Shown here piece after piece: positions 1 to 64,000 of a stretch of DNA of 64,000 nt. The position numbers and the translations under genes were made by a program. Source of the DNA: Acidobacteriota bacterium. GTDB lineage: Bacteria > Acidobacteriota > Blastocatellia > UBA7656. The first letter of the stretch is position 1. Every line of letters starts with the position of its first letter. The notes beneath the pieces are model-generated. The model saw nothing but the letters and a program-made list of their open reading frames with translations, ran no database searches and had not been told where the DNA came from. The stretch covers positions 1 to 64,000 of the forward strand of contig JBBPIG010000013.1 of the NCBI GenBank assembly GCA_038040445.1, in the 5' to 3' direction.

Positions 1-1
1 C

Positions 2-940
2 GTCTCGATTCTGCTGGGCACGGGCACGGGCAGCTTTGGGGCGAAGACCGACTTCAGCACTGGCTTCGCTCCAGCCTCAGTCGCGGTGGGCGATTTCAAT
101 GGCGATGGCAATCTCGATCTGGCGGTGGCGGACCGTGGGGATTTTGAGAGCGGTACCGATCCCGAGACCGTCTCGATTCTGCTGGGTACGGGCACGGGCA
201 GCTTTGGGGCGAAGACCGACTTCGGCACTGGCTCTCCATTCGAAGTGGCGGTGGGCGATTTCAATGGCGATGGCAATCTCGATCTGGCGGTGGCGAACAA
301 TAATAACACCGTCTCGATTCTGCTGGGCGCGGGCGCGGGCAGCTTTGGGGCGAAGACCGACTTCGGCACTGGCATTCAGCCAATCTCAGTGGCGGTGGGC
401 GATTTCAATAGCGATGGCAAGCTCGATCTGGCGGTAGCGAACTATGGTTTCAACGGCGCCACCGTCTCGATTCTGCTGGGCACGGGCACGGGCAGTTTTG
501 GGGCGAGGACCGACTTCGTCACTGGCAGCGGTCCAGCCTCAGTCGCGGTGGGCGATTTCAATGGCGATGGCAAGCTCGATCTGGTGGTGGCGAACCTTAG
601 GAGCAACACCGTCTCGATTCTGCAGAACACCGGACCAATTGGCTTTTCGCTTGGTTTTGATTCGCCGACAGTGACAGCGCAGCAAGGGACAACGATTCGT
701 GTAACAGTAAACATAAACCGCATAGGTGGATTCACCGGCAATGTGACGGTCACTCCACCTGATCCATTAATGCGCATCAAACCAAAGCCGCCTGCTCCGA
801 TCGCGACGACAGACACTAGCGTAACATTCAAGTTAAAAATCAAGGGAGGCGCGCCACTCGGCCCGCATCAGGAAACATTCACAGCCCGTGATGATTCGGG
901 CCACACTATTGCTGTGACGCTCACGGTTATCGTTCAATAG
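2..940 (+). CDS. FG-GAP/VCBS repeat protein, 5' end outside window
   Basis: The frame is open from the first bases of the window, so the N-terminus is missing. About four and a half repeats of roughly 47-56 residues are visible, each with the calcium-binding FG-GAP core 'VGDFNGDGxLDLAVAN' followed by 'VSILLGTGTGSFGAKTDF'. The last 95 or so residues form an Ig-like beta domain with no repeats, ending in TVIVQ. Such proteins fold as beta-propellers and are normally secreted or surface-bound. Function and ligand cannot be told from the sequence. The repeats are nearly identical in DNA, which points to recent expansion or gene conversion. Confidence 0.85.
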   Translation, partial: VSILLGTGTGSFGAKTDFSTGFAPASVAVGDFNGDGNLDLAVADRGDFESGTDPETVSILLGTGTGSFGAKTDFGTGSPFEVAVGDFNGDGNLDLAVANNNNTVSILLGAGAGSFGAKTDFGTGIQPISVAVGDFNSDGKLDLAVANYGFNGATVSILLGTGTGSFGARTDFVTGSGPASVAVGDFNGDGKLDLVVANLRSNTVSILQNTGPIGFSLGFDSPTVTAQQGTTIRVTVNINRIGGFTGNVTVTPPDPLMRIKPKPPAPIATTDTSVTFKLKIKGGAPLGPHQETFTARDDSGHTIAVTLTVIVQ

Positions 941-1059
941 CGTGGTGAGGCGAGAGGGATCGCCCGGTAGAGCAGTCTTGGCTTGTAGAATGTGATGCTC
1001 ATCATAGGGGTTTCGAGGGAATAGGAAGAGTCTCCAGTATATCACTCGGCCATCGGGAT

Positions 1060-1464
1060 ATGGGCAGCACCACTAACCTCAACACGCCTCGCGAAAGTCA
1101 CACAGCGACGCTATTGACCAACGGCAAAGTGTTGGTCGCAGGGGGCCTGTTGGTCGCAGGGGGCCCAAGCGGCAGCATCCTCAACAGCGCGGAGCTTTAT
1201 GATCCGGCGGCCACAATCGCGATCCCAAGGATCGTCAGCGCTTCGGTCGAGGGCAAGAGGCTCTTTGTCGTTGGCGAGAACTTTGACCCCGGCGCGGTGA
1301 TACTGCGTAACGGAGTAGAGCAGACGACCAAGAACGATCCACAGAATCCGCAGACCGCATTGATCGGTAAGAGGGCGGGAAAGAAGCTCATGGCCGGCGA
1401 CACGCTACAGGTGCGAAATCCCAACGGCACACTCTCGCAGGAGTTCACCTTCCCAGATTCGTAG
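1060..1464 (+). pseudogene. Kelch-repeat plus IPT/TIG domain remnant
   Basis: The 134-codon frame has one Kelch/galactose-oxidase type blade ([16 protein letters not shown], then SAELYDP) followed by an IPT/TIG-like beta domain (from about residue 47, '[20 protein letters not shown]'). Kelch proteins of this kind usually carry five to seven blades and a signal peptide. Here there is one blade, no signal peptide and no clear ribosome site before the ATG. I read it as the 3' remnant of a larger secreted protein gene. A genuine small protein cannot be excluded. Confidence 0.5.
1130..1165 (+). repeat. 18-bp perfect tandem duplication
   Basis: The 18-mer TGTTGGTCGCAGGGGGCC occurs twice back to back inside the Kelch remnant and duplicates six codons (LLVAGG). 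It is in frame, so it does not itself break the reading frame. Confidence 0.9.
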
Positions 1465-1490
1465 GAATTCCTCCCACGCAACGTAAGGAA

Positions 1491-1572
1491 TTGCCGATGG
1501 CCGATTGTCGATTATGGACTGCAGATTCTACTGCGCGCTCCATCAATCTGAAATCGGCAATCGGCAATTCTT
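1491..1572. repeat. Heptamer array, GCCGATT word, inverted arms
   Basis: The left arm repeats variants of GCCGATT (GCCGATG, GCCGATT, GTCGATT). The right arm has its complement, AATCGGC, repeated. The arms flank about 40 bases of unrelated sequence. It lies between the Kelch remnant and the terminator at 1576. It belongs to the word-variable heptamer family described in the findings. Confidence 0.6.
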
Positions 1573-1575
1573 ACC

Positions 1576-1617
1576 AGGCTGAGGTCCGGTCGCCAGCTGG
1601 ACCTCAGCCTTTATTTT
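1576..1617 (+). terminator. Intrinsic terminator hairpin
   Basis: A perfect 12-bp stem (AGGCTGAGGTCC with its complement) and an 11-base loop are followed by TTATTTT on the plus strand. The hairpin ends at the stop codon of the minus-strand FAH gene, so it may serve both convergent transcripts. Confidence 0.75.
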
Positions 1618-2564
1618 GGTTGCGAAACGACGGCGTTTCGAAGCGCGCCGATCTTTTCTATTCTGATTTCTATCCGGTCGCCATCCTTCAAGAACACCGG
1701 CGGGTTCATATAAACTCCCACACCCGACGGCGTGCCGGTCGAAATGATATCGCCGGGCCTCAAAGTCAGACCTTGCGATATGAACTCGATCAACTGGGGA
1801 ACCTTGAAGATCAGATCGTTGGTGTTTGATCGCTGCCTCACTTCCCCGTTAACAGTCAGTTCGATCTCGAGCGTGTGAGGATCGCTGATCTCATCGGTCG
1901 TCACCAGCCACGGTCCGCAAGGAGCGAAGGTGTCCAGCCCCTTCGCGCGGACCCACTGGCGCTCGCGCTTCTGAATATCGCGCGCGGTCACATCGTTCAT
2001 GATCGTGTAGCCGGCAACATAGTCCATCGCGTCATCGGCCCTGACCGAGCGGGCTTCTTTGCCGATGACGACCGCAAGCTCCGCTTCGTAGTCGATCATC
2101 TCGCTGATGCGAGGCAGCTTGATGTGATCGCCTGGCCCGATCAGTGCAGTAACACACTTCGAAAACATCAGCGGGAACTCAGGCGGCTTCGCGTTCCCTT
2201 CAGCAGCGTGCGCAGCGTAGTTCAAACCAACGGCGAGTATCTTTCCCGGAGCGACTACCGGCGGACCCAGCTTGATCGCCGAAAGTGGGCTCAGCGCGCC
2301 CGCCGCCCTCAACTCGACTGCGAGCGCCGGAGAAGAATTGATCTTTGCGGTTAGATTGCTCGCCCATTTCGACCCCCGCCGATAGACGTCTACCGCGTCT
2401 CGGTACGCGCCTTCGATGGCGAACGTCGCCGGATCAGTGTCCGGTTCGATCCAGTCACCTTTCAATTCAATGATCCCGCAGAAGGCGGTCACGTCGAGGA
2501 CTTCTTCGCCCAGCAGTATGCCAGCGCGATTCTGGCCTTCGACAATCATCGACAAGAGCTTCAT
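1611..2564 (-). CDS. Fumarylacetoacetate hydrolase family protein
   Basis: The 317-residue protein has the FAH C-terminal domain from about residue 100. Visible are the metal-site motif 'MIDYEAELAVVIG' and the later 'GYTIMNDVTARDIQKRE' and 'STGTPSGVG' segments typical of FAH-domain hydrolases, decarboxylases and isomerases (2-keto-acid or catechol-type metabolism). The length fits the one-domain bacterial family with a short N-terminal extension. A GGAGG site lies just before the ATG. The family is broad, so substrate and reaction (acylpyruvate hydrolase, HpcE/HHDD isomerase) stay open. No neighbouring aromatic degradation operon is visible. Confidence 0.9.
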   Translation of the reverse strand: MKLLSMIVEGQNRAGILLGEEVLDVTAFCGIIELKGDWIEPDTDPATFAIEGAYRDAVDVYRRGSKWASNLTAKINSSPALAVELRAAGALSPLSAIKLGPPVVAPGKILAVGLNYAAHAAEGNAKPPEFPLMFSKCVTALIGPGDHIKLPRISEMIDYEAELAVVIGKEARSVRADDAMDYVAGYTIMNDVTARDIQKRERQWVRAKGLDTFAPCGPWLVTTDEISDPHTLEIELTVNGEVRQRSNTNDLIFKVPQLIEFISQGLTLRPGDIISTGTPSGVGVYMNPPVFLKDGDRIEIRIEKIGALRNAVVSQPK

Positions 2565-2690
2565 TGTTTCCTCCGAGCGTTTGATCAGCGGCGATCATAT
2601 CAGGAATTAGAGCACTGCCCGGCATTGACTCGCTTGCCGAGCCCCATCTCTTACTCTATGCTGTCTTCCTAAAATTCGGCGGAGGTAGGC

Positions 2691-2912
2691 GTGATAGTTC
2701 CGTTCAGCGAGATTCGCAGCTTGATACCTGCGTACATATTCAACGAGTTTGGGCAGCTCACCGGCCACTTCGTTCATTACGATCAGATTGTCTGCGAATC
2801 GGGCGGCGGCCGCCTCAAGATATGGTTGAACCAGGACGCGTTCAACGAGCAAGACCCTGACCGGCTGATCTGCGACTACCCCGAAAACGACCTGCGAGGA
2901 CACGCATCGTAG
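2691..2912 (+). CDS. Small hypothetical protein
   Basis: A 73-residue acidic protein starts at GTG with a good upstream GGAGG. I do not recognise a family. It has no signal peptide or membrane segment, and aromatic and hydrophobic residues are evenly spread as in a small folded domain ('GQLTGHFVHYDQIVCESGGG'). It stands alone between the FAH gene (divergent) and the aminotransferase, followed by a dispersed inverted repeat. The ribosome site supports it, but expression is unproven. Confidence 0.5.
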   Translation: MIVPFSEIRSLIPAYIFNEFGQLTGHFVHYDQIVCESGGGRLKIWLNQDAFNEQDPDRLICDYPENDLRGHAS

Positions 2913-2913
2913 A

Positions 2914-3004
2914 GTTCGTAGTACCGCATTCATGCGGAAGTTTGTCGGAGGGTAAGCGAAGACCGGGTGAGTACGAACTTCCGCCTGAAGGCGGGACTAC
3001 CAAC
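2914..3004. repeat. Dispersed inverted repeat (family A, copy 1)
   Basis: The two arms are imperfect complements: GTTCGTAGTACCGCATTCAT followed by GCGGAAGTTTGT, and ACGAACTTCCGCCTGAAGG followed by CGGGACTACCAAC. The same element occurs at 51865-51954. It resembles a REP/BIME or non-autonomous mobile hairpin. Confidence 0.8.
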
Positions 3005-3025
3005 CTCTTTTGAGGAGAGAGATCG

Positions 3026-4138
3026 ATGAAGCTCGAAGAATTCCAGATGGAGCGGATGCAGTCGACCTGGGAAAACCTCGTCCGCTACAACCTCTCGGAG
3101 AGCGGCGTTAATCCGGCGGCGATCGGCGACCTGATCCCCGATCCCGCCGAACGCGAAGAGTTGCTCAGCACCGAGCTCGGCTACAGCCAATCGAACGGCA
3201 CGCCCGAGCTTAGACGGGCGATTGCCGCGATATACCCCGGCGCAGAAGAAGAAAACATCATCGCCACCGTCGGCACGGCGGAAGCGAATTTCCTGCTGGC
3301 GTGGATGCTCACCGAACCCGGCGATGAAGTCGTGATGATGATGCCGAATTACATGCAGCTTTGGGGGCTGGTGCGAGCTTTCGGAGCGGAGATCAAACCG
3401 CTGCCTCTGATCGAGGAACTTCAATGGGCTCCCGATCTGGACGCGCTCGAACGAGCCGTTTCGCCAAGAACAAAGCTGATTGCTGTTTGTAATCCCAACA
3501 ATCCGACGGGCGCGATTCTGACCGAGCAGGAAATGGAGCGAATCGTCGAGGCCGCGCGACGCGTTGGCGCGTGGCTGGTCGCCGACGAGGTCTACCGCGG
3601 CGCGGAACTTCAGCGAGACGTGACGCCAAGCTTCTGGGGCAAGTATGAAAAAGCAATCATCACCAGCGGGCTCTCGAAGGCTTATGGCTTACCAGGCTTG
3701 AGGATCGGTTGGATAGCATCGACGCCCGAGTTAGTGACGCGCGCGTGGTCGTATCATGACTACACGACCATCGGTCCGGGTCCCGCCAGCGACTTCCTAG
3801 CGCGAGTAGCGCTCAGGCCCGAGAGTAGAGCCAGGCTGCTTGACCGAACCAGAACTATTCTCAACGCCAACTACCCGATCATTCGCGAGTGGGCCGAGGC
3901 GAACGATCTCTCGTTTGTCCCGCCGCAGGCGGGAGCAATTGCTTATTTGCGATACCATCTGGACATCGGCTCGCTGGAGTTTGTCGAGCGGCTGAGACGA
4001 GAGAAGAACGTGCTGATCGTGCCTGGCGAGCATTTCCTGATGGGCAAATATTTGCGAATCGGCTTCGGTGGGAACGCGGTCCACCTCCGCGAAGGACTCG
4101 AGTTGATCGGCAACTTCATTTCGGAGCTTGAGGAGTGA
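3026..4138 (+). CDS. Aminotransferase class I/II (PLP, fold type I)
   Basis: The 370-residue protein has the full fold-type I aminotransferase pattern. The cofactor-contact 'CNPNNPTGAILTEQEME', Asp in 'LVADEVYRG', the PLP-binding Lys in 'ITSGLSKAYGLPGLRIGW' and the C-terminal Arg in 'YLRIGFG' are all present. The start is ATG with GAGGAGAG upstream. The next gene encodes homoserine dehydrogenase, but a repeat array lies between them, so an operon is not certain. It belongs to the group variously annotated as aspartate or capreomycidine synthase-like aminotransferases. The true amino donor cannot be read from the sequence. Confidence 0.92.
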   Translation: MKLEEFQMERMQSTWENLVRYNLSESGVNPAAIGDLIPDPAEREELLSTELGYSQSNGTPELRRAIAAIYPGAEEENIIATVGTAEANFLLAWMLTEPGDEVVMMMPNYMQLWGLVRAFGAEIKPLPLIEELQWAPDLDALERAVSPRTKLIAVCNPNNPTGAILTEQEMERIVEAARRVGAWLVADEVYRGAELQRDVTPSFWGKYEKAIITSGLSKAYGLPGLRIGWIASTPELVTRAWSYHDYTTIGPGPASDFLARVALRPESRARLLDRTRTILNANYPIIREWAEANDLSFVPPQAGAIAYLRYHLDIGSLEFVERLRREKNVLIVPGEHFLMGKYLRIGFGGNAVHLREGLELIGNFISELEE

Positions 4139-4256
4139 TACGTGATACGTGTTTCGTGATTCGTGATGCGTGATCGGATGAGGTGCTGACGCATTACGGT
4201 CACTTGGCCGATCACGCATCACGTTTCACGCATCACGTATCACGTCTCCGCATCAC
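4135..4256. repeat. Heptamer array, GTGATAC word, overlapping a stop codon
   Basis: The left arm runs GTGATAC, GTGATAC, GTGTTTC, GTGATTC, GTGATGC, GTGATCG in strict 7-base steps. The right arm is the complement (CGATCAC, GCATCAC, GTTTCAC, GCATCAC, GTATCAC). The first heptamer contains the TGA stop codon of the aminotransferase, and the array runs almost to the ATG of the homoserine dehydrogenase. A transcript could fold into one long imperfect hairpin. Confidence 0.85.
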
Positions 4257-4262
4257 TCTCCT

Positions 4263-5291
4263 ATGAAACTGAACCTCGCGTTCATCGGCTTCGGCAACGT
4301 AGCGCGAGCTTTTGCCCGGATCCTCACCGATCGACAGTCGCAAATTACCGCCGACTACGGGCTTCGATGGAACACCACAGCGATAGCGACCGCCAATCAC
4401 GGCTGTGTAACATCGACCGGCGGCATCGATCTACTGGCAGCCGCCGAGCTTGTTCAGCGAGGCGGCAACCTCTCAGAGCTGCATGGCTCGATCAGCGCTC
4501 CTGATCCTCTCGCGGTAATTGAAAACTGCAACGCCGACATCCTGTTCGAGACGACCCCGCTGAATATCGACGACGGCGAACCGGCGGTCGGCCACATTCG
4601 AACCGCCCTGGCTCGCGGCATTCACGTAGTCACCGCCAACAAAGGACCTATCGCCTTCGCTTATCGTGAGCTGAAGTCGCTCGCTGCTGAGCGCGGCGTC
4701 AGCTTTCGATTTGAAGGCACGGTGATGGACGGAACGCCGGTGTTCAATCTCGTAGAGTATTGCTTGCCCGGCGTGCAAGTGCTCGGCTTCAGCGGCGTGC
4801 TCAACAGCACGACCAATCTCATCTTGACCGGTATGGAGTCCGGGCGCTCGTTTGAAGAATCGCTGGTATCGGCAAAACAGCGCGGCATCGCCGAAGCCAA
4901 CGCCGACTACGACATCGACGGTTGGGACGCGGCGGTGAAAGCGGTTGCTTTGGCAAACGTCCTGATGAACGCCGACTCACGGCCGGCAGATGTCGAACGC
5001 GAGGGCATTCGCAACATCACAATTGAGGATGTTCATTCGGCGGCTGCTTCGGGGCTGGCGGTGCGCCTGATCGCGCGTGGCAAGCGAACGACAGACGGCG
5101 TGGCGATTACCGTCGCTCCTGAAAGGGTGCCGTTGGGTTCGGCGCTCGGCTCAGTTCGCGGCACATCAAATGTGCTGGTGCTCGAAACGGACTTGATGGG
5201 CGAGATTGCAATAGTCGAAAACGATGCGGAGATCGAGCAAACCGCCTACGCGCTCCTGAGCGATATGCTGAGAGTTCACGCCGGCAAATGA
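4263..5291 (+). CDS. hom: Homoserine dehydrogenase
   Basis: It reduces aspartate semialdehyde to homoserine with NAD(P)H, the branch point to threonine and methionine. The 342 residues carry the N-terminal Rossmann motif (FIGFGNVARAF), the 'TANKGPIAF' lysine segment near residue 124, and the signature region from 'GFSGVLNSTTNLILT' to 'DIDGWDAAVKA'. It is the short form without a C-terminal ACT domain, so allosteric control by threonine is unlikely through that route. There is no clear ribosome site. The upstream heptamer array reaches to within a few bases of the ATG. Confidence 0.92.
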   Translation: MKLNLAFIGFGNVARAFARILTDRQSQITADYGLRWNTTAIATANHGCVTSTGGIDLLAAAELVQRGGNLSELHGSISAPDPLAVIENCNADILFETTPLNIDDGEPAVGHIRTALARGIHVVTANKGPIAFAYRELKSLAAERGVSFRFEGTVMDGTPVFNLVEYCLPGVQVLGFSGVLNSTTNLILTGMESGRSFEESLVSAKQRGIAEANADYDIDGWDAAVKAVALANVLMNADSRPADVEREGIRNITIEDVHSAAASGLAVRLIARGKRTTDGVAITVAPERVPLGSALGSVRGTSNVLVLETDLMGEIAIVENDAEIEQTAYALLSDMLRVHAGK

Positions 5292-5347
5292 ACCAAGGTT
5301 ATTGCCGCGAGTATTCTGGAACCCACAGCAAAGCGCTCGTGAAACGG

Positions 5348-7111
5348 TTATGGCCTCTTGCCGTTGTAGGACGGCACGATCGGCAGCAAAACACGAGACG
5401 GGTGCGCTCGATCGTGATGAATCGTGTTCTTAGCTATGCGAGTCTCGTCATCCGCTCGCAACGGTTTTCCGGTGTTGGGATTCGGATCGAAGCGCGGATC
5501 ATTCGAACTCGTCACGTGAATCGCGATGCGATGCCCCTTGTTGAACACTATGCTCGTGGACCAAAGGTCAAGCGAGAACTTGTAAACCTCGCCCTTCTTC
5601 ATGAAGACCTCGCGATCGAATCCATCTCGAAACCGGGCGCGCGCCGCCGAGTCGAGCACCAGCCGCTCGGTGCCGTCCGGATAAACGTCGACCAGCTTCG
5701 CCATCCAGTCCGTGTCCGGCGCGTCGCTCTCAGCCCACAGCTCGACCTTGACGCGTCCGGTCACTTCGAGCGGCGCTGTCAAAACAGGTGAGACGAATTT
5801 CAAAATGTCTTTTCGCTCGCCGGTGGCGCGCTGGTCCATCGGACCCTTCTTGACGCTCAGATTCGCACCACCGATGGTCGGAACGGGATTCTTGGGATCG
5901 TAGCTGTAGGTGTCGGCGCTCTCCTGTTCGACCGGCATCTTCTCGCCGAGCGCTCCGGCTGGCTTAAGAAAATAAGAGGTCGGCTTCGCGGGCACTGGCC
6001 ACGCTAACGCGGTGCGCCACTCATTGCCGGGAGCTTGCGCGTTCGTTACGTCTCCCATCACATAGTAGCGAACAGGAGGCTCGTCCATGATGCCGTTGTC
6101 TTTCCCCTTCAGCCAGTAGTCAAACCAGCGCATTGCCTCTTCCGTGGCACTGATAGCTGAATCGGTGGGGTACTTTACTTCTTCCAACTTGCCGTGGCCC
6201 CAGGGTCCCATTATCAGCTTCTGATTCCCCGCTGCGAGCCCGGCGCCTGTCGATTGCAGCCCTACGAAGTTGTCGATGTTGCCTTGTCCGAAGATATCGT
6301 ACCAGCCGCCGTAGTTGTAAACCGGCACGTGAATCTCGTGCCAGTGCCTGGGCATCTCGGCCAGGTCGAAGAAGCCGTCGTAGACGTTGTGCTTTATCGT
6401 CTCCGCTATTACCCACTCCGCGCTTTGCCGCTTCAGCCAGGGGTCGTTCAGCTCTTTTCGATAAACTCCACCCATAAAAGCCGACTGATTGTAGAGGCTC
6501 GCGCGCGCGACCATGACGAACGTCGCAACCAGATGCGGCGGGTTCATCATCGAAGCGAGGTTCGCCGCAATGCCCATCGCCGAGGCGCCGTACATCCCAA
6601 CCTTGCCGCTCGACCACCCTTGTTTGGCGATCCATTCGATGGTGTCGTAACCATCGAGGTGATCATTCATGAAAGGCCGGTACTCGCCCTCGCTCTTGAA
6701 TCTTCCGCGGCAATCTTGAACTACGAGAGCGAATTGGCGGTTGGTCCAAAGAGAGTTTCCGGTTGCCTGGAGGTCTTTGCCGTAAGGCGTTCGCACCAAT
6801 ACCACCGGCCACGGTCCTTTGCCTTGAGGAAGAAAGATGCTAGTCGCGAGCTTGACGCCGTCACGCATCGGGACCATCTGCTCGAGTGGCTTCGCCGCTT
6901 GAACTGCAGGCGGCGATGTAGCAGGCGAAGCTTGCTGGGAGGCGGCAGCTATTAACGAACCCAACAGGAGGACGAGAACAAGCGAAAGAAAGATCGCTAA
7001 TGGTTGCCGGACAGCCACCGAGAGTCGCGGCGACTCAGGGGCGCGTTGACCCAGCGGCTCGATGGCTCGTGCTACGCAGATAGACAGTTCCTTCTTCTCA
7101 ACCTGTTTCAT
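5348..7111 (-). CDS. CocE/NonD family hydrolase, exported
   Basis: The 587-residue protein starts with a long N-terminal region and a hydrophobic export or anchor segment (about residues 37-56, 'PLAIFLSLVLVLLLGSLIAA'). An alpha/beta-hydrolase domain of the X-Pro dipeptidyl-peptidase/CocE type follows. The nucleophile motif is 'GMYGASAMG', and conserved 'MRDGVKLATSIFLP' and 'VVQDCRGRFKSEG' are present. The C-terminal third is the jelly-roll domain typical of the family ('RVKVELWAESDAPDTDWMA'). A GGAGG site precedes the ATG. Members cleave esters or acyl-peptides outside the cytoplasm. The substrate is unknown. Confidence 0.9.
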   Translation of the reverse strand: MKQVEKKELSICVARAIEPLGQRAPESPRLSVAVRQPLAIFLSLVLVLLLGSLIAAASQQASPATSPPAVQAAKPLEQMVPMRDGVKLATSIFLPQGKGPWPVVLVRTPYGKDLQATGNSLWTNRQFALVVQDCRGRFKSEGEYRPFMNDHLDGYDTIEWIAKQGWSSGKVGMYGASAMGIAANLASMMNPPHLVATFVMVARASLYNQSAFMGGVYRKELNDPWLKRQSAEWVIAETIKHNVYDGFFDLAEMPRHWHEIHVPVYNYGGWYDIFGQGNIDNFVGLQSTGAGLAAGNQKLIMGPWGHGKLEEVKYPTDSAISATEEAMRWFDYWLKGKDNGIMDEPPVRYYVMGDVTNAQAPGNEWRTALAWPVPAKPTSYFLKPAGALGEKMPVEQESADTYSYDPKNPVPTIGGANLSVKKGPMDQRATGERKDILKFVSPVLTAPLEVTGRVKVELWAESDAPDTDWMAKLVDVYPDGTERLVLDSAARARFRDGFDREVFMKKGEVYKFSLDLWSTSIVFNKGHRIAIHVTSSNDPRFDPNPNTGKPLRADDETRIAKNTIHHDRAHPSRVLLPIVPSYNGKRP

Positions 7112-7180
7112 TCCTCAATCCTCCGTTTCGCACAGTCGCACACGCGGCGACCGGCAGAGCAAGCAGATGTTTTTCGGGCC

Positions 7181-7254
7181 CTGGGAGCGCAGGCATCCCT
7201 GCCTGCCTGGGCGTGGCGCGAGAAGAGGCAAGGCAGGGATGCCTGCGCTCCCAG
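7181..7254. repeat. Perfect 24-bp inverted repeat (family B)
   Basis: CTGGGAGCGCAGGCATCCCT followed by GCCT pairs perfectly with its complement across a 26-base loop. The element lies in the divergent gap between the CocE-type hydrolase and the PilZ gene. It looks like a REP/MITE-type dispersed hairpin. I see no second copy in this window. Confidence 0.8.
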
Positions 7255-7342
7255 GTGATGACATTCGACCTCGTATTAGTTCAGGATGATGGGCGGAGTC
7301 TACTAACTTTACGTCTTCAATTCAACCGGGAGACAAAAACAT

Positions 7343-7404
7343 TTCGTCTAGCTTATTACGTGAGGCAACGAATCCCACTTCGTCTAGCTTTTGCGTGAGG
7401 CAAC
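7343..7404 (+). repeat. Imperfect 26-bp direct repeat
   Basis: TTCGTCTAGCTTATTACGTG followed by AGGCAAC recurs 36 bases later with three differences including one gap. The 7112-7553 gap holds this pair and the family B hairpin and no other gene I can support. A regulatory role is possible but not shown. Confidence 0.6.
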
Positions 7405-7553
7405 AGGCCGCCAATTAGCCGTGTGGCCCAATTTATTCTTTCATCAAGGACAAACACGTCAATTTTCAATTTCCTTTTGTCGAAGGATGCGATAGAACAG
7501 CAGTGCAGCAAACCGTCAATCAAACAATCTGTCTGACGTACACTGGAGGCCTT

Positions 7554-7871
7554 TTGATCGAACGCAGAAGAGCTAAGCGGTTTCAGGTGGATTGGCAAAT
7601 ACGAGTCGAAGGCGCCAATGGCAGGAACAGCTTCGTCGAGGCCGGTGTGCTTCGCAACTTAAGCTCGAGTGGCGCACTCTTGACCCTGGCAAAACGTCTG
7701 TCACCGGGCACGAGGCTGGATATATTCATCAGGCTCCCGCTACACGGACGGAAGTGGATGAAGTACCCGGCTCGCGTCGTGCGCATTGACCCCGGCATCG
7801 GGTCTGTTACCGCTGCGGTAAAGTTCGACGGCCCGCGACCCGATTTCGGCACGCCGCTCGCTTCAGTCTGA
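7554..7871 (+). CDS. PilZ domain protein
   Basis: PilZ domains bind cyclic di-GMP. This single-domain protein has the N-terminal 'ERRRAKRF' arginine motif and, about 30 residues on, 'NLSSSGALL', matching the RxxxR and (D/N)xSxxG ligand motifs. I place the start at TTG 7554 because GGAGG lies just upstream (4-base spacing) and the protein then opens with the domain. A GTG at 7503 would add 17 residues. The length (105 residues) is that of a stand-alone PilZ adaptor. The target is not indicated by neighbours. Confidence 0.85.
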   Translation: MIERRRAKRFQVDWQIRVEGANGRNSFVEAGVLRNLSSSGALLTLAKRLSPGTRLDIFIRLPLHGRKWMKYPARVVRIDPGIGSVTAAVKFDGPRPDFGTPLASV

Positions 7872-7873
7872 TT

Positions 7874-8503
7874 CTAGGGCGCGAGTCTCTCAATCACCCA
7901 CTTGCCTTCACCATCGAGCCGGTAACGAATCCTGTCATGGAGACGGCTTGGGCGGCTCTGCCAGAACTCGAACATGAACGGCGCTAAACGGTAGCCCCCC
8001 CAGAAGGGCGGCAGCGGGATCATCCCGCCGGCATATTTTCTAGACAACTCTTCCATCTCGCGTTCGAGCACTTCACGGTTGCCAATCACTTGGCTCTGAT
8101 TAGAGGCCCAGGCGCCTAACTGGCTGTCGATTGGGCGAGTGTGGAAGTACGCTTCGGACTCCGATTGCGACGTCCTGGCGGCCGTCCCAGCGATGCGCAC
8201 CTGCCGACCAGGCTCTGCCCAGTAGAAGCTCAGCGCGGCAACCGGATTCTCCTCCAGCTCTAGCCCTTTTTGGCTATCGTAGTTCGTGTAGAACACAAAG
8301 CCTCGCTCATCGAACTCTTTCAACAAAACCACTCGCGCAGAAGGCACGCCATCCCTGGTCGCAGTCGCCAGCGTCATCGCGTTTGGCAAAATCGGTATGG
8401 CGGCTTCGGCTTGCTTGAACCATGCCTCAAATTGCTTGAAAGGATTTGGATCAATCTCAGCTTCGTTGAGGTCGGGAAGCTCATACCGGGCAGGATCAGA
8501 CAT
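7874..8503 (-). CDS. pdxH: Pyridoxamine 5'-phosphate oxidase
   Basis: FMN-dependent oxidase making pyridoxal 5'-phosphate from PNP or PMP. The 209-residue length is standard. Conserved segments include 'SARVVLLKEFDERGFVFYTN', 'YFHTRPIDSQLGAWAS', 'PPFWGGYRLAP' and the C-terminal 'SRLHDRIRYR' substrate-binding stretch. The gene lies 15 bases after pta on the same strand and is probably co-transcribed with it. It is convergent with the PilZ gene, the stops being two bases apart. Confidence 0.95.
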   Translation of the reverse strand: MSDPARYELPDLNEAEIDPNPFKQFEAWFKQAEAAIPILPNAMTLATATRDGVPSARVVLLKEFDERGFVFYTNYDSQKGLELEENPVAALSFYWAEPGRQVRIAGTAARTSQSESEAYFHTRPIDSQLGAWASNQSQVIGNREVLEREMEELSRKYAGGMIPLPPFWGGYRLAPFMFEFWQSRPSRLHDRIRYRLDGEGKWVIERLAP

Positions 8504-8518
8504 AGATGACCAACTCTC

Positions 8519-9517
8519 TCAAAGAGCTTGAGCTTGAACTGCGGTTATTGCCACCGCGTCGCGAATGTCTTCCGCCTTGCAGCCGCGCGAGAGGTCGTTT
8601 GCCGGGTGGGCCAGCCCCTGCAATATCGGGCCGATGGCTGCCGCTCCTGCCAGACGCTCGACCAATTTGTAGGCGATGTTGCCGGCTTCGAGATTGGGGA
8701 AGATCAGGGTATTAGCGCGGCCCGCGACCTGGCTGCCAGGCGCTTTGCTTTGACCAATAGCGTGCACAAGCGCGGCATCGGCTTGCAGCTCGCCGTCGAC
8801 TAGCAACTCCGGCGCGCGCGCCCGGATAGTGCGGGTCGCCTCGATGACTTTGTCCACCAGCGGATGATTTGCGCTGCCTTTGGTAGAGAAAGAAAGCATC
8901 GCGACGCGCGGCTCAACTTGAAGCAGCGCTCGCGCGGAATCGGCTGACGCCATTGCGATCTCCGAGAGCTGAGAAGCAGTAGGATCAACGACAACGCCGC
9001 AGTCGGCAAAAATGAATGCGCCCCCCTCTCCCAACTGGCTTCCGGGAACGACCATCAGAAAAAAGCTCGATACAATCTTAAAGCCGGGCTTTGGGCCAAT
9101 GCACCTGAGCGCCGCGCTGACCGTGTGCCCGGTTGTGTGGGTAGCGCCCGACACGCTGCCATCGGCTCGCCCTTCTCTCACCATCATATTCGCGAAATAG
9201 AGCGGGTCGTCCATCTGGCGCAACGCCTCGTCCAGAGTAACGCCCTTGGCTCGACGCGCTTCGTGGTAACGGGCAGCATAGTGCTCGCGCTCGGAAGAGC
9301 GTCGATGGTCGAGTATCGAGACACCAGTGAGAGCGGCGCCGAGCTTCGAAGCCTTTTCTCGAATCACATCTTCGCCGCCGATCAGGGTGAGTTGAGCGAT
9401 GCGGTCTTGCATGCAGAGCGCCGCCGCTCGGATGGTTCGCTCATCCTCGCCTTCGGGCAACACGATGTGTTTTGGAGCGGATGCTGCGCGCGCGCGAATT
9501 CGTTCTAGGACTTGCAT
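8519..9517 (-). CDS. pta: Phosphate acetyltransferase
   Basis: It interconverts acetyl-CoA and acetyl phosphate. The 332-residue protein is the short, single-domain Pta without the N-terminal regulatory domains of the enteric enzyme. Visible motifs are '[13 protein letters not shown]' at the N-terminus, '[19 protein letters not shown]' near the middle, and '[19 protein letters not shown]' near the C-terminus. No acetate kinase gene is next to it. pdxH follows after 15 bases. Confidence 0.94.
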
Positions 9518-9857
9518 CGCCGAAACGGCCTCCCGGCTCTTGATTCGGGGTTCAAAGCTTTAGCTAACGACGCAAACGAAAGCTTGAACTCCGAGCACTG
9601 AATACGAGAGCAAGATTCTAGCGGATTTTGTGGAAGGCGGCGAGGAAGGCAGGAACTGAAAAGGCTGAGGATGGGCTCGTTGGCTCAATCCTCAGCCTTT
9701 GTAAGCAACCACAGCGCCTCGTCGTTGACAGGAGCTAACTACGCGCGTCAAATCTCCCCTTTTCCCGCGCAGCCTCGCGCGAAGTCTCCCCGACTCGCGC
9801 GCGACTCGCCCACCAACTCGCCAAGAGGCGCCGTGGTATTCCGCGCAACTCTTGAAC
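9518..9857. other. 340-base gap with one terminator
   Basis: Apart from the hairpin at 9660-9700, I see no gene or recognisable site between the anti-sigma factor gene and pta. The promoter of pta should lie in the left part, but no convincing -35/-10 pair stands out. Confidence 0.5.
9660..9700 (-). terminator. Intrinsic terminator after the sigma/anti-sigma operon
   Basis: A perfect 13-bp stem (AAAGGCTGAGGAT with its complement) and a 15-base loop end on the minus strand in CCTTTTCAGTT. It lies 158 bases after the anti-sigma stop codon. Confidence 0.65.
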
Positions 9858-10637
9858 TTAGTCGCCCCCGCCAGTGGTTGCTCGCTCGCTGGGCTTGCTC
9901 ACCTCGCTGAAGAGTATGTCGGTCAGATCGAGACCTTCGCGGCGATCGATGTCTCGCTCCAGCGTCTTGAGCCTGGTCTGGTGCTCTTGAATTCGCGTGG
10001 CGATCTTCAGCAGATCAGCCGAGTGCATGTTTTGAAGCTGCGACTCGAGACTGACTAGCTGCGTTTTGATTTCCTCTCTTTGCTGACGTTCGCTCTCGGC
10101 CATCAACTGGTTGACCAGAGTCTTCACTTCAGCTCTTACTTGTTCGATGTTTGCGTCGTTCTTGCCGTCGACTACGTTACCTGGTCGCGCGGGCCCATCG
10201 CGACGCAACAGGTCGGCGTGAAACGAAAAGCCGTCGCGGCCGACGCTCACGTCAGTGCCAACAACCGCGAGTACCAGCATCGCCATAGCCACCGCGCCAA
10301 GCGCCTTGGCCCACACCGGTGTCAGCGAGAACAATTCCTTTAGCAGCCCAAGCATCGACCGCTCGCCTGAAGGCCGTTCCGCAACCACGCGCACGACCGG
10401 CAGGTCATCGAGTTGCCACTGCTGAAGCATGCCTCGCACGCGCTCGAACGAATGCAGCTCCTGTTTGCAATCCGCGCATTCGGTGAGGTGTGCTTGGACA
10501 AAACGGCTTTCTTCCGGCGTCACCTCATCGTAAAGATACGAGACCAGCGCCTCGTGCATATTACAGTTTGGGGTTTCTTGTTTGTTGCTCATTTTCTTCA
10601 CCACTAATTTTTGACTTCTTCCACTGGCTTCCGTCAC
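9858..10637 (-). CDS. Anti-sigma factor, zinc-finger membrane protein
   Basis: It probably holds the ECF sigma factor encoded just upstream. The N-terminal zinc-finger anti-sigma motif is visible as 'HLTECADC' (about residues 50-57) preceded by '[14 protein letters not shown]'. One membrane segment lies near residues 110-127 ('[18 protein letters not shown]'), followed by an extracytoplasmic helical, Gln-rich tail of 130 residues likely to form a coiled coil. The GTG start overlaps the sigma stop by four bases (GTGA), which suggests translational coupling. An ATG 15 codons later is an alternative start. Confidence 0.88.
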
Positions 10638-11197
10638 ACCGCCTCGCGGAGGTGCTCGAGCCGTTTTCTCAACTCTGACAGCCCGGTGTACATCCTGGTC
10701 TTCACGGTTGAGATCGGTATGCCGAGTACCTCGGCGATCTCTGAGAACTTTAGCCCTTCGTATTCCTTCATTATGATAACCAGCCGCATCTCCGACGGTA
10801 GGCCTTGCAGCGCTCGCCGGACGTGCCGGGTGACCTGCTCCTGCTGAATGCCGCCGCCGAGGTCCTCGGCCTCTGCCGCAAGCTCGAACCCGCTCAGCTC
10901 TCGTTGTTCATCAAGCGAGATCGTGAACTTCGATCGGCTCCTCAACTTTGTGTTGCAGATGTTGAGTGCGATCCTGTAAATCCAGGATGAGAACTTTGCC
11001 TCACCACGAAACTTCGACAGATTACGATAAGCCGATAAGAACGTTTCTTGTGTCGCGTCCTTGGCCTCCTCGTCACGGCCCAGCATTCTGAGCGTGAGGC
11101 CGTAAATCTGGCGCTCCCAGCGGCGCACCAGTACATTGAAAGCGTCAGGTTCGCCGCCTAGTGTGCGTTCGATTATTTGAGTATCGCTCAGTTCCAA
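10634..11197 (-). CDS. ECF-type RNA polymerase sigma factor
   Basis: The 187-residue sigma-70 family protein has region 2 ('[19 protein letters not shown]' and '[13 protein letters not shown]') and region 4 with the helix-turn-helix '[20 protein letters not shown]'. Only TTG is available as start before an in-frame stop. The gene overlaps a downstream zinc-finger anti-sigma gene, the classic sigma/anti-sigma arrangement for envelope-stress regulons. The target promoters cannot be told from this window. Confidence 0.92.
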
Positions 11198-11299
11198 ATC
11201 GCTCTCACGCCAACTATCCGCAAACTATCCGATGATAGACCCCCCATCCGCTTCAATAGTATAGACTGGTATGCTCGGGAAAAAGTCGGAAAATCATCA

Positions 11300-11770
11300 A
11301 TGTCAGGACTTGGCCTCAGGCAGTCGAGGGCGCCTTTGATCCTCGAATCGGGCAGGCAGATCGCTTATGATCAGAGCGAAGCGCAAACGGAAGTCGAAAG
11401 GCCACTTGTGTCGATAGACTCGCGTCTCGAGAAATTGGTATCGCAGGTAGAGGGAGCTACCGGCGCGATCCTTTTGGCGGCGGATGGAGAGGCTGTGCTG
11501 TGGTATCCGGTCGCCAACAGCGATCGTTTGCGGCTGCGGGCCGCTTACGCTGCCGTCGTGCTGAGGTCCTGCCGGGCGGCTGCCATTCCCGCAAAGCTCC
11601 GAGGTTTGAAGTCTCTGGTCATGGAATATGACTGCGCGACGCTGGTGGTGCAGGAGATAGACGGCGACTATTTCGCGTTAGTTGAACTGGGTCCTTCCGC
11701 CAATATCGGCCAAGCCTTGTTTCGGCTCGATCGCGCGGTCAATGAGCTTCGCGGTGAGATCGTGCGGTAA
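11300..11770 (+). CDS. Roadblock/LC7-like domain protein
   Basis: A 156-residue protein whose C-terminal part looks like a Roadblock/LC7 (MglB-like) fold. 'GATGAILLAADGEAVLWYP' is followed by helices and 'CATLVVQEIDGDYFALVELG', then a final helix. Such proteins often regulate small GTPases, but no GTPase gene lies next to it. The frame opens further upstream, but the ATG at 11300 avoids overlap with the divergent sigma gene. Recognition is by pattern only. Confidence 0.6.
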   Translation: MSGLGLRQSRAPLILESGRQIAYDQSEAQTEVERPLVSIDSRLEKLVSQVEGATGAILLAADGEAVLWYPVANSDRLRLRAAYAAVVLRSCRAAAIPAKLRGLKSLVMEYDCATLVVQEIDGDYFALVELGPSANIGQALFRLDRAVNELRGEIVR

Positions 11771-11849
11771 AGCTCGCGCTCATAGTCGATCGGTTGTCGG
11801 AGGCGATGGACTTAGATGGACTGGGCGATGGGTTGAATTGAAGGCGGCG

Positions 11850-12908
11850 TTATCGCTGTACGATATCCACATTTATTCTCACAGGCACGTTGATCAAAGT
11901 AACCGGCCTGCCCTTGATGGTAGCGGGGCGGAACCTGGATCGCTGCAGCGCCTCGACGGCCGATTCGGTCATGAACGGAACATCCCGGATGACCTCGATG
12001 TCGGATATTTTGCCGTCTTCTCCGAATGTTGCGCGCAACCATACCTCGCCCTTCACTTTGTTGGCCTGCGCTTCGGGGGTGATGATAGGTGTCGGCCGAT
12101 GAAGCCATACGATGGGGGTCCGATCGGGAATCCTGTCAAACAAGTTATATGAGAACGGACCTTTGGGGTCATCAGCGCCATTCGGCGATCCGATTCGATT
12201 CTTATCTCCGGCGCCGCCCCGGTTGCCTTTCCCAGAGCCCGGCCCGCTGCCTGAGCCTGCGCCCGGGCCACGATTCCCGCCAAGGCCTCCGCCTTCTCCC
12301 GAGCCAGGGGATGGGGCGGCTGCTATGACGCCGGTTGGAACGCCGAGCGCAATGCCCGGAGGCGGTGGAGAGCCATCGGGACCAACGATTGTCGGCGTTA
12401 CCGGAATGCTTGGTAGCTTCACGCTCGCGGTGTTCGGCTTGATGATCTGAGGGCTCATCGACGTTGTCGGCCGCGGTCCTATGGTTGGCGGCAGCGGATT
12501 GTGGTCGCCTCCGCCTCCGTCATCCTTCGCGCCGCGGGGTCCGGGTCGTTGCGTCCGCTCTGCCTTCGGGGGTCCAATCGGAAAGTAGACGTGAATGCCG
12601 TCGCCCGCTTCATCGACATGCTTAACGAACATCGTGCGCCAGCCGAGTACTGCGATAAGCACGACAAGAGCTACGTGGACGACAACTGCACATGTAAGTC
12701 CGACGTAGATTCGCTGCCGGCGCTTCGCATCTTTCGTGTCGGCAGAAAACAGCTCTCGAATGAAGCCGCCAGGATCGCGAGTTAGTTCACCAACCGCGGC
12801 TTGGATTTCTCGAATAAGCCGCGAGCCTAAACTTTCTTGTTCGATTAGTGAGAATGGCGGGTCAGCGTCGAGGTCCCTAACAAACTCGGTTGTCACTACT
12901 GAAGGCAT
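11850..12908 (-). CDS. TonB-family energy transducer (second of tandem pair)
   Basis: About 352 residues. The N-terminal cytoplasmic region holds 'RDPGGFIRELFS', then a single membrane span ('IYVGLTCAVVVHVALVVLIA'), a long Pro/Gly-rich periplasmic spacer, and the TonB C-terminal domain ('VWLRATFGEDGKISDIEVI', 'ALQRSRFRPATIKGRPV'). TonB couples the proton gradient to outer-membrane transporters. ATG 12908 is preferred, though a TTG 14 codons upstream is also open. There is no ExbB/ExbD next to it. It is a paralogue of the adjoining gene, with the same layout but little identity in the spacer. Confidence 0.88.
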   Translation of the reverse strand: MPSVVTTEFVRDLDADPPFSLIEQESLGSRLIREIQAAVGELTRDPGGFIRELFSADTKDAKRRQRIYVGLTCAVVVHVALVVLIAVLGWRTMFVKHVDEAGDGIHVYFPIGPPKAERTQRPGPRGAKDDGGGGDHNPLPPTIGPRPTTSMSPQIIKPNTASVKLPSIPVTPTIVGPDGSPPPPGIALGVPTGVIAAAPSPGSGEGGGLGGNRGPGAGSGSGPGSGKGNRGGAGDKNRIGSPNGADDPKGPFSYNLFDRIPDRTPIVWLHRPTPIITPEAQANKVKGEVWLRATFGEDGKISDIEVIRDVPFMTESAVEALQRSRFRPATIKGRPVTLINVPVRINVDIVQR

Positions 12909-12993
12909 CTTGAGGTGAGCGGCTTGCACGGAAGGACATAGCTGATACAAGTGAGGGCCGCGATCGTTCGCGGCCCCTCACGACAAATCGGCG

Positions 12994-13980
12994 TTACCGG
13001 AGATTGAATTCTATAGCGACGGGTTTCCAGAATGACACCGGCTGACCGCTCTTCATCGCCGGCTTGAATCTCAACTGGTAAGCAGCCTGAATAGCCTGTT
13101 CATCCAGTCCGTCCGGGAGCCCGCGCTGCACCGTCACCCGCTTGACCTGACCATCGGTACCAATCAGCACCCGCACAAGCACCGTTCCCTGAATTTTGTT
13201 CTTGCGCGCCTCTTCAGTGTAGCGAGGCTGCGGGTTGTTCAGCAGTACCGGTCCCTGGTCGACGCTGGTCGCCGGAGCGCCAGATCCGCCGCCGATCCTC
13301 GGGCCGCCGCCGCCCATGTTATACCCTTCGCCCGGGCCTACGCCTCGACCGTTGCCGGGACCCATGCCGCCGCCCTTACCATCACCCATTCCACCACCCG
13401 ACCCGGGACCAGCCGAGGGCGGTCCGGGTACACCGTTCGGTAAGCCGGTTACCGCGAGATCATCGCGCTTGGGCTCAAGGCGTGGGTCAACCTGAATCGT
13501 CTCAGGTACAACCAATGATGGAGGCCTCGGAGTCGGCTCGGGTCGCGGCGCGATGAGCGGAGGCGTCAGAGAGAACTTGGGCAACTGACCCTTCGAAGCC
13601 GGAGTCGGCGTATTTCTACCGCCGCCGCCTCCTCCTCCCGCCTTCTCCTTGGCCTTGGGCTTCTCGATCTCCACGGCCTTGAAGTCGTCAGGGTTGACCC
13701 AGTGGACCGCCAACTCCTCCTGCGGAACGTCCTTCGCTTTCGCGTGAATCGACCACAAGACCAGAATGGCGCCGAAGAACAAAGCGTAGACAACGATGCC
13801 GATGGCAAGGCCGAATCGCATTAGCATCTTGCGGCGGTGACCACCAATGCCGTCGCCTTTGAAGGCGCTAACAATATAATCTTTAGGGTTCTTGCGAAAC
13901 TCACGAATGGTCTCTACAAAGGCCTCAATGAGCCGCCTGAGTATTGACGGCGGATCCACGAAAGCATCTTCGAATAACAT
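12994..13980 (-). CDS. TonB-family energy transducer (first of tandem pair)
   Basis: About 328 residues. Layout: a cytoplasmic N-terminus ('FRKNPKDYIVSAFKGDG'), a membrane span ('MRFGLAIGIVVYALFFGAIL'), a Gly-rich tract of seven glycines, a Pro-rich and then Gly-rich spacer, and the TonB C-terminal domain ('VLVRVLIGTDGQVKRVTVQR', 'AAYQLRFKPAMKSGQPV'). ATG 13980 is chosen because GGAGAG lies just upstream. The longer frame would start at a codon without a ribosome site. Together with the next gene it forms a tandem duplication. Confidence 0.88.
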   Translation of the reverse strand: MLFEDAFVDPPSILRRLIEAFVETIREFRKNPKDYIVSAFKGDGIGGHRRKMLMRFGLAIGIVVYALFFGAILVLWSIHAKAKDVPQEELAVHWVNPDDFKAVEIEKPKAKEKAGGGGGGGRNTPTPASKGQLPKFSLTPPLIAPRPEPTPRPPSLVVPETIQVDPRLEPKRDDLAVTGLPNGVPGPPSAGPGSGGGMGDGKGGGMGPGNGRGVGPGEGYNMGGGGPRIGGGSGAPATSVDQGPVLLNNPQPRYTEEARKNKIQGTVLVRVLIGTDGQVKRVTVQRGLPDGLDEQAIQAAYQLRFKPAMKSGQPVSFWKPVAIEFNLR

Positions 13981-14480
13981 GTGCTCTCTCCACAAGCCTG
14001 ATCCGGTCCACCATATTGGCCGCAACCGGCTCAGAGGCTATAAGAGGGATTGATCCCTCTACACATCCTGTTCCTGCGTGCCGTCTTCAAAAGCGCTTGG
14101 TTGAGACGGCTTGTTCTATTGTCGCTTGGCGCTCTCACCGGTGTCAAGACTTCACGCCCAAAAACTCACAGACTCGTACGATCTAACGTCGGTCATCGTT
14201 CAATTTGCTTGGTGGCAACAGGGCCTGACTCTCGGCTCCAATCGTAGAATGAATTCAACGGCTGCGGCTTGCAGATTAGTTTGACGACTCGCCGCCAAAT
14301 CGTTAGTGCTCTGTGCGAGCTACCGCGATGCCCGTGTCGCAGACTTTAAGGTCTGCGCTACTTCGGCAATCGAGCGCTAAAACTCAGCAACAAACCGCAA
14401 GACTTTGTCCAGAGAGTTTGATTCAATTCAGAATGCTGGCGCGGCGCGGTGACCGAACTTTCTGAAAGGACCACATTTCA
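13981..14480. other. 500-base divergent gap with two small palindromes
   Basis: The gap separates the TonB pair from ino1. It holds the palindrome AGAGGGATTGATCCCTCT at 14043-14060 and a REP-like hairpin at 14338-14357 (CGCAGAC, TTTAAG, GTCTGCG). I see no gene. Promoters for both sides must be here, but I could not assign them. Confidence 0.6.
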
Positions 14481-15809
14481 ATGCCAACTCACAATCAAAA
14501 GACAACCATTGCACTCGAGGACGCGAAAGGTAAGCTCGGCGTGTTGTTAGTAGGGCTGGGTGCGGTCAGCACAACCTTCATCGCCGGCGTCGAAGCAATC
14601 AAGCGCGGCTTAGCCGAACCCATCGGCTCGCTGACGCAGATGGGCACTATTAGATTGGGTAAACGCACCGACAATCGCGTGCCCTTGATCCGTGATTTCC
14701 TGCCGCTCGCTTCGATCCACGATCTGGCTTTTGGGGCGTGGGATATCTTCGAAGAGGACGCCTACGAAGCAGCGCTACATGCGGGAGTGCTCGAACGCGA
14801 TCTTGTCAACCAACTCAAGACCGAGCTTCAGGCGGTGAAACCGATGAAAGCGGTCTTTGACCAGCACTACGTCAAGCGGCTCAACGGCAGTCATGTCAAA
14901 CAAGGCGCTAACAAGATGGAACTCGCTGAACAGTTGATTGAGGACATCCAGGTCTTCAAACGCGTCAATGAATGCGATCGACTGGTGATGGTCTGGTGCG
15001 CTTCGACCGAGATCTTCAAGCAGCCGAGTAGTGAGCACGACGACCTCAAATCCTTCGAGCGCGCGATGCGTGAGAACAGCGACGCCATAGCGCCTTCGAT
15101 GCTCTACGCGTACGCCGCGCTGAAATCAGGAGTGCCTTTCGCCAACGGCGCGCCCAACCTTACGGTCGATGTTCCGGCTTTGACCAGGCTCGCCGTCGAT
15201 GAGGGGCTCCCGGTGTGCGGCAAAGACTTCAAGACAGGGCAGACTCTGATGAAGACAATAATCGCGCCGGGTTTGAAGTCGCGACTGCTCGGGCTTCACG
15301 GCTGGTTCTCGACAAACATTCTCGGCAACCGCGACGGCGAAGTGCTCGACGATCCAGAGTCGTTCAAGACAAAAGAGGAATCCAAGTTGTCGGTGCTCGA
15401 ATACATCCTCCAGCCGGACGTGTACCCGACGTTGTACAAAGACTTCAGCCACATCGTGCGGATCAACTACTATCCGCCGCGCGGCGACAACAAGGAAGGA
15501 TGGGACAACATCGACATCTTCGGGTGGCTTGGCTACCCGATGCAGATCAAGATCGACTTTTTGTGCCGCGACTCGATATTGGCCGCGCCGATTGTGTTAG
15601 ACCTGGCGCTGTTCATGGATCTGGCGAAGCGCGCGGGTATGCGCGGCGTTCAGGAGTGGTTGTCTTTCTACTTCAAGAGCCCGATGACCGCGCCCGGTTT
15701 ATATCCCGAGCACGACCTGTTCATTCAGTTGATGAAGCTCAAGAACACGCTTCGACATATGAGAGGTGAAGAGCTGATCACCCACCTCGGGCTCGAGTAC
15801 TACGACTAG
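14481..15809 (+). CDS. ino1: Inositol-3-phosphate synthase
   Basis: It converts glucose 6-phosphate to 1L-myo-inositol 1-phosphate using NAD+. The 442-residue protein starts with the Rossmann segment 'GVLLVGLGAVSTTFIAGV' and contains 'FGAWDIFEEDAYEAAL', 'DRLVMVWCASTE', 'GKDFKTGQTLMKT' and 'DSILAAPIVLDLALF', all hallmarks of the family. Length is normal for the larger bacterial forms. It stands alone on the plus strand. Inositol phospholipid synthesis is an inference; no partner gene is nearby. Confidence 0.95.
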   Translation: MPTHNQKTTIALEDAKGKLGVLLVGLGAVSTTFIAGVEAIKRGLAEPIGSLTQMGTIRLGKRTDNRVPLIRDFLPLASIHDLAFGAWDIFEEDAYEAALHAGVLERDLVNQLKTELQAVKPMKAVFDQHYVKRLNGSHVKQGANKMELAEQLIEDIQVFKRVNECDRLVMVWCASTEIFKQPSSEHDDLKSFERAMRENSDAIAPSMLYAYAALKSGVPFANGAPNLTVDVPALTRLAVDEGLPVCGKDFKTGQTLMKTIIAPGLKSRLLGLHGWFSTNILGNRDGEVLDDPESFKTKEESKLSVLEYILQPDVYPTLYKDFSHIVRINYYPPRGDNKEGWDNIDIFGWLGYPMQIKIDFLCRDSILAAPIVLDLALFMDLAKRAGMRGVQEWLSFYFKSPMTAPGLYPEHDLFIQLMKLKNTLRHMRGEELITHLGLEYYD

Positions 15810-15881
15810 CCCCGAGCCCTAAGACAGAGGCCAGCGGCCGCCGTGCAACAATTGCCCGGCGGCCGGCACAGTCCGAATGCG

Positions 15882-16547
15882 CTACGCGGGCTGGGCGGCC
15901 GGCTTGCGATGGGTCACGGCAAGGGCGATGCCTCCAAAGAGCGACCCCATCACCGTGGTAAACCCGATCCACATGATCATCTGCGGCACGACCGCAAGCT
16001 GGATGTACTTCGTCCAAAAATCCATGTCCTGCGGAAATTCGGGCGGAATCGCATCGTAGTGCGTGCCCCAACTGCCTCGCATCGCGAAGTACATCAAGAT
16101 CACCACCGGTATTCTCGCGGCGTATCCATAGGCCAGCAGCACCTTCGCGAGAGCTTTCCAGCCGAGGAATGGAATCAAACCGCCGACTGCAATCAGCACC
16201 AATCCGACAAGTATCTTGCCCGGGAATTCTGCTTTCATACCGAAGCCGAGAAAGCCGCCACCGAAGCTTACGGCCAAGCCTAACAGCGCGTAACCAATCA
16301 CCCGCCCTGCGTTCGGCGGAGTTTCACCCGCTCGCGCAAGCTTCACCGCGAAGTAGGCGCCGAACACCAGCGCGAGCCACGTGATGCCTATGATCGAGCC
16401 TGGGCCGCCGGCGTCCCGATTGAACAGAACGTTGGGCCAGTGCTGAAGCTCACCGACAAGCCGCAGCAGAGTGACCGCCAGGGTTATCACGCTTGGAATG
16501 AAAATAAGCTGCGCAATACTTATTCGAGAGTTTGAGGTGTCTGCCAT
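15882..16547 (-). CDS. Unknown membrane protein, paralogue of the next gene
   Basis: The 221-residue protein has five to six hydrophobic segments. It begins 'SRISIAQLIFIPSVITLAVT' and has a hydrophilic loop with 'MRGSWGTHYDAIPPEFPQD' near residue 160. A clear GGAGAG ribosome site precedes the ATG. I do not recognise the family. The protein encoded 41 bases upstream on the same strand has the same topology and shares the loop motif, so the two are tandem duplicates in one operon. Function is unknown. The conserved Trp-Gly-Thr-His-Tyr-Asp loop is the best candidate for a functional site. Confidence 0.85.
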   Translation of the reverse strand: MADTSNSRISIAQLIFIPSVITLAVTLLRLVGELQHWPNVLFNRDAGGPGSIIGITWLALVFGAYFAVKLARAGETPPNAGRVIGYALLGLAVSFGGGFLGFGMKAEFPGKILVGLVLIAVGGLIPFLGWKALAKVLLAYGYAARIPVVILMYFAMRGSWGTHYDAIPPEFPQDMDFWTKYIQLAVVPQMIMWIGFTTVMGSLFGGIALAVTHRKPAAQPA

Positions 16548-16588
16548 GTCTTCTCTCCTTTGCCAGGAAGTTAGTTAGCTTCGTTTCG

Positions 16589-17269
16589 CTACGCCTCCGC
16601 GGCTGCGTTAGCTTGCTTGCCGCGACTGGCAATCGCCACACCCGCTGCGCCGAAAAGCGTGCCGATTATCACGGTGAACGCGATCCAGAAGATCAACTGC
16701 GGCAGCACGCCGATCAAGATGAACTTTGGAAACCAGCTTATGTCCTCAGGAAAGCCGGGCGGCGGCCCGTCGTAGTGTGTTCCCCAGCTACCACGAATCG
16801 CAAAAAACATGATGATCGTCACAGGAATGCGCGCCGCGAAACCGTATGCAAGCAGCGTTTTGAACAGCGCGGGCCACGCGCGATACTGGAGGGCTGTAGC
16901 GATGATGGCAGCTATGCCTACGGCCATTTGCGCGCCGAGTAATCCCGGCTGCGAGACTTTGAACGCGACTACAAAACCGGCGACAATTACGACGATGCCC
17001 AGCAATGCAATCAACGCCGCGCGGCCTGCGTTCACCGGACCCTCGCCGGAGTTCGAGAGCTTCACCGCGAAATAGACGCCGAAAATCGGCACCAGCCACA
17101 CGATTCCTATCAACGCACCTCCACCGCCGGCCGACGGGTTGAACCATACCCTAGACCAGCCCTGCATTTCGCCAATCAATCGCACGACCGTGATTGCCAG
17201 AGTTATGACTGCCGGGATTGCGATGAGATGGACAGTGCTCGTGCGTCTGGAAGAACTCATTTTTGCCAT
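16589..17269 (-). CDS. Unknown membrane protein, paralogue of the previous gene
   Basis: 226 residues with the same layout as its neighbour: 'IAIPAVITLAITVVRLIGEM' at the N-terminus, several hydrophobic spans, and the loop 'IRGSWGTHYDGPPPGFPED'. I take ATG 17269, which follows GGAGGAGAAGG at good spacing, rather than the GTG six codons upstream, which lies inside that ribosome site. No family recognised. Confidence 0.85.
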   Translation of the reverse strand: MAKMSSSRRTSTVHLIAIPAVITLAITVVRLIGEMQGWSRVWFNPSAGGGGALIGIVWLVPIFGVYFAVKLSNSGEGPVNAGRAALIALLGIVVIVAGFVVAFKVSQPGLLGAQMAVGIAAIIATALQYRAWPALFKTLLAYGFAARIPVTIIMFFAIRGSWGTHYDGPPPGFPEDISWFPKFILIGVLPQLIFWIAFTVIIGTLFGAAGVAIASRGKQANAAAEA

Positions 17270-17564
17270 TGGTGCCTTCTCCTCCACCCGAGTTTTCGCG
17301 GCCTGACCTCAGGCCACTTTCTTTGATACTGCACTCACGAGCCGATGCGCTCGCTCAACACGCCCGCGGCCTCTCGTCCGCCGATGGTTGCAACTGCCGA
17401 GGCTGTCAGCGAACCCATCAAAACCGTAAAATCTGCCAGAAGATAACTGAGGAAAAATGCGGCCCCTGTATATCACAACTGAAAGCACGGAACAATTAAC
17501 TTTGCGCCCTGTCACTTCGCTGTCACACTGCTGGCACGCGGGTTCTCACGGATGCTAAGATTCG
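17270..17564. other. Divergent gap without recognised features
   Basis: Divergent region between the membrane-protein pair and miaB. I see no gene, repeat or convincing promoter in it. Confidence 0.4.
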
Positions 17565-17615
17565 GTGTCAAAACCTGGATTCTTCACGCAAAGGTTCGGC
17601 GACCAGCACAAACTC

Positions 17616-18998
17616 ATGCGAGCCCACATAGTCACATTCGGCTGCCAAATGAACGAGTACGACACGCACGCCATCCAGTCGGAGCTTGCCGGTATCGGGT
17701 ATTCTTTCGTTGACAACTTCCAGGAAGCCGATCTCGTGCTCGTCAATACGTGCGCCGTTAGAGGCAAGCCGGTCGAGAAGGTTCAGTCTCTTCTGGGCGA
17801 GCTGCGAAAGGAAAAGCGCCGGCGCAAGCAACTGACCATAGGTTTGATGGGCTGTCTCGCTCAGCTTCCCGAGGGCCAGCGAATGGGCCGCAGGTTCGGC
17901 GTCGACATAATGCTCGGCCCGGGAGCGATAACCGAGATCGTTCCGGCAATCGAGCGCGGCAAGTTTCAATCATTCGAGTTCAAACGCGAGCTGCAGTTCT
18001 ACTCACCGCCCCCGCCAACGGGCGAGCTTAGCGCGCACCTCACGATCATGCGCGGCTGCAATCATCGATGCACCTATTGCATAGTGCCGGCAACTCGAGG
18101 CCCGGAAGTTTCGCGGCCGGCGGAAGACATCGTCAACGAAGCTCGCGCACTTAAGGAAGCAGGCGTGGTCGAAGTGAGCTTATTGGGACAGAACGTGAAC
18201 TCCTATGGAATGGTCGCGGGAACCGGGGCCAGACGAGCATTGATTCCCGGATACCCATCCTTTGCCGAGTTGCTGCGAATGGTAGGCCAGGTTGGGATTC
18301 CCCGCGTTAGATTCATCACGTCGCATCCGATTAACTTTGACGACGCCATAATCGAAGCCATTGCCGACACGCCGGCGGTAAGCCGGTTCATCCACCTGCC
18401 CGTTCAGTCAGGCTCAAACCGCGTACTCAAGCTGATGGCTCGCGAGTATACGCGCGAGTTCTACCTCGACCGGGTGCGCAAGGTGCGTGAGCTTCTGCCT
18501 GATGCGACGATATCGACCGACTTCATCGTAGGCTTCCCCGGCGAGACCGAAGAGGACTTCGAGCAGACCCTCTCGCTCTACCGCGAAGTGCGTTATGACA
18601 TGTCTTACATGTTTATCTACTCGGAGCGCGAAGGCACCCCGGCGGCGATCCACTTCGACGATATGCCGCGCAATGCGAAGGTGGAGCGCCTCACGCGGCT
18701 GATCGAGCTTTCAAAGGAAATCTCCCTCGAGCAAAACCACAAATGGATCGGGCGCCAGGTCGAGGTTCTGGTCAAGGGTCCGGCCGCGGAAGAAGGTTTT
18801 GTTCAGGGACACACACGCGGCAATCACGTAGCACTGGTCAAGGCAGATCTTGCCCCGGGCATACATCAGGTTCATATCGCGCAGGCGACGCCGAATCGGC
18901 TCTATTGCACGACCGAGTCAACCGTCCAGAGCGCGGACCTGAAACGAGCGCAACTGACTTCCACCATTTGTGAGATGAGCTTGCCGTTTAACGTCTGA
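17616..18998 (+). CDS. miaB: tRNA-2-methylthio-N6-dimethylallyladenosine synthase
   Basis: A radical-SAM methylthiotransferase that modifies A37 of tRNAs reading UNN codons. The N-terminal UPF0004 domain has the three cluster cysteines in 'FGCQMNEYD', 'LVNTCAVRGK' and 'GLMGCLAQLPEG'. The radical SAM motif is 'MRGCNHRCTYCIVP', followed by 'VSLLGQNVNSYG', and a TRAM domain lies near the C-terminus. I start at ATG 17616, where the domain begins. A GTG at 17565 is open and would add 17 residues. No strong ribosome site supports either. Confidence 0.93.
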   Translation: MRAHIVTFGCQMNEYDTHAIQSELAGIGYSFVDNFQEADLVLVNTCAVRGKPVEKVQSLLGELRKEKRRRKQLTIGLMGCLAQLPEGQRMGRRFGVDIMLGPGAITEIVPAIERGKFQSFEFKRELQFYSPPPPTGELSAHLTIMRGCNHRCTYCIVPATRGPEVSRPAEDIVNEARALKEAGVVEVSLLGQNVNSYGMVAGTGARRALIPGYPSFAELLRMVGQVGIPRVRFITSHPINFDDAIIEAIADTPAVSRFIHLPVQSGSNRVLKLMAREYTREFYLDRVRKVRELLPDATISTDFIVGFPGETEEDFEQTLSLYREVRYDMSYMFIYSEREGTPAAIHFDDMPRNAKVERLTRLIELSKEISLEQNHKWIGRQVEVLVKGPAAEEGFVQGHTRGNHVALVKADLAPGIHQVHIAQATPNRLYCTTESTVQSADLKRAQLTSTICEMSLPFNV

Positions 18999-19087
18999 TC
19001 TCGACGCCCCGTCTTGTTCGGGTCAAATCGAAGTGATATATTGAGTTGGCTACAGCAAGAGTGAATACTTTTCGATTGGAGGAAGCG

Positions 19088-19549
19088 ATGGCAGAGCATG
19101 AAGGATCGTCAGCAGCAGAAAAACTAACGTTCTTACTGATCGGCGGGGGCATAGGAGCGACGTTGGCGTTGTTGTTCGCGCCGAAAACCGGACGCGAATT
19201 GCGCGGCGACATCGCCGACTACACCAAGCGCGGCGTAGATGCCGCAGGCGAACAAGCACGCGTGATCGGTGATCGAGCGACCGAACTTTACGGTACCGCA
19301 GCCGGCAGGGCCTCCGAAGCCTACGGGACCGCCGCCGGGAAAGTCTCCGAAGCCTATGGCTCCGCCGCCGGGAAAGTCTCCGAGGCCTACGGGACCGCGC
19401 GAGAGAAGGTGGTTGCCGGCGCAGAAACGGTTTCGGAAGTTGCCGGACGCCAGAAAGAACAGATCGCAGCGGCGATTGAAGCGGGCAAGCAGGCTTACCG
19501 CGAAGAGAAACGCAAGGCTGGTGTTGCCGGCGAGGGCGAGGAAGCCTAA
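19088..19549 (+). CDS. YtxH-like envelope protein with 11-residue repeats
   Basis: 153 residues. A short N-terminal hydrophobic segment ('FLLIGGGIGATLALLFAPKT') followed by Gly-Arg-Glu-Leu is typical of YtxH/gas-vesicle-like stress proteins. The rest is a charged Ala-rich helix containing the 11-residue unit 'YGTAAGKVSEA' three times (DNA repeats at 19289-19387). GGAGG lies eight bases before the chosen ATG; the longer frame to 19046 lacks a site. Probably a small membrane-tethered amphipathic helix protein. Its role is unknown. Confidence 0.8.
   Translation: MAEHEGSSAAEKLTFLLIGGGIGATLALLFAPKTGRELRGDIADYTKRGVDAAGEQARVIGDRATELYGTAAGRASEAYGTAAGKVSEAYGSAAGKVSEAYGTAREKVVAGAETVSEVAGRQKEQIAAAIEAGKQAYREEKRKAGVAGEGEEA
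19289..19387 (+). repeat. Three 33-bp in-frame tandem repeats
   Basis: Each unit encodes Tyr-Gly-(Thr/Ser)-Ala-Ala-Gly-(Arg/Lys)-(Ala/Val)-Ser-Glu-Ala. The 11-residue period matches a right-handed coiled coil or amphipathic surface helix. Confidence 0.85.
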
Positions 19550-19596
19550 GCGAATCGCACTTGAAAGAAGCGGCGAGTTCGAAGTAACACGAGTGC

Positions 19597-19651
19597 CCAG
19601 CTCCCGAGATGTTCGGGTGCTCTCCCCGCGAGAGCTGGCGAGTGGTTTTTT
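19597..19651 (+). terminator. Possible intrinsic terminator
   Basis: CCAGCTC pairs with GAGCTGG, with a smaller CCCGA/TCGGG stem inside, and the structure is followed after six bases by TTTTTT. It lies 48 bases after the YtxH-like gene. The structure is branched, so the call is modest. Confidence 0.4.
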
Positions 19652-19750
19652 CAGGCCCGGCCTGGATCGTCAACGCCGTTTATCTGTCGTCTAACCAGAC
19701 CTTCAGGGGCTTGTCCCCTTGTGTTCAGCAGTGTTCAACAGGGAGGGCTC

Positions 19751-20344
19751 GTGGACCAGCAAAAGTTTTACATCGTCATGACGGTGGCGGCAGCGGTCAT
19801 CGTATTGAGCTTCATCGTGCAGGCGGCGATGTTCATGTTTATCTATGGTGCGATCAAGAAGTTGACCGGCATCGCTGCATCGGTCCAGGCTAAGGCCGAG
19901 CCCCTAATCGCCAAAGCCGGGCCGGTGATCGATCAGGTCCAGGGGACGATCAGCACGGTTAAAACTTCTGTGGAGCAGATCAGCACTCAAGCGAAAGATG
20001 CCTTTGAAAAGGTGACGGTCGAAACACGCGCCGTAGCCGCTGCGGTGTCGGCTTCTTCGCAAGAGATCACCAAGCTCGCGTTGCACCAGGCGGAACAAAT
20101 CTCCCAGACGATCGATTACACCAACGCCACGCTGCAGCGCCAGGTCTCCGAATTGGACCATTTGCTTTTGCGGACTCAAGATCGCTTTGAGGATACAACA
20201 AAAGAGGTGCAGGTAACCGTGCTACAGCCGATGCGCGAACTCTCGGCGATGCTTGTTGGTCTGCGGCGAATTCTCGAAACGCTGTTTGGCCGCCACCGAA
20301 AGCCGATCGACCAGGCGTATCAAGACGAGGAGATGTTCATTTAA
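19751..20344 (+). CDS. Membrane-anchored coiled-coil protein (DUF948-like)
   Basis: 197 residues. An N-terminal membrane span ('VMTVAAAVIVLSFIVQAAMFMF') is followed by a long helical region with heptad-like spacing and 'AGPVIDQVQGTISTVKTSVE', as in DUF948-type general stress proteins. I place the start at GTG 19751 because GGGAGG precedes it by seven bases; an upstream ATG lacks a site. It follows the YtxH-like gene, and YtxH and DUF948 proteins are often encoded together, which supports both calls. Confidence 0.75.
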   Translation: MDQQKFYIVMTVAAAVIVLSFIVQAAMFMFIYGAIKKLTGIAASVQAKAEPLIAKAGPVIDQVQGTISTVKTSVEQISTQAKDAFEKVTVETRAVAAAVSASSQEITKLALHQAEQISQTIDYTNATLQRQVSELDHLLLRTQDRFEDTTKEVQVTVLQPMRELSAMLVGLRRILETLFGRHRKPIDQAYQDEEMFI

Positions 20345-20403
20345 GGGCTCCTGGAAACGGCTCCAGGCGCCAGTTTCACAGGAGCTAACAACTAACTACT
20401 AAC

Positions 20404-20441
20404 AGCACCTGGTTTCCTTTCATTAGGAGCCAGGTGCTTTG
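20404..20441 (+). terminator. Intrinsic terminator
   Basis: AGCACCTGG and CCAGGTGCT form a perfect 9-bp stem around a 17-base loop, followed by TTTGC. It lies 60 bases after the coiled-coil gene and directly before a heptamer array. Confidence 0.55.
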
Positions 20442-20536
20442 CAATTTGCAATTTGCGATTTGTGATTTGTGATTTGTGGATCGCCGACGGACGATCGAGT
20501 CACAAATCGAAAATAGAAAATGGAAAATGGAAAATG
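20438..20536. repeat. Heptamer array in the ileS leader (TTTGTGA and AAAATGG words)
   Basis: The left part steps by seven bases through TTTGCAA, TTTGCAA, TTTGCGA, TTTGTGA, TTTGTGA, TTTGTGG. The right part has GTCACAAATC and then AAAATAG, AAAATGG, AAAATGG. The arms share the complementary TTTGTGAC/GTCACAAA core. It ends about eight bases before the ileS start, so any fold could affect its translation. Confidence 0.8.
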
Positions 20537-20544
20537 AGGAGAGC

Positions 20545-23526
20545 ATGGCAACCGAGGCGCCTTTCGATCTAAAAGCAACAGTGAACCTGCCGAAGACCGG
20601 CTTCGCGCAGAAGGCGAATCTCACCCAGCGCGAGCCTGAACGACTCAAGCGCTGGCAGCAAATGGACCTCTATCATGAGATTTGCCGCGCTCGCGCCGGC
20701 CGTCCCGTGTTTCTGCTGCACGATGGTCCGCCCTACGCCAACGCCGATATTCACATTGGCACGGCGATGAACAAAATCTTAAAGGACTTCATCGTCAAGT
20801 CGCACTCGATGATGGGCTACGACGCGCCCTACGTGCCCGGCTACGATTGTCACGGCTTGCCGATTGAGCTGTACGTCGATAAGAAGCTCGGCGCGAAGAA
20901 ATCTCAGATGAGTCCGGTGTCGATTCGAAAAGCATGCCGCGAGCACGCCGCCCAGGCCCTGAAGCGGCAGACGCGCGATTTCCAACGCCTGGGCGTGTTC
21001 GGCGAGTGGGACGATCCTTACCTCACGATGTCCAATGCGTATGAAGCGCAGACCGCTCGGTTGTTCGGGCGATTCGTCGGGCGAGGCTACGTTTACAAGG
21101 GAGCGCGTCCCGTCCACTGGTGCATCTACGATCAGACCGCGCTGGCCGAAGCTGAGGTTGAGTACAAGGAACACACCAGCCCATCGATCTACGTCAAGTT
21201 TCCGCTGCCAGAAAATCAGGTGCGTGAGCTTGCCTTTAAGGTCAAAGACCTAGCCTCACATGCGAGCGTTCTCCAAAATGTTGTCCGAAAGCCTGTTTTT
21301 GTTCTGATCTGGACGACAACACCGTGGACGCTTCCGGCCAACCTTGGCATCGCGGTGAATCCGAACTTCGATTACGCGGCGGTCGACGTGGGCGATGAGA
21401 TCTACATCGTCGCAAAAGATCTGGTCGAAGCTGTCGCCGAAAAATGCGGACTCGCGCCGGCGAGAATCGTCGCAAGCTTCCCCGGTTCGGCGCTCGAAGG
21501 ACTGCGTGCCGGTCACGCATGGATCGATAGGCCGTCGCTGTTGATGCTCGGCGAGCACGTGACGCTCGGCGGCGAATCCGACGCCGAATCCGAAATCGAC
21601 GTCGAGCACTCCCAAAAGAAAGGCAGCGGCAAAGCGGGGACAGGATGCGTCCACACAGCTCCAGGTCACGGCCACGACGACTTCGTTATGGGTCAGAAGT
21701 ACCGCGAGCAACTCGCTCCCGTGTACGATCAGCTTCGCGAGGCCGGAGTGCTGCCCGGGCAGATGGAGGGCGCCGAGGTTTATTGCCCGGTCGACAACGC
21801 CGGGCGCTTCACTGTTGAGGTTGAAGGTTTTGCAGGCCAATCGGTGTTCGAAGCCAACAGCCAGATCGTGGATTACTTGCGTTCGAGCGGCGCGTTGCTG
21901 TTCACCGAAGAATACCCGCATCGCTATCCGCACTGCTGGCGCTGCCACAATCCGGTTATTTTTCGCGCGACCCCGCAGTGGTTCATATCGATGGAGCGCT
22001 CGGCCGAAGACGGTCACGGCTTGCGAGCGGGCGCGCTACGCGAAGTCGAACGCGTTAACTGGATTCCGGCGTGGGGCCGAGATCGGATGCGCAACATGTT
22101 CAAGAACCGGCCCGATTGGTGCGTTTCCCGCCAGCGCGTGTGGGGCGTACCGATTCCGGCGTTCTACTGCGGGGGCTGCGGACATACGATCGCAGATGAA
22201 AGAGTCATCGATCACGTCTCGTCGATCTTCGAGAAAGAGACGGCCGATGCGTGGTACGCGCGCGAAGCGGAATACCTGTTGCCGGATGGCTTTGCCTGTC
22301 CGAACTGCGGAGGCTCGGCCTTCACCAAGGAGACGGACATCCTTGACGTGTGGTTCGACTCGGGCTCGTCTTCGATAGCGGTGCTCGAAGCAGAACGGCA
22401 TCTACCGTGGCCCGCGGACGTCTACATTGAAGGGCCCGATCAGTACCGCGGCTGGTTCAATTCATCGCTAATGGTTGGGCTCGCCGCTCACGACCAGGCT
22501 CCGTACAAGACGGTGATCACTCATGGCTGGACGGTAGACGGCGAAGGCAAAGCCATGCACAAATCCGCAGGCAACGCGATCCCGGCGGACGAAGTCGTCA
22601 CCCAGCAAGGCGCCGAAATTCTGCGGCTGTGGGTTGCGTCGTCGGACTATCAAGAGGATGTGCGCGTCTCGCCTGAGATCCTGAATCGGATGGTTGACGC
22701 TTATCGCAAGCTTCGAAACACCGCCCGATATGCGCTTGGAAATATCTCGGACTTCGATCCGGAGGGCGACCAGATAGCCGAGAGCGATATGTGGGATGTC
22801 GACCGCTGGGCACTCGCGGTCACGCGCGAAGTCACGCGGAAGGTGGTCGATTCGTACAAGCGCTTCGACTACACGACTGTGTATCATGCGCTTTACAACT
22901 TCGCGACGGTGACGCTTTCAAATGTGTACATCGACATCTTGAAAGATCGCTTGTACACGTTCGCGCCCAAGTCGGTTGGCCGCCGAAGCGCGCAGACGGC
23001 GCTGTACCGGATCGTAGATTCGTTGACGCGTCTGCTCGCTCCGATTCTGTGCTTCACAGCGGACGAGATTTGGGAGGCACTGCCTGGCGCGCGCGAAGCG
23101 TCCGTACACTTGGCGGAGTTTCCGGATGGATCGGCGCACGAAGGCGACGAGGAATTACTAAGAGAATGGGAGCTAGGAGGAGGCGGATTGTTGTACGTTC
23201 GATGGTTGGTGCAGCAAGAACTTGAGAGAATGCGTGGTCTTAAGGTTATAGGCGCCTCGCTCGATGCTAAAGTAACAATTGAGACTCAAGCTGATCAGCA
23301 TAGGCTGCTGAAGAAATACGAGAAAGACTTGCCCTCGATCTTTATCGTATCTGCTGTCTCGCTAAAAGAAGATGAGGCGCCTGCAATTGGAGTTAGGGTC
23401 GAGCACGCAGAAGGCCAGAAGTGCGAGCGTTGCTGGAACTGGTCCGAAACAGTCGGCAAAGATGCACGCGTTCCAGCGGTCGATGCCCGTTGCATTCGTC
23501 AGTTGGAGGAGGGATGGGGATTATGA
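20545..23526 (+). CDS. ileS: Isoleucyl-tRNA synthetase
   Basis: 993 residues from ATG 20545, which has GAGGAG upstream. The longer frame runs through repeat DNA. Class Ia motifs: the HIGH box reads 'HIGTAMNKILKD', and the KMSKS loop reads 'KAMHKSAGN'. The tRNA anticodon domain follows 'VDRWALAVTREVTRKVVDSY'. The C-terminal zinc site keeps 'CERCWNWSE', but the second pair, usually CxxC, is 'ARCIRQLEE', so one ligand seems lost or moved. Its stop overlaps the antitoxin start (ATGA). Confidence 0.96.
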   Translation: MATEAPFDLKATVNLPKTGFAQKANLTQREPERLKRWQQMDLYHEICRARAGRPVFLLHDGPPYANADIHIGTAMNKILKDFIVKSHSMMGYDAPYVPGYDCHGLPIELYVDKKLGAKKSQMSPVSIRKACREHAAQALKRQTRDFQRLGVFGEWDDPYLTMSNAYEAQTARLFGRFVGRGYVYKGARPVHWCIYDQTALAEAEVEYKEHTSPSIYVKFPLPENQVRELAFKVKDLASHASVLQNVVRKPVFVLIWTTTPWTLPANLGIAVNPNFDYAAVDVGDEIYIVAKDLVEAVAEKCGLAPARIVASFPGSALEGLRAGHAWIDRPSLLMLGEHVTLGGESDAESEIDVEHSQKKGSGKAGTGCVHTAPGHGHDDFVMGQKYREQLAPVYDQLREAGVLPGQMEGAEVYCPVDNAGRFTVEVEGFAGQSVFEANSQIVDYLRSSGALLFTEEYPHRYPHCWRCHNPVIFRATPQWFISMERSAEDGHGLRAGALREVERVNWIPAWGRDRMRNMFKNRPDWCVSRQRVWGVPIPAFYCGGCGHTIADERVIDHVSSIFEKETADAWYAREAEYLLPDGFACPNCGGSAFTKETDILDVWFDSGSSSIAVLEAERHLPWPADVYIEGPDQYRGWFNSSLMVGLAAHDQAPYKTVITHGWTVDGEGKAMHKSAGNAIPADEVVTQQGAEILRLWVASSDYQEDVRVSPEILNRMVDAYRKLRNTARYALGNISDFDPEGDQIAESDMWDVDRWALAVTREVTRKVVDSYKRFDYTTVYHALYNFATVTLSNVYIDILKDRLYTFAPKSVGRRSAQTALYRIVDSLTRLLAPILCFTADEIWEALPGAREASVHLAEFPDGSAHEGDEELLREWELGGGGLLYVRWLVQQELERMRGLKVIGASLDAKVTIETQADQHRLLKKYEKDLPSIFIVSAVSLKEDEAPAIGVRVEHAEGQKCERCWNWSETVGKDARVPAVDARCIRQLEEGWGL

Positions 23527-23792
23527 CAACCTCAAGTCTTAATCGACTAATCGAAGAAGTGAAGACGCTAACGCCGGATGAGCAGCGAAGTCTGCGCGAC
23601 ATGGTCGATGAGTTGCTCGTGAAAAGTGCGCCAACGATGACTGAAGAGGAATTCGAGCAGCATCTCCTGAAGAAAGGCGTCATCAGCCGAATTCCTCCTC
23701 GCATACGGGATGCGAGCTTCTACGCGAACCGAAAGCTGATAGAGGTAGAAGGCAAACCTGTATCCGAGATCATCATCGAGGAGCGGCGGTAG
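23523..23792 (+). CDS. Putative antitoxin of a PIN-domain toxin
   Basis: 89 residues. The start ATG overlaps the ileS stop by four bases. The protein is charged and helical ('LNRLIEEVKTLTPDEQRSL'), with a C-terminal tail 'GKPVSEIIIEERR'. Such tails bind and block PIN toxins. The toxin gene follows immediately. The N-terminal part resembles VapB/DUF2281-like antitoxins, but I cannot name the family firmly. The placement makes it co-transcribed with ileS. Confidence 0.75.
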   Translation: MTTSSLNRLIEEVKTLTPDEQRSLRDMVDELLVKSAPTMTEEEFEQHLLKKGVISRIPPRIRDASFYANRKLIEVEGKPVSEIIIEERR

Positions 23793-24257
23793 GTGGCTGC
23801 GTACTTCTTTGACAGTAGCGCAATTGTAAAACGCTACTTGATTGAAGCCGGAAGCGGCTGGGTCACCAGCATTGCCGACCTTGCTGCCGGCAACGAGATT
23901 TATCTCGCCCGTGTTACGTTGGTAGAAGTGATCTCGGCCATAACGCGCAAGACTCGCAGTTCGGGGCTTTCGGCGGGCGGGGCGGGCAAAGCGATTTCTG
24001 ACTTTCGGGATGATTTCGCAAATGAGTATTCGGTAATCGAACTGACCCCAAGCCTCATTGAATGGGCAGCGGAATTGGCTGAAACGCATGCATTGCGCGC
24101 TTATGATGCAGTTCAGTTGTCGGCCGCGTTGCAAATCGATGCCGAGATGAAGGCAGCAGGAGCGTCTCCGATTACTCTGGCCTCTGCCGATGGTCCTCTG
24201 AACACTGCCGCGATCGCTGAAGGGCTTGCGGTAGACGACCCGAACACTCATCCTTAG
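23793..24257 (+). CDS. PIN-domain ribonuclease toxin (VapC-like)
   Basis: 154 residues, GTG start right after the antitoxin stop. The PIN acidic residues are visible in order: Asp in 'YFFDSSAIVKRY', Glu in 'VTLVEVISAI', Asp in 'RAYDAVQLSAAL', and Asp in 'LASADGPLN'. The family cleaves RNA, often tRNA or rRNA. The gene sits between ileS and lspA, an unusual insertion site in an essential-gene run. Confidence 0.88.
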   Translation: MAAYFFDSSAIVKRYLIEAGSGWVTSIADLAAGNEIYLARVTLVEVISAITRKTRSSGLSAGGAGKAISDFRDDFANEYSVIELTPSLIEWAAELAETHALRAYDAVQLSAALQIDAEMKAAGASPITLASADGPLNTAAIAEGLAVDDPNTHP

Positions 24258-24276
24258 ACGCAGGAGCAAAACCTTG

Positions 24277-24828
24277 ATGAGTTCAGACGCAGTAGCCACC
24301 AAAGCCAGCACGATGAAGCTCTGGTATTTGATCATCGCCGCGCTGGTGATGTTCCTCGATCAATTCACCAAGTACTGGGTCTCAGTCAAGCTTCGCGAAG
24401 GCGATGAGATCGACGTCATTCCAGGCTTCTTCAAGCTCAGCTATACCGAGAATCCGGGCATCGCGTTTGGGATGCTCAACAATGGCAACGTGAAATGGTT
24501 GCTGGTCAGCGTCTCGGTAGCCGCGATATTGGTAGTGGTTTATTACATGATGCGCACTCCGGCTTCAAACCGCTTGCTGCTGTCGTCGCTGGCGCTGCTT
24601 GCCGCGGGAATATGCGGCAATCTGATCGATCGCGTTCGATTGGGCCGGGTTATTGACTTCATCCTGCTTTATTACAAGGACTATCAGTGGCCGGTGTTCA
24701 ACGTCGCGGATACGGCGATAACGATAGGCGCAGCGTTGATGGCAATCGAGCTGTTCCTGGCGCCGCAGGCGGAACGGCCAACGATAGTGGAGCCGGCCGA
24801 AGCTCCGAATGTTGAGAGTAGTCCGTAG
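24277..24828 (+). CDS. lspA: Lipoprotein signal peptidase (signal peptidase II)
   Basis: Inner-membrane aspartyl protease that removes signal peptides from prolipoproteins after Lgt has added diacylglycerol. 183 residues, four membrane spans. The catalytic aspartates are in 'GNLIDRVRLGRVIDFI' and 'FNVADTAITIG', and 'YTENPGIAFGM' is the conserved loop. ATG 24277 is preferred to the adjacent upstream TTG. The last codons and stop lie inside a heptamer array. lgt follows. Confidence 0.94.
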   Translation: MSSDAVATKASTMKLWYLIIAALVMFLDQFTKYWVSVKLREGDEIDVIPGFFKLSYTENPGIAFGMLNNGNVKWLLVSVSVAAILVVVYYMMRTPASNRLLLSSLALLAAGICGNLIDRVRLGRVIDFILLYYKDYQWPVFNVADTAITIGAALMAIELFLAPQAERPTIVEPAEAPNVESSP

Positions 24829-24966
24829 TCCGTAGTCCGTAGTCCGTAGTCAGTAGTCAGTAGCTCTTCGATGCGAGTTGATGGCGAGAGAGCCATTGAC
24901 TACTACGTACTACGTACTACGGACTACGGGCTACTGACTACGGACCACGGACTACGGACTACGGAC
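24820..24966. repeat. Heptamer array, AGTCCGT word, overlapping the lspA stop
   Basis: The left arm is four near-perfect copies of AGTCCGT, then AGTCAGT variants. The right arm is TACTACG twice and then GACTACG repeats. A 30- to 40-base unrelated centre separates the arms. The first copy encodes the final Ser-Pro and stop codon of lspA. The array ends seven bases before the lgt start codon. Confidence 0.9.
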
Positions 24967-24972
24967 TAATTA

Positions 24973-25794
24973 ATGTTCCCAGAACTATTCAGGATACCGG
25001 GGCTCGGCATTCCCATTGCGACATACGGCGTTCTGCTGGCAATAGCCTTCATCGCAGCGCTGTGGCTGACGGCCCAGCTCGCGGCGCGCGACGGTTTGCC
25101 TAAAGATCGGATCTACGATCTTGGGCTTTACATTCTCGCTTGCTCGCTTATCGGGTCGAAAGTGCTGATGGTGATCATCGAGTGGAACGAGTATCGCGGC
25201 GAGTGGCGGCGAATGCTCTCGTTCGATCTGTGGCGTTCGGGTGGCGTGTACTACGGTGGATTCTTGGTCGCGCTGCTTGTGAGCGTAATCCTGATGCGGC
25301 GATGGCGATTGCCCTGGCGTAAGACCTCTGACGCGTTTGCTCCCGGGGTTGCGCTCGGGCATGCGATCGGCAGGCTAGGCTGCTTTTCAGCCGGCTGTTG
25401 CTGGGGCAAGCCCACCACCTCCTGGATAGGTATGCGGTTCAGCGAAAAAGCGAGCGAACTGACAGGCGTGCCGACTGATTCCGCGCTCGTGCCGACTCAG
25501 TTGATTGAAGCGGCGGTGAACTTTGCGATCTTTGGCTTTTTGATGTGGCTGCGAAAGCGGCGCGCGTTCGACGGTCAAATAATCTATTCGTATATGATCA
25601 TCTATGGGGTCGCGCGATTTACTATCGAGTTCTGGCGCGACGATCCACGCGGTCAGGTCCTCGGGCTGTCGACCTCTCAGGTCATCTCGATTATCATGTT
25701 CGCGCTCGGCGTTGCTATGACACTTTATTATTGGCGGCGCCGTTCGAGTCAGAGCGTTGCTCACGGCCAGGATGTCGCAGCTCAGGCTTCGTAA
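24973..25794 (+). CDS. lgt: Prolipoprotein diacylglyceryl transferase
   Basis: It moves diacylglycerol from phosphatidylglycerol to the lipobox cysteine, the step before LspA. 273 residues with seven spans. Conserved 'SGGVYYGGFLVALLV', the signature 'HAIGRLGCFSAGCCWGKPT', and 'RFTIEFWRDDPRG' near the end are all present. No ribosome site is seen; the heptamer array lies immediately upstream. The lspA-lgt-rluD order suggests an operon. Confidence 0.95.
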   Translation: MFPELFRIPGLGIPIATYGVLLAIAFIAALWLTAQLAARDGLPKDRIYDLGLYILACSLIGSKVLMVIIEWNEYRGEWRRMLSFDLWRSGGVYYGGFLVALLVSVILMRRWRLPWRKTSDAFAPGVALGHAIGRLGCFSAGCCWGKPTTSWIGMRFSEKASELTGVPTDSALVPTQLIEAAVNFAIFGFLMWLRKRRAFDGQIIYSYMIIYGVARFTIEFWRDDPRGQVLGLSTSQVISIIMFALGVAMTLYYWRRRSSQSVAHGQDVAAQAS

Positions 25795-25805
25795 GTTACT
25801 TTCAA

Positions 25806-25879
25806 TGGCGGCCCTCTGTGGGCCGCTTACCGCGCGAGACTAAACCAACGAGGGGCGGCCACGGAGGGCCGGCCTTACA
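25806..25879. repeat. Dispersed inverted repeat (family C)
   Basis: GGCGGCCCTCTGTGGGCCGC and AGGGGCGGCCACGGAGGGCC are near-complementary arms with about 35 bases between. It lies between lgt and the rluD-type gene. Confidence 0.65.
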
Positions 25880-25888
25880 TGCTTTCTT

Positions 25889-26839
25889 GTGAGTGTTGAA
25901 ACCCAACTGCTAAGCGTCGGCGTCGAAGCGGCAGGTTTGCGCCTCGATTCATTTCTTGCCTCGCATCTCACGGAAATCAGTCGCACCCGAATCCAACGGA
26001 CCATCGAAGCCGGAGACATTCTTGTCAACCAACGCGTCGCCAAGCCCGGCTATCGCTTGCGCGCGGGTGATCAAATCGAAATCGACCTCCCCGATCCGCC
26101 TCCCGTCGAGCTGGTCCCCGAGCCAATTCCTCTCGATGTAGTCTATGAAGACGATGATTTGATCGTCGTAAGCAAACCGGCGGGGATGGTCGTTCATCCC
26201 GGCGCGGGAGTCGACTCGGGCACGCTGGCTCACGCGCTGGTCTATCACTTCAACTCGCTTTCAGGCACGGCAGGACGCATTCGGCCCGGCATCGTTCATC
26301 GTCTGGACAAGGAAACATCGGGCTTGCTGGTCGTCGCCAAGAATGACTTAACCCACGAGCGATTGTCCGACCAGTTTCGCGATCGGAAGGTATTCAAGAA
26401 ATACATCGCGCTGGTCTATGGCCGGGTTGCAAAGGAGCGAGGCGAAATAGAAGCGCGCATTGGACGCGGGACGCGCAACCGCACGCGGATGGCCGTGCTT
26501 CGAGGGGGCGCGGGCCGAACGGCTCATAGCACCTTCGAGGTCACCCAACGCTATCAAGACTTCTCGTTGTTAAAGGTCCAGATCAAAACGGGCCGCACTC
26601 ACCAGATTCGAGTTCACATGGCGCATATTGGCCATCCGGTGGTCGGAGACTCGGCTTATGGAGGCGGCCGCGAGAACTCTATTCGCAACTCGCCAACCAA
26701 GCGCGCCGTGGAATCGCTGGGGCGACACTTCCTGCACTCGGCCGAGCTGGCTTTCATTCATCCGCGCACCGGCGAGCGGCTCGCGTTCACTTCACCGCTG
26801 CCCGCGGAGCTCACCGGCTTATTGAAGCAGTTGGAATGA
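25889..26839 (+). CDS. rluD: RluA/RluD-family 23S rRNA pseudouridine synthase
   Basis: 316 residues, GTG start. An N-terminal S4 RNA-binding domain ('LRLDSFLASHLTEISRTRIQ') is followed by the RluA catalytic domain. The catalytic Asp is in 'GIVHRLDKETSGLLVVAKN', and 'KTGRTHQIRVHMAHIGHPVV' is the second signature. The order S4 plus catalytic fits RluD. RluC, with the same layout, cannot be fully excluded. lspA-lgt-rluD co-occurrence is common. Confidence 0.92.
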   Translation: MSVETQLLSVGVEAAGLRLDSFLASHLTEISRTRIQRTIEAGDILVNQRVAKPGYRLRAGDQIEIDLPDPPPVELVPEPIPLDVVYEDDDLIVVSKPAGMVVHPGAGVDSGTLAHALVYHFNSLSGTAGRIRPGIVHRLDKETSGLLVVAKNDLTHERLSDQFRDRKVFKKYIALVYGRVAKERGEIEARIGRGTRNRTRMAVLRGGAGRTAHSTFEVTQRYQDFSLLKVQIKTGRTHQIRVHMAHIGHPVVGDSAYGGGRENSIRNSPTKRAVESLGRHFLHSAELAFIHPRTGERLAFTSPLPAELTGLLKQLE

Positions 26840-26841
26840 AG

Positions 26842-26871
26842 TTGTGAGGCCGCAGCTTGTTCCTCTATAAT
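26842..26871 (+). promoter_or_regulatory. Possible sigma-70 promoter of the VWFA operon
   Basis: TTGTGA and a perfect TATAAT, 18 bases apart, lie about 70 bases before the first VWFA gene. The -10 is strong and the -35 weak. Confidence 0.35.
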
Positions 26872-26938
26872 TTTTCTTCGAATAGCATCGCTAATCGATA
26901 TCCCGTGCATCAGACCCGTCGGAGGTTTCCGGTAGCAG

Positions 26939-27883
26939 ATGACACGATCATCATCGCTTGCGCTCCCAATCATGGCTATCTTTTTGCTTGCGGTAGGCGC
27001 CGCATTCGCACAAAAGCCCACGACTAACCCGACAGCGCCGCAGCAGCGCGACGACAAGATCGGCGTGCTGGAAGTGCGGCTCCCAATCTCGGCTAAGCAA
27101 GACAAGAAGTTTCTGCCCGGTTTGACTGTGAACAACTTCGAAGTCTATGAAGACGGAAAGCGCCAGAAGATCGAGAAATTCGTCTCACCCAGCCAACTGC
27201 CGCTCAGCATCGCCCTCCTTATCGACACAAGCAACAGCGTCAAGCTCAAGCTGCCGTTCGAGAAGGAGGCGGGCGAGGACTTCGTTGCGACGGTGACCAC
27301 ATATCGCAGGAGGGATAAGGTCTTGATGGCGTCGTTTGATTCGGCAGTCGAGCTGCATCAGGATTTCACCGACAATCAGGAGCTGCTCATTCGCGCTCTG
27401 AGGAAACTCAAAGCGGGCGGCTATACAAAGCTCTTCGACGGCGTCTATCGCATCATCGAAGAGAAGATGGCTAACCTTCCAGACGCCGAGGCTCGCCGAA
27501 TCATCGTAATACTGTCGGACGGCGAAGACACCGCCAGCGAGCACACGTTGAGGGACGCGATCGAGATGGCCCAACGCTACGATGTGACCATCTTCGGCAT
27601 CAGCACAAAAAACTTCAAAGGCATCTCTTCAGGAATGGTCGAAAACGCTGACGACAAAGAGCTGCGCAGACTGTGCGAGGAGACTGGAGGGCAGGTAGTC
27701 CTCCCGTCGCAGAAGGCTGAGCTGTTCCGCGCGTTCACCCAGGTCGCGAAAGATCTGAGACAAGAGTACGTCCTCTTTTACACCCCGACCAATCAGGCCA
27801 AGGCAGGCAAGAAACGCGAGATCAAGGTCAAACTGATTGGCGCCGACGCGCGTCTGTATCACAAGCAGGGATACGTCTACTGA
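26939..27883 (+). CDS. Secreted VWFA-domain protein 1
   Basis: 314 residues with an N-terminal signal peptide (hydrophobic 'LPIMAIFLLAVGAAFAQ'). A short N-domain with 'LTVNNFEVYEDGKRQKIEKF' is followed by a von Willebrand A domain. The MIDAS-like metal site is 'LLIDTSNSVKLKL', with Asp-Gly in 'ILSDGEDTASE'. This matches the family called VWFA-related Acidobacterial domain. First of three tandem paralogues. Probably a periplasmic or secreted adhesion or assembly protein. Its ligand is unknown. Confidence 0.92.
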   Translation: MTRSSSLALPIMAIFLLAVGAAFAQKPTTNPTAPQQRDDKIGVLEVRLPISAKQDKKFLPGLTVNNFEVYEDGKRQKIEKFVSPSQLPLSIALLIDTSNSVKLKLPFEKEAGEDFVATVTTYRRRDKVLMASFDSAVELHQDFTDNQELLIRALRKLKAGGYTKLFDGVYRIIEEKMANLPDAEARRIIVILSDGEDTASEHTLRDAIEMAQRYDVTIFGISTKNFKGISSGMVENADDKELRRLCEETGGQVVLPSQKAELFRAFTQVAKDLRQEYVLFYTPTNQAKAGKKREIKVKLIGADARLYHKQGYVY

Positions 27884-27907
27884 GAATCGCGGATTGAGGA
27901 TAGATAT

Positions 27908-28987
27908 ATGTCATCCATGAAAGTCGTCACCGCTGTGATCGCCCTGTCGGTTCTCGACTGCACGAGCTTTGCGCAAAGACCGAAACCTGCGCCTCAACCT
28001 CCCGCGCGGAACTCTCAAAGCGGGCAGACAACTCGACAAGACCAGAAGCCACAAGACAAAAACAAAGACGATGACATAGCCTCGAGCGACGAAGCAGTGC
28101 GCCTTGGCACGGATCTGGTCAACGTCTTGTTCACCGCCCTCGATCGCAACAACCGCGTCATCAGCGACATTCGACAGGACGAGATCACCATCCTGGAGGA
28201 CGGCCGCCCTCAGCAGATCTTCACCTTCAAGCGCGAAACCACTCTTCCGATCAACATTGCCATTCTGATGGATCTTTCGGGCAGCCAGGAGTACACGTTC
28301 CCGCAAGCAAAGATCGCCGCTGGAGAGTTCCTTCGTTCGATCATCCGGCCGGCCAAAGACTCCGCCGCGATACTCACGTTCCAGGAGGATGTCGAGCTGG
28401 TACAGGGGCTCTCCTCCCGCACGGAAACTCTGAACCGGGCGTTTGACGAGATTCAGTACTCTCGTCGCTTAGGCACGGCGAGCTCGCGGCATCAAGCCAC
28501 CGCGCTATACGACGCCATCTACATCACTGCCGACGAGGTGCTGGCTCACGATGAGATTCGCAGGGTTTCGGCTGACGATCAGATTACCCGGCGGGCCATC
28601 ATCCTGCTTACCGATGGAGTCGATAACGCGAGCAGCCGGAAGCTCGAAGAAGCAATCGATCGCGCGTGGCGCGCGGGCGTCATCATTTACTCAATAGGCA
28701 TCGGCGACCGCTTCAGATTCGAAGGAGTGCGCGAGGATGTGTTGAGGCGACTGGGCGATGAGACCGGTGGACGGGCGTACTTCCCACGCGGGGCCGATGA
28801 TCTACTCGACAATTTTCGTCAGATAGAAACCGAGCTACGCAGCCAGTACCTGCTGGCTTATTCACCTTCGAACTCGATGCACGACGGGCGTTTCAGACGC
28901 GTCGAAGTGCGAGTCAACGCGCGGCCTGAAGCCCGCGTAATTCATCGCCGCGGTTATTACGCGGCTACGGAAGAAGTAAAGAAATGA
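27908..28987 (+). CDS. Secreted VWFA-domain protein 2
   Basis: 359 residues: signal peptide, a Pro/Gln/Lys-rich linker (about residues 26-58), then 'VLFTALDRNNRVISDIRQDE' and the A domain with metal site 'ILMDLSGSQEYTF' and 'ILLTDGVDNASS'. The DxSGS is intact, so the metal site should function. Starts 24 bases after the first copy and overlaps the third by four bases (ATGA). Confidence 0.92.
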   Translation: MSSMKVVTAVIALSVLDCTSFAQRPKPAPQPPARNSQSGQTTRQDQKPQDKNKDDDIASSDEAVRLGTDLVNVLFTALDRNNRVISDIRQDEITILEDGRPQQIFTFKRETTLPINIAILMDLSGSQEYTFPQAKIAAGEFLRSIIRPAKDSAAILTFQEDVELVQGLSSRTETLNRAFDEIQYSRRLGTASSRHQATALYDAIYITADEVLAHDEIRRVSADDQITRRAIILLTDGVDNASSRKLEEAIDRAWRAGVIIYSIGIGDRFRFEGVREDVLRRLGDETGGRAYFPRGADDLLDNFRQIETELRSQYLLAYSPSNSMHDGRFRRVEVRVNARPEARVIHRRGYYAATEEVKK

Positions 28988-30027
28988 AGTCAGTAAGAAC
29001 ACATTTTTTAGCAGCAATAGTGTCGGCGTTGGTCCTTCTCTCTGTTTCCCTGAGCGTCGCCAATACGCAGCAGTCTGGAGCACCACCAAAGACCGGTCAA
29101 GAAAAGCAGGACAAGAACAAGAAGCCCGCGGAGGCGGAACCCAACCAGGAAGAACAGGTGCTCAAGCTGGGGACTCAGCTTGTGACCGTGCCGTTCAACG
29201 TCACCGATAAGAAGAATCGCTACATAAACGATCTCTCAAAGGATCAGATTGATGTCATGGAAGACAACAAGCCGCAGCAGGTGTTTTCGTTCGAGCGGCA
29301 GACTGACCTGCCGATCACGATTGCCATGTTGATAGACATATCCGGTAGCCAGGAGTGGACGCTGTCCGACGAGGTATCGGCAGGAAAAACATTCTTTCGC
29401 CGGGTGCTTCGACCCAAGAAAGATCTGGCAGCGGTGGTCACTTTCGAACACGAATCAGTGCTTGTGCAGGACCTGACATCGGACGTTGAGAAGCTCTATC
29501 GTGCGCTCGACGATGTGAGAATTCCCGCGCAATCGCAGGTCATGCAGCGGCCGGGCAGCACGCCTCCAATCAACAACTCAGGAGTTGGCTCGACCGCCAT
29601 GTTCGATTCGATTTATTCGGTGTCGTCGGAGCTGCTGAGGCGAGAGGCCGGCCGCCGGGTGATCATCCTGGTCACCGACGGTGCAGACACTTCGAGCAGC
29701 GTGAAGATGCGCGAGGCCATCGAGCGAACGTGGCGCAGCGAGATCATTGTCTATTCGATCGGCATCGGCGGACCGATGGGCGTCGATTCGGGAACGCTCA
29801 AGAAAATTGCGGCAGAGACAGGAGGGCGAGCCTTCTTTCCGAAGAACTCAGCCGATCTCGATACTGCGTACGCCCAGATAGACGAAGACCTGCGTTCGCA
29901 GTACATCCTTGCTTATACGCCTGCGAACCCTGCAAAAGACGGTTCGTTTCGCACGATCCAGGTCAAGATAAAGAATCACGGCGACCTAACGGTGCGGCAT
30001 CGGCGAGGGTACTTTGCGCCGAGTTAG
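28984..30027 (+). CDS. Secreted VWFA-domain protein 3
   Basis: 347 residues. Signal peptide ('FLAAIVSALVLLSVSLSVA'), Lys/Glu/Gln-rich linker, 'VPFNVTDKKNRYINDLSKDQ' and an A domain with 'MLIDISGSQEWTL' and 'ILVTDGADTSSS'. The ATG overlaps the previous stop (ATGA), indicating translational coupling. The paralogues share layout, and most differ in the linker. Confidence 0.92.
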   Translation: MKSVRTHFLAAIVSALVLLSVSLSVANTQQSGAPPKTGQEKQDKNKKPAEAEPNQEEQVLKLGTQLVTVPFNVTDKKNRYINDLSKDQIDVMEDNKPQQVFSFERQTDLPITIAMLIDISGSQEWTLSDEVSAGKTFFRRVLRPKKDLAAVVTFEHESVLVQDLTSDVEKLYRALDDVRIPAQSQVMQRPGSTPPINNSGVGSTAMFDSIYSVSSELLRREAGRRVIILVTDGADTSSSVKMREAIERTWRSEIIVYSIGIGGPMGVDSGTLKKIAAETGGRAFFPKNSADLDTAYAQIDEDLRSQYILAYTPANPAKDGSFRTIQVKIKNHGDLTVRHRRGYFAPS

Positions 30028-30148
30028 TCGAACCCGCGAAGCAGACTGATTTGAATAACAGCACGACTCACTTACCCTCGACAGCACATTGAAACAGCAG
30101 CCGCAAAACTGCCAGCCAAGCCTGTTCCGACAACGCTACAAGCGACGA

Positions 30149-30895
30149 TTACCTGAAACCGAACAGCGCTCCCTGAACGATCCGCGTCGAGTAGGCGCTC
30201 TGATCGAGCGTCAAGAACAAACCGTCCACGTGTTCCCCGCTCTCGCGAAACTCCCGGGCATGTTCTTCTGACCAGAAGAACAACGAGTTTCGTCAGTAAG
30301 CGTGAATGATGTTAGGCTCGATGAATCTTGCCCAGTCTATCTCGGGTTCAAACACCAACGGTGTCGCGTTTTCATCGGCGGCTTGATGCCTCAGGTCGCT
30401 GCCGATGGTAAGCCGCATAGACCGGTCGCAATGCGCGCACTCTGTTTCTATTTGCACCGACAGCCGCTTTTTTCGTAAACGCCCTTCGACGAAGGGCGCC
30501 GCAATCGCGTCCTCCGCTCAAGCCGCATACAGCCGCTCACCGGTGTTGAAGACTAGGCGATGCGGCGTCTTATCAGCGGTAACCGGATAGGCCCAGCTCA
30601 CGTGGCCGTGGCTGTCCCGAACCAGAAAAAACAGTCTTTCCTCCAGCTCGGCGAGAATCTCATTTACCCGAGGCAGCGCGAGCATCAGTCTCGCCGCGAT
30701 GATCTTTGGCGCGATGGGTTTCCCTATGCGCGGGAGCTCCCTCACAACGAAGTAGCGCACCAGTTGATGCTCCCTCGACATGAAACAAAGCCTGGTCTTC
30801 ATCGCCTCCGGGACCTTGCTCAAGTGCCCTTCCCATTCGGCGCGAGGAATCGAAGTAATCTGCGGCCCTCGTCCCACTAGTATCGTTTCGCTCAT
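30149..30895 (-). CDS. MerB-like organomercurial lyase, candidate double-selenocysteine protein
   Basis: Seen: ATG 30895 has AAGGAG eight bases upstream. The frame runs 125 codons to a TGA, 74 more codons to a second TGA, then 47 to a TAA (248 residues if both are read). It has no other stop or frameshift. The N-terminal half has a winged-helix-like part ('HQLVRYFVVRELPRIGKPIA'), then 'HRLVFNTGERLYAA', TGA, 'AEDAIAAPFVEGR', then 'ETECAHCDRSMRLTI', 'NIIHAY', TGA, 'RNSLFFWSEEHAREF'. Family knowledge: MerB (R831b numbering) has 'RLYAWCALD' around Cys96/Asp99 and 'FCCHVHFFAS' around Cys159. Aligned by eye, both TGAs fall on Cys96 and Cys159, and Asp99 is kept. Inference: both are selenocysteines (U126, U201). 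No sel genes lie in the window. A decayed gene is the alternative, but stops at just these two sites make it unlikely. Confidence 0.8.
30262..30281 (-). promoter_or_regulatory. Candidate bacterial SECIS after the second TGA
   Basis: On the minus strand, 11 bases after the TGA at 30295-30293, GTTCTTCT and AGAAGAAC form a perfect 8-bp stem around the loop GGTC. The loop begins 20 bases after the TGA. The E. coli fdhF SECIS has a GGUC segment in its apical loop at similar distance. The hairpin is seen; its role is inference. Confidence 0.65.
30480..30498 (-). promoter_or_regulatory. Candidate bacterial SECIS after the first TGA
   Basis: On the minus strand, 19 bases after the TGA at 30520-30518, CGCCCTTC and GAAGGGCG form a perfect 8-bp stem with loop GTC. 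The loop starts 28 bases after the TGA, within the 16-37 base range published for bacterial SECIS, and begins with the expected G. Confidence 0.6.
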
Positions 30896-30965
30896 GGAAA
30901 TTCTCCTTCCTCCCAGGAAAATCAAACTCGCCGGCGGCGCCGGGTCGATCGAGCGCGAACCGGCC

Positions 30966-31002
30966 AAAAAAATTCGCCTGCACGCTTCTAGCATGCAGGC
31001 GA
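30966..31002 (-). terminator. Intrinsic terminator after pgeF
   Basis: On the minus strand the stem TCGCCTGCATGC/GCGTGCAGGCGA (one G-U type mismatch, loop TAGAA) is followed by AATTTTTTT. It separates pgeF from the MerB-like gene, so that gene should have its own promoter in the 70 bases before its start. Confidence 0.8.
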
Positions 31003-31059
31003 TCTCCGTTTGTGATGTCTGACTATAGCAGCACCTGAAAGAGCAGGGCAACGCGAAAC

Positions 31060-31947
31060 TCACTGGGGACTAAACTGCGTTTTTGCTCTGCCTATCACTG
31101 ACAACGACCGCCCAACGCCGGACGGGCGTCCCTTCCCTTCTCTTCGATACGAGAAGAAGAATTCGTTCTGGTGCATCGTGCAGTATTCGGCTACGTGTAT
31201 GCGATCTTCGCTGAAGCCGCAGAAACTGAGTTGTTGAATGTTAGCCGCGCGAATGTCCAGATGAGCCTTGCCGTTTTCTTTGAAGTTCACCAGCAGCTTC
31301 CGCCAGTAGCCGAACTCTTTTTTGTATCGTTCGATCACGTCTTCTCCGACTTCGTAGCACTGGGCGCACGCGGCCGGCCCGAGCGCGGCGATGCAATCGA
31401 AGGTGTTGACGCCGTTAAGCAGCACCAGATCCGCGATCGTGCGTTCGGTGATCCGTCCAGCCGTTCCTCGCCATCCCGCATGAATCCCAGCCATCACACC
31501 CGTCTTCGTGTCTGCGATCAACACCGGCAAGCAGTCGGCAGTCTGCACTGCAAGCAGCACACCGGCAAGCCGCGTGATCATCGCGTCGCAATCAGGCTGA
31601 GGGCCTCGTGCCTGCTCCGGCGATTCGATTTCACAACGTTCGGTCGAATGGGTCTGGCGGGCAGTGACGATCTGCGCTTGCTCGGCTCCAATTGCACCGA
31701 GAAAGCGGCGGCGATTCTCGTCGACATTCTCCCTTTGGTCGCCTTTGAAATGACCGAGGTTCAGTGAGTTCGACGGCAGCGGGCTCACGCCGCCGAGCCG
31801 CGTGCTGAAGGCGTTGATGAAGCCTGCTTGCTCGAGCGGTTCGCATACGAGATACGCGACGCGAGCCTTCACATCGGCATTGTCGATCTCGCGCTCGCGC
31901 ATAACGAACGGGCCTGCGGCGGCGCCTTCTTCAACCAGCTCTTGCAT
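31060..31947 (-). CDS. pgeF: Polyphenol oxidase/laccase-domain family protein (PgeF)
   Basis: 295 residues of the YfiH/DUF152 family: copper-like His/Cys residues in 'QIVTARQTHSTERC', 'VQTADCLPVLIAD' and 'GIHAGWRGTAGRIT'. PgeF edits peptidoglycan by removing misplaced L-Ser; other members have purine nucleoside activity. It begins 14 bases after the mazF-like stop on the same strand, so it may be the last gene of that operon. A strong terminator follows. Confidence 0.9.
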   Translation of the reverse strand: MQELVEEGAAAGPFVMREREIDNADVKARVAYLVCEPLEQAGFINAFSTRLGGVSPLPSNSLNLGHFKGDQRENVDENRRRFLGAIGAEQAQIVTARQTHSTERCEIESPEQARGPQPDCDAMITRLAGVLLAVQTADCLPVLIADTKTGVMAGIHAGWRGTAGRITERTIADLVLLNGVNTFDCIAALGPAACAQCYEVGEDVIERYKKEFGYWRKLLVNFKENGKAHLDIRAANIQQLSFCGFSEDRIHVAEYCTMHQNEFFFSYRREGKGRPSGVGRSLSVIGRAKTQFSPQ

Positions 31948-31961
31948 AATCGAGTCAACCT

Positions 31962-32294
31962 TTATGTTCGACCAATCAGCGAGTCAAGCGCAGAAAAGAT
32001 TTCTTCCAGAACCCGGTCTGATACGTTGCCCAGTCTGTCCGTGACGAACCGGCTATCCACCGCAGTGAGTTGAAAGACAAGAGCAACCGAAGGGCGGCGC
32101 AGTCCGTTCTCTCGGTCGGGTTCCACCAGAATGGTGCCGGGAAAGCGCAGAGCGTCTGGCTGGGAAGTAAGAGGGACAAGCAGCGTGGTTGGTAATGTCG
32201 AGACCGTCTGAAGAATGATCGCCGGGCGGCGTCCCGCTTGGGCGCGGCTTCCTCGCACTGGAAGCTCGACCCAATAGAGATCACCGACGGTCAC
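31962..32294 (-). CDS. MazF/PemK-family toxin
   Basis: 110 residues. 'GDLYWVELPVRGSRAQAGRRPAIIL' is the N-terminal PemK/MazF signature (listed in two parts: GDLYWVELPVRGS and AGRRPAIIL), with 'LLVPLTSQPDALRFPGTI' next. The family is a sequence-specific mRNA endoribonuclease. The start overlaps the antitoxin stop by four bases. The mazF-like and antitoxin genes form a standard antitoxin-first pair. Confidence 0.92.
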   Translation of the reverse strand: MTVGDLYWVELPVRGSRAQAGRRPAIILQTVSTLPTTLLVPLTSQPDALRFPGTILVEPDRENGLRRPSVALVFQLTAVDSRFVTDRLGNVSDRVLEEIFSALDSLIGRT

Positions 32295-32539
32295 GATTGC
32301 GAATCCTCGTCGTAGGGGAACGTCTCAAAGCTTTCAGCGCCGATTGACAGCCACGCTTGCAGCTCATCGGCTAACGCCTCGCTCATTGGCTCCTGCGTGA
32401 TTGGAACAAGCAGGATGCCGGTGCGCGTTTCGATCACGCGGACGGGGGTGTGTTCTGCTAGACCGTATCGCGATCGCACGGCAGCGGGCAGGGTGATTTT
32501 GCCGCCATCTTCAATGGTCACGTTGTCTGCCGTTTTCAT
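32291..32539 (-). CDS. AbrB/MazE-like antitoxin
   Basis: 82 residues from ATG 32539 (a longer frame to 32590 lacks support). SpoVT/AbrB swapped-hairpin DNA-binding fold: 'VTIEDGGKITLPAAVRSRYG' then 'LAEHTPVRVIETRTGI'. The acidic C-terminal tail ('GAESFETFPYDEDSQS') should bind the toxin. It likely represses the pair. Confidence 0.9.
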   Translation of the reverse strand: MKTADNVTIEDGGKITLPAAVRSRYGLAEHTPVRVIETRTGILLVPITQEPMSEALADELQAWLSIGAESFETFPYDEDSQS

Positions 32540-32591
32540 AGCGCGATTGTAGCACAGCGGATCACAGTTGTGTTGCTGCTCTATAACCAAC

Positions 32592-32619
32592 TTGAAAGCG
32601 TCCCATTCTGTGCTAGAAT
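32592..32619 (+). promoter_or_regulatory. Probable sigma-70 promoter of the small membrane protein
   Basis: TTGAAA and TAGAAT with 16 bases between, 25 bases before the ATG at 32645. The arrangement is divergent from the mazE-like gene. Confidence 0.5.
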
Positions 32620-32644
32620 CCTTCAGGTTTATCGGAGGTTCGCT

Positions 32645-32860
32645 ATGGATAACAAGAAAAGGCTCCTCATAAACATCGGCGGCATCCTGGCATTCTCAAT
32701 AGTCGGAGCGATCCTGATCATGGGAGTTGATCCGGGAGGCACGCGCTGGCTCAAGTTCATCCTCTACGTCGTCTTCTTCGCATCCATCTCATCACCGGCT
32801 GTATTCTCATCACACTACAGTTGCAGCGCAATGCTGCGCCGCCTGCGCAAGCGAAGCTGA
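32645..32860 (+). CDS. Small membrane protein, unknown
   Basis: 71 residues. GGAGG precedes ATG 32645. Two hydrophobic segments ('LLINIGGILAFSIVGAILIM' and 'WLKFILYVVFFASI') separated by a short Gly-rich loop give a two-span topology. The basic C-terminus is 'MLRRLRKRS'. I do not recognise a family. A good promoter lies just upstream. Confidence 0.65.
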   Translation: MDNKKRLLINIGGILAFSIVGAILIMGVDPGGTRWLKFILYVVFFASISSPAVFSSHYSCSAMLRRLRKRS

Positions 32861-32976
32861 ACTGGGCAGCCACCTGAGTCTCGAACATTATTGTTCCCGG
32901 CACGCTCTGTTGACACTGCCGCTGAGCGCGCTTACGCTCTCGGTTTATCGTTCAGCCATGAAAGGTGACAGTTACT

Positions 32977-34260
32977 ATGCTCGATATTAATTTCGTGCGC
33001 ACTAATCTCGACATTGCCAGAAAGAAACTCGAACTGCGCGGGGTTCCGCCGAATGCGCTCGACCAGTTCAGCGAGCTCGACGAGCGTCGCCGCGCGCTAA
33101 TTCGCGAGCGCGACGAGTTGAACGCGACGCGCAATCGTGAAAGCCAGGAGATCGGAACGCTGGTGAAGGCAGGCCGCAAAGATGAGGCTGAATCGCGCCG
33201 CGCGGCCGTGCGAGAACTGGGCGACCGCATCAGTGCGACCGAAGCTGAGTTAAGCGCGGTCGAGACTGATCTGACCAATCTGATGGTGACGCTGCCGAAT
33301 TTGCCGCACGAAAGCGTGCCGGCCGGCGCGGACGAAGCCGCCAATCAAGAAATAAAGCGTTGGGGCACGCCTCCGGCTTTTGACTTCGAACCGCTCGATC
33401 ACGTCGATCTGGGGACCTCGCTTGGGATATTGGATCTCGAGCGCGCGGCGAAGATTTCGGGTGCGCGCTTTTCGATTCTCACCGGCAAGGGAGCACGGCT
33501 CGAACGAGCTCTGATCAATTTCTGTCTGGAGATGCAGACGCAGCGGCACGGCTACGAAGAAGTGGCGCCGCCGTTGATCGTGACCGCCAAGACTCTGTAT
33601 GGCACCGGGCAGCTTCCGAAGTTCGAAGCCGATCTGTTCAAGCTCACCGACGAGCGCGGCTTGTATCTGATCCCAACTGCCGAAGTGCCGCTGACGAACA
33701 TCTACGCGGACGAAATCCTTGACGGCGCGCGCTTGCCAATCAAGATGACGGCCTACACCCCCTGCTTTCGATCCGAGGCGGGAAGCTACGGCAAAGACAC
33801 TCGTGGGCTGATTCGGCAGCATCAATTCGACAAAGTGGAACTGGTCAAAATCACCCGTCCGGAAGATTCCTACGAGGAACTGGAATCGCTGACCCGAGAC
33901 GCCGAAGCGGTGCTTGAAAGACTCGGGCTCGCGTATCGCAGAGTCGCGCTATCGACCGGCGATCTGGGATTCTCGTCGGCGAAGACCTATGACATCGAAG
34001 TGTGGCTGCCCAGCCAAAACACCTATCGCGAGATCTCTTCGTGTTCGAACTGCGAAGCGTTCCAGGCGCGGCGCGCAGGAATTCGATTCCGCCGCGAATC
34101 GAAGTCGAAGCCGGAGTTCGCGCACACTCTGAACGGTTCGGGTATGGCGATTGGACGGCTGTGGCTGGCGTTGCTCGAGAATTATCAACAACCAGATGGC
34201 TCGGTAGTAATCCCGGAAGCACTGCAGCCTTACATGGACGACTTGAAAGTTATCAAGTGA
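32977..34260 (+). CDS. serS: Seryl-tRNA synthetase
   Basis: 427 residues from ATG 32977. GTG 32965 adds four residues, but SerRS proteins typically open 'MLDINFVR'. The N-terminal coiled-coil arm (about residues 20-100) is followed by the class II core: motif 2 with '[23 protein letters not shown]' (here split: '[13 protein letters not shown]', '[10 protein letters not shown]') and motif 3 '[19 protein letters not shown]'. It charges tRNA-Ser and tRNA-Sec, which is of interest given the candidate selenoprotein gene 2 kb away. Confidence 0.96.
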
Positions 34261-34795
34261 AGTACGCGACAAGTGGCGACGCTGAAATCCGCAATCCGCA
34301 ATTAGGAAAGCGAGCCACCATACGTCAGCGCCAGAAGCCGTAGAGAGGGTTCTGACTCGGTCTAAAAGTCGCGCGTGCGAGCCATCGAAACCATCGGCCG
34401 TTCCGGCGGTGAGGCCCGGAGCGGTGAATGGAAGATGGCTTCAACTTCGCGCGCGCCAATTCATCCAGCGCTGCGTACGGTGGCCCCAAGAGAACACCTT
34501 CAGGCGTCTCAAGCTTCCGCTGTATCGATCTGCACGGATCGTGCCATCACCTTAGTCTAGTCACACCTGTTTGAGATAAACCACTTGCCCGCCATTGAAA
34601 CGCACGGTGCGGCGATACCATTATCAGTTTGACTTTCCCATTGACTGCATCGATTTCTTTTTGACCGATTGCGCACGAAGCTGAATTCTCTTGTAGCTTG
34701 CTGCTTCCGCCACGCGTTGATAAGCTACCGCTCGCTTTCGGCGGTAACCGCCACAGGCGTTGAGTTACGTCAATACGCAACCGGGAGGAAATGGG
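34261..34795. other. 535-base gap, no gene recognised
   Basis: The only regular element is AATCCGC repeated twice at 34286-34299 (a single-arm heptamer array, 26 bases after the serS stop). I see no convincing gene or promoter in the rest. Confidence 0.4.
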
Positions 34796-36226
34796 ATGGG
34801 CCGACACCTACAGCGGAGACCACTTGCTCTGGCCGCGGCGCTCGCACTGCTAACATCGGGCTCGCTAGCCGCGGGTGGTCCCGACAAATCCGCAGCGCCC
34901 GACTTCGCTGCCGCGCGCGATGAGGTAGTAAAAATTCTCACAGGTTTCGTCCGCATCGATACCAGCAACCCGCCGGGCAACGAAACCAAAGGAGCCGAGT
35001 ATTTGAAATCCATTCTCGACCGCGAAGGCATCGCGTCCGAGATATTCGAAATGGAACCCGGGCGCGGCAACATCGTCGCGCGTATCAAAGGCAACGGCAA
35101 GAAGAAACCTCTCTTGCTGATGGGCCACATCGATGTCGTCGGCGTCGAGCGTGACAAGTGGACCGTCGATCCTTTCGGCGGCGTGATCAAGGACGGATAC
35201 ATCTACGGTCGAGGCGCGTCCGACGACAAAGGCATGACGAGCGCGTGTCTCGAAGTTTTCCTGTTGCTTCACCGGATGAAGGTCCCACTCGATCGCGATG
35301 TCATTTTCCTTGCCGAAGCTGGCGAAGAAGGCACCTCAACAGTTGGAATCGATTACATGGTCGCTCAGCACTGGGACAAGATTGAATGCGAATACGCGCT
35401 CAACGAAGGCGGAACCATCTATGCACTCGACGGCAAGGTCAAATACGTAGGCATAGCGACCACCGAGAAGGTTCCGCGAGGTTTCCGGCTCGTCGCGCGA
35501 GGCACAAGCGGGCACGGCTCGGTCCCGCGACCCGACAACCCGATCACTCATCTTGCGGCTGCGGTCGCAAAAGTCGGCAACTGGCAATCACCGATGCGAT
35601 TGAATGAAACGACGCGCGCGTTCTTCTCCCGGCTCGCGAAGATCAGTCCGGCGGAAGAAGCGTTTCTGTACACTCACCTCGAAGATCCGGCCAACAGCCA
35701 AATGGTTCAGGAAAAGATTCGCGCTCACAACGGCTCATATAACTCCATGCTGCGGACTTCGATTGTTCCAACGATCATCAAGGGCGGCTTCCGCAGCAAT
35801 GTCATCCCGGGCGACGCCGAAGCTACACTCGACGTGCGGGCAGTGCCCGATGAAGACATCGACGCGCTGGCGGCGGTTCTGCGCAAACTCATCGACGACC
35901 CCGCCGTCGAAGTGATTCCGCCGCCGGCGCGAGGTCGTCCCGCAACCCCGCCGTCGAAGCTCGAGAGCGATATGTTTCGCGCGCTTGAAGGCGCGCAGGC
36001 GAAAGTCTTTCCGGGCGTCGTGACGTTGCCGCTAATGCTTACCGGCGCGACTGATTCGGCGCAGCTTCGAGCGAAGGGCGTGCAGGCGTACGGTCTGGGA
36101 AGCGTGGCCGGCGACCGCGAGCGCGCCAGCATCCACGGCAACGACGAGAGGATCTCAGTTGACGGGCTCGGCAAGTTCGTCGAGTTCATCTACTGGGCGG
36201 TGATCTATGTCGCCGCGTCGAAGTGA
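34796..36226 (+). CDS. M20-family metallopeptidase, exported
   Basis: 476 residues from ATG 34796 (GGAGG eight bases upstream), with a signal peptide ('LALAAALALLTSGSLAAGG'). M20 zinc ligands and catalytic residues: 'LLMGHIDVVGVERDKW', 'YGRGASDDKGMTSA' and 'FLAEAGEEGTSTVG', with a dimerisation-type insert before 'IKGGFRSNVIPGDAEATLDV'. The family hydrolyses N-acyl amino acids, dipeptides or carnosine-like substrates. Export suggests a periplasmic scavenging role. Confidence 0.93.
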   Translation: MGRHLQRRPLALAAALALLTSGSLAAGGPDKSAAPDFAAARDEVVKILTGFVRIDTSNPPGNETKGAEYLKSILDREGIASEIFEMEPGRGNIVARIKGNGKKKPLLLMGHIDVVGVERDKWTVDPFGGVIKDGYIYGRGASDDKGMTSACLEVFLLLHRMKVPLDRDVIFLAEAGEEGTSTVGIDYMVAQHWDKIECEYALNEGGTIYALDGKVKYVGIATTEKVPRGFRLVARGTSGHGSVPRPDNPITHLAAAVAKVGNWQSPMRLNETTRAFFSRLAKISPAEEAFLYTHLEDPANSQMVQEKIRAHNGSYNSMLRTSIVPTIIKGGFRSNVIPGDAEATLDVRAVPDEDIDALAAVLRKLIDDPAVEVIPPPARGRPATPPSKLESDMFRALEGAQAKVFPGVVTLPLMLTGATDSAQLRAKGVQAYGLGSVAGDRERASIHGNDERISVDGLGKFVEFIYWAVIYVAASK

Positions 36227-36228
36227 TC

Positions 36229-36319
36229 GGAATAGACCACGGACGCAACGGATTCGACGGATCGGCACAGATCAAATCAGTGTGAATCCGCCGGATCCGT
36301 TCGATCCGCGGTCTATTCC
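36229..36319. repeat. Inverted repeat between convergent genes
   Basis: GGAATAGACC and GGTCTATTCC are perfect outer arms; inside are tandem ACGGATTCGACGGATC and ATCCGCCGGATCCGTTCGATC words in complementary order. The right arm includes the rsmG stop codon. It may act as a bidirectional transcript end. Confidence 0.7.
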
Positions 36320-36942
36320 CTGGAGAAGATCGCTATGAGACGCGCTTGACTGTGCGGGATCGGATGAGTTTCGATCTTGTAATTAACCTGTCCTTCAAGC
36401 TTCGCAACGAGATCTGATCCGCAGTAGAGCATCAGCGTCTGTTTCGGGCTCAGGCGCTCGATGACTGTCGGCAGGACGGCTTCGGCGCGATCGAGGGCTC
36501 GGCTTGTGAGAAGGTCGTAGCCGGCCCAATCGAATTCTTCCAGCCTGGCGGTCATAACTTTCAAATTCGCCAGCCCCAATTCGTCTTTCGCCTCTTTCAG
36601 GAAGAGCGACTTTTTTTGATTCGCCTCGAGAGCGGTTACTTGAAAATCGGGCCTCGCGACTGCCAGCGGGATAGCCGGGAATCCTGCGCCGCTACCTATG
36701 TCCAGCAACGTACGCGCGCCGGCTATGAATCGCGCTCCAAAAAGAGATTCCGCATAGTGAAGCCTGGCTGCCTCCCGTGGTTCGGTGATTCGCGTCAGGT
36801 TCAGTCGCTGATTCCACCGGCAGAGCATCGAATAATGTCTCACCAACTGAGTCGTTTGCCCTTCCGTTAGCGCCTCGATCCCGTAACTCGAGATCGCTGT
36901 TTCGAGCTCGGATTGGAATGCGGCGGTTTGATCGCGGCTCAT
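36313..36942 (-). CDS. rsmG: 16S rRNA m7G527 methyltransferase
   Basis: 209 residues (RsmG/GidB). SAM-binding 'LLDIGSGAGFPAIPLAVARP' is near residue 80, with 'EANQKKSLFLKEAKDEL' as motif II and 'DLLTSRALD' later. N-terminal helix with 'YSMLCRWNQRLNLT', the family signature. Stop codon lies in the inverted repeat arm. Confidence 0.95.
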   Translation of the reverse strand: MSRDQTAAFQSELETAISSYGIEALTEGQTTQLVRHYSMLCRWNQRLNLTRITEPREAARLHYAESLFGARFIAGARTLLDIGSGAGFPAIPLAVARPDFQVTALEANQKKSLFLKEAKDELGLANLKVMTARLEEFDWAGYDLLTSRALDRAEAVLPTVIERLSPKQTLMLYCGSDLVAKLEGQVNYKIETHPIPHSQARLIAIFSRE

Positions 36943-37036
36943 CGATCCCCTCGATGCTGTTCGTTTGGCTGCGGTTTAATTAGAATACCTTTGCAGTCTT
37001 AACACAATCCGACAAGAAGGAAAGGGAAGCTCGCAA

Positions 37037-37780
37037 TTGCGTATCAAGGCGGTCTCATTTGATTTTTGGCACACGTTGTTCACTGAACAGCCGGGAGCGT
37101 TTCGGCTGTATCAACATCGAAGGCGAAGCTTGCTGGCCGAGATGTTCCCTCAACACGGCTCTCGTCTCAAGGCCGATCTGGCGCGCGCTTGTTCGATCGA
37201 GGCCGAGAGCCATCACCGAATCTGGCAAGAGGAGCACCGAACTCTGCCGGCTGTTGAGCGCGTGAGCACAATTCTGAATCACCTTGACGTCGCGGTGTCT
37301 GAGCCGGTGCTTGCGACGATTGTGGCGCGCTTCGAAGAGGGAATCCTCGAGCACCCGCCGGTGCTTGTAGCCGGCGCGCGTGAAGCGCTGTCCAGTTTGG
37401 CGCAGTGCTATCGGCTGGGGATCATCTCAGATGTGGGGTTCTCGCCGGGCCGAGTGCTGAAGCAGGTGCTTGCGGACAACGACCTGCTCGACGTGTTCGA
37501 CTCGCTGGTTTTCTCAGATGAAGCGGGTCGCGCGAAGCCTCACATCGAAGTCTTCGAGCGCACGGCCCGGTCGCTTTCAGCGGCGCCTGGAGCGATGGTG
37601 CACGTGGGCGATCTCGAACGGACTGACATCATCGGCGCCAAGCGAGCGGGCTATCGCGCGATTCGATTTGTCGGAGTCACGCCAATGGAAGAAGGCGAGA
37701 CGACTATCGCCGACTTCGTGACCGATGACTTGACTGACATTCCGAGGCTGGTTGGAATGCTCGACGGGGGACTCGAATGA
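37037..37780 (+). CDS. HAD-superfamily hydrolase, variant motif I
   Basis: 247 residues, TTG start after AAGGAAAGGGAAG. A HAD subfamily IA fold: motif I is 'VSFDFWHTLF', motif II 'GIISDVGFSPG', motif III with Lys in 'RAKPHIEVFER' and motif IV 'VHVGDLERTDIIGAK'. The second Asp of DxD is replaced by Trp, as in some dehalogenase-like members, so ordinary phosphatase activity is uncertain. It overlaps the next gene by four bases. Confidence 0.88.
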   Translation: MRIKAVSFDFWHTLFTEQPGAFRLYQHRRRSLLAEMFPQHGSRLKADLARACSIEAESHHRIWQEEHRTLPAVERVSTILNHLDVAVSEPVLATIVARFEEGILEHPPVLVAGAREALSSLAQCYRLGIISDVGFSPGRVLKQVLADNDLLDVFDSLVFSDEAGRAKPHIEVFERTARSLSAAPGAMVHVGDLERTDIIGAKRAGYRAIRFVGVTPMEEGETTIADFVTDDLTDIPRLVGMLDGGLE

Positions 37781-38010
37781 AGGTTTTCAGCCTACGCGAA
37801 GCCGAAGCATCACGAGACATCGACATCAAGATGATGGCCACGCGCTCGTCGCGCTATCGGGTGTTTGGCTCTTCGGAGCGGATCCAGGGCGGTGAGATGG
37901 CGGTCGTTGATCTTCGAGACGGCGTTGAACCGCCGGACTTCGCGACTCGCTTCACCGTGCTCGATCGTCACCAGGTGAAAGCCGTCTGTCTGGTGCGGAA
38001 GCTCCAATGA
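37777..38010 (+). CDS. Small hypothetical protein coupled to HAD gene
   Basis: 77 residues, no recognised domain. Start ATG overlaps the HAD stop by four bases, so it is likely translationally coupled. Sequence 'RYRVFGSSERIQGGEMAVVD' suggests a small beta-rich domain. It ends just before a degenerate heptamer tract (about 38017-38043, GAACCCT-like words). Confidence 0.6.
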   Translation: MKVFSLREAEASRDIDIKMMATRSSRYRVFGSSERIQGGEMAVVDLRDGVEPPDFATRFTVLDRHQVKAVCLVRKLQ

Positions 38011-38049
38011 TGACGCAGAACCCGAAACTCTGAACCCTGAACCTGTCCT

Positions 38050-39588
38050 TTATTCCCACTCAATGGTAGAAGGCGGCTTCGAGCTGATGTCGTAGACCAC
38101 TCGATTGACCCCGCGCACCTCGCTCACGATTCGAGACGAGATTCGCTGCAGCACATCATAAGGAAGCCGCGCCCAATCGGCGGTCATCCCATCAAGCGAC
38201 TCGACCACCCGAAGCGCGATCGCGTTGTCATAAGTCCGCATATCTCCCATCACTCCGACCGTCGAAACCGGCAACAGCACCGCGAATGATTGCCAAACCT
38301 TGTCGTACAGATCGGCTCGGCGAATCTCTTCGATGACAATCGCTTCAGCCTCTTGGAGCAAGGCCACGCGATCGGCAGTCACTTCGCCGAGTATGCGAAC
38401 AGCCAGGCCCGGACCCGGGAACGGCTGTCTACCGATTATGTCTTCGGGCAAGCCCAGCTCGCGGCCCACTCTTCGCACTTCGTCCTTGAACAACTCGCGC
38501 AGAGGCTCGATCAGCTTGAGATTCATTTTCTCAGGCAAGCCGCCCACATTGTGATGAGACTTGATCACCGCGGACGGGCCTTTCACTGAGACCGATTCGA
38601 TCACGTCGGGATAAAGTGTGCCCTGGACGAGAAAGTCTTCGTGGCCGAGCTTTCGCGCTTCTTCTTGAAATATCTCGATGAACTCGTTGCCGATGATCTT
38701 GCGTTTGCGTTCGGGGTCGATCACGCCCGCAAGCTTCGTCAAGAAGCGCTCGCCCGCCGCGACGCCGATCACGTTGAGGTCCATTTCTTGGTAAGCTTCG
38801 AGCACCTCTTCAAACTCGTTCTTGCGGAGCAGCCCGGTGTCCACGAAGATGCAGGTCTGACGGTCGCCGATCGCTCGCGCAACAAGCGCAGCCGCGACCG
38901 AGGAGTCGACTCCACCCGACAGACCGCAAACGGCCCGGCCGTCTCCAACGCGACGCTTGATGTCTTCGACGGTAGTCTCTATGAACGAGGCCATCGTCCA
39001 ATCGCAGCGCAATTGGCAAACGTTAACCAGAAAGTTGCGGAGTATCTCTTTGCCTTGGGGAGTGTGAGCGACCTCAGGATGAAACTGAACCCCGTAGAGC
39101 TTACGCGCGTGATCTTCGACAGCTCCGATTGCAGCTTCAGTAGCCGCGGTGATCGTGAAACCTTCAGGCGGACGGCTCACATAATCGCCGTGGCTCATCC
39201 AGACTTTGAGCGGCGAACTCAGACCAGCGAGCAACTGACTCTCAGCCTGAACGGCGATCTCGGCCTGTCCATACTCGCGTCTGTTAGACGGCTTGACCTC
39301 GCCGCCCAGGAAATGAGCCATCAGTTGCACGCCGTAGCAGATGCCAAGCACGGGCACGCCCATTTGGATTACTGCGGGATCAGGATGCGGCGCGCCTTCT
39401 TCGTAGACCGACGACGGACCTCCGGATAAGATAATGGCTCGCGGGTCCTTGCGACGGATCTCTTCGGTGGTCGTGTTGAAGGGGACTATCTCGGAGTAGA
39501 CGCCAAGTTCGCGAACTCTGCGAGCGATCAGTTGAGTGTACTGTCCGCCGAAATCGAGGATGAGAACGGTTTCGTGATCGGAGGCCAT
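38050..39588 (-). CDS. guaA: GMP synthase (glutamine-hydrolysing)
   Basis: 512 residues. Class I glutamine amidotransferase domain with Cys in '[17 protein letters not shown]' and His/Glu in '[14 protein letters not shown]', then the ATP-pyrophosphatase domain '[17 protein letters not shown]' and a C-terminal dimerisation domain ('[20 protein letters not shown]'). It makes GMP from XMP. guaB is about 7 kb away. A partial duplicate of its 5' end lies upstream at 40140-40322. Confidence 0.97.
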
Positions 39589-39661
39589 AATGTTGAATCA
39601 GGATGATACCAGCTCGCAAGGCTCTGGAGCTGGCGTTCAAGACAGAAATGAGATCAGCAAG

Positions 39662-40117
39662 TTACCTTTCCTGCTTGTCTCCCGAGGGACGCACAGCGGA
39701 AGAGTTGATGCCTTTCCCGGTTAACGGCACCTTCTGCGGGCTGTCCGCAGCATTGTCCGTGAGGACGATCGCAGCGTTGCGGCCGTCGGTTGCTGACGGC
39801 GTGAAGCTAACATCAACGATACAGCTCTTGCTTGAATCGATGGTCGCCCCTGTGCACGTGTCCTGAACCACCGCAAAATCTTGTCGCTCATCACCACTGA
39901 TCACGACGCTGTTAATGTATAGCTTCTTTCCGCCTGTGTTCGTGACAGTGATTCTTTGCGACTTGCTGGGCTTCTTCGCCACTTGATCGCCGAAGTCAAT
40001 ACTGCTCGGTTCGAGCTTGACCGCTGGCGGTTGTTGCTCACTCTCGTTTGTCTTTTGGGAAAACGTCAGGTGTGCTAATCCAAAGAGTACAAGAGCCAGC
40101 GGCAGTATTTTTTTCAT
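39662..40117 (-). CDS. Choice-of-anchor D domain exported protein
   Basis: 151 residues from ATG 40117 (GAGG upstream). Signal peptide 'KKILPLALVLFGLAHLTFSQ', then an immunoglobulin-like ASPM-SPD-2-Hydin (choice-of-anchor D) domain: 'DFGDQVAKKPSKSQRITVTN', 'FAVVQDTCTGATIDSSKSC', 'VDVSFTPSATDGRNAAIVL'. Two cysteines could form a disulfide. Function unknown; often found on secreted acidobacterial proteins. It lies between guaA and its truncated duplicate. Confidence 0.85.
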   Translation of the reverse strand: MKKILPLALVLFGLAHLTFSQKTNESEQQPPAVKLEPSSIDFGDQVAKKPSKSQRITVTNTGGKKLYINSVVISGDERQDFAVVQDTCTGATIDSSKSCIVDVSFTPSATDGRNAAIVLTDNAADSPQKVPLTGKGINSSAVRPSGDKQER

Positions 40118-40139
40118 GACCTCAACTCCTGATTCAGAA

Positions 40140-40322
40140 TTATAGAACCAAACTTCGCAGCATGGAAGCGTTGGCACTGAGTTGGACGCCGCAGCAGATG
40201 CCGAGCACGGGCACACCCATTATTTCTGAGTACACGCCGAGTTCGCGGACTCGTCGCGCTATGAGTTGTGTGTACTGTCCGCCAAAGTCGAGGATGAGAA
40301 CCGCTTCGTGATCGGAAGGCAT
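40140..40322 (-). pseudogene. guaA 5' fragment (partial duplicate)
   Basis: The frame reads '[20 protein letters not shown]', '[12 protein letters not shown]', then directly '[14 protein letters not shown]' and unrelated residues. It is the guaA N-terminus ([16 protein letters not shown]... in the intact copy) with 41 codons missing between 'VYSEI' and 'MGVPVLGIC', and all the rest of the gene missing. The upstream sequence also resembles that of the intact gene. A duplication remnant. Confidence 0.88.
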
Positions 40323-40620
40323 AGTGTTGAGCGAGGATTATAGGGAGGCATTCGCCAGGGTCTAAAGCCCAGGCACTGGATTGGATGGACAAGAGGAACG
40401 CCAGGGAATGGCGATTCTGGTATTCCGCGGCTCCTCAAGAAGATTCTTGCATTGGTCTATTCTCAAATCGCGTCATGTATGGTGGAGGAGATATCGACAT
40501 CCGATCTGTAGGCACGAACATACCGGAACTGCGAGGCTAAAGTCAGGTCCCCAAGGTTTCGGACGTGGTCCCTACCAAGCGCCAAACATTTCAGAGGAAG
40601 CCTAGTGGAAGGAGGAATAT

Positions 40621-41181
40621 ATGCCAACCGGAAAGACAGCAAGCAAAAAGACAGCAGCAGAAATCAAGCGGGCGATCGAGGCAATCGAGGCCGAGATTCA
40701 GAAAGAGAAGAAAAAGCGAGAGAAAAGCGGTGAGACGTTCGTTTCACTGACACGCGAGCAACTCGAGAACAAGCTGAAGCGCGCGGAATCACCCGTTATC
40801 ACCTGGCAGAGCTGGAATAACACCGCTCCGATCGGCGGGACGATCAATTACACCGTAGGGGTGACGAATCCTGATCCTTTTGCGTGGGTAAACCTTGCGG
40901 TTGCCGTGGCAGTCGGAAATCGAAATCCGATCACGAGCAACGATCTCTTCTTGTCCGACTTCGACCGACGCTTTCCGACGCTGGCACAGCCGGCGACGAT
41001 AGGTTTCTCGCTCGGCCCGGCGGGATCGGCGACCGCTTCCACATCGTTCAGCTTCGCGCTGAGGATCCCGAGCGGTGTCGAGAAGACGGGCTACTTCGGC
41101 AACTCGGTACTCCAACAACTCAACTTTCACGATGTCGGCAAGTACCTTGATCGCGGTGTCTTCTTCTTCGGCGTCGTCTGA
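40621..41181 (+). CDS. Hypothetical protein, coiled-coil plus beta domain
   Basis: 186 residues after a strong AAGGAGG site. A Lys/Glu-rich helix (about residues 10-60, 'KRAIEAIEAEIQKEKKKREK') precedes an all-beta domain with 'VITWQSWNNTAPIGGTINYT' and ends 'GVFFFGVV'. No signal peptide and no family recognised. A hairpin lies 25 bases after the stop. Confidence 0.7.
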   Translation: MPTGKTASKKTAAEIKRAIEAIEAEIQKEKKKREKSGETFVSLTREQLENKLKRAESPVITWQSWNNTAPIGGTINYTVGVTNPDPFAWVNLAVAVAVGNRNPITSNDLFLSDFDRRFPTLAQPATIGFSLGPAGSATASTSFSFALRIPSGVEKTGYFGNSVLQQLNFHDVGKYLDRGVFFFGVV

Positions 41182-41205
41182 CCAAGGATACGACGTGAGG
41201 AATGT

Positions 41206-41235
41206 CGCGGGGGCGAGCCCATGCTCGCCCCCGCG
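41206..41235. terminator. GC-rich hairpin after the gene
   Basis: CGCGGGGGCGAGC and its complement form a perfect 13-bp stem with a CCAT loop. No T-run follows, so it may be a Rho-independent variant, a REP element or a transcript-end stabiliser. Confidence 0.45.
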
Positions 41236-41407
41236 TATGGTTCACGCGCGACTAACGATGGGCGTCAACCGGCGCGCCGAATACCAATCAGCACCGCGAT
41301 TGATGAACTTCAGATCGTGGTTTTGTGCGGCGAACCAGAAGAGTGGCAGAACCCCGTCAGCCATCTCCCGTTGTCACGCATCTGCGACGAACTACAGGAA
41401 ACCCGAC

Positions 41408-42673
41408 TTACCCCTTCGCCACCACATAAGGCTTCTTCACGTACTGCGTCGCAAGCTTGTGCGAGTCGAAGATGTTCTCGCGTTTCAGCACCATCTGATA
41501 CTCGGCCATCGCTTCGTCGCGTTTGCCGAGCGCGTCCAATGCCTCGCCCGCGTGAAGGTGCGCTAGAGAAATCAACCCGGGATCCGACTTCGACCAGCGC
41601 TGCGCTTCCTTGTACCGCGCGGCGGCGCCCGCGTAGTCTTGCTTAGCCTGCAGCGCCTCGCCCCATTGATAGTTCACCAGGTCGGCGGCTTGGCCAACCA
41701 CGCGATCGACTTTCAGCAGATCACCAAATGCGCGAGCGCCATCATCCGCCCGGCCCATCCGGTACAACATTGCCGCGCGCTCGACTCCAAATAGATAATT
41801 GCGCGGATACTGCTTTACCATGTAGCTGATTATGTCCAGCGCGCGTTCGGGTTGATTCTCCTTGCTGTAGATCCCCAATAACACGACTCTGGCGTCGTCA
41901 GCCGTGTATTTGCCCCGCTTGGTGACAAGCTCGAGGTGCTCGATGCCTTTGCTCTTTGATCCTTTTAGTCCCGCGAACCGCGCCAGCAAGCGCCAGCCAA
42001 ACGGCAAGCTGTCGATCACGTACTCGTAGAGCCCAATGCTCAAGTAAGCGTCGATGTACTCGGGGTCGAGCTTGATAACCTGCCGTTGAATCTGGATCGA
42101 GTCGTTCGCGTCGCCAATAGAGCGCGTGAAGCTGCGCTTAACCGAAGTGCCGTACGCCGCTCTGATCCCCAACGCCGAAGCGTTGTAGTAAAGCGCTTCG
42201 ACGTCTTTGGAGTCTTTCGCCAAACGAGCTCGCGTAGCAGCCAACGCTTGTTTGATCAGCTCGTTGAACTCGCGGTCGCGTTTTGGATCGACTTTGTCCT
42301 CGGTTTTTTCCTGTGCGTAAAACGATCCGCCGGTATAAACAGAGGTTGACAGCCGGCGGCTCTGATACAGGGTCTCGAGCCAAAGGTTGTTCGCCAAATA
42401 AACATAGCCCGCTGGATGGTCAGGGGCGATCTTTGTCATCTGGAGGAACCGTTCGCGCGCGGTTTTGTAGTCGATGTTGTACACCGCGTCGAAGCCTTCG
42501 GTCCTCAGCCGGTCAAACTCGGCCTGATCTGCTGCGCGCGCGGTATCGCCGGCGCCGTTTGATCGCTCTTGCTGCGAAGTCTTCACGCGCGACGTCACAG
42601 TGACGCTCGCCGAGGCGATTGAATTCGAGATCAACAGTCCGGCTAGAAAAAAAGAAATCATTACTGCAGCCAT
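41408..42673 (-). CDS. Exported tetratricopeptide-repeat protein
   Basis: 421 residues from ATG 42673 (GAGGAG upstream). Signal peptide 'MISFFLAGLLISNSIASAS'. TPR-like helices follow, for example 'GFDAVYNIDYKTARERFLQM' and 'GEALQAKQDYAGAAARYKEA', and 'AGEALDALGKRDEAMAEYQM' near the end. Likely a periplasmic scaffold. Partner unknown. Confidence 0.85.
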   Translation of the reverse strand: MAAVMISFFLAGLLISNSIASASVTVTSRVKTSQQERSNGAGDTARAADQAEFDRLRTEGFDAVYNIDYKTARERFLQMTKIAPDHPAGYVYLANNLWLETLYQSRRLSTSVYTGGSFYAQEKTEDKVDPKRDREFNELIKQALAATRARLAKDSKDVEALYYNASALGIRAAYGTSVKRSFTRSIGDANDSIQIQRQVIKLDPEYIDAYLSIGLYEYVIDSLPFGWRLLARFAGLKGSKSKGIEHLELVTKRGKYTADDARVVLLGIYSKENQPERALDIISYMVKQYPRNYLFGVERAAMLYRMGRADDGARAFGDLLKVDRVVGQAADLVNYQWGEALQAKQDYAGAAARYKEAQRWSKSDPGLISLAHLHAGEALDALGKRDEAMAEYQMVLKRENIFDSHKLATQYVKKPYVVAKG

Positions 42674-42689
42674 TTTGAAACTCCTCAAA

Positions 42690-42846
42690 TACGTTTGACC
42701 AACTCCGTTAGGAGTTGAATGTTTATAGAAGCGGGTCGTTCGGCGTTGCGCACCCCAGCGGGGTGCCACTGTCGGTCACTCGCTCATTTTACGAGAGTTG
42801 ATCCGACACATTGCACCCCTACGGGGTGCCTTACACCACCACGGGT
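42690..42846. repeat. Dispersed GCACCCC-hairpin repeat cluster
   Basis: GCACCCCAGCGGGGTGC and GCACCCCTACGGGGTGC are two short near-palindromes about 57 bases apart, next to CAACTCCGTTAGGAGTTG. The region between the TPR and lipid-kinase genes holds no gene. Confidence 0.7.
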
Positions 42847-42872
42847 GCCTGCACAGACTGAAGTCCATGCTA

Positions 42873-43904
42873 CTACGGAACGATCACCGAAAGCGCATCG
42901 GGCACCACATCGAAGGTCATCGGCAGCGGACCGAGGATCTCGCCATCGGCTTCGACCCACGGCTCGTGGGTCGAGTTCGCCGCAACGTGTTTGCCTCTGA
43001 CCAGAGCGGCCCCGGCGACTTCGGGCTTTCCTCGCATGCACCCGGCAAGCGCTCGCAGGTAAGCGACGTTGTTCGCCAGCGGCGGCAATATGAACACCTC
43101 GAACCACGGCTCCTCCAGCTTCGCGCCTGGAGTGATCGTCATCCCTCCACCGTATCCCTTGCCGTTCCCGATCAACGCAAAAGCGCTTTGGTAGCGGCGG
43201 CCGTCTACTTCGATTGTGAACGGTTCGCCGCGCCACGAAAAAAAATGCTTGAGGCCCGAAATCCAGTAAGCGAACTCGCCCGTTCTCCGTTTGAGCTTCT
43301 TGTTGACGCCGCGCGCGACGGAGGCGTCGAGCCCGATACCCGCCATCATGAGAAAATACCGTCCGGTGGTTCCGGGTTCCGGGTTCCGGGTTCCGGGTTC
43401 TGCATTTGCGCTGACGGTCTCAATCGCGGCACGCTGAGCACCGATCTCGGAACCCGGAACCCGGAACCCTGAACCGGCCTCGAACGCGGAACCCGGAACC
43501 CGGAACCCGGAACCCGCCTTCGCAAGACCGAGAGCGATGCGCCGAGTCTTACCAGCGGCGATCATGTCGGCGAGTTCTTCGATATCGAATGGAACTCCCA
43601 AATCGCGCGCTACAACGTTCGAGGTGCCGCCGGGCCACACGGCAAGCGCGGTCCGGCTACCGGTCATTACCTGGATTACTTCATTCAACGTTCCGTCTCC
43701 GCCGTAGCTGATGATAATGTCCGCCCCTTCGGTTAGCGCTTCTCGCGCGAGGCGGGTCGCGTCCCCAGGCCCCGCCGTCGGGCGCGCGTCGGCGTCGATA
43801 CCGCGTTCGGCCAGCAGTCCGATCATTCGGCGGACGGCTTCGGCGCGGCGCGCGGGACGCCCCGACATCGGATTGTAGATTATTGTTGCTGATTTGGGGT
43901 TCAT
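42873..43904 (-). CDS. Diacylglycerol/lipid kinase family protein with repeat insert
   Basis: 343 residues from ATG 43904. A DagK/YegS-type lipid kinase: 'IIYNPMSGRPARRAEAV' at the N-terminus, nucleotide motif 'IISYGGDGTLNEVI', 'LAVWPGGTSNVVARDLG' and 'YFLMMAGIGLDASVARG'. Between about residues 130 and 179, just before 'GRYFLMMAGIG', lies an insert encoded by a heptamer array. It reads as repeated GSGFRVP and EPGTRNP units and has no counterpart in the family. If the insert is a surface loop the enzyme may still work. Confidence 0.88.
   Translation of the reverse strand: MNPKSATIIYNPMSGRPARRAEAVRRMIGLLAERGIDADARPTAGPGDATRLAREALTEGADIIISYGGDGTLNEVIQVMTGSRTALAVWPGGTSNVVARDLGVPFDIEELADMIAAGKTRRIALGLAKAGSGFRVPGSAFEAGSGFRVPGSEIGAQRAAIETVSANAEPGTRNPEPGTTGRYFLMMAGIGLDASVARGVNKKLKRRTGEFAYWISGLKHFFSWRGEPFTIEVDGRRYQSAFALIGNGKGYGGGMTITPGAKLEEPWFEVFILPPLANNVAYLRALAGCMRGKPEVAGAALVRGKHVAANSTHEPWVEADGEILGPLPMTFDVVPDALSVIVP
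43368..43516. repeat. Heptamer array inside the lipid kinase gene (GGTTCCG word)
   Basis: GGTTCCG runs four to five times on the left. On the right its complement CGGAACC appears in two blocks (GGAACCCGGAACCCGGAACC and GAACGCGGAACCCGGAACCC with continuation). Three heptamers make 21 bases, so the array keeps the reading frame as a 7-residue repeat. Confidence 0.9.
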
Positions 43905-44064
43905 CACGCGCCGACGCTGATAAGAGGCAACTGGAATGCCGCTCATCTCCAGCCCGTAACTATTCTAGAAGGGCGGTTCTTTAAGGGGCAAGGTGCACAG
44001 GCGACGCAGGATTTTGCCGACGATTGTCGGAAGGTAATTCATTTGGCAGTTCGGAGTCTGCCCT

Positions 44065-44838
44065 CTACGTAATCGGCTCAGCCATAAGGATCAAGAATAC
44101 GGGCACGCGCATCGCCTGATAGTAGCGGGCGTTGTTCTTTGCGGCGAGCTCCAGGGACGGTGCAGGTTCCAACAACGCCGTGACTGTTAGACCGGCTGAT
44201 GTCAGGGCGTTGAAGTAGTCGGAGACCGTATGATGATGGCAGAAGATGCGGCGGCCTTCGCTTGAAACGCCGGCGTAGCCTAGCCACGGAGTTTCTATGG
44301 TTCTGATCGGCGAACCGAAATACCAGCCTTCCCATGGGTTCGGGCCTTCCACCTCTTCCGATTCGGACGAAGGGAACAGCGCCGTGGACATAGGGTGGAG
44401 AACGCTTGCGACCAGCAGCGCGCCCGGCTTCATCACCCGCGCTACTTGCTTCATCATCGCGTCGATGTCTCCAACGTAATGAAGCGAGGTGCCCGTGAAG
44501 ACCATGTCGAACTCGGCTTCGGGGAACGGAAGCGCTTCACGGATATCAGCTACTCGAAAGTCTGGCTTGAGGCCGCGCTCGCTAGCCTTGGCTTGCGCCA
44601 GCGAGATCATCGTCTGCGAGATGTCGAGCCCGACTACCTGTGCGCCAAGCTCAGCGAACCAAAGTGAATACGTACCAGAGCCGCAGCCCAGATCCAGGAG
44701 TCGCGCACCGGTGATGTCTCCGATCAACTGTTTGATGGCGGGACGCTCGATGTTGTCTGAGAACGAATCTTCGGCGGAGGTGAATCGGTCGAATGCTTCG
44801 CCACACGCATTCCAACTTTTCTTCACGTCGAGGGGCAT
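44065..44838 (-). CDS. Class I SAM-dependent methyltransferase
   Basis: 257 residues from ATG 44838. A longer frame from 44922 would start in repeat DNA. SAM motif 'RLLDLGCGSGTYSLWFAELG' is followed by 'VVGLDISQTMISLAQAKASE' and 'FDMVFTGTSLHYVGDIDAMM', a Methyltransf_11-type core. The substrate is unknown. A heptamer array separates it from guaB on the same strand. Confidence 0.88.
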   Translation of the reverse strand: MPLDVKKSWNACGEAFDRFTSAEDSFSDNIERPAIKQLIGDITGARLLDLGCGSGTYSLWFAELGAQVVGLDISQTMISLAQAKASERGLKPDFRVADIREALPFPEAEFDMVFTGTSLHYVGDIDAMMKQVARVMKPGALLVASVLHPMSTALFPSSESEEVEGPNPWEGWYFGSPIRTIETPWLGYAGVSSEGRRIFCHHHTVSDYFNALTSAGLTVTALLEPAPSLELAAKNNARYYQAMRVPVFLILMAEPIT

Positions 44839-44843
44839 AAGAA

Positions 44844-44924
44844 AAAGAGCAAAGCGCCAAGAGCAAAGGGCAAGCCACTCGCGATTTCCTTTGCCCTTTG
44901 CTCTTTGCACTTTGCCGTTCACTC
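44844..44924. repeat. Heptamer array, CTTTGCC word, before the methyltransferase
   Basis: On the plus strand GAGCAAA, GCGCCAA, GAGCAAA, GGGCAAG precede CTTTGCC, CTTTGCT, CTTTGCA, CTTTGCC around a short centre. The array reaches the guaB stop codon (44919-44921) and ends six bases from the methyltransferase ATG. Confidence 0.85.
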
Positions 44925-46385
44925 AATCCTGTAATTCGGTGCTTCCTTCGTTATGATCACGTCGTGAACGTGACTTTCGCGCAAGCCGGCCGACGTTACG
45001 CGAATGAAGCGCGACTTCTCGTGAAGCTCGGCGATCGTGCCGCAGCCGCAGTAGCCCATTCCCGCTCGCAGACCTCCGACTAGTTGATGGACGAGCGACG
45101 AAATTGGGCCCTTGTGCGGGACTCTTCCTTCGATGCCTTCCGGCACAAGCTTGGACATCTGAAACTCGCTCGCCTGGCCGTAGCGATCGCGGCTGCCCTC
45201 CTTCATCGCGGAGATCGAACCCATCCCGCGATATGCCTTGAACGATCGGCCCTGAAACAGGATTATCTCGCCCGGGCTCTCGTCGGTGCCGGCGAACAGA
45301 GAGCCGATCATCACCGAGTCGGCGCCCGCCGCGATCGCCTTGCTTATGTCGCCGGAGTACTTTATGCCGCCGTCTGCGATGACCGGCACACCGGATCCGC
45401 GGGCGGCGCTGGCGCATTCAAGTATGGCAGTAATCTGCGGGACCCCGGCTCCGCTCACCACGCGTGTCGTGCATATCGACCCTGGACCCATTCCTACTTT
45501 GACGGCATCGATCCCGGCAGAGATCAAGTCGCGGGTCGCTTCGCCTGTGGCGATGTTGCCGGCTACGAGATCGACTTCAGGGAAACGGCCTTTTATCTTC
45601 TTCGCCGCGGAGATCACGCTCTCGGTGTGCCCGTGAGCCGTGTCGATCACCAACGCATCGACGCGAGCGCGAACCAACTCTTCGGCGCGCTCCAGGAAAT
45701 CTCCGGTTGCGCCCACCGCTGCTGCAACGCGCAAGCGTCCCAGCCCGTCCTTAGCCGCGAGCGGATACCTGATCGCCTTTTGAATGTCTTTTACGGTAAT
45801 CAGGCCCTTGAGCCTGTAGTTGTCATCGACGACGAGCAGCTTCTCGATCCGGTGTCGCTGAAGGATCGCTTTAGCTTCGTTGAGCGTTGTGCCGACGGGA
45901 ACGGTGATCAGGTTGTCCTTGGTCATCGCCTCGCTGATCGGCAGGTCCAGCCGCGTTTCGAACCGCAGATCGCGATTGGTGAGAATCCCGACGAGGTGAC
46001 CGTTTTCCTCGACTATAGGTACGCCCGAAATGCGATAGCGCTCCATCACCTCAACCGCGTCGGATATCGGATGATCGGGCGTCATCGTAACCGGATCAAC
46101 TATCATGCCCGACTCACTGCGCTTCACTTTGTCGACTTCGTCGCGCTGGACGTCGATCGAGAGGTTCTTGTGCACGACACCGATGCCGCCCTGTTGCGCG
46201 ATGGCAATAGCCAGATGCGATTCAGTAACCGTATCCATTGCGGCGGACGAAATCGGAATGTTCAGCGGGATGTTTCGCGTGAAGCGAGTTGTAGTGTCGG
46301 CTTCAGTGGGAAGGACAACGCTGCGTGCGGGAACGAGAGAAACGTCGTCAAAGGTGAGAGCCTCGGTAATATCACCTGCCAGCAT
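44919..46385 (-). CDS. guaB: IMP dehydrogenase
   Basis: 488 residues from ATG 46385 (GAGG upstream; the longer frame is a shadow). N-terminal '[20 protein letters not shown]', two CBS domains (about residues 95-215) and the catalytic loop with Cys in '[19 protein letters not shown]', then '[20 protein letters not shown]' and the mobile flap 'GSRDRYGQ'. NAD-dependent oxidation of IMP to XMP, the step before GuaA. Normal length. Confidence 0.97.
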
Positions 46386-46574
46386 CGTGGTACCTCGATA
46401 AATGCGGGTTGTTTGGGCACGTGCAGGTGAGCTTTGGCTCCGCCGCACGATTGATGCTGGCCAACTACCCGGCCAGCTTCGGAGGCTATCAAAGCAACCC
46501 GTGGATTGCAAGCTGCGCCATTTTCAGGGCTGTTGGACGCCTCTCACTCGACTGCTAGTCAACGACTGCCACGG

Positions 46575-47201
46575 TCAACCTCTGACGTACTTCCAGTTTC
46601 TCACCTTTCCTTCGGACATCCATTCGATTGCCGTCGCGAGCCGCTTCTTTCGAGTCTCCTCGGTCTTAGCCTCGGTGACCCATTCAACATACTCCTTCTT
46701 GTTGCTGTAGTTGAACTGCCCGAACGTCGCGAGCGCCTTCTTGTTCTTCTTCAGCGCCGCTGTGAAGTAATCGGGGATCTCCAACTCTTTCGTATCGGTC
46801 GATCGGGCACGCGCGGCAGGTTTTACGCCGGAGTCGTGAAGCTTAACCGCCTCTTTGATCTGTTTGATCAACTCTTTGTCTTTGGGCAAATCGGCGATGC
46901 TGGTGATCTTGCCGTACTGACCCATGCCTTCCGCGGGTTTGGGCTCGCCGCTCATTGTGCCTCCGCTCGTGTACCAGACGGTGAGGGCGCAGTGTTGCGT
47001 GAAAGAAGCCATGCTGCAGAGCACGCGGGGATTTCGCTGGCCGGGGCTCTTGCACATGAAATGCGGAAAGCTCCACTTCATCGTTTCCTCAACAGACGGG
47101 CACGTGTCGTGAATCAGCTTTCTGAGGTGAGTTAGTATCGGCTTCGCGAAGCTCGCCGACTTTGCGATGTAAGCATCCACACGCGGGTCTTTGGTTCCCA
47201 T
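46575..47201 (-). CDS. YdeI/OmpD-associated, DUF1801-type protein
   Basis: 208 residues. N-terminal DUF1801-like domain 'LRKLIHDTCPSVEETMKWS' with 'PHFMCKSPGQRN', and C-terminal YdeI-like helices 'EIPDYFTAALKKNKKALATF' and 'EYVEWVTEAKTEETRKKRLA'. A common soil-bacterial protein of unknown function; YdeI is linked to stress and envelope phenotypes in enterics. No partner gene. Confidence 0.85.
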   Translation of the reverse strand: MGTKDPRVDAYIAKSASFAKPILTHLRKLIHDTCPSVEETMKWSFPHFMCKSPGQRNPRVLCSMASFTQHCALTVWYTSGGTMSGEPKPAEGMGQYGKITSIADLPKDKELIKQIKEAVKLHDSGVKPAARARSTDTKELEIPDYFTAALKKNKKALATFGQFNYSNKKEYVEWVTEAKTEETRKKRLATAIEWMSEGKVRNWKYVRG

Positions 47202-47369
47202 TGTTCGGCTCCTTTTGATTGGTCTACGAAGTGGTTATTTTCGTCAGATTGATTCGGAAGATCAAGCAACGATTCCTGCCAGGGGCCGAGAGTCTACGAG
47301 CGTCGCGGTGAATCCAGTGGTTGACGTTGTTTCGCAAAGGCCTTAGTGTTTTGACCGGAGACTCTAAGC

Positions 47370-47606
47370 ATGCACGACAGAATTTCGATTGAGCCACAAA
47401 TCTGCCACGGGCGGGCTTGCATCAAAGGCACACGCATTCCCGTATCTCAGATCCTCGGGATGTTGGCCAACGGCGATTCGATTGACGGCTTGCTCAAGGC
47501 TTTTCCCTCGATCGAGCGAGCGGATATCCACGCCTGTCTGGAGTATGCAGCGCTGCTTGCCGAAGAACAGGTCACGCCCATTGAAGAACTCGCCCCCACT
47601 GCATGA
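47370..47606 (+). CDS. DUF433-family antitoxin
   Basis: 78 residues with the DUF433 winged-helix pattern 'ISIEPQICHGRACIKGTRIP' and 'AFPSIERADIHACLEYAALL'. DUF433 proteins are encoded with DUF5615 PIN-like nucleases. The stop overlaps the start of the next gene by four bases. Confidence 0.9.
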   Translation: MHDRISIEPQICHGRACIKGTRIPVSQILGMLANGDSIDGLLKAFPSIERADIHACLEYAALLAEEQVTPIEELAPTA

Positions 47607-47965
47607 AGATTTGCGTAGACGAAAACATACCTATCGTCACCGTTCACGAATTGAGACGAATGGGACACGACGTGCTGGATATTCGCGGTACAGTCGATCA
47701 GGGGATGCCCGACGACTTGCTGTGGATTAGAGTCCAAGGTGAACGGCGTTTGCTGATTACTACAGACAAAGGGTTCGTCCAGCCCCGCGATGAACAGCAT
47801 TGCGGGATTCTAGTAGTGCGCTTGAAGCAGCCGAATGAACAAAAGATTCACCAAAGAGTTATGCAGGCGATGAATCACTTTCCCGAACAAGAATGGCCGG
47901 GATTAACTCGTCGTAATGAGAGATGCGGTTCAAAGCACTTGGCGAACTCCATAGCACAGGGATGA
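47603..47965 (+). CDS. DUF5615 PIN-like toxin
   Basis: 120 residues. 'MKICVDENIPIVTVHELRRM', 'GHDVLDIRGTVDQGMPDDLL' and 'RLLITTDKGFV' give the DUF5615/Mut7-C-like acidic pattern (Asp in VDEN, Asp in TTDKGF). Paired with the DUF433 antitoxin by a four-base overlap. The C-terminal 20 residues look extended. Confidence 0.88.
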   Translation: MKICVDENIPIVTVHELRRMGHDVLDIRGTVDQGMPDDLLWIRVQGERRLLITTDKGFVQPRDEQHCGILVVRLKQPNEQKIHQRVMQAMNHFPEQEWPGLTRRNERCGSKHLANSIAQG

Positions 47966-47973
47966 AGGTGAGA

Positions 47974-48396
47974 TTAATCCCCACTCGCGTCGCGGGCCGC
48001 TATGTCACGCTTGGACGCAAGGCCGCGCCACGCCTCCTCGAGAAGCGCACCGAGCTCGCCCGGATCGACGTTCGAGATCCTCACGAGCATCCACGGCCAG
48101 CAGCGATAATGGTCCGTGATGTAGAAAGTTTTTGGATTGGCTCCAATCAAGACCTCGCGCGCGGCGTACTCGGTTTTGAGGACCAGCGACTCACCGTCCT
48201 GGTGAAAGCGGGCAAGCAGTTTTCCGCCGACTTTGAAGGCGGGTGTCCCGTAGGAGGTCCCTTCCTCAACGCCGGGCAGCGCGAGTGCAAGCTGACGCAC
48301 CGTGTCGAAAGTGACCGGCTTGCCTTTGCGCGGACGCTTCTGCGTTTGCGACTTGCTCAAGTTTCCCTCACGCGACTTTGCTAGCAATGGCATCAC
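47974..48396 (-). CDS. MmcQ/YjbR-family DNA-binding protein
   Basis: 140 residues. After a basic leader ('KSQTQKRPRKGKPV') comes the MmcQ/YjbR double-wing motif: 'TFDTVRQLALALPGVEEGTS', 'AFKVGGKLLARFHQDGESL' and 'PKTFYITDHYRCWPWMLVRI'. Probable DNA-binding. The start is uncertain; several upstream codons would serve. Convergent with the DUF5615 gene. Confidence 0.85.
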   Translation of the reverse strand: MMPLLAKSREGNLSKSQTQKRPRKGKPVTFDTVRQLALALPGVEEGTSYGTPAFKVGGKLLARFHQDGESLVLKTEYAAREVLIGANPKTFYITDHYRCWPWMLVRISNVDPGELGALLEEAWRGLASKRDIAARDASGD

Positions 48397-48578
48397 GCGT
48401 TCAGTGGCGGGTACCAGTCGCCTCGGCCCTCGGGCGTTTCGTTTGGAAAGCTCAGTCCTGCCATGTGTACCTCGTAGTTCCGAGTTGCTGCCACCTCAGC
48501 TCGGGTTGAAGTATCGCTCAGCCTTATCTGTAAGAGCAACGATGAATACGGCGTTGCTTTCTGTGTAGGCGTGGGCGG

Positions 48579-50066
48579 CTAAATCGCATTCGAGGGGCGC
48601 GTCTTTCCATGTTGAGTCGCCTGTTCAAACGCAAACGCCAACTGTAAGACATCGAATTCTCGTTGATGACGTCCGACGATTTGCAAACCGATGGGAAGAC
48701 CGTCCTTGGTGAAGCCACACGGTACTGAGATTGCCGGCAGCTCGGTCACCGTTATCGCGTAACACGTCGCCATCCAGTCTATGTAGGTTTCCATTCCGAT
48801 CCCATTGATCTCCCTGACCCAGTCCACCTCAACCTTAAAGGGCGCGACCTGAGACACTGGCAGCACTAGAAACTCGTAACGTTCCATAAACTCTCTCACT
48901 CGCTGGATGAGCGGCGTGCGTTTTGCCTCGGCGCGCTCCACATCGAGACTGCTCAGCTTCAAGCCCTGCTCGATATTCCAAACCACAGTATCCTTGATCA
49001 GATCGCGACGCCGCTTGAGATCTTCTCCTCTCGTTTGTGCGAACGACCAGGCTCGAAGAACCTGAAAGATTTCATCAGCATCGCGGAAGTCCGGCTCACC
49101 GTCTTCCACCTGGCAGCCAAGCGCCGCGAAAGTCGAGCGCGCCGCGTCGCAAACTTCAGTAACGGCGGACTGCACCGGGTATCGCCCCAGACTACGGCTC
49201 CAGGCAATCCGTGTCTCTCTGAAATCCCGCTGAAGCGGTCTCGAGAAAACCGAGCCTGGTTCATCTATGGAAATTGGCGCTCTCGGGTCGGCGCCCGCAA
49301 TTACAGAAAGCAGAAAGGCAACATCCTGCACCGAGCGAGCCATCGGCCCTTCTACCGAAAGCGCGTTCGAACCGGGAGCTGATGGATAAACGGGAACACG
49401 ACCGGGCGCGGTCCGAAACCCAACGACGTTACAGAAGCCGGCTGGATTCCTGAGCGAGCCGCCAAGGTCGCTGCCATCAGCCAGTGGAACCATGCCGCAG
49501 GCCAACGCCACTGCCGCACCGCCGCTGCTTCCGCCACAGGTCCTGGTCAGGTCGTACGGGTTGAGTGTGGCGCCGAATACTTCGTTGAATGTCTGTGACC
49601 CCGCGCCGAACTCGGGGACGTTGGTCTTGCCGATGACGATCGCGCCTGCGGCCTTGAGCCTCTGCACAATCAGCCCATCACTGTCGGGGACAAAGTCTTT
49701 GTAGATGCGAGAGCCAAACGTGGTTCGAATGCCCGCAGTCGGCGCCAGATCCTTTACGGCGTGCGGCAAACCGTGGAGCGGCCCCAGCCTATGGCCTTTC
49801 GCCAATCGCTCGTCGGCTTCCTTGGCAGAACGAAGCGCCGCTTCCTCACCCACCAAAGTACAAATGGCGTTCACCTTCGGATTGACCCGCTTGATCTGCG
49901 AAAGGAAGGCGGCCATTACTTCTGTCGCAGACAACTCGCGCTTTCGAATCATCGCGGCCAGCTCGACGGCGTCCTTGAAACATATCTCACTGCCCGTGCT
50001 GATCTGCAATTCGTCAGGGAGTTTATTCGCGGGAGACGGGGAGGGTGCGTTGTTTGTTTCAGACAC
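48579..50066 (-). CDS. Amidase (amidase signature family)
   Basis: 495 residues. Ser-cisSer-Lys triad: Lys in 'GLPHAVKDLAPTAGIRTTFG', cisSer and Ser in 'TRTCGGSSGGAAVALACGM' and 'GSDLGGSLRNPAGFCNVVGF'. GatA-like fold but no gatB/gatC nearby, so it hydrolyses amides rather than acting in tRNA amidation. No signal peptide. A 94-base dispersed repeat lies 15 bases upstream of the start. Confidence 0.93.
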   Translation of the reverse strand: MSETNNAPSPSPANKLPDELQISTGSEICFKDAVELAAMIRKRELSATEVMAAFLSQIKRVNPKVNAICTLVGEEAALRSAKEADERLAKGHRLGPLHGLPHAVKDLAPTAGIRTTFGSRIYKDFVPDSDGLIVQRLKAAGAIVIGKTNVPEFGAGSQTFNEVFGATLNPYDLTRTCGGSSGGAAVALACGMVPLADGSDLGGSLRNPAGFCNVVGFRTAPGRVPVYPSAPGSNALSVEGPMARSVQDVAFLLSVIAGADPRAPISIDEPGSVFSRPLQRDFRETRIAWSRSLGRYPVQSAVTEVCDAARSTFAALGCQVEDGEPDFRDADEIFQVLRAWSFAQTRGEDLKRRRDLIKDTVVWNIEQGLKLSSLDVERAEAKRTPLIQRVREFMERYEFLVLPVSQVAPFKVEVDWVREINGIGMETYIDWMATCYAITVTELPAISVPCGFTKDGLPIGLQIVGRHQREFDVLQLAFAFEQATQHGKTRPSNAI

Positions 50067-50080
50067 GCTGTAATTCGAAT

Positions 50081-50174
50081 GTCTTCTCTGCGTGACCTTT
50101 GCGTCCTCGGCGTCTCTGCGGTTAACCTAACGCCGAATCACGCACCGCAGAGTCGCCGAGCACGCAGAGATGGC
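50081..50174. repeat. 94-bp dispersed repeat (family D, copy 1)
   Basis: It is about 95% identical to 52886-52979. The first half (CTCTGCGTGACCTTTGCGTC and on) and the second half (CACCGCAGAGTCGCCGAGCA) are partly complementary. Both copies begin 15-18 bases upstream of a minus-strand start codon. Confidence 0.85.
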
Positions 50175-50255
50175 GCGGAGAAATTGAAGTTAGGACACTA
50201 CCCGGCGCCTAACAGGGTGTCAGTCCTGTGTGAGCCAACCGCAACGCACCGAACT

Positions 50256-51833
50256 TCATTCGGGTGACGAACGCCGCTTCTGAACCCGTTCCAGAAAGTC
50301 TAGCTGGTCCTTGAGCAGATGGTTGCGTAGCTGGACGTCATCGCCGAAGTCCAGATAGGGCTCCGTGTCTTCGCTGTAAGGCGCCCACCTGGGCAGACCC
50401 TTGCCGTTGGGATCGCCGGTCGTGGCGAAGTTCACCCAATAGTTCGACATCACGTCAGCCAATTTGAAATCGATATCTTGAAGCGCTGCGTTCTGCCGGT
50501 TGAGATTGTTGAAGACGTAGGCGATCTCTGACGCGTGATATGCGCCAAGATACTTGCTATTCGGATTCGGCGGAACGTGAGTGAAGAAATAGAGATATGC
50601 TTTCGAGCGCCCGGTCGAAGTCATGCGCGCCCAGGTGCGCATCGGCAATGTAAAGGCGGTGTCGCGCATGCTGCTCAGATATGCGCCGGCGATATCCTCC
50701 TCGCTCTTTGCCGGGTAAAGCGCGTCGAACTCCTTGATCATATCGCGATACTGCGGGTCCACTCGCTTGCGGTAGTCTTCGATTGTCTTTGGCACCGAGG
50801 CGGGCACGGTTAGAGTCGTCATCTCGTTCGCATTTGAACCCACGATTACCGGCACGTCGTTCTGCTTGCCTTTCGCAAAGATGTTGCGAATCTCATCAGG
50901 CAACACCCAGCCGTCCACGTTAGGCTGAGTTCGGAACTTTTTTCCTTCCGGGTCATTGTTGAAGACCTCGATGATCTTCTCAGCCGGCAACGCGCGCAAT
51001 GCCTTGATGGAATCGGCTCCGGCCGCTTTGGCGAAGGCGGCGCCGACCTTTTCCGCTGAGGGCAGCGCGTTTCGATCTTCCTTCAAGTAAGTGCCCGGGC
51101 CGAAAGAGCCCCCGCTCTCGCCGATGGCCCGATGAAACAGACCTCTGGCTAACGGCGATGCAACGAGCACGTTGACGCTCCAGGAACCCGCCGATTCGCC
51201 GAAGATGGTCACTCGGTTTGGATCGCCCCCAAAGGCCGCGATGTTTTTCTGCACCCACTTCAGCGCGGCGATCTGATCCAGCACGCCGTAGTTGCCGGAT
51301 GAATGCTGCGGCGATTCAGCGGTCAGCTCGGGATGAGCAAGATAGCCCAACGGGCCGACCCGGTAGTTGATCGTCACCAGGACGACGCCTTTCTTCGCCA
51401 GGGCGGTCCCGTCGTACACGCGATTCGCTCCCGATCCACGAGTCAGCGCGCCGCCGTGGATCCACACCATGACCGGACGTTTATCACTCGGTTTGGCAGC
51501 GGTCCACACATTGAGGTACAGGCAATCTTCACTCTGCTTCTGAGGCGGTGAATAATACATTGATGTCGAGGGGTACGACGCTTGAGGACACTGGGGTCCA
51601 AAGGCATCGCACTGGCGGACTCCAGTCCATGTCACAACCGGCCGAGGAGCTTTCCAGCGCAACTCGCCCACCGGAGGGGCGGCGAAAGGAATGCCTTTGA
51701 AACTCCGAACTCCGTCCGCCGCTGTTCCGGAAACCAGTCCTCCATCTACTTTGATAGTGTCGTTGGGAACAGAGGCCAGGCCCGAAACGGCCAGGGCAAA
51801 CGCGAAAGCAAGCGTAGTCAGATTGCGCAGCAT
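50256..51833 (-). CDS. Carboxylesterase type B, exported
   Basis: 525 residues: signal peptide ('LTTLAFAFALAVSGLASVPN'), 'EDCLYLNVWTA', the oxyanion loop 'MVWIHGGALTRGSG' and the nucleophile elbow 'TIFGESAGSWSVNVLVASPL' (GESAGS instead of GESAGG). Catalytic His in 'YLGAYHASEIAYVF'. An alpha/beta-hydrolase esterase working outside the cytoplasm. One of three exported hydrolases in a row on this strand. Confidence 0.93.
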   Translation of the reverse strand: MLRNLTTLAFAFALAVSGLASVPNDTIKVDGGLVSGTAADGVRSFKGIPFAAPPVGELRWKAPRPVVTWTGVRQCDAFGPQCPQASYPSTSMYYSPPQKQSEDCLYLNVWTAAKPSDKRPVMVWIHGGALTRGSGANRVYDGTALAKKGVVLVTINYRVGPLGYLAHPELTAESPQHSSGNYGVLDQIAALKWVQKNIAAFGGDPNRVTIFGESAGSWSVNVLVASPLARGLFHRAIGESGGSFGPGTYLKEDRNALPSAEKVGAAFAKAAGADSIKALRALPAEKIIEVFNNDPEGKKFRTQPNVDGWVLPDEIRNIFAKGKQNDVPVIVGSNANEMTTLTVPASVPKTIEDYRKRVDPQYRDMIKEFDALYPAKSEEDIAGAYLSSMRDTAFTLPMRTWARMTSTGRSKAYLYFFTHVPPNPNSKYLGAYHASEIAYVFNNLNRQNAALQDIDFKLADVMSNYWVNFATTGDPNGKGLPRWAPYSEDTEPYLDFGDDVQLRNHLLKDQLDFLERVQKRRSSPE

Positions 51834-51864
51834 GTGAATCCTCCAGTATCAGGTTTGATAATGC

Positions 51865-51954
51865 GTTCGTCGTCCCGCCTTCAGGCGGAAGTTTGTAGCC
51901 ACGTTGCGTGAGGCGCTACCCGGACAACTTCCGCCTGAAGGCGGGACTACGAAC
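51865..51954. repeat. Dispersed inverted repeat (family A, copy 2)
   Basis: GTTCGTCGTCCCGCCTTCAG with GCGGAAGTTTGT and ACAACTTCCGCCTGAAGGCG with GGACTACGAAC are complementary arms, matching copy 1 at 2914-3004. It lies upstream of the esterase and downstream of the next hydrolase. Confidence 0.85.
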
Positions 51955-51977
51955 AGCTTATCGATTACAAGTCGCCG

Positions 51978-52868
51978 TCATCGTTTCGGGTCGTTGGCGT
52001 CGATGAACTTCACAAGACTCTCTGCATATTCCTTTGGAATGTAGCCCGACGCGATGGCTGTCAGGTGAGACTTGCCGGGCAACACCACGTTGGTGAATTT
52101 CTTGACCTCGCGCGCCATGCGCGTTGTCTTTGCGTTGGGCCGATCGAACTCGCCGTTGATCGCAATCATCGGGATGTTCAATTTCGTGAGATCAAGTTGC
52201 GGCCCGGCCGGACGCGCGGGAGCGGCAGTGGTAGCCGGTCGTGCTGCCGGAGGAGTCTCGGCGAGCTTCTCTGCGTCTTCGCGGCTCATTCCGTTATCCA
52301 TGGCATGCCTTATTCGAAGCCGCTTGCTTACCTCGTCTTCTTGCGGATCGCGCCCCTGCTTATCGGCCGGCGCCTTCGCCTTCCATTCTGGATCAACCTC
52401 AGGTATGCCCGAACCGCCGAAGCCGGCGGTGATCATTCGATCCGGGATCATCGTCAACAGCCGTCCGACGATTCCGCCGCCCATCGAATAGCCGTGGAAG
52501 TGGGCCTTTTTGATCTTGAGATGATCCATCAGCTCGACCACGTCCTCCGCTTTGCCTGGCCCGTTAAGCTGGGGCTTGTCGCTCTTGCCGTGATTTCGGC
52601 AATCCAGCGCCACGACCATGTGGTTCTTGGCCAGCGCGTCGAAAATTCCATTGGCGAGCCAATTCCCCGCGGCGCTGCCTGTATACCCGTGGATCAGGAT
52701 GACCGCCGTGCCCTTGCCTTTGACGTAATAGTGAATCTTCACGCCGTCGGAGGCCGTCATGTAGTCCTCCTTCGGCTGGTCGTTGCCTTTTCCACCGCCT
52801 CTGGCGAAACCCGTCCCGGCCATCATCACGAGGCAAAGAGCGTATCTTAGAAGTATCTGTCGTTTCAT
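51978..52868 (-). CDS. Alpha/beta hydrolase, exported
   Basis: 296 residues with signal peptide ('LRYALCLVMMAGTGFARGGG'). Standard alpha/beta-hydrolase motifs: 'VILIHGYTGSAAGNW', nucleophile 'FHGYSMGGGIVGRLL', late Asp in 'IAINGEFDRPNA' and His in 'VLPGKSHLTAI'. An Ala/Pro-rich insert lies near residue 210. Substrate unknown. The family D repeat copy 2 lies 18 bases upstream of the start. Confidence 0.92.
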   Translation of the reverse strand: MKRQILLRYALCLVMMAGTGFARGGGKGNDQPKEDYMTASDGVKIHYYVKGKGTAVILIHGYTGSAAGNWLANGIFDALAKNHMVVALDCRNHGKSDKPQLNGPGKAEDVVELMDHLKIKKAHFHGYSMGGGIVGRLLTMIPDRMITAGFGGSGIPEVDPEWKAKAPADKQGRDPQEDEVSKRLRIRHAMDNGMSREDAEKLAETPPAARPATTAAPARPAGPQLDLTKLNIPMIAINGEFDRPNAKTTRMAREVKKFTNVVLPGKSHLTAIASGYIPKEYAESLVKFIDANDPKR

Positions 52869-52885
52869 CTTGTCCTCCTTCGATT

Positions 52886-52979
52886 GTCTTCTCTGCGTGA
52901 CCTTTGCGTCCTCTGCGCCTCTGCGGTTAACCTAACGCCGAAATCACGCACCGCAGAATCGCCGAGCACGCAGAGATGG
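52886..52979. repeat. 94-bp dispersed repeat (family D, copy 2)
   Basis: It nearly repeats 50081-50174, with a few substitutions and one inserted A, in the same orientation and the same position relative to the start codon of the gene to its left. Confidence 0.85.
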
Positions 52980-52997
52980 GAGAGAAAAGGTACTGCT

Positions 52998-54071
52998 TCA
53001 ACGATCCGGCTGCCGGGCGGCTTCACCTTTTGCCTCCAGTCCCAGGTACTGACGGAACCAGTTGGCGGCGGCATTGGAGCTCACCTCGAAAGCTTCGCCG
53101 ATGTACATTTCGAAATGGGTGATGCCAGGCACCTCGATCACCTTCTTCGGTCCGGTGAGCACCTCCAGCGCGGCGTAGGCATTATCACGGCCGTTTATTA
53201 GTTCGTCCTTCTCAGCCGGAATCAGAAGCACCGGCCTGTCCCCGACACTCTTTAGATAGTGGAATGGACGATACTCGGCGACCATTTGCTGCGTCTCAAC
53301 ATCCACTATCCGCCGCGTCGAGAATCCGGTCTCGAATTCGCCCCCTTGCCCGGTACGCGCGCGTTTGATCGCGTCTTCGCGCAGCCGACCGGTGAGTGGT
53401 ACTGGGCCGCCCGGCGAGTTCTTTCCTCCGATAGCCGGCACTTGACCGACGACCGCTTTGACGCGCGAATCGAGCGCGGCAACCACAATCACGTTGCCCC
53501 CGGCAAAGCTCGATCCCCAGATGCCTATGCGTTCGGGATCTACGCCCGCTTCGCCCTGTAGGTAAGAGATGGCGTTCCGATAGTCTTCGACCTGCTTCAT
53601 GGGAATGAGCCGTGTACGTTTGAGAACTACGTCCGCTTTGGTATTCGTAACGCGCTTGTCGTCCCTCGTAGGTTCAGGGTCGGCCCTGGTCACCGTTGGT
53701 TGAGCTTGGGAAATGAAGCCGTCGCTCGAACCCCACCCGCGATAATCAATCACCATCGCCACCAGCCCGCGTTCGGCGAATCGAGCTCCGTATTTCTCAA
53801 TCGAGAAATGCGTACCGGCCCAACCTTGTCCAAGCACTACGCCAGGGATCTTGCCGGCTGGAGAAAAGTCTTTAGGAAAGAAAATCTTCGCGTAGCAGCC
53901 GGCGCCGTCGCTGTAGTACGTGACTTCCTTCGAGGTCACGCCCGCAGCCAGTTTGTATGCCCAGTCTTCCTTTGTCAGCCCTGACTTTATCTTCTTATCC
54001 TGCGCGGAGGACACGACCGAGAGGCAGACCACAAGCGAAGCGATCAATGCCGATGTAACAGCCTTTTTCAT
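52998..54071 (-). CDS. Alpha/beta hydrolase (dienelactone hydrolase-like), exported
   Basis: 357 residues from ATG 54071 (GGAG upstream). Signal peptide 'KAVTSALIASLVVCLSVVSS'. 'GVVLGQGWAGTHFSIEKYGA', nucleophile 'RIGIWGSSFAGGNVIVVAAL', late 'LIPAEKDELINGRDN' and His in 'VPGITHFEMYIGEAFE'. It has its own strong sigma-70 promoter with a TetR-type operator upstream, so it is the most likely target of the TetR regulator next to it. Confidence 0.92.
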   Translation of the reverse strand: MKKAVTSALIASLVVCLSVVSSAQDKKIKSGLTKEDWAYKLAAGVTSKEVTYYSDGAGCYAKIFFPKDFSPAGKIPGVVLGQGWAGTHFSIEKYGARFAERGLVAMVIDYRGWGSSDGFISQAQPTVTRADPEPTRDDKRVTNTKADVVLKRTRLIPMKQVEDYRNAISYLQGEAGVDPERIGIWGSSFAGGNVIVVAALDSRVKAVVGQVPAIGGKNSPGGPVPLTGRLREDAIKRARTGQGGEFETGFSTRRIVDVETQQMVAEYRPFHYLKSVGDRPVLLIPAEKDELINGRDNAYAALEVLTGPKKVIEVPGITHFEMYIGEAFEVSSNAAANWFRQYLGLEAKGEAARQPDR

Positions 54072-54315
54072 GAATCTCCGATCTATTGAACTTGGAAGCC
54101 GCACGTACTAGCTGCTTGCGATGCGGGTTGAGCTTGTTCCATGTGGGATTGGCTACTACAGGGAACCAATCGGGGCCATCGGATAGCTGGAGACTCTACC
54201 CCTACCACAGCTCGCATATGAAACGGGCACGCATACGCTACAGCTCTCTATGAAACGATTGCGGGTAGCCCGCCTCCGAGCCCAGGTGGAATCGAGATGA
54301 CCGCTCCGGCTGAAA
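54072..54315 (-). other. Long 5' leader of the hydrolase gene
   Basis: About 260 bases lie between the promoter start point and the hydrolase ATG. I see no gene in it. Whether it holds a small leader peptide or structured RNA cannot be told. Confidence 0.4.
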
Positions 54316-54339
54316 GCAACCGACCGAGCGGTCGGTTGC
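54316..54339. promoter_or_regulatory. TetR-type operator palindrome
   Basis: GCAACCGACCG and CGGTCGGTTGC are perfect 11-bp arms around AG. The core ACCGACCG-CGGTCGGT is the classic form of a TetR-family operator. It starts three bases after the -10 of the minus-strand promoter and covers the transcription start. Confidence 0.8.
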
Positions 54340-54341
54340 CG

Positions 54342-54370
54342 ATAGTATCGCGGCCAGTATCTCTTGTCAA
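54342..54370 (-). promoter_or_regulatory. Sigma-70 promoter of the hydrolase gene
   Basis: On the minus strand, TTGACA (54370-54365), 17-base spacer, TACTAT (54347-54342). An ideal -35 and spacing. The adjacent operator would block initiation when bound. Confidence 0.8.
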
Positions 54371-54473
54371 TCACTAGCCTAACCTCACTAAAGCCTAACC
54401 TGATAAGCGGTTTATGCCTGAGTACCGGTAAGCCCAACAACCTGGCGGGAAGAACCTCGCCAGAACATCGATT

Positions 54474-55121
54474 TCATCGGCGCCCTCGTTGCGCTTGCGG
54501 CTTCAGGAGTCCACCCATCGCTATCTTGGCGACCTCTTCGGAAACCTGATCGGGTGTAAGCCGGCCGGTAGGGTTATACCACCGTGAGAGCCATAGAATC
54601 ATGCCGAGCAAGCTGAACGACGCGGCAGTCAAATCCAATTCCCTCAACCGACCCTTCGCCTTGAGCTGCTCGAGGGTCTTGCGAATCAGCTCCACATAAT
54701 CGCGCTTACGCTGATCGATCTTCCGCCGCTGCGCGGGAGTAAGCCCGGCGACCTCGTCCACCACGATCGTGACCGGGTTGTTCCCTTGCGGGGTGCTGCG
54801 GCTGGTGATCAGATGCACGTGGCTGGTGATGATCGTTCGCAACCGCTGCTCGGCGTCGGTGACCGCGCGCGCGGGAACGATCACCTGCTCTTCAAGCGAA
54901 TCCATTCCAAAGCTCATAATACTGAAGAGCAGATTTCTCTTCCCGGAAACGTGATGGTAGAGGCCTGATTTCGTGATCCCGACAGCATCGGCGATGTCGT
55001 TCATCGACGTCGCATCGTAGCCTTTTTCGCAAATGATGCTGGCCGCCGCGCGATAGATTTCAGCCAAACGATCCGGTTCAGTAGAGGCGGACAGGCTGAA
55101 GGGGTTTTTTGTTTTCCTCAT
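54474..55121 (-). CDS. TetR/AcrR-family repressor
   Basis: 215 residues from ATG 55121. The N-terminal helix-turn-helix is 'YDATSMNDIADAVGITKSG' with 'LYHHVSGKRNLLF'. The C-terminal ligand domain 'RGRLRELDLTAASFSLLGM' is like the AcrR/FadR group. It likely represses the downstream hydrolase through the palindrome at 54316, 135 bases past its own stop. No ribosome site is clear. Confidence 0.92.
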   Translation of the reverse strand: MRKTKNPFSLSASTEPDRLAEIYRAAASIICEKGYDATSMNDIADAVGITKSGLYHHVSGKRNLLFSIMSFGMDSLEEQVIVPARAVTDAEQRLRTIITSHVHLITSRSTPQGNNPVTIVVDEVAGLTPAQRRKIDQRKRDYVELIRKTLEQLKAKGRLRELDLTAASFSLLGMILWLSRWYNPTGRLTPDQVSEEVAKIAMGGLLKPQAQRGRR

Positions 55122-55327
55122 GTTTGCGATAGTTGTCAACGCGCGGGCACCTCGGGGAGAAGCGTTGATCGCCTACGACGTGCCGCTCCGAGCGCCAATA
55201 TATCGCGAACGGCTCCCGGCCGCCAAGTCTATCCTGGGCCGGCGAAGCAGCTAAAAGCCGGTTAGGCGCGCTTGTAATGATGCTCAATGAATCGTTTCCA
55301 CCCCTTCTTGTTTTTAGCTTCTACAGC

Positions 55328-55588
55328 CTAGTGGAAACCCTCCGTATCGTCCGGCCAGTAGACCATTCGAGCGAGCCCCGCGGGCATCTGGGCCTCAAAT
55401 CCGATGGCTTCGCGGTGTACGTCCGAAACGTCTGCAACGGTTCCATTCGAGTTCTTGCCATCCGAAGTGCCATTCGAAGTGCCATTCGAAGTGCCATTCG
55501 AAGTGAATGACCAGAAAGCAACCGTTCCCTCGCGATTCACGCCAAGCATCGCCACTTCCTCATAGGTGCCCTTTGTGAATTTCGGCAT
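55328..55588 (-). CDS. Small hypothetical protein with TSNG repeats
   Basis: 86 residues from ATG 55588, no good ribosome site. An N-terminal 'GTYEEVAMLGVNREGTVAFW', then four Thr-Ser-Asn/Asp-Gly units from a 12-bp tandem repeat, then 'REAIGFEAQMPAGLARMVYW'. Family not recognised. It may be genuine, since the residues around the repeats look protein-like. Confidence 0.45.
   Translation of the reverse strand: MPKFTKGTYEEVAMLGVNREGTVAFWSFTSNGTSNGTSNGTSDGKNSNGTVADVSDVHREAIGFEAQMPAGLARMVYWPDDTEGFH
55456..55503 (+). repeat. 12-bp tandem repeat, four copies
   Basis: TGCCATTCGAAG three times, preceded by TGCCATCCGAAG, inside the small hypothetical gene. Slippage-prone; it keeps frame. Confidence 0.9.
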
Positions 55589-55673
55589 GAGAACGAACAA
55601 AGTAGACAATACCGATAACCGGATTGGTCCGCATCGCGTTAGATGGAGCCTCGTCTGATGAGTATCGGAGTTT

Positions 55674-56204
55674 TCATCTCTTCTCTCCTGAATTCTTGCG
55701 AAGCAGTCCGACAATTGCGAATAAGACGAACGGTATTGTGTTGATGGTTGGGCCAATGGCTGATTGAAAAGGTCCTTTGAAATCGAGCCAATGCACGAGA
55801 GCGAACAGCGCCCAGAAGGTGGTCATTGCCCAATGAAAGAATTTGCTTTGCTCGTAATGCCGGATAAACCAAACAGAGACCAGGCCGGCGAAGACGAGGA
55901 GCGACCCGAATTCCTGGATAAGATGTACTGCGTTCAAGTCGTCGTGGGCCGCCCTCATGACAATACTCCTCACGGCGCCCGGTAAGAGGCCGGTGTGTAG
56001 CAGCAAGACGGTTGCTCCAACGATGAGAAATACCGCGGCGAAGAACCCGTATAAGAATTTGGCAATCGGTTTGATGTTCACGGTTGCTTTGTCTTCTCCC
56101 TTCTCTGGTCCATCGGAATGTTCCTCGAAGGCCAATCGTGCTTCTGAGATTCTCAGCCTGAACAATACCTTAATTGCCTTCACGCGCGAGATGAGCGCCG
56201 GCAT
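55674..56204 (-). CDS. Four-span membrane protein, unknown
   Basis: 176 residues with four hydrophobic segments: 'LYGFFAAVFLIVGATVLLLH', 'FGSLLVFAGLVSVWFIRHYE', 'TTFWALFALVHWLDF' and 'TIPFVLFAIVGLL'. A short cytoplasmic basic region of about 40 residues precedes the first span. The stop of the nitrilase gene lies six bases from its start, so the two may be co-transcribed. No family named. Confidence 0.7.
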   Translation of the reverse strand: MPALISRVKAIKVLFRLRISEARLAFEEHSDGPEKGEDKATVNIKPIAKFLYGFFAAVFLIVGATVLLLHTGLLPGAVRSIVMRAAHDDLNAVHLIQEFGSLLVFAGLVSVWFIRHYEQSKFFHWAMTTFWALFALVHWLDFKGPFQSAIGPTINTIPFVLFAIVGLLRKNSGEKR

Positions 56205-56210
56205 TCGGCA

Positions 56211-57101
56211 TCACCGAGTAGCGTCCCGGCGAATGAAAGGCGGCTCTACTTCATCAGAGGTGAGCCTTCCGTAGACACGCGGTCTGCGGTAAGCGTTGCC
56301 CCACACTTCTCGCTTACGATAGGCACGGATGCTGTCGATATCGAACCCTGCGAGGCAAACGTCTTCGCATTCTCCCGCTTCAATGATCAGCGTATCGCGC
56401 GCTTCATCTTCCGCGGGGTAAGCCACTCCATCATAGGCCGCGGAATGCCCGTTGTTCTGCGGAGCAGCATAGTTAGTCATAGCAACGCCGACCATGTTCT
56501 CAAAGGCGCGGGTCTTGAACTGACTCAACCGGTGGTCCTCCAGAGTGCAGGCGTTTGGCGTCAAGATCAGCTCCGCGCCTTCTAGCATCAGAATCCGCGC
56601 GCTTTCAGGAAACTCCCGGTCAAAGCAGATCATGAACCCGATCTTCACCGGACCCTGCTCGGTATCGAGCTCACACACCGGAAAACCATCGCCGGGTGTT
56701 AGCGCAGCCTCTGTATCGAATTCGCAGGTATGTACCTTTGCGTAGGTCAGCACGATCTCGCCGTGACGGTCAATCAGAGACACGGAATTGCGCGGCGCCC
56801 CGTTCCACTTCTCGAGGTACGTCAGCGCAATGGCCATGTTCAGCTCTCTGGCGAGATTTCGAAAGTGGATAATGAATGGATCGTCACGGCCAATGGCCAG
56901 CGCTTGCCAGCGTTCGTCTTCGCCCTCTTTCTTCGGATCGTAGAAAGCCATGCCGACGCTCCACAGTTCCGGGAAGAGCGCGATATCGGCTCCGATGGCG
57001 CGAGCCCGCCGACAGAAGACGTCTCCTTTGGCGAGGTTCGCGTTCTTGTCATCGCCGCAACCCGTCATCTGTAACAACGCAACTTTGATACGAGTCTTCA
57101 T
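56211..57101 (-). CDS. Carbon-nitrogen hydrolase (nitrilase superfamily)
   Basis: 296 residues. Glu-Lys-Cys triad: Glu in 'ALFPELWSVGMAFYDP', Lys in 'TYAKVHTCEF', Cys in 'KIGFMICFDREFPES'. The family hydrolyses amides or nitriles (omega-amidase, N-carbamoyl amidase and others). Substrate not evident. ATG start with 'MKTRIKVALLQM'. Confidence 0.93.
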   Translation of the reverse strand: MKTRIKVALLQMTGCGDDKNANLAKGDVFCRRARAIGADIALFPELWSVGMAFYDPKKEGEDERWQALAIGRDDPFIIHFRNLARELNMAIALTYLEKWNGAPRNSVSLIDRHGEIVLTYAKVHTCEFDTEAALTPGDGFPVCELDTEQGPVKIGFMICFDREFPESARILMLEGAELILTPNACTLEDHRLSQFKTRAFENMVGVAMTNYAAPQNNGHSAAYDGVAYPAEDEARDTLIIEAGECEDVCLAGFDIDSIRAYRKREVWGNAYRRPRVYGRLTSDEVEPPFIRRDATR

Positions 57102-57298
57102 TGTTTGTTTCCCATGCGCGACTCAATAGCCCGAATGTTACGAGCAGGCTCCTATGCAAGCAAGTGGGTATGACTCGGCACAGGCTGAGTCAACCCACGG
57201 CGTGCTGCACTTCAGATTGCGGCTTGTGATAAGCTACGCGTGAGTTGGACGAATAGATATCCAACCAATACGCTGAACGAGGACGAGGACGGCGACTG

Positions 57299-57616
57299 GT
57301 GGATCTCGAAGTAATCCGCGAGCGAATACGCGCCGGGAACTACTTGATCAAGCCCCACGCGGTGCAGCACGCCTTGAAGGAAGGTTTCGATCGTGAGCAC
57401 ATGGTTGAGGCCATCCTCAGAGGAATGATCATCGAAGAGTACGCAGACCAGCAGCGGGTGTTAATCTGTGGCAGAACGAGCCTGTCAGAGAAGGTGTCGA
57501 TCTATTTGCACGTCGTTGTTGAATACGCCGACCCGGTTTTCGCTGAGATGGTAACCGCATACGTCCCAGATGAACTTCAGTGGGAAAGCCCGCCCTTCAA
57601 GAGGCGGAAGCAATAG
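57299..57616 (+). CDS. DUF4258-family toxin candidate
   Basis: 105 residues, GTG start after a purine-rich stretch. 'DLEVIRERIRAGNYLIKPHA' and 'VQHALKEGFDREHMVEAILR' are DUF4258 hallmarks (KPHAVxHA). DUF4258 proteins are encoded with YgiT-type zinc finger antitoxins, here the next gene. Toxin-first order. Confidence 0.85.
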   Translation: MDLEVIRERIRAGNYLIKPHAVQHALKEGFDREHMVEAILRGMIIEEYADQQRVLICGRTSLSEKVSIYLHVVVEYADPVFAEMVTAYVPDELQWESPPFKRRKQ

Positions 57617-57626
57617 GTACGCAGCT

Positions 57627-57893
57627 ATGACATCTCAAACCAGTCCTACATGCGCTGAGCATCACACGTCGAAAGAGTGGCGCCCAACCACTTTTGAGTA
57701 TCAAGAAGAAGGTATCTCGGTTCGCGTGCCGAACGTTTACGCCTGGGTCTGCCCAGAAGACGGCGAGGCCTCGTTCACACCTGAGACAACTGACGAGATC
57801 ATAACCACTGTCCGCGAACTCTTGGAGCCCGCGAAGCGAGCCAGAAGCCGCCGCTCTGTGCTGACTGAGTACATAGTCTCAGTCGAACGGTGA
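57627..57893 (+). CDS. YgiT-type zinc-finger antitoxin
   Basis: 88 residues from ATG 57627. 'PTCAEHHTSKEWRPTTFEYQ' then 'VRVPNVYAWVCPEDGEASFT' gives the Cys/Cys pair of the YgiT-like domain. One expected Cys pairs (CxxC) is replaced by C-x2-H, so the zinc site is a variant. It lies 10 bases after the DUF4258 gene. Confidence 0.8.
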   Translation: MTSQTSPTCAEHHTSKEWRPTTFEYQEEGISVRVPNVYAWVCPEDGEASFTPETTDEIITTVRELLEPAKRARSRRSVLTEYIVSVER

Positions 57894-57896
57894 TGC

Positions 57897-58705
57897 CTAA
57901 CAGGATTCGACCGTACTAGCAGGGTTCGAAGGTAATTCTGCTGTCGCGTGGAGACGCTTGGCGATCAAACCGTAAACGCTCGCGTTGAACACCAGCCCAA
58001 CGTGCGTGCCCGATACTTCAAAGTTTGTAGCCGGGTCATCGGTTACGCAGACTCGCCAGTCGACGACACCATCACTCTGAGTGAAGACCGCGGGGATTGA
58101 GGGATCGATGCCGGCAAGCCGCTTTTCACCGCGGTCACCGCGTCGCACTCGCAGTAGCCCGTGTAGCAATCTGGTTGGAGGTTGCCGTTCTGACGACGTA
58201 TGCGCTCGCGAACGCGTTCACCTGCCGCGAGCACCAATGGATGGGAACTTATGCCGCGAAAGGGTGAGCCTAACGTGATGACCGAAGCTACGCGATCAGG
58301 CCGCTGCGCAGTTGCGGATCGCGCTATCACTCCGCCAAGACTGTGGCCAATCAAGTGGACCTTGCCGCCCGTTTCGGCTTGAGCTTTGGTGATTGTTTCC
58401 GATAGGCGATCGACGAGCGTGTTGATACACTCGGCATTCCAACCGATGCGCGACATATAAGGCCGATAGCCGATGCGCCGCAGCCAATAGTAAATCTCCT
58501 GCAGGTACATGTCGGTTCCCAGGAATCCGGGGATGACAATGACCGCCGAGCCGTCGCCGCGCGGAACGCCGATGCCGTAGTAGACCGGTGATGATCGCAA
58601 CGCTAGCCAATCGAGTCCGACGAAGGCTTCGCGCCAAAGAGGACGCTGAGAGATTTGCTGTTCCTTTTGAAAACCGCCGGGTGAGGTTGATGCGGACACT
58701 AACAC
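57897..58705 (-). pseudogene. Alpha/beta hydrolase (lipase-like) with a frameshift
   Basis: The N-terminal frame (58705 to about 58105) holds '[20 protein letters not shown]', the nucleophile '[14 protein letters not shown]' and 'CYTGYCECD'. The continuation is in a different frame (57897-58169): '[20 protein letters not shown]' then '[20 protein letters not shown]', supplying the late Asp and His. A one-base shift near 58098-58110 joins them. Either a recently disabled gene or an assembly/sequencing error. Confidence 0.8.
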
Positions 58706-58745
58706 GCTCCTATCGAGGGCACCGTGTGCATTTCGTTCCTGCTGG

Positions 58746-59732
58746 CTACTGCCGTTTGCCTCGTCGCGCCTTCATGACTTTGGGCTTGATCTCTTCCACT
58801 CCCGCGGCCGCGCGCAGTTCGATGAACGACTCATCCAGCGCTTCCTTGAGCTTCTCGACATCAGGCATCGCCTGCGTATCCGACGTCAGCCCGAAGTACA
58901 GATTCTGGTCGTAGCTCATAATAGCGCAGCCACACCCGATCGCATAGCCGACCGGAACATAAGGGTAATAAGCGATCATTCGCTTGCCCATCGCGTAAAG
59001 CGGAACTTGCGGACCCGGCACGTTAGTCGAAACCATGTTGAACGCCGGGATCGGCATAGTGCCGATCGCTCCCGCAAAGGCAAGCACCGGCGCGGGCAGG
59101 ATTCCCATCAACGCGGAAAACAGGTTCAAGCCTTCGGCTACGCGGCCGCTCTTCATCGACACTGTCTTGCGATTGATGTATTGGAAGCGCTCGACCGGAT
59201 TCGGCATATCGAGAGGAATCTCAACCGGCAACATAGAGACCAGGTTGCCGAGTGCGCCACGCTGGTCTTGCTGCCGCAAGCTGACTGGCACCATGACTCG
59301 GAGCTGACGGCCTGCCGTCTGCTGCCCGTGAAGCTCAACATAACGTGACACCGCGCCTGACAACGCCGTAAGCACCACATCGTTGACTGTCCCTCCAAGA
59401 GCGGCGCGGATCGCGCGAGCTTCGGCGAAGGAAAAGGTGCTCCATACGAGCTTGCGCTGCCCCGAGCAGGGCCGGTTGAACGGTAACAGCGAAACCGGCG
59501 ACGCAAGCCGCGGGATGGTCGCGCTCGTTTCGCGCATCGACTGACGGGTCTGTTCGTCGGTGAGAGCTTGCGTCAGATTCATCAAGCCGGTTTGAAACTC
59601 CGTCCACCGGTTCATGCCTTCCTGCATGCTCCCGAGCAGCGTGTCAAAGAAGCGCCGTGTGGCGTCGGGGCGTGGCGGCTGCGGCGGGCGCTCGGGCGGA
59701 GGAAAGACCTTGGGCACCTCGGAAGACGGCAA
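58746..59732 (-). pseudogene. WS/DGAT-family acyltransferase, N-terminus lost
   Basis: 328 codons are present. The C-terminal two thirds of a wax ester synthase/acyl-CoA:diacylglycerol acyltransferase are clear: '[20 protein letters not shown]' and '[20 protein letters not shown]', then '[20 protein letters not shown]'. The HHxxxDG active-site region is missing. The frame ends at the junction with phaR. Confidence 0.82.
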
Positions 59733-60147
59733 CCGGCGTCTCTACAATACCGAGACGAGCGGGTACCTAAACTATCAGGAGCTGATCAAGCTAATCCGCG
59801 ACGGCCACGATGTTCAGGTCATCGACTCCCGTACCAAGGCTGATGTGACCAAGGCCGTGCTCATGCAAGTCATCCTCGAGGAGGAGAAGAACCAGAGCGT
59901 CCTTCCCGTTTCGTTCTTGTTTCAAGTGATTCGCTCGCGGGAGTCGGCGGTTCAGGACTTCCTGAAGAACTACTTGTCGAGCAGCTTCGAGGCATACTTG
60001 AAGACCAAGGATGAGTTTGACCGGCGCTTTAAAGGGTTCTTGCAAATGGGTTCGACGGCACCTGAGCTCTGGGAGAAGCTGGTCCCCGGGGCCGACGCGG
60101 TAAAGGAGTTCTGGGGTCTCGGCAAGAAGGAAGAAGAAAAGAAGTAG
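59710..60147 (+). pseudogene. phaR: PhaR (polyhydroxyalkanoate regulator), N-terminus lost
   Basis: The DNA-binding domain begins abruptly at '[20 protein letters not shown]' and continues '[20 protein letters not shown]', then an amphipathic C-terminal region as in PhaR. The usual start with 'KKYxNRRLY' is replaced by 'LGTSEDG'. A TTG at 59710 with GGAGG upstream could still start translation, so function is not excluded. Confidence 0.75.
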
Positions 60148-60236
60148 CAGGTCCTCCAAGCCGTGGGTCTCACCCAGCGCTGCCGCCAGCAGACTGCTGC
60201 AGAACCAAGTCAAATCCAAGCGCGAACCATAAAGAC

Positions 60237-61412
60237 CTACTGGCTCTTATCAGGCGCGATGTAGTTCGTCGAAATCAACTCGAGGTAATTCTGATATCGA
60301 CCGGCGTCGAAGTCTGCCAGAAAAACAACCATCCTCTGCAACAGTGACGTAGAGCGCTGTCCCGCCATTCGGGCAGGGTGATAGTACCTCTGATAGACCC
60401 AGCGGATGAAGAGACTCTTCTCGGTGATCGGAAGCTTTCGCACGTTGCCGGCGAAAGCGACGAATAAGCCGTCGTCGAACAAGTACTGCTCGACGTTCGA
60501 AGTGTAGAACGCAGTCACAGTCAGCCCGCTCTTGCGTAGATAATCGCCGATGGCCGGAAGCGCTTTTTTGCCGCCGAAATCACCGACGACCGGGATGATA
60601 AGGTTCTTCAAGTGAAGGCCGCGAACGAAGTCGTAGTCGTCGCGGCTTGCGAGAAAGTTGCCCGGCTTGCCGTGCTGGTCAGGCTGAAGGATGACCTCGC
60701 CCAACGTCGGGAACTCGCCGTCCGACCACCCGTTGAGCCGAAACGCTGTGTCCAGTCCCTCGTCGCGAAAGCTCTTGTAGACGTAATCCAGACTCGCTTG
60801 GTCACGCGGAGCAAGCGGGACCTGAAACTCCTCCTGTATCGCTTTTCGGATCGCAGCCAGGTTCTGCGCGTATGTCTGATCATCCTTCGGCGTCTTGCTG
60901 AAATAAGCCAGCAGCTCATTTATCGAACTGTCCGGAGCGGGAGCGTCCTTCGTCAGAGGCTTGCTTAACAATCGTGAAAGGAACTGAAGCCGATTTGGTG
61001 ACAGATGAAAGATCGCCTTGTACATCAGGTGCTGAATCATCGCCTGACGGCGGATGTCCACGATGAACGCGATCTGCGGTCGCAGTTTGGCAATGTAGGT
61101 GAAGTTCTGCTCCGGCCCAACGCCGATATAAGCGCCGCCTGTTGCGCCGAGCTGTCGAAGCTTGTCTACAACGGTAAGATAAGGTGTCTCGTTGGAGATG
61201 AGATTGTCCGAGAAAAAGTAACCGCCCTCTTCGGACACGTCACGTATCAACCGCGAAAACTCGGCCGCCGATAGGCTCTCAGGCGGCTTCTGCTGAGGCT
61301 GATTGGACTGGGTTGCGCGCGGTGGCGCGAACAAGACGAGGCCGAGAAGCACCACCGGAAGCAGTCGCCACCATTTGCCGCCAACTGTCGGCTCTCGTTC
61401 GCCTGCTGTCAT
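60237..61412 (-). CDS. Exported protein of unknown function
   Basis: 391 residues. Signal-anchor or signal peptide ('WRLLPVVLLGLVLFAPPRAT'), then 'FSRLIRDVSEEGGYFFSDNL', 'GGAYIGVGPEQNFTYIAKLR' and 'QIAFIVDIRRQAMIQHLMYK'. The 'GVGPEQNFTYIA...VDIRRQAM' segment is reminiscent of a SAM-binding fold (glycine loop then Asp strand), but that is only a resemblance. Terminal region ends 'LISTNYIAPDKSQ'. I do not recognise a named family. Confidence 0.8.
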   Translation of the reverse strand: MTAGEREPTVGGKWWRLLPVVLLGLVLFAPPRATQSNQPQQKPPESLSAAEFSRLIRDVSEEGGYFFSDNLISNETPYLTVVDKLRQLGATGGAYIGVGPEQNFTYIAKLRPQIAFIVDIRRQAMIQHLMYKAIFHLSPNRLQFLSRLLSKPLTKDAPAPDSSINELLAYFSKTPKDDQTYAQNLAAIRKAIQEEFQVPLAPRDQASLDYVYKSFRDEGLDTAFRLNGWSDGEFPTLGEVILQPDQHGKPGNFLASRDDYDFVRGLHLKNLIIPVVGDFGGKKALPAIGDYLRKSGLTVTAFYTSNVEQYLFDDGLFVAFAGNVRKLPITEKSLFIRWVYQRYYHPARMAGQRSTSLLQRMVVFLADFDAGRYQNYLELISTNYIAPDKSQ

Positions 61413-61422
61413 GACCGATCGT

Positions 61423-61722
61423 CTAAGAGGCCTGTGGGATTGGAAGTACTTCCTTCAACTGGGCGCGCAAGTCTCTGAACTCGACGCGGAGGCTCAGCAT
61501 TTCGGCCTTGGTGGAGTGAGCCACGCTGGCGACCCGATCGATTTCGTTGTCGATGCCGTCCAAGCGTTCGTCTAGTTTGTCAAAGCGTGCAACTACTTGC
61601 TTTTCAAACTGTTCGAAGTGGCTCTCGACGTTATCGAAGCGGCTCTCGAATCTCGCTTCGAAAGCGATGATCCTTTCAAGGACTGTCTCGATCGTGGGTT
61701 TGGTTGTCATTTCATCAGCCAT
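61423..61722 (-). CDS. Small coiled-coil protein
   Basis: 99 residues with GGAGG before the ATG. Nearly all helix with heptads: 'VLERIIAFEARFESRFDNVE', 'SHFEQFEKQVVARFDKLDER', then 'LSLRVEFRDLRAQLKEVLP'. No signal peptide. Ten bases upstream of the exported protein gene on the same strand, so possibly one operon. Confidence 0.75.
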   Translation of the reverse strand: MADEMTTKPTIETVLERIIAFEARFESRFDNVESHFEQFEKQVVARFDKLDERLDGIDNEIDRVASVAHSTKAEMLSLRVEFRDLRAQLKEVLPIPQAS

Positions 61723-61922
61723 GGGCTATTCCTCCTACTAAATTACCCAGGACTTACAAGAACTAATACGCCTTTGATGATTCACAGTCAACGGTGAAAC
61801 CTCGATTCAGTCGTGATGGCCGATCGCTTAAGGAACCGCACCGAATGTTTCAGTCCACAAGCTACTCAGATCAAAACAAGAAGATCTCTCTCGCATTCAC
61901 ATCTCAATTACGGCGTCTGGAC

Positions 61923-62690
61923 TCATGATGAAAAAACCGGCTCGCGCCGTTCACGATAAGCCTGCATTGCCTCCTGATGATCCGCGGACGCCAGGGCGAT
62001 TCGTTGTCGGCGCAGGTACTCTTCAAAGAATTGACCGTGCGGCACGTCGAACGGCATGTTGAGTAAGATCTTTGACTGACGTGTTCCCTCCGAACAGACC
62101 CGCGAGTACTTCTCGACGAGAGCCTTCACCTCCTGCTCGAACGCATCCGTCTTAACGACGTGATCTATCATTCCAATTTCATAGGCGCGGCGGCCGTCTA
62201 TGTTCTCGCCCGACAACACCATCCACTTCGCTCGCCCGAGTCCGATGTACCGGGGCAACCTGAAAGTGCCAAGCCCCGGGATGATACCTTCCTTAATGGC
62301 CGGCAGTCCGAACTGACAGTCCTCAGTTCCGATGCGAATGTCGCAAGCGAGCGCCAACTGCAGCCCTCCGCCCAAGGCGTAGCCGCGCATCGCACAAATC
62401 AGTACCTTCTCGGCCTGCTCCAATATCCGCAGCGCCCTATCCCAGTTCTCGTAGTACTGGTGAGGGGTCTCTCCGGCCTGCAGTTCCTTCAGGTCTATGC
62501 CCGTGCAAAAGGCGCGGCCCGCGCCGCTGATGAGCACGAGACGTACATCCGGGTCGTCGCGAATCAACTCGGCGGCTCGATTCATGTCCAGCGAGCCCTG
62601 GTAGTTCATTGCGTTGAGTAACTCCGGACGGTTCAGAGTCAAGTACCCGATTCGTCCGTCCTTCTCGAAGTACATGGTTTCGAGTTTCAT
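61923..62690 (-). CDS. Enoyl-CoA hydratase/isomerase family protein
   Basis: 255 residues, crotonase fold. Oxyanion motifs 'VLISGAGRAFCTGIDLKEL' and 'MRGYALGGGLQLALACDIRI'. Glu in 'IKEGIIPGLGTFRLPRYIG' fits the catalytic position. A beta-oxidation-type or phenylacetate-pathway hydratase; the phenylacetate-CoA ligase gene just upstream on the same strand supports an aromatic acid role. Confidence 0.92.
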   Translation of the reverse strand: MKLETMYFEKDGRIGYLTLNRPELLNAMNYQGSLDMNRAAELIRDDPDVRLVLISGAGRAFCTGIDLKELQAGETPHQYYENWDRALRILEQAEKVLICAMRGYALGGGLQLALACDIRIGTEDCQFGLPAIKEGIIPGLGTFRLPRYIGLGRAKWMVLSGENIDGRRAYEIGMIDHVVKTDAFEQEVKALVEKYSRVCSEGTRQSKILLNMPFDVPHGQFFEEYLRRQRIALASADHQEAMQAYRERREPVFSS

Positions 62691-62737
62691 CGGTACCTCT
62701 TTTCTTTTGACGCGAGATTCATTTGGTGGAGCGCGCG

Positions 62738-64000
62738 CTAAAGCTTTCGCCTGTCAACCACACGCACCGCCTTACCCTCGCTTCTTTCGATCTCCCGGGG
62801 GCCAACCAGCTTCACGTTGCAGGTGATTCCAAGCGCGCTCTGCACCTCGAAGCTCAATCGTTTTTCAAGCTGCATCAAATGGTCTCGATTTCCGTAGACC
62901 TCGGCTTGCGTCTCCACCAGCACATCGAGTTCGTCCATGTAGTCTGAGCTTCGATCGACGACGATCTGATAGTGAGGCTCGACCTCACTCACTTGCAAAA
63001 TGACGGTCTCGATCTGAGACGGAAACACATTCACACCGCGGACAATGATCATGTCGTCGGTTCGCCCAACCACCCGCTCCATCCGGACGCTCGTGCGCCC
63101 GCAGTCACACTTCTCATACGAGAGTCGGGTACGATCTCGCGTCCGATAGCGTAAGAGAGGAAGCGCTTCTTTCGTTACGCACGTCAAAACAAGCTCGCCC
63201 ATCTCACCGTCCGGCAATCGTTCGTCTGTGACTGGGTCGATGATCTCGGCAATGAAGTGATCCTCGAAAATGTGCATCCCCCGCTTCGCGGTGCACTCGA
63301 CGGAAACACCGGGTCCGATCACTTCTGACAGGCCGTAGACGTTGAGAGCTACAATGCCCAGCCGCGACTCGATCTCCTCTCGCATACGCTCGGACCACGG
63401 CTCAGCGCCGAAGAGTCCTACTCTCAGAGGAAGCGATTTGAGATCGATGCCATCTTCTTCCGCCACCTCGGCCACCATGAGAGAGTAGGATGGCGTGCAG
63501 CACAGAACGGTGCTGCCGAAGTCGCGCATGACCATGAGCTGCCGCTTTGTGTTCCCGCCCGAAACTGGAATGACCGCGGCGCCGATTCTTTCAGCTCCAT
63601 AGTGAAACCCCAGACCGCCGGTGAACAACCCGTAGCCATAAGCGTTGTGAACGACATCATCCGAGGTAACGCCCGCCGCCGCGTAGCTGCGCGCCATTAA
63701 GTCAGACCAGAGATCGATGTCGTTGCGCGTATAGGCCACCACCGTCGGCTTGCCCGTTGTTCCACTCGACGCGTGAATGCGAATGACTTCTTTCATTGGA
63801 ACCGCGAGCAGTCCGAACGGGTAATGGTCACGCAGATCGCTCTTTGTGGTGAACGGCATTCTAGCCAGATCATCGAGAGAACGGATGCCGTCGCAATTAA
63901 CTCCAGCTTCACTCAGCTTGTCCCGATAGAAAGGCACAGTCTTCGAGATTCTTTCGACGCCGGAACGCAGACGCTTCAACTGAAGGCTCTCGATTTCGTT
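62738..64000 (-). CDS. paaK: Phenylacetate-CoA ligase family, 5' end outside window
   Basis: 421 codons, open to the window end, so the N-terminus is cut. ANL-superfamily adenylation motifs: P-loop '[20 protein letters not shown]' and '[20 protein letters not shown]', then '[20 protein letters not shown]' and '[20 protein letters not shown]', ending with '[11 protein letters not shown]'. Activates phenylacetate or a related aryl acid to its CoA ester. Next to the enoyl-CoA hydratase gene. Confidence 0.92.

Follow-up and report, generated by a model that had tools for sequence, protein, structure and literature searches.

Methylmercury, a major toxin in the environment, is degraded by the enzyme MerB with the help of two cysteines. 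According to the described chemistry, Cys96, Asp99 and Cys159 bind the mercury and outside thiols remove Hg(II) (PMC4525700), and Cys96 together with Cys159 is given as the canonical MerB signature (PMC8261052). Among selenoproteins, a review from 2026 reports a single MerB-like family, SaoL (NF040728, motif CU), which was predicted from sequence and carries one selenocysteine (Sec) (PMC13188914); an earlier review also lists one MerB-like selenoprotein (PMC9312934). Two Sec residues per protein are known from the UxxU Prx-like proteins and from the UxxU metal-binding protein NF041115, where both Sec belong to one short motif (PMC13188914).

Here we describe a gene for a MerB-like protein that has UGA at both positions of the cysteine signature. 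It shares with SaoL the relationship to MerB and the sequence-based prediction as a selenoprotein, but has two Sec instead of one, and unlike in the UxxU families the two are 75 residues apart and each is followed by its own hairpin. No description of a MerB in which both catalytic positions are Sec was found in the searched literature, which excluded the primary SaoL papers (Haft and Gwadz 2023; Haft and Tolstoy 2025). The first-pass annotation of this DNA had been aware of no such enzyme; this holds for the double-Sec form, whereas a MerB-like selenoprotein with a single Sec, SaoL, was already known (PMC13188914). Within the searched literature, and with the primary SaoL papers left aside, the double-Sec (diselenol) MerB-like family is therefore new relative to SaoL. 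A family from soil, sediment and groundwater bacteria that has selenium in both places would offer a natural test of the contribution of selenium to organometal chemistry. Because standard gene callers end a frame at UGA, annotation probably truncates or misses genes of this kind, and MerB surveys based on the cysteine signature would overlook them.

The window, i.e. the whole stretch of DNA that was analysed, comprises 64,000 nucleotides from an Acidobacteriota bacterium. The MerB-like gene is located on the minus strand at positions 30149..30895 and consists of 248 codons, with ATG at 30895 and TAA at 30151-30149. The only stops inside this frame are the TGA at codon 126 (30518..30520, minus strand), at the MerB Cys96 position and part of a U-x-x-D motif, and the TGA at codon 201 (30293..30295, minus strand), at the Cys159 position. 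A strong, purine-rich ribosome binding site region, GGGAGGAAGGAG, is found just upstream of the ATG (30896..30915, minus strand). The frame, its good ribosome site, both TGA codons and the TAA end had been proposed in the first-pass annotation without mention of the strand, and all were confirmed. Translation of the plus strand gave no MerB frame. Decoding of both UGA codons as Sec is regarded as nearly certain because of the conservation of the UGA codons, the hairpin behind each of them, the frozen codons in these hairpins, the loss of a hairpin in natural Cys variants and the presence of sel genes; this is a prediction from sequence, for which no protein-level evidence exists.

With Cys read for Sec, the Pfam family PF03243 (MerB) matches residues 106-232 with 48.5 bits (cut-off 27). 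The match spans both TGA codons, in agreement with the earlier remark that protein similarity continues across them. Scores with the two NCBIfam MerB equivalog models (43.1 vs a cut-off of 193 and 36.9 vs 200) and with the SaoL model NF040728 (40.5 bits vs 140) are far below the cut-offs, and sequence identity to MerB is only 16 to 21%. An AlphaFold2 model built with 61 natural sequences reached a pLDDT of 95.9 and a pTM of 0.91. Among solved structures it strongly matches MerB and MerB2 only, and Foldseek agrees; the best match is the mercury-bound MerB2 5c17 (Z 22.2, rmsd 2.6 over 205 residues), followed by MerB 3f2f/3f0o. Over the crystal structures 3f0o, 3f2f and 5c17 (PF03243) Z values range from 19 to 22. 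The MerB fold starts at about residue 21 of the model and includes the winged-helix N-terminal part of MerB; the protein differs from MerB by an N-terminal extension of approximately 20 residues and by a CxxC at 153-156. In a profile alignment to solved MerB structures (5c17, 3f2g), U126 corresponds to Cys96, Asp129 to Asp99, Cys153 to Cys117 and U201 to Cys159, which confirms a mapping formerly made by eye, with the Asp kept. The C-x-x-D spacing of MerB is likewise shared, while both catalytic Cys are replaced by predicted Sec; MerB2 (5c17) has Ser at position 99. Nine columns, including 126, 129 and 201, are invariant in the 61 aligned sequences. The two Sec, distant in the chain, occupy positions that meet in the active site of MerB.

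SelB and tRNA-Sec are predicted to decode each UGA via its own downstream hairpin, and the product would be a full-length 248-residue protein of MerB fold with Sec at both metal-coordinating positions and the catalytic Asp kept. The following plan with two selenolates is inferred from the chemistry of MerB (PMC4525700). The two selenolates would hold a soft organometal, primarily a compound of the alkyl-mercury type, Asp129 would protonate the leaving carbon, and the metal would be passed to low-molecular-weight thiols and not to canonical MerA. A full-length double-Sec MerB-like lyase with MerB-type action appears to be the probable product, with some reservation; cleavage or binding and the substrate are inferred from fold and residues, and the metal or metalloid may be other than mercury. 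Two selenolates might, by inference, hold Hg(II) too tightly for release. The higher reactivity of the active site that the first-pass annotation proposed is likewise an inference, as is any mercury function. The substrate may be an organometal different from methylmercury, and the role may also be one in redox chemistry.

In the redox case the MerB scaffold would carry an enzyme whose two selenols form and break a bond, either with each other as a diselenide or with the CxxC at 153/156 as a selenenyl-sulfide, and reduce a peroxide, a disulfide or a metalloid, with Sec decoding unchanged. Such an enzyme is considered unlikely, even though Cys153 and Cys156, nearly invariant in the 61 aligned relatives, stand beside the two Sec, mer genes are absent nearby and canonical MerA is rare; redox reactions are also regarded as the field of action of most prokaryotic selenoproteins (PMC9312934). 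A plain redox site could do without the equivalent of Asp99, the residue of proton transfer in MerB, yet this Asp is invariant, and the fold from about residue 21 onwards is that of MerB and not of the thioredoxin type.

Unlike MerB, the double-Sec gene occurs without a mer operon; neither a mer operon nor a shared neighbourhood was found at the double-Sec loci. The only recurring upstream neighbours are genes of the MerR family (6-7 loci) and MarR genes (4-5 loci), both without conserved cysteines. MerR-family genes were seen just upstream at L035, L055, L060, L071, L075 and L094, and MarR genes at L052, L082, L085 and L092. Lacking conserved cysteines, the upstream MerR-family regulators do not look like mercury sensors. 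Canonical MerA scored above the cut-off in one of 28 genomes and HgcA was detected in four of the 28, with no clear co-occurrence in either case; none of the 28 genomes contained a gene above the SaoL cut-off. The missing mer neighbours, the low numbers for MerA and HgcA and the MerR-family regulators without conserved cysteines argue against a plain role in mercury resistance. Within the window, two genes of PemK/MazF-like and AbrB-like type, judged by eye to form a toxin-antitoxin pair, are located two genes upstream of the double-Sec gene (31962-32590, minus strand), and three tandem VWFA-like secreted proteins (26939-30027, plus strand; by eye) are encoded convergently with it.

Selenolates have a very high affinity for Hg. 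This would suit a soft-metal scavenger or sensor that captures Hg(II), Cu or some other soft metal with its selenolates, without enzymatic action, and that might bind DNA through its winged-helix N-terminal part. Winged-helix and ArsR-like folds do match the N-terminal half, but at Z values of about 5, which are within noise for the structure-comparison tool, and MerB-like variants with altered residues can bind other metals (PMC8261052). As MerB has the same winged-helix part, yet is an enzyme, and as Asp129 is invariant, a non-enzymatic role is judged improbable, and the double-Sec lyase is retained as the preferred reading.

A six-frame search of 294 related genomes delivered three close relatives, 44-53% identical to the window gene, each with exactly two TGA codons that align with both TGA codons of the window gene. 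A wider scan covered one genome per bacterial and archaeal species, with peptide patterns that exclude the Sec positions; 80 loci were kept, of which 79 read through cleanly. The remaining locus, L045 (2467-3428), was omitted from the counts because its match is split in two segments (insert or frameshift). TGA is present at both columns in 76 of the 79 readable relatives (about 38-62% identical), and the other three (L028, L072 and L090) have Cys, encoded by TGC or TGT, at the first column and TGA at the second. No residue other than Sec or Cys occurs at either column in the 79, so that the first-pass annotation, which had expected support from relatives with Cys or TGA at both columns, was borne out on this point. 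A pattern of two TGA codons at exactly the same columns in nearly all relatives is far beyond chance.

In a tree with other MerB-like proteins the double-Sec family forms one side of a branch with support 98, and the three Cys forms represent three separate changes. Record labels of the relatives include Chloroflexota, Thermodesulfobacteriota, Acidobacteriota, Myxococcota, Pseudomonadota, Bacteroidota and Nitrospirota, and further Binatota, Rokuibacteriota, Hydrogenedentota, KSB1 and others. All relatives are MAGs, so any single phylum label may be wrong. The nearest relatives of the window gene belong to Chloroflexota, and no family member was found in the other searched genomes of its own genus and family, from which we infer a patchy and probably horizontal spread. 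No relatives were found on plasmids or in PADLOC.

Both UGA codons of the window gene are followed by a bSECIS-like hairpin on the minus strand. Hairpin 1 (30478..30500), GGCGCCCUUC-GUC-GAAGGGCGUU, has its loop 27 nt after UGA126 and a folding energy of -14.9 kcal/mol; hairpin 2 (30261..30282), UGUUCUUCU-GGUC-AGAAGAACA, has the GGUC loop 19 nt after UGA201 and -9.3 kcal/mol. The two satisfy the published bSECIS rules, which are a loop of 3-9 nt, a stem of 4-16 bp, G in the first two loop positions, a distance of 16-37 nt from the UGA and an MFE of -7.5 or lower (model in PMC13188914). At family level, hairpin 1 reads GCCCUU-CGUGC-AAGGGC (+23 to +39) and hairpin 2 UUCUUCU-GGUC-AGAAGAA (+15 to +32), with the pairing present in all, or in all but a few, of the 77 and 80 sequences, respectively. 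The short message has two sites of independent recoding, and the conserved hairpin differs between them. Local folding, as mean z, dips to about -1.2 directly behind the first UGA and reaches about -2.1 at the second one; over most of the flanks it stays close to 0. Taken as isolated hairpins, 47 of 77 at the first site (SECIS1), 8 of 80 at the second (SECIS2) and 28 of 800 control sites fulfil the -7.5 kcal/mol rule, so hairpin 2 is weak in many members, though its form is conserved in all. Synonymous sites in the hairpin regions are frozen: Pro is encoded by CCC in 73/73 (expected 0.27), Gly by GGG in 73/77 (expected 0.22), Ser by UCA in 76/80 (expected 0.10), Glu by GAA in 79/80 (expected 0.50) and Phe by UUC in 237/237 over three columns, whereas codon choice for these amino acids varies in other parts of these genes. 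Hairpin 1 is lost, its 3' arm being gone, in two of the three natural Cys forms. The Rfam model SECIS_1 had no match in the host genome; this result is uninformative because the control genomes gave none either. No Rfam families fitting the locus were found.

The host genome (6.7 Mb, 100% complete) contains selA (479 bits), selB, selD above the cut-off and with one in-frame TGA, and a tRNA-Sec (selC) with the anticodon TCA (UCA), as found by ARAGORN. Lack of sel genes had been named in advance as a refutation; their presence, together with the restriction of both columns to UGA and Cys in the relatives, supports the proposal that both TGA codons are read as Sec. On contig C21 of the host (G000, 106878-109344) the selD with the in-frame TGA has as its direct neighbour a MerA-like flavoprotein, which at 380 bits stays under the MerA cut-off. 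Of 59 genomes tested, 50 carry selB; the other nine comprise two that are 85 and 87% complete and seven MAGs without a stated completeness. A genome-wide tRNA-Sec model gives matches in almost all genomes, among them the controls, and is therefore unusable for co-occurrence. In-frame TGA codons could in principle also point to a pseudogene, to errors of sequencing or to a host code with TGA for Trp or some other residue. This reading has next to no standing and is refuted by the comparative data, since the same two TGAs recur in 76/79 loci of many phyla with frozen synonymous sites, TGA ends the neighbouring serS, pgeF-like and rluD-like genes, so that the code is not changed, and Trp is TGG in the double-Sec gene itself.

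The reading as a double-Sec MerB-type lyase may be extended, tentatively and with less than even confidence, to a widespread set of diselenolate organometal lyases outside the mer pathway, in which a distant Sec pair grips the metal, possibly metals or metalloids other than mercury. If this is true, Sec occurs in at least three separate MerB-type groups: one with two Sec and Asp, one with two Sec and Glu, sometimes with an AAA+ domain, and one with Cys and Sec. The second, distinct from the family described above, is represented by L117, L118, L119 and L120 (G303, G320, G322 and G300), which have UGA at both catalytic positions and a UxxE motif with Glu for Asp99; in L117 and L120 a C-terminal AAA+ ATPase-like domain follows (PF00004 in L117). 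The third (L009, L010, L012-L015, L111, L112, L115 and L116) has UGA at position 159 (e.g. DDIVFNUKTMLLF) but differs from the double-Sec family by keeping Cys at position 96, by forming a separate clade and by being closer to MerB (L009, 99 bits). This third group and the double-Sec family are both MerB-like and share the GGUC hairpin 19 nt downstream of the UGA at the Cys159 position; in the third group loop and spacing are kept and the stem is compensated, from CUGGUCAG to CCGGUCGG, with CUC/GAG changed to CUG/CAG.
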